Of a DNA stretch of 24,295 bases, positions 1 to 24,295 are shown one piece after another (the first letter of the stretch is position 1; the number at the start of each line of letters is the position of its first letter). The DNA is from a virus: positions 1-24,295 of the IMG/VR virus record IMGVR_UViG_3300046010_002194, one strand, 5' to 3'. The position numbers and the translations under genes are program-made. Below the pieces are notes generated by a model. It made no database searches, was not told where the DNA came from, and worked only from the letters and a program-made list of their open reading frames with translations.

Positions 1-80
1 GCCCGCTTCATCTCGTACGCCTCGATCTGCTCGGGCGTACTGGTATCGTCGATGGATTGTTCAGTCTTGGTTTCGTTCAT
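1..80 (-). CDS. Probable scaffold protein, N-terminus only (cut by window edge)
   Basis: An open frame starts with ATG at 80 and runs off the left edge after 26 codons. The visible peptide begins MNETKTEQSIDDTSTPEQ and is acidic and polar. Its ATG overlaps the portal stop codon as ATGA, so it is translationally coupled to the portal. In T7-type genomes the gene after the portal encodes the capsid assembly (scaffold) protein, which is typically acidic at its N-terminus. The assignment rests on position and composition only. Confidence 0.6.
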   Translation of the reverse strand, partial: MNETKTEQSIDDTSTPEQIEAYEMKR

Positions 81-1636
81 TCCATGGCTCCGGCAGCGGC
101 CTGCTCCTCAGCAATCCGTCCGGCGGACTGGATAGTCTGCTGATTCGCCTGCATCTCGGCCTGCTGCTGCATCATAGCCTGCTGTTCTTGAGCGAGTTGC
201 TCGGGGGTCTTCACCAGTCCGGCGACGTCCATGCCGAACGAGGTCGTGAATCGGATAAGCCAGTTGTCCCAGTTGACGGCCTGCATGGCGTTGGGGATCT
301 GCCCGACGACCTGAGCCCACTGGACCAGCTGGCTGTTCTGGACCTCACGGTTCAGGGCCTCAAGGCCGGTACGGACCTTCATGCTCAGGATGCCGCCGGG
401 ACCGGTCAGCTTCATGATCTCCTTGGGGATCAGCTTGTCCTTGGCCAGCAGGAACATCGTACGGCGGACAATGGGGATCTGGATGTCCCGGCTGATGCCG
501 GAGAAGATACCGCCCAGTGCCTGATCCAGTTCTTGGGCGATCTCACGGATCTGGGTGGCAGTCACCCGGTCCCCGGTGGGCTGGACAGCCGACTGCAGCA
601 GGAAAGTTCTTCCAAGATTCGCAGCCAGTTCCTGCCGGGCCATGACCACCGGACCCATGTCCGGCTGGCGGGCCAGCTGCACGGTGAAGATGTCGGTATT
701 CCGGGCGGCAACGAAGTCGCCGTTGACGCTGTCCACCAGGTCCGAGATCTCGGTGATCCCGGTGGGATCGACGCCGATGCGGAACTCCGAGGATGCGGCA
801 GCCATCTCGATGGTCGCCTTGGACAGGGCTTCCATCGACCGGATATCCCCGATGTGCTCCTCGACCAGAGCACGGCCATAGTCCTCACCGGCGATCCGGC
901 TCCACACCTGCGGGGTATACGGGCAGACCTCGTACTCACCCTCCTCGACGGTGACTCCCCGGAACTCCTTCTCGACCTCCCACTTCTCTTCCTCGGAGTC
1001 CCACTCGATCTCCGTGTAGCACGGCTCGAAGTTCGACACCGGTCCCTGAAGTAGGTAGCCGGAGTTGGTGGTCTGACCGGTCGTGGGATATCCGGTCCAG
1101 TTCTCGGGGATGGCCTTGGGGTCGATCCAGTCCCGGACGATGATCTTCTTGATCGAACCGTCTGGATACCGGACGACGACGTACTGGTCCACCCGGTATA
1201 CCCGGAACGTGTAGTCGTCTGACTGGTACCACAGGGCGTCGCCCAAGGTGATCAGGTGCTGCATCAGGACGTACAGTTCCTGACGAAGATTGGAGTTCTG
1301 CAGCTTCTCCATGATCTTCTTGTCCAGCCGGGCCAGCAGCTGCATCTGCTGGGTGACGTCGGCCCCCTGCGGGACCATGGCCATGTCGATCTCGTGCTGG
1401 AAGAACGGCATCTGGTTCAGCGGATAGATCGCCGAGACCATGCGGCTGGCCAGCGACATGATGCCACGGGCGGCGATGGACGAATACAGGTCGGGCAGGT
1501 CCATCGTCTCGGTCCACCCCGACTTGGGGTACAGGCCGGGGACAGTCAGCTTGGCCAGCTCCTCGCACCGGGTCAGCTTGGTGCTTCTTCGGGCGTCCAG
1601 TTCGGCAAACTCACCGGCGATTGATTCATTACTCAT
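77..1636 (-). CDS. Portal protein (head-tail connector, T7 gp8-like)
   Basis: This 519-residue protein matches the T7 connector family in length (T7 gp8 is 536 aa) and in character. The N-terminal segment has the family-typical stretch around residues 39-80 (GWTETMDLPDLYSSIAARG, then MSLASRMVSAIYPLNQMPFF). The C-terminus, from about residue 475, is a glutamine- and methionine-rich helical tail. The portal forms the dodecameric ring at one head vertex, through which DNA is packaged and to which the tail attaches. The start ATG overlaps the upstream stop as ATGA, and the stop overlaps the next start. The order exonuclease, small genes, portal, scaffold is the T7 order. Confidence 0.93.
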   Translation of the reverse strand: MSNESIAGEFAELDARRSTKLTRCEELAKLTVPGLYPKSGWTETMDLPDLYSSIAARGIMSLASRMVSAIYPLNQMPFFQHEIDMAMVPQGADVTQQMQLLARLDKKIMEKLQNSNLRQELYVLMQHLITLGDALWYQSDDYTFRVYRVDQYVVVRYPDGSIKKIIVRDWIDPKAIPENWTGYPTTGQTTNSGYLLQGPVSNFEPCYTEIEWDSEEEKWEVEKEFRGVTVEEGEYEVCPYTPQVWSRIAGEDYGRALVEEHIGDIRSMEALSKATIEMAAASSEFRIGVDPTGITEISDLVDSVNGDFVAARNTDIFTVQLARQPDMGPVVMARQELAANLGRTFLLQSAVQPTGDRVTATQIREIAQELDQALGGIFSGISRDIQIPIVRRTMFLLAKDKLIPKEIMKLTGPGGILSMKVRTGLEALNREVQNSQLVQWAQVVGQIPNAMQAVNWDNWLIRFTTSFGMDVAGLVKTPEQLAQEQQAMMQQQAEMQANQQTIQSAGRIAEEQAAAGAME

Positions 1637-2100
1637 ACCGGAAGTTCCTTTTGTTTATCGTTCCACGTTAGCCAGTCTTGAGCCCACTTTTTCCATGGAC
1701 TTACTTCAGTTCCAATGGAGTTCCAGCTTTGTCTAAATACACCAGCAGACGCAAATCTTTCGACACCAGACCGTCCCTGAGAAACAGCCTTATTTGCCTC
1801 GCTCATAAGACCCGGTTGCAACGCACCACGAATGTTTGGCATTTGTGGGGGAGCGAATCCGACGACCCGTTGCTGGCCCATACTCCATCGTTGGTATTCA
1901 GGGATGTACAATGGAGCATATGCAAACGACCCGACAACGGGCCTGCTCTGAAAGCCGGTCTCACGGCTCAGGCTGCGGACGGACGAACGCAGCCGATCCA
2001 TGGCCAGTGCCTGGATCGACTGAGTCATCATTCGATCACGTTCCTTGAGCTGCTCCTGAATCATCTGTTCGGTCGTGGCCGGAGCTGATAGACTAGCCAT
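1633..2100 (-). CDS. Unknown small protein between exonuclease and portal, probably virion-associated
   Basis: This 155-residue ORF has a strong Shine-Dalgarno (GGAGGGAG) about 5 nt before its ATG and ends in an ATGA overlap with the portal gene. The first 50 residues are predicted helical and charged. The middle is rich in Pro, Gln and Tyr (VVGSFAYAPLYIPEYQRW) and the C-terminus is tryptophan-rich (WKKWAQDWLTWNDK). T7 has genes 6.5, 6.7, 7 and 7.3 here, several of which encode minor virion or tail-assembly proteins. I see no sequence similarity to any of them, so a virion role is inferred from position alone. Confidence 0.85.
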   Translation of the reverse strand: MASLSAPATTEQMIQEQLKERDRMMTQSIQALAMDRLRSSVRSLSRETGFQSRPVVGSFAYAPLYIPEYQRWSMGQQRVVGFAPPQMPNIRGALQPGLMSEANKAVSQGRSGVERFASAGVFRQSWNSIGTEVSPWKKWAQDWLTWNDKQKELPV

Positions 2101-2272
2101 TGATCTCCCTCCGCTTCAGCATCTCAAGGTGCTCGACCACGGATATTTGGCCGCTGCGGTAGTCGAGGTACCGCAGCTCATGGTTCAACGTATTGACAAC
2201 CGGCTGGAACTGCTTCTTCAGGTAGTCGATCAGTTCCTGCGGAATGGTGATGTCCTTCAAATGATGCTCCAC
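2093..2272 (-). CDS. Small conserved-looking phage protein (59 aa, GTG start)
   Basis: This frame fills the gap between the exonuclease and the 155-aa gene. It uses a GTG start at 2272, giving a 16-nt overlap with the exonuclease end, and stops with TAG 8 nt inside the next gene. The product is charged and helical, with segments such as IPQELIDYLKKQF and LRYLDYRSGQISVVEHLEML. The latter pattern resembles small proteins found next to T7-type exonucleases. No Met codon precedes the conserved part and the ribosome site before the GTG is weak, so translation may depend on coupling to the exonuclease. Function is unknown; the T7 6.5 position is a loose analogue. Confidence 0.65.
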   Translation of the reverse strand: MEHHLKDITIPQELIDYLKKQFQPVVNTLNHELRYLDYRSGQISVVEHLEMLKRREING

Positions 2273-2946
2273 ATCTTGATGGTGTCGGTGTTCCGGTCGT
2301 ACTCAGCCGAGGTCAGGATTTTCACGAGCTGACCCATGATCTGGCATTCTGAGAAGGACAGATTTGCCGATTTGTAGGCGGCACAGACGGCCAGTGTCCG
2401 GTGGCTGTATGCGTAATCCTCGAGGATCTTGGCCGCCTTGACGGGGCCGATCTTGGGGATGCCCGGCACGTTGTCCGTCCGGTCGCCCGTAAGCCACTGC
2501 ATGTGGAACATCAGGTCGGCCTCGTCCTCCGAGATCCGGCGTTGCTCGCCCTTGTCGGGATTCCAGTGCAGGCCGGGGATCTGCAGGAGATCCTTATCGA
2601 CGGTCACGATTACATGGTCGCCGATCTCGCCACGGGTGGACACGATCCCGAGGACGTCATCGCCCTCGGTGTTCGGTATCCGCAGCCACGGGTATGCCTC
2701 AAGTTCCTTCATGCAGTCATTTAGGAACTCGGGCTTGGGTTTGTCCTTGCGGTTGGCTTTGTACTCGGGGTACAGGCCGTACCGGAACGACGGTCGGCTG
2801 GTCAGGGCCACGATGCACTCATCGCAGTCCGCACCCTGCTGCCACTGGGCAACCGTCTGGTGGAGGTTCTCGATGGCTTGCGAGCGATCCGTGGAGATCA
2901 CTGCGGCCCGGTATGCGATGATGTCACCGTCGAGTAGGGCGATCAT
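2257..2946 (-). CDS. 5'-3' exonuclease (T7 gp6-like, FEN family)
   Basis: The 229-residue protein carries the 5'-nuclease (FEN/PIN-like) signature: acidic metal ligands in LLDGDIIAYR (D6, D8), the arch-proximal EYKANRKDK (61-69), EGDDVLGI (94-101), TVDKDLLQIPG (115-125) and the H3TH DNA-binding motif GDRTDNVPGIPKIGPVKAA (154-172). In T7 such an enzyme removes RNA primers, degrades host DNA and takes part in recombination and concatemer processing. It is shorter than T7 gp6 (300 aa). The ATG overlaps the stop of the SGNH gene as ATGA. In T7 this gene lies close behind the DNA polymerase gene, whereas here a 5.5-kb adsorption module separates them. Confidence 0.92.
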   Translation of the reverse strand: MIALLDGDIIAYRAAVISTDRSQAIENLHQTVAQWQQGADCDECIVALTSRPSFRYGLYPEYKANRKDKPKPEFLNDCMKELEAYPWLRIPNTEGDDVLGIVSTRGEIGDHVIVTVDKDLLQIPGLHWNPDKGEQRRISEDEADLMFHMQWLTGDRTDNVPGIPKIGPVKAAKILEDYAYSHRTLAVCAAYKSANLSFSECQIMGQLVKILTSAEYDRNTDTIKMWSII

Positions 2947-4934
2947 GGGGCGGTTGAGATGGCAGTTGCCGTGCTATAGGTACCGGTACCTGCCGCGTTG
3001 ATCAGGGCGTAACTGACGTTGTACGAGGTGTTCGCGGTCAGGGTATTCACCGTCTTGGCGGTGGTTGGCCAAGGATACGAGATGGCGGTATCCAGTGTCA
3101 AGGTCGGGGTACCGGCAATGGTGGGGATCGCCCGCACCCGAACGGCGGTCGGCAACGATCCACCGAACGTGGCCGACGCGACATTGATGTTCACTGTGAT
3201 CTCGGTGGAGGTCACGCTGCTGGAGGTAGGAGCGGAAGGGGCCCCGGGCAGGGTGGCGGCGTCATTGAGACCGGCGTCCTCGCGGGTGAAATACGTCCGG
3301 TTGGGCGGAGATCCGGCCTTGCCGAGGTTGGTCCAGCACTGGTTCAACATTCCGATGGCGTTCGCCTCGCTGTCGGCATTGGCCAGCAGCCAGCTGCGAT
3401 CCTTCACGACCGCCGTGGACAGCACGTCGATGCGGTGCCACACTCCGAGACGGCCATCGGAGACGTCAATTTTCCGGGTCGAGGCCGGGGGCGTATAGGC
3501 GATGATGGCTTGGGCCAGCGGGGCCGACAGCTCATCGAACCCGGCCGAACTCAGGTGGTTTAGGTCAGTGTTCGAGGTAGCATACAGCGACTGGTCGAAC
3601 AGCCGGTTGTACGTGGTGGCATAGGTTCCTTTTAGTCCCAGCAGATTCACGAAGTCGCAGGGAAGCTGGTTGTACTTGTTGCCGGAATTGAGAGCAACGA
3701 CTTCCCGATACGGTGTCAGGCTGTTGGTGGCGACCGAATCGTCCGCATCGGTGGCGGTCATGGGGTGCGAAACCATGGCCATGAACGCCGGACTGTTGGT
3801 CGAGTCGCCAGTACGGTTGTACGCCAACGCCAGCCGGTTGATGATCGTGCGGATGTTCTCAAGGAACGCTTGGCTCGTGGGCTGCGGATTCTGGCCGGAA
3901 TCGTTGGTGCCGCACAGGATGAAGAACAGGATTCTTCCGGTGCCCCCTGCCGCCCGCTGGCGATTGATCAGCTCGGAAATGTAGGTTGTCAGTGCCTTAT
4001 CTGAGGTGTTGGTCAAGATGGTGGCAAGCTGGCCAGAAGTGCGGCCTCCCATGTACATCAGGTTGTTGACCGCGATTCCCTTGATCTTGCGGTAAACAGA
4101 ATGGAACAGGAATCCGACATTGCCGGACACGGCGCGTGCGGCCGTACTCAGTCCAAAGCAACTGCATCGAATGGCCGCGGAATCACCGGTCGAAGTCTTG
4201 TCAAGCTCGCTGACTGACCACTTCCAAGTGCTGCCATCATTAGTGGCGACGTCTTTGGCGGTCGCAAGGTCGGTAGAACCGGCACGGATGTTCATGGTCA
4301 TGGTGCCGCCACCAAGACCACGACTGTGGATCACGCGATATGAAAATGCTTGGCCGACGAACGGATGATTTGAATCCAGACCAAAGCCGCCATGAACGTG
4401 GGAGTAATACACGGGGTTGGTCGATCCCGTGCTTTCACTGAACCCGAATCCCCAGAACATGTTGTTGCTCAGGAAATCAGAACCATCCTGATTGTCGCCT
4501 GAACAGGCGCCGATGTTAAATGATTCCCGCAACTTGGCACAATTGGCGTCGGTGTTGCCGCGAAGGAAACCATCGTACAACCCACCATACGTGGTCAGAC
4601 TGGTCTGGGAAACGCTGTACGCAACACCCGGATTCGTGCCTTCGGTGCTGGCTCGGACGGGAGCCCAGTCCCACCCGGTACGGTACCCAATCGATCCAGC
4701 ATTGCCAGAACCCGTAAACCCGACAAACGGAGCCAGGGTGGTGGCATACAGGCTGATTCCCTCGGTCTCGACCAATGCCTTGGCAAGTCCCTCATGCCAG
4801 CCATATGCACCAAAGCCAACATTGCTGTCACCGATCACTACGATATCGAGTGAATCAACGCCGTTCTTTGCGTCTTTTAGGTATTGGCTGGCATTTCCTT
4901 GGCCGTAGATGGCACGGGTGGCGTCAAAGCTCAT
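2943..4934 (-). CDS. SGNH/GDSL hydrolase tail protein with C-terminal fibronectin III-like domain
   Basis: This 663-residue protein has the three catalytic blocks of SGNH hydrolases. Block I is VVIGDSN, with the likely nucleophile Ser37. Block III is CGTND at 341-345. Block V is DLNH at 457-460, supplying the Asp-His pair. Esterases of this class can remove acyl groups from surface polysaccharides, so deacetylation of capsule or O-antigen during adsorption is a reasonable inference. From about residue 565 a beta-rich segment (APSAPTSSSVTSTEITV to the end) looks like one fibronectin type III repeat. It lies in the tail module, starts with a TGATG overlap and ends in an ATGA overlap with the exonuclease. 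A virion location is inferred from context. Confidence 0.87.
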   Translation of the reverse strand: MSFDATRAIYGQGNASQYLKDAKNGVDSLDIVVIGDSNVGFGAYGWHEGLAKALVETEGISLYATTLAPFVGFTGSGNAGSIGYRTGWDWAPVRASTEGTNPGVAYSVSQTSLTTYGGLYDGFLRGNTDANCAKLRESFNIGACSGDNQDGSDFLSNNMFWGFGFSESTGSTNPVYYSHVHGGFGLDSNHPFVGQAFSYRVIHSRGLGGGTMTMNIRAGSTDLATAKDVATNDGSTWKWSVSELDKTSTGDSAAIRCSCFGLSTAARAVSGNVGFLFHSVYRKIKGIAVNNLMYMGGRTSGQLATILTNTSDKALTTYISELINRQRAAGGTGRILFFILCGTNDSGQNPQPTSQAFLENIRTIINRLALAYNRTGDSTNSPAFMAMVSHPMTATDADDSVATNSLTPYREVVALNSGNKYNQLPCDFVNLLGLKGTYATTYNRLFDQSLYATSNTDLNHLSSAGFDELSAPLAQAIIAYTPPASTRKIDVSDGRLGVWHRIDVLSTAVVKDRSWLLANADSEANAIGMLNQCWTNLGKAGSPPNRTYFTREDAGLNDAATLPGAPSAPTSSSVTSTEITVNINVASATFGGSLPTAVRVRAIPTIAGTPTLTLDTAISYPWPTTAKTVNTLTANTSYNVSYALINAAGTGTYSTATAISTAP

Positions 4935-5257
4935 CAGTTACCCTTCTTGGTTGCGTTCTGCGAGATGGCCTTGGCCCAAGCGGCGGCTGCGTTGCCGCCC
5001 CAAAGGTCCCAAGCCTGACGGCCCTTGCCGTAACTGTCCCATGTCGAGCCCTTCTTGTCAACCGCATGGCGGGCAAAGAACGAAGCCATCCGCTTGACGG
5101 TATTCAGCGGCAGGCTCTTCCCGGCGGCGATGTCCCGGGCACGGGCCAACCCCACGGCGGTTCCTCCCCGGTTGCTGGGGGACGCCTCGGCCCGCTTCTT
5201 CAGGGCACGCTTGGCGGCGGCCACGGCACCGGCGGGGGGCTTGAAACTATCAGCCAT
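4934..5257 (-). CDS. Small conserved phage protein with TVKRM...FARH and AWDLWGG motifs
   Basis: The 107-residue protein has a lysine- and alanine-rich start followed by GGTAVGLARARDIAAGKSL, LNTVKRMASFFARHAVDKKG and GRQAWDLWGGNAAAAWA. This succession (GGTxVGxARARDL, then SLxTVxRMxSYFARH, then AWxLWGGDAGxxW) recurs in many phage proteins of unknown mechanism, sometimes as a domain in head-gene clusters. I recognise the family pattern but not a biochemical role. The start overlaps the preceding gene by 8 nt, with AAAGGA about 11 nt before the ATG. The stop overlaps the SGNH start as TGATG. Confidence 0.85.
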   Translation of the reverse strand: MADSFKPPAGAVAAAKRALKKRAEASPSNRGGTAVGLARARDIAAGKSLPLNTVKRMASFFARHAVDKKGSTWDSYGKGRQAWDLWGGNAAAAWAKAISQNATKKGN

Positions 5258-5717
5258 TGAGGATCGCTTCCTTTCGGGCGTTAGTGATGATTCCGATGCT
5301 GACCAGATAGTCCATGCCAGCGACCGTCCGTGGATCGTCGGACACGATCTCCTGAGCGAACGAGGCGGATCGGTAGAACGTGCGGACGCCGGGGTCGGTC
5401 AGCCTGCGGGATTCGATGTCCTCAAGCTCGCTCGGGGTGAACCGCTCAAGGAACTCAAGGGGAGTCCAAGTCTTGCGGAGCTCGTCTACGGTCTTGGGCC
5501 GGACGGACCACGCTTGCCGGACACGGGCAGTCTCGACGACGTAGAACGAATCCACGGCCTGGATCGTGGGGTCATAGATCGGATTAGGGTCGTTGACTAC
5601 GGGGCGGTATGACTGGGCCTTGGGGTTCCCGCTGGCAACCCATTGGGAGTACAGGTCGGGACGGATGTCCACGATCTGGTTGACGGTTCCGTTGATGACG
5701 TATGCGTATTCAGTCAT
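5250..5717 (-). CDS. Unknown tail-module protein (155 aa)
   Basis: The N-terminal 60 residues (MTEYAYVINGTVNQIVDIRP...) look like the short beta-rich segment common in proteins encoded next to phage fibres. The C-terminal half contains WTPLEFLERFTPSELEDIE and a conserved-looking end, DPRTVAGMDYLVSIGIITNARK. That C-terminal pattern occurs in many small phage proteins of unknown role near tail genes. A fibre-assembly or virion accessory function is inferred from position. The ATG has AAGGA 8 nt upstream and directly follows the LamG gene stop. Confidence 0.82.
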   Translation of the reverse strand: MTEYAYVINGTVNQIVDIRPDLYSQWVASGNPKAQSYRPVVNDPNPIYDPTIQAVDSFYVVETARVRQAWSVRPKTVDELRKTWTPLEFLERFTPSELEDIESRRLTDPGVRTFYRSASFAQEIVSDDPRTVAGMDYLVSIGIITNARKEAILNG

Positions 5718-6358
5718 TAGGCGATCCTTCGGGTGTGGTCGGCGACGGTCGGGGTGCTATTGACGTTGATGGTACGGGTAGCCATGAGATCATAGACCTC
5801 ACGGACAAGCGGGATGTACAGGACAAGATTTCCGGGACGCACCAACGACGGGCGAACGCCTCGGCTAAGGGAGTAGATCTCGTCGTCATTCAGGTCAGTA
5901 TCCCAGATCGCACATTCGGCAATGCGTCCTTCCATGTGAAGCGCATATGTTCCGTTTCGCCGCCTCGCACCGATCAGGGTTCTATTTATGAACCCACCAA
6001 ACGAGGAGAGCGTGGTTGTGTTGGTTGCCTTTGAGCCTCCATCTATAAACGCAGCTCTATTAGACAAATCCGTAAACACACCTGCGGCGTGGTGCCACGT
6101 TCCAGTGCTCGGTGCAGTTGCAGTGGTGGCAGTTGCCACAACTCCGCCGACTTCGCCGGACGCATATACACCACTTGAAGATGCTCCGATGACTTGAAAC
6201 TGGTTTCCTCCGCTTGAAGAACCGAATCCAAGCAATGTTCGGTTTGCGGTAAATGAGTCTGCATTGAACCAACAGGCCATGGTCAGCGGAAATGCCGTAA
6301 GGATTGCATTGTTGATTTCGTACCGCTGGCTCAGGCTTGAGTCAAAGTCAATAGACAT
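5717..6358 (-). CDS. LamG/concanavalin A-like lectin protein, candidate receptor binder
   Basis: The 213-residue protein has the hallmarks of a LamG-type jelly-roll. These are an early FPLTMACWFNAD strand, the central GTWHHAAGVFTD motif (the GxWxHxAxVfd signature), AAFIDGG and the late strand pattern RTLIGARRRNG followed by GRIAECAIWDTDLNDDEI. The end of the domain is followed by SLSRGVRPSLVRPGNLVLYIPL. Such domains bind glycans and are frequent in phage fibres and their accessory proteins. Lying between the fibre and the SGNH hydrolase, it probably contributes to recognition of a surface polysaccharide. AGGAG precedes the start by 9 nt and the gene directly abuts the fibre stop. Confidence 0.85.
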   Translation of the reverse strand: MSIDFDSSLSQRYEINNAILTAFPLTMACWFNADSFTANRTLLGFGSSSGGNQFQVIGASSSGVYASGEVGGVVATATTATAPSTGTWHHAAGVFTDLSNRAAFIDGGSKATNTTTLSSFGGFINRTLIGARRRNGTYALHMEGRIAECAIWDTDLNDDEIYSLSRGVRPSLVRPGNLVLYIPLVREVYDLMATRTINVNSTPTVADHTRRIA

Positions 6359-8199
6359 TACGCAGCACTCCTGACCTCGACGGCGATGACTTGGGCGTCG
6401 CCGGACATGGTGTCATTGGTGGTGTCGCTGGCCTCGCGGTAGACCTTGAGCCGGTAGGCGTCGCCCGCCACGGTCGAGTCAATCGTGGTGATCGTGATCT
6501 CGGTGACGGTCGGGATGCCGCTTGTCCCGTTGGCGGTGCCGTTCAGTTCGGCGACCGTGTCGAACGAGTCGCTGTCCAGGTCGGTGTTCATCCGCTCGAA
6601 CGCGACCCCCCACCGAACGTCACCGCTCGTGGCGGTGTCGGCCATCCAGTGGATGCGGACCTTCAGGCCGGACCCGAGGCTCGCGGCCTCGGGCATGATG
6701 CCGACGAACGTGGTGCTCTCGTCGGTTGTGCCGCCGTCAAACTCCAGAACGGCGATGTTGTTCCGGGTGTCGAGCGTGGCGAAGTTCGTGGCCGGTGGCT
6801 GAGCCTGCAGCGGCGTGAACACCGCATAGGTCTTGGTACCACCACCCGTACCACCAGGAGCGGCAGCCCACTTCAGGCCCGTCGCCGTCGAGGAATCGAC
6901 GGTGAGAACGTGGTCGTTGGTACCGCCGACCTGCAACCGGATGTTGTCGGTACCGTCGTAGACGATGATGTCGCCCTTGGTCGTGGTCGGTGCCAAGGCG
7001 TCGAATGCGGCGGTGGCGGCTGTCTGTCCGGTTCCGCCCTTGTTGATCGGGACGGTGGACTCCGTAGCGACAGTGCCAAGACCAAGACTAGTACGGGCAT
7101 CACTCGGCGACTCGTTCTTCCACAGGCTGGTTGCGTTGTCATAGACGAGGAAGTGGTTGTCGGCAACGCCGCTAATCAGGACATCGTGAAGTTCGTTGAG
7201 TTCCGAGTAGTTGATGACCTTGACGTAGACCCGACCGGCAGAGCCGTTACTGGCTGCGACCACCCATCCCAAGAAGACCCCGTGGGCTGGCTGGGTGGGT
7301 CGGGTTGTCGTGAATGCACCGGTCGTCTCGCTGAGCCACAGGGCCGCACCGTCGGTGAACGATGCGGTTGGGACGTTGGACAGTCCGGTCAACTCGCCTT
7401 CGACCATCATGTATCCGGTGGTCGAGTTGGTAATCGTGGTGGCGGCGATGCCGATGGTTCCGCTCGAAGTGGCCTCGACGGAGGCGTCGGCAAGTTCGAC
7501 CTGAAGATGCGTGCCGCTCGATCCGGTGATTCGGATAACATCGCCCTTGCTGATCGTACCGGCAGACGCCTTGCGGACGGCGTGCATGATGGCCTCGTTC
7601 ACGTTGGACGAGTACGTTCCGGTCGTGACCGTAACGCCCGCAAGCGAGCCGCCGGTGATGGTCACGCTGCTGGCCGCCTGCGTGGCGATGGTGCCGAGAC
7701 CCAAGGTGGTCCGCTGGGCGGCGGCGTCGGCATCGTCCAGCAGGGCACGACCGGCCGAGGTGCAGGTGATCTCCTCGACATCGCCGGAACCGGCGGTGGC
7801 ACGGCCAAGCAGCTTGTCGGTGGCGATGTTCTGCATCTTGGCGAACGTCACCGCGTCGTTGGCGATGGTCGTCGCGTTTCCGTTGGCCGAGGCGGTCACG
7901 TCGCCGGTCAGGGCGGCACGCTCGAACGCAACCTGGCCGCCGGTGGCCCAGTTGGCAGTGACCGATGTCGAGTCGGTGACGACACGCTCGGCGGTAAGGG
8001 TGCCGTTGGCGGTCTTCACCAGATAGTCGGCGTTGGTCGGGGCACCGCCACCGCCGCCGCCAGTGATCAGTACGCCACCGGCAGTCGATCCGTCACCGAT
8101 ATACAGTTCATCGGTATCGGTGATCCACAGCGGTTCACCTGCCAACGGTGTGACGCTGGTGCGGTCTGCGTCCTCTCCCCGGCGGAACTGTAGGGCCAT
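6358..8199 (-). CDS. Tail fibre protein with Mtd-like N-terminal domain
   Basis: This 613-residue protein begins MALQFRRGEDADRTSVTP followed by GEPLWITDTDELYIGDGSTAGG. That is the short virion-attachment domain seen at the N-terminus of the Bordetella phage Mtd protein and many fibres. A polyglycine hinge follows (about residues 50-55). The body is low-complexity and Thr/Ala/Gly rich, with recurring fibre-type units such as RTTLGLGTIATQAAS, RTSLGLGTVATEST and INKGGTGQTAATAAFDAL. The C-terminal 150 residues are less repetitive and may form the receptor-binding head. A trimeric fibre is inferred from the family. The start follows GGGAG by about 10 nt and overlaps the preceding stop as TAATG. 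Confidence 0.9.
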   Translation of the reverse strand: MALQFRRGEDADRTSVTPLAGEPLWITDTDELYIGDGSTAGGVLITGGGGGGAPTNADYLVKTANGTLTAERVVTDSTSVTANWATGGQVAFERAALTGDVTASANGNATTIANDAVTFAKMQNIATDKLLGRATAGSGDVEEITCTSAGRALLDDADAAAQRTTLGLGTIATQAASSVTITGGSLAGVTVTTGTYSSNVNEAIMHAVRKASAGTISKGDVIRITGSSGTHLQVELADASVEATSSGTIGIAATTITNSTTGYMMVEGELTGLSNVPTASFTDGAALWLSETTGAFTTTRPTQPAHGVFLGWVVAASNGSAGRVYVKVINYSELNELHDVLISGVADNHFLVYDNATSLWKNESPSDARTSLGLGTVATESTVPINKGGTGQTAATAAFDALAPTTTKGDIIVYDGTDNIRLQVGGTNDHVLTVDSSTATGLKWAAAPGGTGGGTKTYAVFTPLQAQPPATNFATLDTRNNIAVLEFDGGTTDESTTFVGIMPEAASLGSGLKVRIHWMADTATSGDVRWGVAFERMNTDLDSDSFDTVAELNGTANGTSGIPTVTEITITTIDSTVAGDAYRLKVYREASDTTNDTMSGDAQVIAVEVRSAA

Positions 8200-8426
8200 T
8201 AGGTAAACACTCCCATGTCGATGAACAGGTTACTGGGATCTTCGACGGTGCCGAAGTCCATGGTGAAGTACGGGTTGGGGTCGTCAATCGTGCCGAACCA
8301 CAGGCCCAGTCCGATGACGGGGAACTGTCCGCCCAACCGACCGGCGAGGAAACCACGGGTCACGTTCAGCGGCAGTTCCCGGCGGATCAGGGCGATGATG
8401 GCATCCTGCTCGATTCGCGTGAACAT
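8199..8426 (-). CDS. Unknown small protein preceding the tail fibre (75 aa)
   Basis: The ORF begins 1 nt after the dNMP kinase stop, behind a good Shine-Dalgarno (GGGGAGG, 7 nt before ATG), and ends as TAATG with the fibre start. The N-terminal third is helical and charged (TRIEQDAIIALIRRELP). The rest is rich in Phe, Gly and Asp with two similar segments, LWFGTIDDPNPYFTMDFG and GTVEDPSNLFIDMG. These suggest a short beta repeat of the form FGT[IV][DE]DP. I do not recognise the family. Position suggests a virion or fibre accessory protein. Confidence 0.8.
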   Translation of the reverse strand: MFTRIEQDAIIALIRRELPLNVTRGFLAGRLGGQFPVIGLGLWFGTIDDPNPYFTMDFGTVEDPSNLFIDMGVFT

Positions 8427-8427
8427 T

Positions 8428-9108
8428 TCAGGCCTCCCCGACCGTGACGTTGGCGTCGATGTCGCTGTTGTCGATCCAGATGGGAGCGAAGTGCGGGATC
8501 GCCATGTTCAGTTCCTTCTCGGTACGCTCGTTGACCAGCACATAGTCGAACCAGATGTCCTCAAGGGTGCCGACCTCGAACTCGATGGCCATCTGCTCGG
8601 ACTCGTGCCACCGCCAAGATCCCTCGATCCACTCGGACTTGTTCCCACGGCGGAACAGCCGGTCCCAAGCGGACACGAAGATCATGGTGCCGCCCATGCC
8701 CTTGATCAGCTTGCACTCGTTCTCGTACCGGACGTCATCGAACAGGACCAGGGTCTCACGCCAAGCCTTCAGGTTCCCGGCGGCGTCGCACTTGACGTAC
8801 CGCTCATGCTCGTAGGATGAAACCTGCAACAGCTGGTTGGCGACCTTGCTGACCCAGTAGTCCGGGCCGGTCACGCCGGGCCGGTACTTGGGATCTCGTC
8901 GGCACTCGCCCCAACGCTGGGCGACCTCGCGGTACTTCTTGGGGTCGCCATCCTTGGTGATGCCTGCACGCTTCAATGCGTCCTTCAGGGGACCGGCAAA
9001 GGACATTCTTACAACACGGTATCCATTCTTCATGGCCCACCGTTCCATCAACTTGCATGACTCGGTCTTCCCCGACCGGGCCAGACCGGCGAATCCGATG
9101 ATCTTCAT
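8428..9108 (-). CDS. Deoxynucleoside monophosphate kinase
   Basis: The 226-residue protein starts MKIIGFAGLARSGKTES. This is a Walker A P-loop (GLARSGKT) at residues 7-14, of the form seen in phage dNMP kinases of the T4 gp1 type. Further family features are SFAGPLKDAL, in the substrate-lid region, and LVLFDDVRYENECKLIKGMGG, where an acidic DDVR-type motif precedes a strand. Such enzymes phosphorylate dNMPs to dNDPs and so feed the dNTP pool. I chose ATG 9108 over an in-frame start at 9147, because AGGGG lies 4 nt before it and the upstream start would sit 32 nt inside the polymerase gene. It fits beside ThyX and the DNA polymerase. Confidence 0.88.
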   Translation of the reverse strand: MKIIGFAGLARSGKTESCKLMERWAMKNGYRVVRMSFAGPLKDALKRAGITKDGDPKKYREVAQRWGECRRDPKYRPGVTGPDYWVSKVANQLLQVSSYEHERYVKCDAAGNLKAWRETLVLFDDVRYENECKLIKGMGGTMIFVSAWDRLFRRGNKSEWIEGSWRWHESEQMAIEFEVGTLEDIWFDYVLVNERTEKELNMAIPHFAPIWIDNSDIDANVTVGEA

Positions 9109-9115
9109 GCGACCC

Positions 9116-10774
9116 CTAGTGGCACTCGGCCCAGTTGTTTCCGACACGGTATGCTCCGTCCAAGGGACAGCCGGGGGTCAACTCCTGACCCGCACGGACG
9201 ATGCAGGAAACCGCAGCCTTGCCGACTTCCTCGGCGATCTCGGGCTCGCACTCGACCTGCCACTCGTCATGGATGTTGGCCATGATTCCGTAGCGGTTTG
9301 CGTAACGGTCCTCCAAGATTCCATGGAAATGGATCAGTGCCTGTTTCATGACCACGGCACCCGCCGATTGCAGCAACAGGTTCAACGCCATGTGATCGCT
9401 GCGAACAGGGAGCGAACGACCGTCCAGACCCACCAGATGTCCCTTGGCGGCAACTTCATACTTCAGCCTTTCCTTGAGCTTGGCGAACGCGGGGACGCCC
9501 CGCTCGAACTGCTCCTTGAGCTTCTTCCCTTGGGCTGCCGACCCGTTGACGATCTTCCCGACCTTGGCGTCGCCTGCCCCGTAGAGCGTCCCGTAGATGA
9601 ACGTCTTCGCTTGGTCTCGGGTAGGCAGTCCTGCCATCCTTTGGTTATGACTATGGATGTCACCCGTCGTGACCGTTCGGGCGTAGGCACCGGAGTCCCA
9701 TTCTGCCAGATAGTGGGCGAACATTCGTAGTTCAAGACCGGAAGCGTCAATGCCAACCTCGACCCATCCTGGTCGAGTTGGGCGAAAAAGAGATCGGCAC
9801 TCTCTTCCGTAGGGTGAACCCACGGCTGGCACCTGCGCCATGTTTGGATCACTGTGCGACATGCGTCCACTGACGCACCCGTTAGTGTTAACGCTACCGT
9901 GGACCCGGCCATCCACAGTATTGTCCAGCCATTGTCTGATTTGGGCAATGCGTTTCTCCAGTAGAAGATGCTTCTCCATCAGCCGGGCCTCGGGCCACGG
10001 CATGTCGGCCAACACCGACTCGTCAATCTTGGGCTTGCCGCCATCGGTGAGAACCTCGGGTTCCCACCCGTGCCGCTGGGTCATCCGCTCGGCGAACTGC
10101 TGCCGACTGCTGGGATTGAACGGCTCGTACTTGACCTTGGTCTTGAGCTTGATTTCCTTGGGCGGAAAGCTTTCCTGCAGGGCCGCTTGATTCGTGGCCA
10201 TGTCCGATTGGAGTTGGGCCATCAGCAGCGATGCTCCCTGCTCATCGAACCCGAAGCCGTTGTCGAGCTGATCGGCAATGACTCGGGCCACCTTGACCTC
10301 AAGGTCATAGGACCTGCTGAATCCGGTGGCTCTGGATCCGAGGTGCCGGTACACGGCGGCGGTCACGCGGACGTCTTGCATGTTGTACTTCAGCATGTCC
10401 CAGGTGAAGGTGGACCAGTCGGTCGGCGGCTCGCCCTTGGCGACACCAAGGAAATCCCCCCAGTCACTGAGTGAATTTCCACCAGCAGGGTGGGTATACC
10501 GGTCTGGATATAGCAGCCGACTGAGAACGATGGTGTCATGGACATCGGGGTGACTGAACCCGAGCAACCGGCGGAGAACCGGCATGTCGAACAGGATGCA
10601 GTTGTGCCCGATGATCCGGTCGTAAGACGCCAGCAGGTTCAGCCCCTCGGCAATACCCGAGGGGCCGAACCCGTGGACGTCTCCGGTCTGCAGGTCGAGG
10701 ATCGACAGGCAGTGGACCTTGCGGGCGGTCGTCAACAGGTTGTCGGCCTCGATGTCGAAGATCGCCCTACGCAT
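9116..10774 (-). CDS. DNA polymerase, family A, T7 gp5-like, short form
   Basis: The 552-residue enzyme has an N-terminal 3'-5' exonuclease (FDIEAD with D7 and E9, GHNCILFD near 57-63, QDVRVTAAVY around D134). A family A polymerase domain follows: motif A GIDASGLELR (D343), motif B RDQAKTFIYGTLYGAGD (R386, K390, Y394) and motif C IHDEWQVE (H502, D503). It ends NNWAECH, like T7 gp5 (NWAICH). T7 gp5 is 704 residues; most of the difference falls where T7 has its thioredoxin-binding loop, which here is about 15 residues. An upstream GTG at 10780 is possible, but GGAG lies 8 nt before the chosen ATG. It should replicate the genome with the primase-helicase and SSB encoded just upstream. Confidence 0.95.
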   Translation of the reverse strand: MRRAIFDIEADNLLTTARKVHCLSILDLQTGDVHGFGPSGIAEGLNLLASYDRIIGHNCILFDMPVLRRLLGFSHPDVHDTIVLSRLLYPDRYTHPAGGNSLSDWGDFLGVAKGEPPTDWSTFTWDMLKYNMQDVRVTAAVYRHLGSRATGFSRSYDLEVKVARVIADQLDNGFGFDEQGASLLMAQLQSDMATNQAALQESFPPKEIKLKTKVKYEPFNPSSRQQFAERMTQRHGWEPEVLTDGGKPKIDESVLADMPWPEARLMEKHLLLEKRIAQIRQWLDNTVDGRVHGSVNTNGCVSGRMSHSDPNMAQVPAVGSPYGRECRSLFRPTRPGWVEVGIDASGLELRMFAHYLAEWDSGAYARTVTTGDIHSHNQRMAGLPTRDQAKTFIYGTLYGAGDAKVGKIVNGSAAQGKKLKEQFERGVPAFAKLKERLKYEVAAKGHLVGLDGRSLPVRSDHMALNLLLQSAGAVVMKQALIHFHGILEDRYANRYGIMANIHDEWQVECEPEIAEEVGKAAVSCIVRAGQELTPGCPLDGAYRVGNNWAECH

Positions 10775-10776
10775 GG

Positions 10777-11022
10777 TCACTTCTCCGTGGTCTTCTTCTT
10801 GGTGGCCTCAAGGATCTCGACGCGACGATCGAGTTCGGCGGTCAGTTCCTTGAGTTCCTTGACGTGCAGGTTCAGGGCGTTGATCTGGTCGGTCAGTTCC
10901 TTGCCGTAACCGGCTTGGACCTGCAGTTCCTTGATCGCGGCCTTCAGGGTATCGACCTGCTGAAGAAGTTGCTTGGCGTTATAGGCAGTGTAACTGGGGA
11001 AGTTGTCAGGAATCTCGATCAT
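10777..11022 (-). CDS. Small coiled-coil protein
   Basis: The 81-residue product (start MIEIPDNFPSYTAYNAK) is helical from residue 15 onward. It has heptad-like leucines in LLQQVDTLKAAIKELQVQ and LNLHVKELKELTAELDRRVE and a lysine-rich C-terminus. I chose ATG 11022, with GGAG 6 nt upstream; a TTG four codons earlier is also in frame. It overlaps the ThyX end by 17 nt, and its stop overlaps the region of the DNA polymerase start. The role is unknown. Its place directly ahead of the polymerase allows, but does not show, a replisome accessory function. Confidence 0.82.
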   Translation of the reverse strand: MIEIPDNFPSYTAYNAKQLLQQVDTLKAAIKELQVQAGYGKELTDQINALNLHVKELKELTAELDRRVEILEATKKKTTEK

Positions 11023-11725
11023 TGATGTCTCCAAGAAGTGCGTTCCATGATACCGGGAACGTGGCGGTCATGTGAAAGTTGATGCTTGCTGCGATGCTGC
11101 GTGTCTCCTGCTGGGCGTGTGGGTCCATACGCAATCGGCACACGCGACTGAATGCGTACAGGCTGCCGGTCCACCACCATTCGGTGTACGTCCCCTGCGG
11201 CAGGACGGCACGGGCCTGCTCGGGGGCAACGCCGTCAGCGATCAGGCGACTGTACTCGTCCACGGCTTCCTGCATGATAGCCCAAGTCCGTGGCTGCAAG
11301 GGAACCTGACCGTCGCCGGAGCCCTGCTTGATGCTGCCCTCGGGGCGGGTTCGCCACGATCCACGGGGCAGCCAGAAGTCAGGCTCGTCGTCCACGTACC
11401 GGCGGGACACCTCGTTCCAGACCATGCCGACCTGGTGCTTGCCGAGCTGGCGAGCGACGAAGATCGGTGCACGGATGTGGAAGGTTGCCTGTGGGTGGGC
11501 AAAGGGGGTCCAGTGCCGGTTCCGTGCGAGGTAGTGGATCAGGCGGACGTCGGCATCCTTAAGGATCTTGTGGTTCTTCGGCACATAAGTGTCGGCCTCG
11601 TGATCGAACTCTTCGGTTTCGTACCGAATGTATGACGATTCTTTGGCGAACGATACCCGTGCCGCATTGACGACGGTCAGGTCGTCACCCATCCAGTCGA
11701 TCATGGTAACGTCAGGCATGAGCAT
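11006..11725 (-). CDS. thyX: Flavin-dependent thymidylate synthase ThyX
   Basis: The protein (239 aa from ATG 11725) contains a variant ThyX signature, RQLGKHQVGMVWNEVSRRY, corresponding to RHRxxSxNExSxRY. Other family features are MGDDLTVVNAARVSF near the N-terminus, LIHYLARNRHWTPFAHPQATFHI (the histidine-rich segment that helps bind FAD and substrate) and an RMDPHAQQETR motif near the C-terminus. ThyX converts dUMP to dTMP using methylene-tetrahydrofolate and FAD and does not need a separate dihydrofolate reductase step. It pairs with the downstream dNMP kinase for dNTP supply. The start is uncertain: TTG 11728, ATG 11725 and ATG 11716 are all in frame, and only a weak GTGGG lies upstream. 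Confidence 0.93.
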   Translation of the reverse strand: MLMPDVTMIDWMGDDLTVVNAARVSFAKESSYIRYETEEFDHEADTYVPKNHKILKDADVRLIHYLARNRHWTPFAHPQATFHIRAPIFVARQLGKHQVGMVWNEVSRRYVDDEPDFWLPRGSWRTRPEGSIKQGSGDGQVPLQPRTWAIMQEAVDEYSRLIADGVAPEQARAVLPQGTYTEWWWTGSLYAFSRVCRLRMDPHAQQETRSIAASINFHMTATFPVSWNALLGDINDRDS

Positions 11726-11813
11726 CAACCCACATCATTTTATGTTTGAACGCATGAAGGGTAAAAACCCTACCCGCATGGCGGAGAAGCGTCAAGTCTC
11801 GATCGTCAGGCAT
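11712..11813 (-). CDS. Possible 33-aa peptide between primase-helicase and ThyX
   Basis: An ATG 2 nt after the primase-helicase stop opens a 33-codon frame (MPDDRDLTLLRHAGRVFTLH...) that ends 14 nt inside thyX. A GGAG lies 11 nt upstream. It fills the only gap in this operon larger than a few bases. The peptide has no recognisable motif. The same stretch also holds a TTGACG box on the minus strand (17 nt before TAGGGT) and a GGGTTTTTACCC inverted repeat, so it may be regulatory instead of coding. Confidence 0.35.
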   Translation of the reverse strand: MPDDRDLTLLRHAGRVFTLHAFKHKMMWVDAHA

Positions 11814-11815
11814 TA

Positions 11816-13564
11816 TTAGAAGATCTCCTGCAGTGCCTCGAGGTTCGCACGCTGCTGCTTGTTGTCCGGGTCGAACATGATCTCGCCGTCCGCATCGACC
11901 GCGAATCCGATCTCGCTCAGTTTACCGGATGCGGCCTCGTAGTGCAAGGCCGTAGCGATCCCGGTCCTGCCGGTGAAGCGGTTCTTCAGCACCCGGATCA
12001 CCGAGGTGTTGGCCTTGATCGGCTCGGGGTCCTGCCGGTCACGCTCCATGGCGATGACGATGTTCGGCACCGACCCGAGCGAGCCCGACCCACGGAGATC
12101 CTGCAGGGTAATCCGGGCTCCCTCCTCGTAGCCCTTCCCCTGCGAGGTCTTCCGCAACTGGGAGATGACGTCGAGGTGGACACCGGTACGCTCGACAAGG
12201 GACCGCATCTGCTTCATGAACTCGTCAATGACCAGCCGCTCACCACCCGGCTCGTCGGCGGCCATCATGCCGGTCACGGCTGCGGTGATGTGGTCCAGGA
12301 TGATCACCCGACATCCCAAGGAGACCGCCATGTACTCCATGCGGCTCAGCAGGTTGCCGTAGTCGTGGCTGCCCATGTGGTCGTACACGAACAGCGGCAG
12401 CCGGTTGATCGTCTCCCGTGCCTGCTCGTACTGGGACTCGTCCAAGTAATCGGTGTCGATGGTGGGTCTTCCAGTGCTGACCCGCAGCCGGTTCAGGGCT
12501 TCGGTCGCACGGATCTTGCGCACCGGCTTGCCGACCAGCAGGGACACGAGGTCGTCCACCGTCTCCTCGGGCGACTCCTCCAGCATGATCATCCCTACGG
12601 GGCGCTTGCTGTTCAGGTGGTGCATGGCCAGCTCGCGGACGATCGTGCTCTTGCCCGAGCCCGTGCCCGATGTCCACAGCACGATCTCGCCAGACCGCTG
12701 CCCAATCAGGAAGTCGGTCATCGAATGCCACGGGTATTCCCACACGTCGCAGTTCTTGCGGCTGCCTGCGGCGATGTCCGAGACATGCAGGATGCCATCG
12801 GGGTGGTAATGTGCAGCCTGCCACAGGCAGTCGATCATCGCCTTGCCTTCGGAGTTCAGCCACATCTCGTTGGCGTCCTTCCTCGGGAACGATGCGATGC
12901 GAGCCCGTCCGGGCGGCAGGATCTCGGCCACCGCCTTGGCCGCAGCGCGACCGGCCTCGTCCATGTCGAACGCCAGCACGATCTCCTCGAACGCGGTGAC
13001 GAAGTCAAGGTTGTCCTTGATCGCTTGGACCGCACCGGCTGCACCGTTCGGGACGGACACCACGGGCCACCGGTTGTCCTGTGCCTGCGAGATCGTCAGG
13101 CAGTCGATCTCGCCCTCGGTGATGGTCAGTCGCTTGCCGCCAGCACGCCACAGGTGCTGGCCGAACAGCTCGACGCCACGCATGTTCCCGTCGCACGAGA
13201 ACCGCTTGCCGGGGTATCGGATCTTGTGGGCGACGACCGTGCCTCCCTTGCGGTACGGGGCAACCTCGACATCCCCGTCCATGCCATACCCGAACTTGCG
13301 GCAGGTGTCGGCACCGATGTTGCGGTGCGGCAGGTCGCACGGCACGGGAGTGTGGTCGAATCGGTCTTGAGTCGTCGTTGGTTGAACGGTCTCGGTCATC
13401 TTGTTTCCGTTGGTGTGGTACCCACATGCAAAGCAGTGGGTGTGGTTGTCGTCAAAGACGACCAGGTTGTCACCGGTTTCGTCTCGTCCGCTTGCCCTGC
13501 ACCTTGGGCAGGGCTGTTTCCTTAGCGGCTTGGATCTGTAGGTCTGCCCATCCGTGCGTCTCAT
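11816..13564 (-). CDS. DNA primase-helicase (T7 gp4-like)
   Basis: The 582-residue protein has a Cys4 zinc motif at the N-terminus (C19, C22, C44, C47), then a TOPRIM primase domain with ITEGEIDCLTI (E150) and AFDMDEAGR (D200, D202). A RecA-type hexameric helicase follows, with Walker A SGTGSGKST at 299-307 and a Walker B strand VIILDHI. The same order and spacing occur in T7 gp4. It synthesises primers and unwinds DNA at the fork. The final residue is Phe (LEALQEIF), as in T7 gp4, where the C-terminal tail contacts the polymerase. The ATG lies 95 nt inside the RusA gene; no later ATG, GTG or TTG precedes the zinc motif, so the overlap appears genuine. Met56, just after the zinc finger, may be a second start. 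Confidence 0.95.
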   Translation of the reverse strand: MRRTDGQTYRSKPLRKQPCPRCRASGRDETGDNLVVFDDNHTHCFACGYHTNGNKMTETVQPTTTQDRFDHTPVPCDLPHRNIGADTCRKFGYGMDGDVEVAPYRKGGTVVAHKIRYPGKRFSCDGNMRGVELFGQHLWRAGGKRLTITEGEIDCLTISQAQDNRWPVVSVPNGAAGAVQAIKDNLDFVTAFEEIVLAFDMDEAGRAAAKAVAEILPPGRARIASFPRKDANEMWLNSEGKAMIDCLWQAAHYHPDGILHVSDIAAGSRKNCDVWEYPWHSMTDFLIGQRSGEIVLWTSGTGSGKSTIVRELAMHHLNSKRPVGMIMLEESPEETVDDLVSLLVGKPVRKIRATEALNRLRVSTGRPTIDTDYLDESQYEQARETINRLPLFVYDHMGSHDYGNLLSRMEYMAVSLGCRVIILDHITAAVTGMMAADEPGGERLVIDEFMKQMRSLVERTGVHLDVISQLRKTSQGKGYEEGARITLQDLRGSGSLGSVPNIVIAMERDRQDPEPIKANTSVIRVLKNRFTGRTGIATALHYEAASGKLSEIGFAVDADGEIMFDPDNKQQRANLEALQEIF

Positions 13565-13892
13565 CCGTGAAGTCCTTGGTTACGGTCAGGGAGATGACCT
13601 GCTTGTCGTCGTGCCATGCGTGTCCGTTGAGCGAATCGAGGTAGGCCTTGGCGTAGTTGTCAACGTCACCTATGGGATACAGCAACTTGCTGGTCTTGGG
13701 CTTGCGGACGAACACGTTCAGGATCACCACAAGCGGCCCGACCATGGGCTGGCGGCCCGCAAACAACTTGCGGACCACCAGCTCCATGGCCGTACGGAAC
13801 ACCCGGTATGTCTTCGGATAATACGTTCCCCAGCGACTGACCTTGGGTCGGGCGGCGGGTACCGGATCACCGGGCAGGCGTAACTTGATCAT
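13470..13892 (-). CDS. RusA-family Holliday junction resolvase
   Basis: The 140-residue protein begins IKLRLPGDPVPAARPKVSRWG and has the central RusA signature PIGDVDNYAKAYLDSLNG followed by AWHDDKQVISLTVTK. It thus holds the conserved metal-binding aspartates (GDxDN and DDKQV) and the N-terminal PxARP motif. RusA enzymes are homodimers that cleave branched DNA. T7 encodes an unrelated endonuclease I (gp3) in the equivalent replication-gene neighbourhood, so RusA probably takes its role in resolving replication and recombination intermediates before packaging. It starts by TGATG overlap with the SSB gene. Its last 31 codons also encode the zinc-finger region of the primase in another frame. 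Confidence 0.92.
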   Translation of the reverse strand: MIKLRLPGDPVPAARPKVSRWGTYYPKTYRVFRTAMELVVRKLFAGRQPMVGPLVVILNVFVRKPKTSKLLYPIGDVDNYAKAYLDSLNGHAWHDDKQVISLTVTKDFTDETHGWADLQIQAAKETALPKVQGKRTRRNR

Positions 13893-14437
13893 CAGAAGGG
13901 GATGTCAGTCGAGGAGGAATCGACAACGGGGAGATCATCAGGGAATGCGTCGGCGGCGTTGGCGGTCACTCCGGTCCCACGCTCGACCACCTGCACGCCG
14001 TTGGGATACGCCTTGACCCCGAAGCCCATGGCCGTCTTCCACAGCCCGAGGGAGAAGGCCACCCGGATCTTGTCGCCGCCCCACGGTTCCTTGCACACCT
14101 GCTTGGCGGTGTCGAGCACGGGGATCGGCTTCAGGTTCCCGTCACGGACGGCACGCTTGAACGTGATCTGGACCTCGCCACGCTCGGTGGTCTTGATCCA
14201 AGGGATCTCGGTGATGGTCTTGCCGATACCCTTGGCCAAGTCGGTGGCGGCCTTCTGGATCGACTTGACCAGCGCCTTGGTCTCGGCGGCCTGGCCATCG
14301 AGGACCAGCGTGGCCTCGTAGTTCGTGGTGCCGAACCGCTCGTCGCTTCGCGGCTTCTCAAGGTGGCACCACTTGGCGGTGCCAACGGGGGTGACGAACT
14401 TGGTGGGGGAGAACGTGATGGGTGAGGTCTTCTTCAT
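13892..14437 (-). CDS. Single-stranded DNA-binding protein (T7 gp2.5-like)
   Basis: The 181-residue protein resembles phage OB-fold SSBs of the gp2.5/DUF2815 group. It has an N-terminal segment SPITFSPTKFVTPVGTAKW, a beta-rich core (FGTTNYEATLVLDG; RGEVQITFKR) and DKIRVAFSLGLWKTAMGFGVKAYPNGVQVVE. A disordered acidic tail ends DDLPVVDSSSTDIPF. The acidic tail with a terminal Phe is the usual protein-interaction tail of SSBs, which in T7 contacts the polymerase and primase-helicase. It probably coats single-stranded DNA at the fork. AAGGA lies about 9 nt before the ATG and the stop overlaps the RusA start. Confidence 0.88.
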   Translation of the reverse strand: MKKTSPITFSPTKFVTPVGTAKWCHLEKPRSDERFGTTNYEATLVLDGQAAETKALVKSIQKAATDLAKGIGKTITEIPWIKTTERGEVQITFKRAVRDGNLKPIPVLDTAKQVCKEPWGGDKIRVAFSLGLWKTAMGFGVKAYPNGVQVVERGTGVTANAADAFPDDLPVVDSSSTDIPF

Positions 14438-14442
14438 GTGTG

Positions 14443-14796
14443 TCAGTCCTTGTTGGTGATAAGTGAGGTCAGCAGGTTGATGAGTTGCTCGTGGGCGTCG
14501 CCGCCCACACGCTTGACGACGGGATCAGTTACCAGGTGCAGCAGTTCGTGTACGACGATGTTCTCCGTATTGGGTTTCGGCAGGGGTTCGATGAACTGTT
14601 TGGCGTGCTTGGGGTGGACGATGCGGATGTGGGCCACCCGCTGCAAGGTCTCGTATTGGATGTCGCCATAGGCGATCTCGTCGGAACCGTACTGGAACTC
14701 CTTCATGTCCACGAACGATGCGGTGATCGTCCATGCCGTCAGGCCCAGCCGGTCCTGCCACTTCTTGACGATCTTGTTGAGTTGTGCCTTGGTCAT
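14443..14796 (-). CDS. Small HELLH zinc-metallopeptidase-like protein
   Basis: The 117-residue protein contains VVHELLHLV, an HExxH zinc motif at residues 83-87. It is preceded by a beta-rich segment (AWTITASFVDMKEF, ETLQRVAHIRIVHP) and followed by a helix with DAHEQLINLL, in which His102 or Glu103 could be a third ligand. The layout recalls minimal SprT/gluzincin-like folds found in phages, but no family is certain. Substrate and activity are unknown. It lies between a small protein gene and the SSB gene in the replication operon. A role in degrading a host protein is possible but unproven. Confidence 0.85.
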   Translation of the reverse strand: MTKAQLNKIVKKWQDRLGLTAWTITASFVDMKEFQYGSDEIAYGDIQYETLQRVAHIRIVHPKHAKQFIEPLPKPNTENIVVHELLHLVTDPVVKRVGGDAHEQLINLLTSLITNKD

Positions 14797-14996
14797 CAGA
14801 ACTTCCTGAGCATGTTACCACCCGGAACGGGTTCCGGGCGAGGGCGAGTCATGGCGGCCTCGATCTTGCCGCTGCATCCAAGCAGGATGCGGCAACACGT
14901 CATGGTCTTGTCCTCCAGTTGTTCAATGGGGGTTCCGGTCTCGATCAGCGATTTCATCATGGCCGTGACCATGATCTGAATTTCCTTGCTCGTCAT
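14796..14996 (-). CDS. Unknown small protein (66 aa)
   Basis: The start MTSKEIQIMVTAMMKS is supported by GGAG 6 nt upstream and by ATGA overlap with the stop of the 26-aa membrane peptide. The frame stays open further upstream, but that extension would run through the peptide and the phosphoesterase end. The product has a helical N-terminus, a cysteine-containing centre (MTCCRILLGCSGK) and a Pro/Arg-rich C-terminus (TRPRPEPVPGG). It resembles nothing I can name. The stop overlaps the HELLH protein start as TGATG, so the cluster is translationally coupled. Confidence 0.75.
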   Translation of the reverse strand: MTSKEIQIMVTAMMKSLIETGTPIEQLEDKTMTCCRILLGCSGKIEAAMTRPRPEPVPGGNMLRKF

Positions 14997-15073
14997 CGTT
15001 CGCTCCAGATTGTGTAGATGAATATCGTGGCCAGCATCAAGAAGAACAGGGTGACAACGGTGGTTGCAATCAT
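14993..15073 (-). CDS. 26-aa single-span membrane peptide
   Basis: This micro-ORF reads MIATTVVTLFFLMLATIFIY and then TIWSER, one hydrophobic helix of about 20 residues with a short charged tail. Its ATG overlaps the phosphoesterase stop and its stop overlaps the next start, both as ATGA. AAGGAG lies 11 nt before the ATG. Coupling on both sides argues for real translation. By analogy with other small phage membrane peptides it could affect the inner membrane or a host membrane protein, but the sequence shows only the transmembrane segment. Confidence 0.72.
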   Translation of the reverse strand: MIATTVVTLFFLMLATIFIYTIWSER

Positions 15074-15750
15074 CGGCGATACTTCTCCTTGGGTCCGCAC
15101 TGCATGATCTCATGGAACGGGATGCCGTCGATGACGACGCCGCAACCCAGCACCGGCTTGCGGATCATGTTCTGGCCGTACCGCATTGCGACATGCTCAA
15201 TGTCCACCCCGCATCCGACATCCATTCCGAACACTCGGTTGGTCGGACCAGCGAGCCAGTGTACCCCGGCTTGGCTGTGATGGTGGCCCAGCACAGTAGA
15301 CTGCATTCGGAGCATGGCCGTACGCCAAGAGGGATTGACCCCCGAGGTCCCGGTCCCGTGGGTGTAATGCACCTTGTCGATGGTGTGCTCTCGCACCCAC
15401 TTCCAACCGGGGGTATGCCAGACATCAGCGTAGTCCTTCAGGTAAACGGGCGGGATCTTGACGGTGGAGGCCATGCGGGTGATCCGCTCGTCGTGGTTGC
15501 CGATGGTGACGATGGCCTTGGGAAACTCATTGTACCACCGATTGATCTCCTTCAGGGCTTCCTCGTACTCACGCTTGCTGTCCTTGGCCGAGACATCGGC
15601 GGGGTGCCGTGAGATCTGGTGGATGTCCACGACATCTCCGATGAACACGGTGGTTTCGGTTTCCCACGAGTCACGGACATCGCGAATGAAGTTCATGTAC
15701 TTGGGATGAACGGCTGGTAGGTGCAGATCCCCGATTACAAGCGTCCTCAT
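15070..15750 (-). CDS. Calcineurin-like metallophosphoesterase
   Basis: The 226-residue protein shows the complete metallophosphoesterase motif set: GDLHLP (D8, H10), GDVVD (39-42), GNHDER (84-89), the single histidine of YTHGTG (H131) and GHHH (155-158). These residues bind two metal ions in a DNA- or nucleotide-acting phosphatase fold. The substrate cannot be inferred; phage members have been proposed to act on DNA ends, cyclic nucleotides or phosphoproteins. AAGGAG lies a few bases before the ATG. The start is 80 nt inside the sigma region 4-like ORF, and the stop overlaps the membrane peptide. Confidence 0.92.
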   Translation of the reverse strand: MRTLVIGDLHLPAVHPKYMNFIRDVRDSWETETTVFIGDVVDIHQISRHPADVSAKDSKREYEEALKEINRWYNEFPKAIVTIGNHDERITRMASTVKIPPVYLKDYADVWHTPGWKWVREHTIDKVHYTHGTGTSGVNPSWRTAMLRMQSTVLGHHHSQAGVHWLAGPTNRVFGMDVGCGVDIEHVAMRYGQNMIRKPVLGCGVVIDGIPFHEIMQCGPKEKYRR

Positions 15751-15946
15751 ATCGCTCCTTGAGTAGCAGTCGGCCGCGTTCCTTGCGGCGGGTCATCGTC
15801 GTCACCGGCACGCCGACGATGGCGGCCGCTTCCTTGACGGTCATGTCCTTGATCACGGTCAGGTACAGGGCTTCCTTCAGGCTGTCGTTCTCAAGTCTAT
15901 CGTACAACGTCCCCAAGAGTTCCAAGTTTTCTGATCTTTCGTGCAT
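15671..15946 (-). CDS. Sigma-70 region 4-like helix-turn-helix protein (second half of a split ECF sigma?)
   Basis: From ATG 15946 the 91-residue product begins MHERSENLELLGTLYDRLEN. It continues with EALYLTVIKDMTVKEAAAIVGVPVTTMTRRKERGRLLLKERY (residues 26-67, quoted here in two overlapping parts: EALYLTVIKDMTVKEAAAIV and VGVPVTTMTRRKERGRLLL). That is the order of sigma region 4: a helix resembling LPERxREallL, then the HTH GxSxxEIAxxxGxSxxTVxxRxxRARxxL. GGAG lies 7 nt before the ATG, so it can be translated on its own. The first 50 nt overlap the region 2-like ORF in another frame. The last 80 nt overlap the phosphoesterase gene and encode a Ser/Arg-rich tail. It may bind a -35-like element or act as a small regulator. 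Confidence 0.75.
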   Translation of the reverse strand: MHERSENLELLGTLYDRLENDSLKEALYLTVIKDMTVKEAAAIVGVPVTTMTRRKERGRLLLKERYEDACNRGSAPTSRSSQVHELHSRCP

Positions 15947-16160
15947 TCCTGTTCTCCGTGCGGCGGTGGTTCTGGACCGTGCTGACCAACGCCCGGAACA
16001 TGTACGACAGTGTACACGACTCCGGGTTGTCGGAAGCCAGGCAGCGTGCGATGGCGGTGTGCACGACATCACGACGGTCTTGATATGGGACGCTGATCCG
16101 GGTCTTGACGAACGTCATCAAGGCCGGGTAGTTGGCAGTTACTTGTGCTTGCTTGGTCAT
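15897..16160 (-). CDS. Sigma-70 region 2-like protein (first half of a split ECF sigma?)
   Basis: The 87-residue product, MTKQAQVTANYPALMTFVKT..., matches the layout of ECF sigma region 2. PYQDRRDVVHTAIARCLAS aligns with the AEDxxQExFxRxW helix, and SYMFRALVSTVQNHRRTENR aligns with the WLxxIARNxxxDxxRR helix that binds core polymerase and the -10 element. There is no region 4. The frame stops 50 nt after the start of the region 4-like ORF. The ATG overlaps the RNA polymerase stop as ATGA. The similarity is by pattern only, so a structural or profile search is needed to settle it; a small unrelated helical protein is the alternative. Confidence 0.7.
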   Translation of the reverse strand: MTKQAQVTANYPALMTFVKTRISVPYQDRRDVVHTAIARCLASDNPESCTLSYMFRALVSTVQNHRRTENRNARKIRKLGTLGDVVR

Positions 16161-18487
16161 GTGAAGAAGTACTTGGATTGTCGGATGTCCTCAAGGTTCA
16201 GTTTACCCATCGCCGGAGGATCGGGCAAGTCCGGTATCCGCTTGCGAAGCGAGGCGGCGAAGTCATGCAGCAACGGGTTCTCGTGCATGGCGATGAACTC
16301 GTCACGAACCACCCTGTGCAGGATATCGACACGACCGGCATGGACGCCGATGGAATCGTGAATCCATGCCGAGTGTTTCCACTGGCGTTCCTCGAAGTTC
16401 AATGCCACCGCCATCAGGTGGGCCGCATCGTACGAGTGGATCAGGTTGGCCACGATCCCACGGATCTGGGCGGCGACGTCCAATGCCCGGTCCTTGGCGG
16501 GCACCAGCACCGAGCACCGGTGCAGTGCGGTCTTGATCTCCCTGCGGTCCTTGATCAAATAGGCTTGGCACACGGGGAATCCCTGCGGTGCTGTCCATGA
16601 GATGGGGTGTCCCTGCTCGGCCATGCGTTCCGTGGCATCCTGAAGCCAACGCATCAGTTCGGCTGACTTGACCACGACGTTACCGATGGCGTCACGGATG
16701 GAGCGTGCGAGATACCCGGCGATGGTCCGGGTGTTGTCGGCCATGTCATCGAGGTCGCCGTCCTGAATCAGGGCCAACTTCATGCCGAACCCGGAGATCC
16801 CGTAGGGGTACGCAAGGGTGCATCGCTTGACCATCTTGCGGGTGACTTGATCCTTCAGGACGGTCCACGGCTCGGGGGTGTCATGCTCGCTCTTGGCGGG
16901 CTTGGTCGCTGCGTCCCGGCGGATCAGTTCGTTGACGGCCTTGGCCACCCGGTCGTACATGTCCTGCGGGACGGGGCTGGGCACCAGGTTGACCGCCTCG
17001 CCGCCCACCTCGTCACGGGTCAACGCACTCAGGTGCTGCAGCCCGTTGTTGCTGCCGTCGATGTACACGCAGACCGACGACATATGGGTCTCGGGAGAAC
17101 CCGACAGCAGGGCCGCGTTCAGGTCAAGCATGGCGGCGACGAACTGCACGGGGTCGTCGTACTGCATCCACCGCTTGTCCTCATAGGGGTCGAACGAACG
17201 CTTGGCATAGTGCTTGACCCAGTTGTCCATGGTCCACTTGATCCGGTCGTCCACCGAGATCTTGTCCATGCCTGCACTGTTCGCCAAGGAGATCATCAGC
17301 GAGAACAGGCCGGTCTTCCCCAAGGCCAGCGTCTCGCTGAACATCAGCAGCCCACGGCACAGGTCATCGCCTTGGGGGTGCAGGTACGACGGCAACGGGT
17401 ACACACGGCCCCGGAAGTCGAGGTTATGGGGGAACCAGATGTCCTGATCACGGTACTTGTGGGCGATGGACAGCGTGCGGATGGTCGAGAATCTCCGTGA
17501 GTTGTCCTGATCACGGCGACGCCAGAACTCACGCCCGTGCTTCTCCCCCTTGGGGACGGCCTCGGAGGTCGCCGGAGGCAGCCCGGCCACCCCGCCACCG
17601 TTGGACCACAGCCGTTGCATGATGTCGAGCACGGCCCCGTTGATCCGCCATGGCGTGGACTGGATGTAGTTCAGGGCTTCCAGCGGAACCTGCATCGAGG
17701 GAATGTCATAGTCCACCTCGTGGTTCCCGAAGGCGTCCCTCACCAGCGGCTTCTGGATGAACAGGTATCCGCCCGTACCCTCGGTGGTCCAGTCCACCGG
17801 AGGCACCAGCATGGGCGGCAGCACCGGCTTCAGGATCTCAAGGTTCGAGTGCTGGCTGAGCAGCTCGTCGAGCACCTCGGGCTTGGGCTCGATGCGTACC
17901 TCACGCTGGGGACCATGGGTCTTGCAGTACCGCAGGTTGAACATCTTGGTGCTGTCCACCGCAATCCGAACAAGGGCACCGCCAAGCAGCAACTTGTCCG
18001 AGATGGTCCACTTGATCGGCTTCATCCCGGCCTTCTTGTAGATCTTCCTGATCTCAAGGTCCGACCAGTTCTTCTTGCGGATCTCGGTCTGCCCGAACCG
18101 TTCCTTGTTGTGAGCACGGATGGCGTCGTACATCAGTTCGGTGCGTACCCCACCGGCCACATCGATCTGGATCGAGGTGGACTTACGCTCGTCCCTCCAG
18201 TCGAGCATCTCGGCCAGCGTGATCAACGCCAACTTGTCCGACGAGATGACCATGAAGGGTGGCCACCATGTACCCGGACGACCACGACTCTTCATGGCCT
18301 TGAGGATGCGGCGCTTCTCGGCCTCGATGGCAGGCACCATGCGCTCCAGGGCCTTGCCGATGATCTTCCGCTCGGGCGTGTTGTGGACCGACCGTCGTTG
18401 CGATGCGATGTACCGATACCGGGCGACGCCCTGCTCGATACCGTCAAGTTCGTTGCTCTGTTCGATGGAGTACAGGTCACTGTTCAT
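16157..18487 (-). CDS. Single-subunit DNA-directed RNA polymerase (T7 gp1-like)
   Basis: The protein (776 aa from ATG 18487) has all catalytic motifs of phage RNA polymerases. These are VYIDGSNNGLQHLSA (catalytic Asp at about 477), VTRKMVKRCTLAYPYG (Lys about 554 and Tyr about 562, equivalent to T7 K631 and Y639) and WIHDSIGVHA (Asp about 711, equivalent to D812). The fingers region has NLDFRGRVYPLPSYLHPQG. It ends GKLNLEDIRQSKYFFT, resembling the T7 end but not finishing in FAFA. It is about 100 residues shorter than T7 gp1 (883), mainly in the N-terminal part. A TTG start at 18517 is possible; ATG 18487 follows a GGGGTG. It should transcribe middle and late phage genes from phage promoters that I could not identify. 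Confidence 0.97.
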   Translation of the reverse strand: MNSDLYSIEQSNELDGIEQGVARYRYIASQRRSVHNTPERKIIGKALERMVPAIEAEKRRILKAMKSRGRPGTWWPPFMVISSDKLALITLAEMLDWRDERKSTSIQIDVAGGVRTELMYDAIRAHNKERFGQTEIRKKNWSDLEIRKIYKKAGMKPIKWTISDKLLLGGALVRIAVDSTKMFNLRYCKTHGPQREVRIEPKPEVLDELLSQHSNLEILKPVLPPMLVPPVDWTTEGTGGYLFIQKPLVRDAFGNHEVDYDIPSMQVPLEALNYIQSTPWRINGAVLDIMQRLWSNGGGVAGLPPATSEAVPKGEKHGREFWRRRDQDNSRRFSTIRTLSIAHKYRDQDIWFPHNLDFRGRVYPLPSYLHPQGDDLCRGLLMFSETLALGKTGLFSLMISLANSAGMDKISVDDRIKWTMDNWVKHYAKRSFDPYEDKRWMQYDDPVQFVAAMLDLNAALLSGSPETHMSSVCVYIDGSNNGLQHLSALTRDEVGGEAVNLVPSPVPQDMYDRVAKAVNELIRRDAATKPAKSEHDTPEPWTVLKDQVTRKMVKRCTLAYPYGISGFGMKLALIQDGDLDDMADNTRTIAGYLARSIRDAIGNVVVKSAELMRWLQDATERMAEQGHPISWTAPQGFPVCQAYLIKDRREIKTALHRCSVLVPAKDRALDVAAQIRGIVANLIHSYDAAHLMAVALNFEERQWKHSAWIHDSIGVHAGRVDILHRVVRDEFIAMHENPLLHDFAASLRKRIPDLPDPPAMGKLNLEDIRQSKYFFT

Positions 18488-18556
18488 TATCGGACACCCC
18501 GTTTTGAACGACGCCAAACATCAATGGTCGGTACATAAGCGGTACTTGGGACGATT

Positions 18557-18573
18557 CTAAGATCGGATCTTAG
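18557..18573. promoter_or_regulatory. 17-nt palindrome CTAAGATC-G-GATCTTAG
   Basis: This is a perfect inverted repeat with 8-bp arms around one central base. It overlaps the -10-like TAAGAT of a candidate minus-strand promoter. The same 8-1-8 layout recurs at 18650-18666, which favours a dimeric DNA-binding protein site over chance. No regulator is identified. Confidence 0.6.
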
Positions 18574-18597
18574 ATCTGCCAAGGTGCTGTATGTCAA
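18567..18597 (-). promoter_or_regulatory. Candidate host sigma-70 promoter upstream of RNA polymerase
   Basis: On the minus strand a perfect TTGACA (18597-18592) is followed after 19 nt by TAAGAT (18572-18567). The spacer is longer than the usual 16-18 nt, which weakens the call. The -10 box lies inside the palindrome at 18557-18573, so binding there could block it. Confidence 0.4.
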
Positions 18598-18649
18598 GGC
18601 ATTAGATCAGGTTGTAGATCAGATCTAAGATCAGGTACTAAGATGATGA

Positions 18650-18666
18650 TATCAGATCATCTGATA
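18650..18666. promoter_or_regulatory. 17-nt palindrome TATCAGAT-C-ATCTGATA
   Basis: This is a second perfect inverted repeat with 8-bp arms and one central base, 93 nt from the first (start to start). It lies about 35 nt downstream of the extended -10 promoter candidate in the direction of transcription, a plausible operator position. Confidence 0.55.
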
Positions 18667-18698
18667 AGAACTGATCTAAGTGCGCTACTAAGTAGAGG

Positions 18699-18707
18699 AT
18701 TATATCA
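18699..18707 (-). promoter_or_regulatory. Extended -10 promoter candidate TGATATAAT
   Basis: The minus strand carries TG-A-TATAAT, a perfect consensus -10 hexamer with the TGn extension. No good -35 box lies 16-18 nt upstream, but extended -10 promoters often do without. It reads toward the RNA polymerase gene, about 210 nt away, through the palindrome cluster. Confidence 0.5.
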
Positions 18708-18757
18708 GGTGATTGAAGATCAGATGTAGGTCAGATCTTAGGCCTGATCCTAAGCCG

Positions 18758-18802
18758 GTACTTAGGGCTGATCTAAGTTCTACCTACATCAGCCCTAAGT
18801 AC
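18758..18802. repeat. 15-bp perfect inverted repeat with 15-nt spacer
   Basis: GTACTTAGGGCTGAT at 18758-18772 is exactly mirrored by ATCAGCCCTAAGTAC at 18788-18802. As RNA it would form a 15-bp stem on either strand. There is no U-run after it in the direction of transcription, so an intrinsic terminator is unlikely. A processing site such as an RNase III target, or a protein-binding site, fits better. Confidence 0.7.
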
Positions 18803-18815
18803 TGCTCTTAGTACT

Positions 18816-18834
18816 CTCTTGGTTTCTCCAAGAG
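18816..18834 (-). repeat. Small hairpin after the last early gene
   Basis: CTCTTGG and CCAAGAG flank a 5-nt loop, making a 7-bp stem 7 nt beyond the stop of the 73-aa gene. It lacks a T-run, so it may protect the 3' end of the early mRNA instead of terminating it. Confidence 0.45.
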
Positions 18835-18840
18835 TCAGCA

Positions 18841-19062
18841 CTAAATACCCTCCAGCGCCTTGATGACGTCTATGACCTTGTCGTACATCGGATCGCTGGG
18901 CAGGACGGGATCGGATACACCGTGTTGGAACAGTGTATACTCACACCACTCGTCATTCGACTGGCTGACCACGCTCCACCAGGTACCGTCCGTGTATCGG
19001 ACACGATATTTCATCGTCTTCATCTCACTCAAGATCTCCACCTCCATGTACTTATTGCCCAT
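18841..19062 (-). CDS. Unknown early protein (73 aa)
   Basis: ATG 19062 follows a strong GGAGGA by 6 nt; the longer in-frame opening to 19116 lacks such a site. The product begins MGNKYMEVEILSEMKTMKYR and has a beta-like segment VRYTDGTWWSVVSQSNDEW, then an acidic helical end DKVIDVIKALEGI. It is the last gene of the early block before the palindrome-rich region and overlaps its upstream neighbour by 11 nt. No family is recognised. Confidence 0.8.
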   Translation of the reverse strand: MGNKYMEVEILSEMKTMKYRVRYTDGTWWSVVSQSNDEWCEYTLFQHGVSDPVLPSDPMYDKVIDVIKALEGI

Positions 19063-19252
19063 TGACGTTCCTCCACTGGATGTTGAACCGCCGGTCACGC
19101 TCGGCCAGCATCGCATCGGCGATGTCGGCCACCTCGACTACCGTCATGCGGTTGGGCTTGTCCCGTGTGGTGCCGGGATGGTAACTCATCCCCAGCACCG
19201 ACGAGACATACACATCCCACGCCACCATCCGAAGATGATCCTGTTCACTCAT
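19052..19252 (-). CDS. Unknown early protein (66 aa)
   Basis: The product begins MSEQDHLRMVAWDVYVSSVL and has a charged helical C-terminal half (VVEVADIADAMLAERDRRFN). The middle is GMSYHPGTTRDKPNRMT. GAGGTG lies about 8 nt before the ATG. It overlaps both neighbours by a few bases. Small acidic early proteins of T7-type phages often inhibit host enzymes, but nothing in this sequence points to a specific target. Confidence 0.78.
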   Translation of the reverse strand: MSEQDHLRMVAWDVYVSSVLGMSYHPGTTRDKPNRMTVVEVADIADAMLAERDRRFNIQWRNVNGQ

Positions 19253-19592
19253 TGGGACTCACCTCATTGATCCACTGCCTGAAGTGGCTGGTCTCTACGA
19301 TCGCCTCGAACACCTCGTCGGGATTGTATTTGGTGCTGCACTGCTGGCACGACTCGACCAGCGGTGTCGGGTCGGTCACGTCACCATCCTCGGGCAGGAT
19401 GGACAGCTCCTTGATCCACCATTCACCCACCTCACGGTCCTCGACATCGGGCGTGGCCGAGTCACCTGGGTACACCGTACGCCAGATCTCGACCACGGCC
19501 TCGATGTACACCATCCATCGCTTGCCGTCGAGCACGATGGTCTCGGCCTCCTCGGCGACGTAACGTCTCTCGAAGACTTCAGAGATCAGCAC
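19245..19592 (-). CDS. Unknown acidic early protein (115 aa)
   Basis: The product is strongly acidic, with many Glu and Asp residues. It starts MLISEVFERRYVAEEAETIV and holds two regions rich in Trp and Val (GKRWMVYIEAVVEIWRTVYP; EVGEWWIKELSILPEDGD). A CxxC pair (SCQQCSTKYNP) sits near residue 83 and could be half of a metal site. The high acidity would suit a DNA mimic or an inhibitor, but that is speculative. It overlaps the upstream gene by 14 nt and the downstream gene by 8 nt. Confidence 0.82.
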   Translation of the reverse strand: MLISEVFERRYVAEEAETIVLDGKRWMVYIEAVVEIWRTVYPGDSATPDVEDREVGEWWIKELSILPEDGDVTDPTPLVESCQQCSTKYNPDEVFEAIVETSHFRQWINEVSPNE

Positions 19593-19878
19593 GGTTCCAC
19601 TCCTTGGCCGCCATCATGGGCAGCACGAACGTGTCGGGGCTGGGGAATGCGACGTCGGCGAACACCGCCGACATGATGCTACGCTCGACCTCGGACCAGT
19701 CAGCGGGCAGGGGCAGGTCGAGCAGACGCACCTCGACATGGCCGGGGTTGTACGGTGCGGCGTTGTCGTGCATGGGCTTGTCGTCGGTCACGGTCATGAC
19801 GAACCGGTGACCACGGTACTGGCCGTAGTAACGTCGGACGATGTCGTGCGGGCGGGTGTTCAGGATCAAGTCATTCAT
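19579..19878 (-). CDS. Unknown early protein (99 aa)
   Basis: The product begins MNDLILNTRPHDIVRRYYGQ, followed by a beta-rich part (GHRFVMTVTDDKPMH; GHVEVRLLDLPLP) and a helical C-terminal part (WSEVERSIMSAVFADVAF). The ATG overlaps the upstream frame by 8 nt. I see no catalytic motif or membrane segment. It belongs to the tightly packed early block, whose codon usage looks like that of the replication genes. Confidence 0.8.
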   Translation of the reverse strand: MNDLILNTRPHDIVRRYYGQYRGHRFVMTVTDDKPMHDNAAPYNPGHVEVRLLDLPLPADWSEVERSIMSAVFADVAFPSPDTFVLPMMAAKEWNRADL

Positions 19879-20086
19879 CGATCGTCTCCTTGAAGTTCAG
19901 GTCAAAGTGCTTGCGATAGAAGTCACGGGCTGCATCATACCCCTTGCAGAATTTCAGGTGAGCCACCTCGGCGATCAGCGTCTTGATGGCCGTCCTGTCG
20001 AACTCGGCCATCTCGATCTGGTTGACCAAACAGAACAGGTCACGCAGTCGGGTATCCGATGTCAGTCTTTCGGTCTGCTCGTTCAT
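19871..20086 (-). CDS. Unknown helical early protein (71 aa)
   Basis: The chosen ATG 20086 follows GAGGAG by 5 nt and overlaps the preceding stop as ATGA; the longer opening to 20260 runs antiparallel to good coding evidence in the neighbouring frame. The product, MNEQTERLTSDTRLRDLFCL and onward, is predicted all-helical and charged, ending FYRKHFDLNFKETIDE. No family is recognised. Confidence 0.8.
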   Translation of the reverse strand: MNEQTERLTSDTRLRDLFCLVNQIEMAEFDRTAIKTLIAEVAHLKFCKGYDAARDFYRKHFDLNFKETIDE

Positions 20087-20445
20087 AGCTGCTCCTCGAT
20101 GTAGTTGGCGATGGTCGTAAAGGGGAACTCGTGCTTGTCGTTCAGGTCGGATATGTACGCGATCTCGTCCGTGTCCGGGTACAGAAACACCACCGGATTG
20201 GATTGGGGCATGTCGGCCCATTCCATGACCGACAGCGGCGGCATCTGGGTCAGGCCGCACTCACCGTACTTTACAATGTCACCGAGACCACCGACACTGG
20301 TCGTGACCCCGGCCTCGACGGCCAGCTCACACAGGACGCCGAGAGCGCAGCAATCGCCGTGCTCGTTCTTGAGTACGGTATTGCCTTGCCTGTACTTGCC
20401 CGACCGCAGGGCGTCGATCCACAGTTGCTTGACTTCGGGATTCAT
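20083..20445 (-). CDS. Conserved phage protein with RSGKY...CCALGVLCELA motif
   Basis: The 120-residue protein starts MNPEVKQLWIDALRSGKYRQ and continues with GDCCALGVLCELAVEAG. The pattern W..ALRSGKYxQ, then CCxLGVLCxLA, is shared by many hypothetical phage and bacterial proteins. I know no established function. The centre (PPLSVMEWADMP) and the C-terminus (LNDKHEFPFTTIANYIEEQL) also look conserved. The start may be ATG 20445 or GTG 20448; AGGAG lies 8 or 5 nt upstream respectively. It is coupled to the 59-aa gene by a TGATG overlap. Confidence 0.86.
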   Translation of the reverse strand: MNPEVKQLWIDALRSGKYRQGNTVLKNEHGDCCALGVLCELAVEAGVTTSVGGLGDIVKYGECGLTQMPPLSVMEWADMPQSNPVVFLYPDTDEIAYISDLNDKHEFPFTTIANYIEEQL

Positions 20446-20624
20446 CACTTGGTCTCCTTGAGGATGGTCTCACGGAACATGTTCAACGGCCACTTGTACT
20501 CGGTGTCGAGCAGCCCGAGGATTCGGATCTGCTCGTCGGTGCTGAGCTCACGGAAGTGGAATGACATGCGATCGAACGCACGGTACGCCAGTTCCAGCTT
20601 CTTGGTCTGTGTCTCGATGTCCAT
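20445..20624 (-). CDS. Unknown helical early protein (59 aa)
   Basis: This short frame exactly fills the space between two genes. ATG 20624 overlaps the upstream stop and TGA 20445-20447 overlaps the downstream start, both as TGATG. The product begins MDIETQTKKLELAYRAFDRM and is helical and charged, ending MFRETILKETK. The central part (ELSTDEQIRILGLLDTEYKW) could be a small helical bundle. No family is recognised. Confidence 0.78.
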   Translation of the reverse strand: MDIETQTKKLELAYRAFDRMSFHFRELSTDEQIRILGLLDTEYKWPLNMFRETILKETK

Positions 20625-20995
20625 CAGTCGTTCTCCGCACGGGGTTCGGTGGGCAGGTCGTTGGTCCGGGCGAACTCACGGTCGGCACGGTCTACCATGT
20701 CGTCCTCAAGGTCGGAGATCAGGTAGTCCCAGCCGTACTCCGAAGCCACCTGCGATGGCGACGATACCACCTTGCGGAAGTCGCAGTTGGTCTCGGCCAC
20801 CTCGATGCACAGCGTGACGCGGGCCTCGTCACGCTCCTTGCGGACGGTGGCGTTGTCCGCCTCGACCCCCTTGGCCCACGACCGGACACGCTCCAGTTCC
20901 TCGGCCAACTCGTCCACCTGCTTGAGCAGGTCTGCGTTGTACCTCTTCAGGGCGTGGAAGTTGAACCGCAGGTGCTGCCATTCCATGTCGTCCAT
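20624..20995 (-). CDS. Unknown coiled-coil early protein (123 aa)
   Basis: The N-terminal half (MDDMEWQHLRFNFHALKRYN, then LLKQVDELAEELERVRSWA and NATVRKERDEARVTL) is a probable coiled coil of about 60 residues. The C-terminal part is acidic (LISDLEDDMVDRADREFART). AGGAG lies about 7 nt before the ATG. It is the first gene after a cluster of three hairpins. No known domain is visible, and the coiled coil suggests oligomerisation or binding to a host protein. Confidence 0.82.
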   Translation of the reverse strand: MDDMEWQHLRFNFHALKRYNADLLKQVDELAEELERVRSWAKGVEADNATVRKERDEARVTLCIEVAETNCDFRKVVSSPSQVASEYGWDYLISDLEDDMVDRADREFARTNDLPTEPRAEND

Positions 20996-21006
20996 GTGTC
21001 TGCTCC

Positions 21007-21080
21007 TGGCCTATCGGCCACTATGAAACTACCGGCACGGTGCCGGGAAACCCCGATGCCGCATGCCTGCGACACCGGGG
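21007..21080 (-). terminator. Three tandem hairpins between early genes
   Basis: In the direction of transcription the first hairpin (21080-21051) has a 13-bp stem with two G-U pairs and the loop GGCA, followed by TTTCCC. The second (21046-21032) is CCGGCAC-C-GTGCCGG. The third (21020-21007) is TGGCC-GATA-GGCCA on the minus strand. The first could be a weak intrinsic terminator. The series could also stabilise or process the mRNA. It lies in a 105-nt gap, the largest between genes in this early block. Confidence 0.6.
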
Positions 21081-21100
21081 CAGAAAGAAAGGGTATCGTC

Positions 21101-21307
21101 TCACCAGATCTGGTCAATCGACCCGTCGTCATGGCATCGCACGATGATGCTCGCGGGGTCGTGACCGACCGGTATGTCAAGTCCGTTGTCTTCGATGATG
21201 GTCGCCATCCACTGGGCGTGGCTCAGTCCCTGTGCATGGTTGTACAGCATGGCTTCATAAGCCAGCGTACCTAGGGAGACCACCCGTCCGTCGATTGATC
21301 CGTCCAT
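21101..21307 (-). CDS. Unknown early protein (68 aa)
   Basis: GAGGTG lies a few bases before ATG 21307. The product begins MDGSIDGRVVSLGTLAYEAM. It has a helical centre (YNHAQGLSHAQWMATIIEDN) and a beta-like end (PASIIVRCHDDGSIDQIW). It follows the GP88-like gene after 8 nt and ends just before the triple-hairpin region. No family is recognised. Confidence 0.78.
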   Translation of the reverse strand: MDGSIDGRVVSLGTLAYEAMLYNHAQGLSHAQWMATIIEDNGLDIPVGHDPASIIVRCHDDGSIDQIW

Positions 21308-21315
21308 GTGTCACC

Positions 21316-22032
21316 TCAGTGCTTGGGGTATACCACGACCTTGGCCGACGAGTCCCAGCACGTCCGGCATTCAAGGCACTTGCCGCCCTGCGTATATGCC
21401 GGGCACATGTTCGCTCCCTCGGAGCGACGACGCTCCGAGTACTCATCGGTCATTGCCACCTCGGAACTGCAATCGAACTCGGCTGGTGCTGGGGTGTCCA
21501 TCAGTGCAGCCGACACCCGTACCGTCAGGTTCGGGGGGAACTGCCCGTGCTTCGCAACCCACCGACGCACGATACCTACCTCGCGGGTGGGCAGCCAGTG
21601 CTGCACCCTGGGCGTCAGCATGCACACCTGCACGATGTTCGTCAGGTGGTTACCGTCCTGCAGGTCACCCGAGTCATGCCACCGGAACCACATGTTGCCA
21701 GTGGCACGGATGGCCGAAGCCATCGCAGCCACCCAACGAGGATCGTACAACGCCTGATACCTACGCTCCATGGCAGCACGCACGCCGGGCCATGCGTAGT
21801 TACCCTTCATGGCGTAGCACTTGCTGCAGGTGCTGCCCTTCACCTTGCGCAGTGCGGTGCCCACCGTACATCGGCGGGCGTCGAGGGAGATGCCGAAGCA
21901 CGGCATCTTGCCGGGCTTGGACAACCCGCCCACGATGTCCCAAGCATCCTTGGGATCCACCTTCAGGGTGGGGTCATGGACTGGGATACGGGTTTGCTCG
22001 ACCTGTACCTGGGGGAGCGAGATTGTTGTCAC
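21316..22032 (-). CDS. GP88-like cysteine-rich phage protein
   Basis: The protein resembles the mycobacteriophage gene-88 family. It has an early motif MPCFGISLDARRC, then KGSTCSKCYAMKGNYAW, a basic helical stretch MERRYQALYDPRW, the block FRWHDSGDLQDGNHLTNIVQ and a C-terminal cysteine cluster (NMCPAYTQGGKCLECRTCW). The cysteines suggest a metal or iron-sulfur site, and the family has been likened to radical-SAM proteins, but the reaction is unknown. I chose GTG 22032 (238 aa), because AAGGAAGGG lies about 4 nt upstream. Earlier in-frame starts exist at 22071, 22065 and 22050 but lack such a site. Confidence 0.85.
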   Translation of the reverse strand: MTTISLPQVQVEQTRIPVHDPTLKVDPKDAWDIVGGLSKPGKMPCFGISLDARRCTVGTALRKVKGSTCSKCYAMKGNYAWPGVRAAMERRYQALYDPRWVAAMASAIRATGNMWFRWHDSGDLQDGNHLTNIVQVCMLTPRVQHWLPTREVGIVRRWVAKHGQFPPNLTVRVSAALMDTPAPAEFDCSSEVAMTDEYSERRRSEGANMCPAYTQGGKCLECRTCWDSSAKVVVYPKH

Positions 22033-22054
22033 TGTACCCTTCCTTTCCATGGGG

Positions 22055-22285
22055 TTATCCCACATGTTCACGAACGAACCTGGTCACCTCGACCATGTCC
22101 GCATCAGACACTTTGTCACCGTCGGGGGTGACGCCATCCTCGAACACCGAGGCCAGCATCGCCCGTACCTTGGGCTGCGTCACCTTGGTACGGGCGAACC
22201 AATCGAGCATCGCAAGGTAGCGGGGCTCGTCGTTCGCCAGCCACAAAGTAACATTCCAAGTCGCACGATTATGCCATCCGTTCAT
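22055..22285 (-). CDS. Conserved small phage protein with NRATWNVTLWLANDE motif
   Basis: The 76-residue protein begins MNGWHNRATWNVTLWLANDE. This matches the W.N..TW.v.LWL.Nd. start of a group of small proteins found in phages and some bacteria, with no known activity. The rest is helical with charged residues (YLAMLDWFARTKV; DADMVEVTRFVREHV). GGAGGTG lies 5 nt before the ATG, and the start overlaps the preceding stop as ATGA. Confidence 0.85.
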   Translation of the reverse strand: MNGWHNRATWNVTLWLANDEPRYLAMLDWFARTKVTQPKVRAMLASVFEDGVTPDGDKVSDADMVEVTRFVREHVG

Positions 22286-22506
22286 ACTTCACCTCCACAG
22301 GTATCACAGGTGTATCCGTACGGGTCCGTCGTGAAGATCGGAATAACCCGTTCCTTGTTCGTGTTCGTCATGTCCTGCGGCAGCCGGTGTTCATCCGGTA
22401 CCGCAGGCGTACGCCAGTCCCGAGTCAGTTCACCCGAGTCGAACGCCGCCACGGTACAACCCGGGCAGCACACCGCCGAATTGAATGAGTAGCCCCTGAT
22501 TCTCAC
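22282..22506 (-). CDS. Zinc-ribbon-like early protein (74 aa)
   Basis: The product has two CxxC knuckles, CCPGC near residues 13-17 and CDTCGG near the C-terminus. This is the arrangement of a zinc ribbon with a 50-residue insert. The insert is charged (TRDWRTPAVPDEHRLPQDM). Zinc ribbons often bind DNA, RNA or proteins. The gene is coupled by short overlaps to both neighbours. Confidence 0.78.
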   Translation of the reverse strand: MRIRGYSFNSAVCCPGCTVAAFDSGELTRDWRTPAVPDEHRLPQDMTNTNKERVIPIFTTDPYGYTCDTCGGEV

Positions 22507-22811
22507 TGGTCACCTCCGTATACCCGTTCGTATGTCCGCTGGGCAGCCTGCCGCGTACCTTCCGAGAACGCCTCGGGGAATGACAGCACGACGGCGCACC
22601 ATGAGCAGTCCTCTTCGAAGTACTGGTCACCGGTGAATGACAACTCCCGGTACTTCTGTGGCATGGCAGCGTACCTATCCTGCGATACCTGGAATCCGCC
22701 GTGACCCGGCGCGTCGATCCACACGATACCTTCGGCAACCGCCTTGACCGAAGCCTTACCTTCCCACGGGCATACCCTGTCGGGCATGTACCTGCAATCC
22801 ACCTTGCGCAT
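22503..22811 (-). CDS. DUF7007-like early protein (102 aa)
   Basis: The 102-residue protein has GIVWIDAPGHGGFQVSQDRY, followed by MPQKYREL and then FEEDCSWCAVVLSFPEAF. This order (GIxWVxxPSHGGFxLS, then EEDxxW.xV) is the pattern of the DUF7007 group, seen in phages and plasmids with unknown function. AGGTAGGA lies a few bases before ATG 22811. It is the second gene after the structured untranslated region. Confidence 0.83.
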   Translation of the reverse strand: MRKVDCRYMPDRVCPWEGKASVKAVAEGIVWIDAPGHGGFQVSQDRYAAMPQKYRELSFTGDQYFEEDCSWCAVVLSFPEAFSEGTRQAAQRTYERVYGGDQ

Positions 22812-22828
22812 TGAATCCTACCTTTCCG

Positions 22829-22921
22829 TTAGTCGTTGACCCATTCCATGAGGGACGCGAAGAGACCCGCGAGACCGATGATCCCGCCGATGAGCCCGGC
22901 GAACATGATGAACTCCAGCAT
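22829..22921 (-). CDS. 30-aa glycine-rich membrane peptide
   Basis: The frame reads MLEFIMFAGLIGGIIGLAGL and then FASLMEWVND, a single hydrophobic helix with small-residue GxxxG-like faces and an acidic tail. GGTAGGTAGGT lies directly upstream of the ATG. It is the first gene after a terminator-like hairpin. Its strong ribosome site and clean transmembrane profile support translation. The function is unknown; small glycine-rich helices can self-associate in membranes. Confidence 0.7.
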   Translation of the reverse strand: MLEFIMFAGLIGGIIGLAGLFASLMEWVND

Positions 22922-22937
22922 ACCTACCTACCTTTCC

Positions 22938-22952
22938 GCCCCTGGTCGGGGC
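22938..22952 (-). repeat. Small hairpin in the leader of the early block
   Basis: GCCCC and GGGGC flank five bases just upstream of the ribosome site of the 30-aa membrane peptide. It may shape the 5' end of the transcript. Confidence 0.4.
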
Positions 22953-22957
22953 ATGGT

Positions 22958-22998
22958 TGAAATGAAATCCCCGTAGCACCTTTCGATGCTACGGGGAT
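22958..22998 (-). terminator. Probable intrinsic terminator (12-bp stem)
   Basis: On the minus strand ATCCCCGTAGCA pairs perfectly with TGCTACGGGGAT around the 8-nt loop TCGAAAGG, followed by TTCATTTCAA. A 12-bp GC-rich stem followed by a T-rich stretch fits a Rho-independent terminator, though the T-run is interrupted. It ends the structured untranslated region in front of the main early gene block, so the early genes need read-through or another promoter. Confidence 0.65.
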
Positions 22999-23009
22999 CG
23001 TTACGGACC

Positions 23010-23023
23010 TACCTAGTGTCCGT
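23010..23023. repeat. 14-nt direct repeat, copy 1
   Basis: TACCTAGTGTCCGT here is identical to the copy at 23394-23407, 384 nt away. Flanking bases differ. A 14-nt exact match within an untranslated region suggests a binding or promoter site. Confidence 0.5.
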
Positions 23024-23393
23024 TGTGTCTATGTTGTATCTCGATTCTATAGGTACCTGGCACCCTTGCTATCGGGTCCGATGGTACCTACCTACCGCAT
23101 TGCACGACCGGCAGAGATTGACCGGCTCCCGATTCGGCGGATACCTGGGTATCGACCTACCACGATACCGAAAGCGTATCGTACGGGGTCATTCGTGCTG
23201 GGTACTTGCGTACCCGAGCGGGTTACTTTATCGGCAAGCGTCCGTCACGCCATGATTCTGCCCTGTTACCCCATGGGACACTACCTACCGCGTACCTAGG
23301 GGACCATTCCTACCTTCGGGGATTCGTCCGTTGCGGGGGCGTAGTACGCTTGCCCGACGGTCGATTCCCGTACGGATCCATTCCGATGCCGGA

Positions 23394-23407
23394 TACCTAG
23401 TGTCCGT
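23394..23407. repeat. 14-nt direct repeat, copy 2
   Basis: This is the second exact copy of the 14-mer described at 23010-23023. A further shared word, GGGGACCATT, occurs at about 23299-23308 and 23427-23436. Confidence 0.5.
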
Positions 23408-23664
23408 GCAGTCTTTCTGGTGCTGCGGGGGACCATTGAGATCGATGCGGGGTAGCGGGGAATGCCGCACTATGCGCCCAAACCGGGCGCCCCTACCTTG
23501 CGGATTCGGCATGCGGGGCGGGTACGCCTAGCATGCTTCGGCCGTTCGGTCCGATCCGTGTCCCGTGCGAATCGGACCCGCGGCGGGAATCCCGGACCCC
23601 GTAGGGTTTCCGGTTCCTCGCGGACCCGATCCGGCCCCTTGCGGGGACGGGCGATAGTGCGAAA

Positions 23665-23689
23665 CCGCCCCGACCCCGTTAGGGGGCGG
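23665..23689 (-). terminator. Possible terminator after the first early gene
   Basis: On the minus strand CCGCCCC pairs with GGGGCGG around an 11-nt loop, followed by TTTCG, 17 nt beyond the stop of the 124-aa gene. The stem is strong but the T-run is short, so termination may be partial. Confidence 0.45.
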
Positions 23690-23705
23690 AGCGGGTAGGG
23701 GGCGA

Positions 23706-24080
23706 TCAGACGGCCGAAGTAAAGCGCTCGACTCGGCGGGGATTCTCCCCGACGAGCATGGCGCAGGCCACGCGAGCGGGGACGACGATCCCGGCTTCGG
23801 TGCGGACGGAACGGCCGAAAGCCGGCACTGGGAATCCGCAGTCTGCAGCGGTTAGGGCCCGCCGAATCGTGATACGGGAATTCCGCAGCATGGCGGCGGC
23901 ATCGGCCGCAGTGGCGCAGTACTCGCGGCGCGTCCGTCCGTCCATGGACAGGTACAGGACGGAATTGAGCACGGCATCGGCATCGGTAGTGACAAGTTGC
24001 AGAGCGGGGGGAACGGCCGTAGCGGCGGGGGCCGTAGCGGCGGGGGCGGCTTCGGCGGGAGCGGGAGCGGAGCGAGGCAT
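23706..24080 (-). CDS. Unknown first early protein with Ala/Pro-rich N-terminus (124 aa)
   Basis: ATG 24080 is preceded by AAAGGG at 6 nt, which decides the start over the long in-frame opening to 24263. The first 30 residues are low-complexity (MPRSAPAPAEAAPAATAPAA), encoded by short GC-rich repeats. The rest looks folded, with REYCATAADAAAMLRNSRIT resembling a small DNA-binding helical motif, then RRALTAADCGFPVPAFG and VPARVACAMLVGENPRRVE. It follows the promoter at 24148-24175 and so is probably the first protein made. A regulator or anti-host factor is conceivable but unproven. Confidence 0.8.
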   Translation of the reverse strand: MPRSAPAPAEAAPAATAPAATAVPPALQLVTTDADAVLNSVLYLSMDGRTRREYCATAADAAAMLRNSRITIRRALTAADCGFPVPAFGRSVRTEAGIVVPARVACAMLVGENPRRVERFTSAV

Positions 24081-24147
24081 GGTTAACCCTTTCAAGGTTC
24101 CCGGCGATCCGGCCGGGGGCGGTTCGGACGGAGTGTCCGATGGGGGT

Positions 24148-24175
24148 ACTGTAGTCTCATCGGCCAGTCTGTCAA
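24148..24175 (-). promoter_or_regulatory. Host sigma-70-type early promoter
   Basis: The minus strand has a perfect TTGACA (24175-24170), a 16-nt spacer and TACAGT (24153-24148; four of six consensus bases). It lies 68 nt before the ATG of the first early gene. It is the best -35/-10 pair in the window and fits early transcription by host polymerase. Confidence 0.65.
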
Positions 24176-24207
24176 CTCCACTACACAGACTTCCCGACGG
24201 AATCCCG

Positions 24208-24220
24208 AAAAAAAAAAAAA
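24208..24220. promoter_or_regulatory. 13-nt A/T tract upstream of the early promoter
   Basis: Thirteen A residues (plus strand) stand out in GC-rich DNA, about 33 nt upstream of the TTGACA box. Such a tract can act as an UP element or bend DNA. No stem precedes it on the minus strand, so a terminator is unlikely. Confidence 0.4.
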
Positions 24221-24248
24221 TCGACCCCCCGCCAGGCACACACGCCCG

Positions 24249-24290
24249 ATAATCCGGAATCACGGATCCGGATATCCGGGATCGGCCGGA
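24249..24290. repeat. Cluster of ATCCGG/CCGGAT words with a 12-nt palindrome
   Basis: CCGGATATCCGG (24268-24279) is a perfect palindrome inside a run of related words (AATCCGGAAT, GGATCCGGAT, TATCCGGGAT, GGCCGGA). It lies at the right edge of the window, upstream of the first promoter, where a genome end or a control site might be. Confidence 0.45.
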
Positions 24291-24295
24291 CGGCT

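Follow-up and report, generated by a model that had tools for sequence, protein, structure and literature searches.

Organization of the locus

The window, as we call the whole stretch of DNA analyzed here, is a 24,295-base record of a T7-like phage with its main genes on the minus strand. The early genes occupy 24.3 to 18.84 kb and are followed by a repeat array, the RNA polymerase (RNAP) gene, and a gene for a sigma-region-4-like HTH protein, after which come phosphoesterase, SSB, RusA, primase-helicase, thymidylate synthase, DNA polymerase, exonuclease, and portal (Table 1). The RNAP gave full-length tblastn matches to Autographiviridae RNAPs, and its reading frame probably begins at ATG 18487 (MNSDLY...), which is the start listed for the close relative G001, and not at the TTG at 18517. 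The HTH protein matched PF08281 with an E value of 3.8e-6 when read from its 118-aa start.

Table 1. Features of the RNAP locus in the window
Feature	Position	Strand	Evidence or remark
Repeat array, 12 CTAAG/CTTAG words with degenerate copies between	18557..18811	.	neighbors mostly 11-13 bp apart
Perfect palindrome TCTAAGATCGGATCTTAGA, junction of two adjacent array units	18556..18574	.	sequence
Perfect palindrome TATCAGATCATCTGATA	18650..18666	.	TATCAGAT-C-ATCTGATA, 8-1-8
Longest inverted repeat in array, GTACTTAGGGCTGATGTAGGT-AGA-ACTTAGATCAGCCCTAAGTAC	18758..18802	(-)	sequence and RNA fold
T7-type phage-promoter-like element ATTTAGTGCTGACTCTT-GGAGAA, -17 to +6	18824..18846	(-)	+1 at 18829, toward RNAP gene
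Short inverted repeat CTCTTGG-AGAAA-CCAAGAG over start site	18816..18834	(-)	sequence
Single-subunit phage RNAP gene	16157..18517	(-)	PHROG 414, E 5e-178
Last early gene before array, 91 aa, function unassigned	18841..19116	(-)	unrelated gene here in G001
Small HTH protein resembling sigma-70 region 4, directly after RNAP gene	15671..16072	(-)	PF08281, E 5e-6

A 12-bp register organizes the repeat array

The original prediction described a dense array of GATC sites, CTAAG/CTTAG words, and palindromes in AT-rich DNA before the RNAP gene, and recounts together with shuffles confirmed all of its counts. There are 13 GATC sites in 18556-18811, compared with a mean of 2.7 and a maximum of 9 in dinucleotide shuffles (n = 1000). 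The array holds 12 of the 14 CTAAG/CTTAG words of the whole 24.3-kb window (shuffle mean 1.05, maximum 5), and the composite GATCTWAG/CTWAGATC occurs eight times within it and nowhere else in the window (shuffle mean 0.08, maximum 2). Because word and GATC counts lie far above those of the shuffles, a chance origin of the repeats was rejected. Both predicted 17-nt palindromes of 8-1-8 layout are present, the first of them extending to a 9-1-9 palindrome (TCTAAGATC-G-GATCTTAGA), and the predicted 15-bp inverted repeat is the perfect core of 21-nt arms (18758-18778 and 18782-18802) that pair at 90%. The array is indeed AT-richer than its surroundings (GC 0.43 versus about 0.60), and a 200-bp segment behind the promoter-like element, with a GC content of 0.40, is the lowest in the record, in keeping with the AT-rich character of a T7-type primary origin.

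The organizing feature of the region, which the original prediction overlooked, is a 12-bp register. The CTWAG words start at 18557, 18569, 18625, 18638, 18676, 18688, 18737, 18750, 18761, 18773, 18795, and 18807, with spacings, from the higher coordinates down, of 12, 22, 12, 11, 13, 49, 12, 38, 13, 56, and 12 bp, and the autocorrelation of the array is maximal at lags 12 (0.39) and 24 (0.33); the array thus shows the 11-13-bp register of T7-type short-repeat arrays. When the word is widened to CT(A/T)1-3AG, the array contains 10 copies per 200 bp, whereas the next densest place in the window has 1, the mean is 0.16, and simulated genomes reach at most 3. The array is therefore the sole cluster of this word in the window, as expected of a T7-type promoter-associated or terminal array. 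Adjacent CTWAG units with GAT/ATC flanks automatically generate much of the GATC as well as the first 8-1-8 palindrome. Consequently, the weight that had been placed on GATC is unsupported, and a Dam or restriction reading was rejected because the sites stem from these flanks and the arrays of other phages are without GATC. A blastn comparison of the array with phages returned spurious short matches only.

A phage-promoter-like element borders the array

A T7-promoter-like 23-mer, with partial likeness to the T7 promoter, lies at the edge of the array. A position weight matrix made from it found one site in the window (33.2 bits; next best 12.8) and, in G001, one further good copy just before the tail-fiber gene, giving two there. 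Its layout matches the promoters of the sister phages G004 and G005 (RNAP identity 35-42%), and by analogy with these elements we infer that the window uses ATTTAGTGCTGACTCTT-GGAGAA as its phage promoter. In G005, three of the four copies of the T7-promoter-like TTAATGTCCACCTCATAGGAGAAG, and in G004, two of the three copies of GCCGMCTAYATGAAGGAMC, are followed by CTATAG/CATAG-type arrays. Inverted repeats after the start site, such as the one in Table 1, are also found at T3 phi1.05 and K11 phi1.05. As for the host-type promoter that had been read toward the RNAP gene, TATAAT and TTGACA boxes do exist, but they do not form a pair: TATAAT is without a -35 box, and TTGACA is ∼110 nt off. A host sigma-70 promoter pair was thus rejected, a sigma-70 scan finding 1 site compared with 1.0 in shuffles.

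Other phages have a promoter in this position. In gh-1, the annotated promoter phi1 directly precedes the RNAP gene and is followed by two CTTAAAG words 23 bp apart with CTCAAAG midway, an array that is very short compared with that of the window. LUZ100 phi1, likewise directly upstream of the RNAP gene, is a phage promoter that has been mapped experimentally, although LUZ100, unlike the window, is temperate-like, with MarR and integrase (PMC10134795). Among ∼55 RNAP loci from IMG/VR, some of which are mutually related and hence not all independent, clusters of at least 5 words (p < 1e-4) lie upstream of the RNAP gene, mostly within 200 bp, in L049, L058, L059, L065, L036, and L047; in L022 the cluster is 1.5 kb away.

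The array is retained in close relatives

Searches of IMG/VR yielded only two close relatives, L004 (99.99%) and G001 (also L003), whose 42.95-kb contig begins and ends with one identical stretch of ∼137 bases; SSB as bait found no further ones. Homology with G001 starts exactly at the first base (-17, 18846) of the ATTTAGTRCYGACTCTTGGAGAA promoter-like element and runs through the array and RNAP gene, whereas the early genes upstream are unrelated. G001 keeps the array minus exactly 12 bp, which is one unit, and carries one base change within the longest inverted repeat that makes its pairing longer. The two arrays differ at 6 of 317 aligned nucleotides, a level of conservation close to that of the RNAP gene (1.6%), and the fourfold sites of most genes tested are more diverged (4-18%), two short genes being at 1.3% and 3.7%. 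The array is thus kept in both relatives, although both are very close and are the sole two comparable; its conservation is weakly compatible with constraint, which is not separable from recent descent because only these two near-identical relatives share the exact array.

The same word class marks origins and ends of T7, T3, and K11 and the left end of SP6

We scanned other genomes for the density of CT(A/T)1-3AG, a word class chosen after seeing the window array. The densest places are 161 (left-end array), 39641 (right-end array), and 5901 (primary origin) in T7; 101 and 37821 (both ends) and 5661 (annotated rep_origin 5682-5758) in T3; and 221 (left end) in SP6. The scan showed weak clusters in gh-1 and BB8 and none in phiKMV or P-SSP7. 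Among self-complementary classes of the form XY(A/T)1-3Y'X', CT..AG ranks first in the window, G001, G003, G005, and SP6, but in T7 and T3 the overlapping TT..AA class outscores it, as do two further classes in T7. Pooled word spacings of the other phages peak at 11-13 bp, where the three bins hold 12, 26, and 18 cases compared with 9 and 6 in the bins on either side.

These arrays contradict the earlier statement that T7 is without this repeat design. The T7 left end carries CCTAAAG at 13-bp spacing, its right-end array consists of CCTAAGG, CCTAAAG, and CCTATAGG, and behind phi1.1B in the primary origin stand CTTAAG, CTTTAAG, CTTAAG, CTAAG, and CTTTAAG at 10-12 bp. The annotated T3 origin and K11 phi1.05 look like the T7 primary-origin array, and the SP6 left end has CTTAG at steps of 12, 12, 12, and 12 bp. 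Furthermore, words downstream of annotated promoters are more numerous at origin- and end-type promoters (1.1/1.05, OL, OR, 6.5, and 13) than at others (permutation p = 0.0012, 0.002, and 0.0016 in T7, T3, and K11), and the most lie behind phi1.1B in T7 and phi1.05 in T3. This comparison uses background labels for the secondary origins of T7, T3, and K11, and the T7 origin labels are likewise background, used together with the T3 annotation. To our knowledge, the T7 terminal repeats and the AT-rich part of the origin have been known for decades with no recognition factor assigned to them, and a literature search found no open paper on the function of the T7 CCTAAAG arrays.

The array is probably a T7-type origin array

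Of the operator, origin, and RNA-processing roles put forward in the original prediction, an origin has the strongest support: primary origins and genome ends of T7, T3, and K11 carry arrays of this word class and spacing, and a phage-promoter-like element precedes the array of the window. We therefore read the locus as a T7-type array in which a putative promoter for the phage's own polymerase (18846-18824) stands before some 255 bp of AT-rich CTWAG DNA that leads up to the RNAP gene, and we place its service as the primary origin just on the probable side. By analogy with T7, host transcription from early promoters would supply the initial phage polymerase, which would then fire the promoter at 18846-18824, boosting its own gene, and transcription would open the AT-rich array and leave an RNA that the phage DNA polymerase could extend, as at T7 phi1.1A/B, so that the array would act as the primary origin. 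We infer both promoter activity and origin function for this region, and some factor may likewise bind the CTWAG words. The only array-binding candidate noticed is, speculatively, the sigma-region-4-like HTH protein.

Consistent with an origin, the primary origins of T7 (phi1.1A/B) and T3 (phi1.05) have a phage promoter directly before an AT-rich word array, as the putative promoter stands before the array in the window, with CTTAAG, CTTTAAG, and CTAAG mostly 9-14 bp apart, and T3 origin GGTACTAAGAGA corresponds to window AGTACTAAGAGC. The array lies 5.5-5.8 kb from the early-gene end of the window, and the T7 origin is at 5.85-5.98 kb. However, the T7, T3, and K11 origins follow the RNAP gene, a T7-type origin being located downstream of it and before the class II genes, whereas the window array precedes it; neither the density scan nor the promoter matrix revealed an array or promoter copy right after the window RNAP gene. 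The T7 and T3 origins are also shorter (60-100 bp with 5-6 words, versus about 255 bp with 12 words), and the window array is more palindromic and GATC-rich. A GC-skew switch was dropped as origin evidence because T7 itself shows none at its origin.

An operator array, in which the palindromic 11-bp sites would be bound cooperatively by a dimeric repressor or activator, encoded by the phage or the host, that controls the RNAP gene, appears unlikely. Palindromic, regularly spaced sites between promoter and RNAP gene would suit it, as would the sigma-region-4-like HTH genes near the arrays or RNAP gene in the window, G004, and G005, but the same word class occurs at the T7, T3, and SP6 ends, for which we know of no MarR-like or comparable regulator. 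For T7-like phages, specifically temperate ones, it has been hypothesized that sites for MarR surround the RNAP promoter (PMC10134795). In the window record and G001, no MarR (PF12802, PF01047) or HTH_3 gene was found, so that an operator for such a protein was rejected; there is no integrase in either, and an RHH match in the window is sub-threshold only.

The word class alone does not mean an origin, because it also forms terminal arrays. Accordingly, we considered a T7-type terminal array for concatemer processing or packaging that has moved inward or marks a nearby physical end, which we judge rather unlikely. Word and spacing fit the left ends of T7 (CCTAAAG, 13 bp) and SP6 (CTTAG, 12 bp) better than the short origin arrays; the T7 left- and right-end and SP6 left-end arrays share the word class and a 12-13-bp register with the window, and the SP6 word CTTAG is identical. 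Unlike the window array, however, the T7 and SP6 arrays lie at genome ends, with left-end words in one orientation. T7-type ends adjoin the terminase gene, whereas the G001 array lies about 6.4 kb after it with early genes between, and G005 has a separate array at the terminase-adjacent place. Yersinia fPS phages carry variable-number short repeats between the left terminal repeat and promoter P1 (PMC5923468); these stand beside a phage promoter like those of the window, but they are terminal, and their repeat sequences were not seen in the window.

RNA processing, by which RNase III or another activity would cut hairpins of the transcribed array ahead of the RNAP cistron, is improbable. The array RNA is foldable (-109.4 versus -83.9 kcal/mol for shuffles, z = -4.2), and the T3 RNase III site R1 lies just before gene 1; yet palindromic repeats fold well trivially, the R1 sequence is without such words, the T7 and SP6 end arrays are direct 12-13-bp repeats and not hairpins, and an Rfam search of the array gave no match above threshold. 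Comparison of the fold is limited to near-identical relatives.

Temperate relatives suggest a further reading, an attachment site of the phage carrying arm-type repeats for an integrase, but it is largely refuted because G001 has no integrase: although L040, L088, L068, L026, L048, and L092 carry GTGACA/GTGCCA repeats upstream of the RNAP gene, several by tRNA-like sequence, and L047 (G003) has an integrase and CTWAG words there, neither the window nor G001 has an integrase (PF00589) or tRNA, the CTWnAG words of L036 and L062 are separate from the arm-type repeats, and integrase arm sites were hence rejected as a very remote prospect.

The array is thus most likely a T7-type origin/terminal array, exceptional in its length and regularity, and does not represent a novel sort of element. 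Its position could couple replication initiation to polymerase auto-activation. More broadly, and with some doubt, we propose that CT(A/T)1-3AG in an 11-13-bp register may be a cis-element shared across the family by many T7-like phages and marking their origins and ends, in which the word drifts (CCTAAAG, CTTAG, CTATAG, and CTWAG) while the spacing is kept, as a single common protein or a constraint on DNA structure would require; the window would be the longest internal example seen, with one promoter both to fire the origin and to auto-activate the polymerase. So long and regular an array of the T7 origin/end word class before an RNAP gene makes the function of such repeats directly testable, and word density, which singles out the promoters of origin type in T7, T3, and K11, offers a sequence-based way to predict origins in T7-like phages that have not been cultured.

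Additional sequence features

Several further repeats were observed. In the early noncoding region of the window, the exact repeat ACGGACACTAGGTA occurs at 23010-23023 and 23394-23407 on the minus strand and was rejected as a phage promoter because there are two copies only, both in the early region; ACCTA/GGTAGG runs and TAGG-rich repeats lie at about 22900-23100. In the early region of G001 (L011), odd palindromes TGTTTCAC(C/T)GTGAAACA at about 6557, 7400, 7664, 8095, and 8493 resemble the ParB site parS enlarged by a single base at its center. Positions 37000-37420 of G003 (minus strand) hold 15-bp coding repeats (A-N/D-L-x-x) of a pentapeptide-repeat-like early-region protein.

GTGACA repeats upstream of the RNAP gene were seen in L040, L088, L068, and L026 and GTGCCA repeats in L048, L056, and L092; several adjoin tRNA-like sequence and an integrase gene, and these repeats probably serve temperate T7-like phages as integrase arm sites. 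G005 (plus-strand 10527-11201, minus) and G004 (41173-41631, minus) encode HTH proteins resembling sigma factors (weak PF08281) immediately upstream of phage promoter and array, whereas the related-looking HTH gene of the window follows the RNAP gene. The motif AAATCGAC-NN-GGGGTC is common to the terminase-adjacent regions of G001 (about 6392), G004 (about 3590), and G005 (about 16150) and is possibly a packaging or terminus signal. Finally, the 12-mer CCTAAGGTATAC is common to the T7 right-end array (39620-39635) and the G005 array (reverse complement, about 26900).
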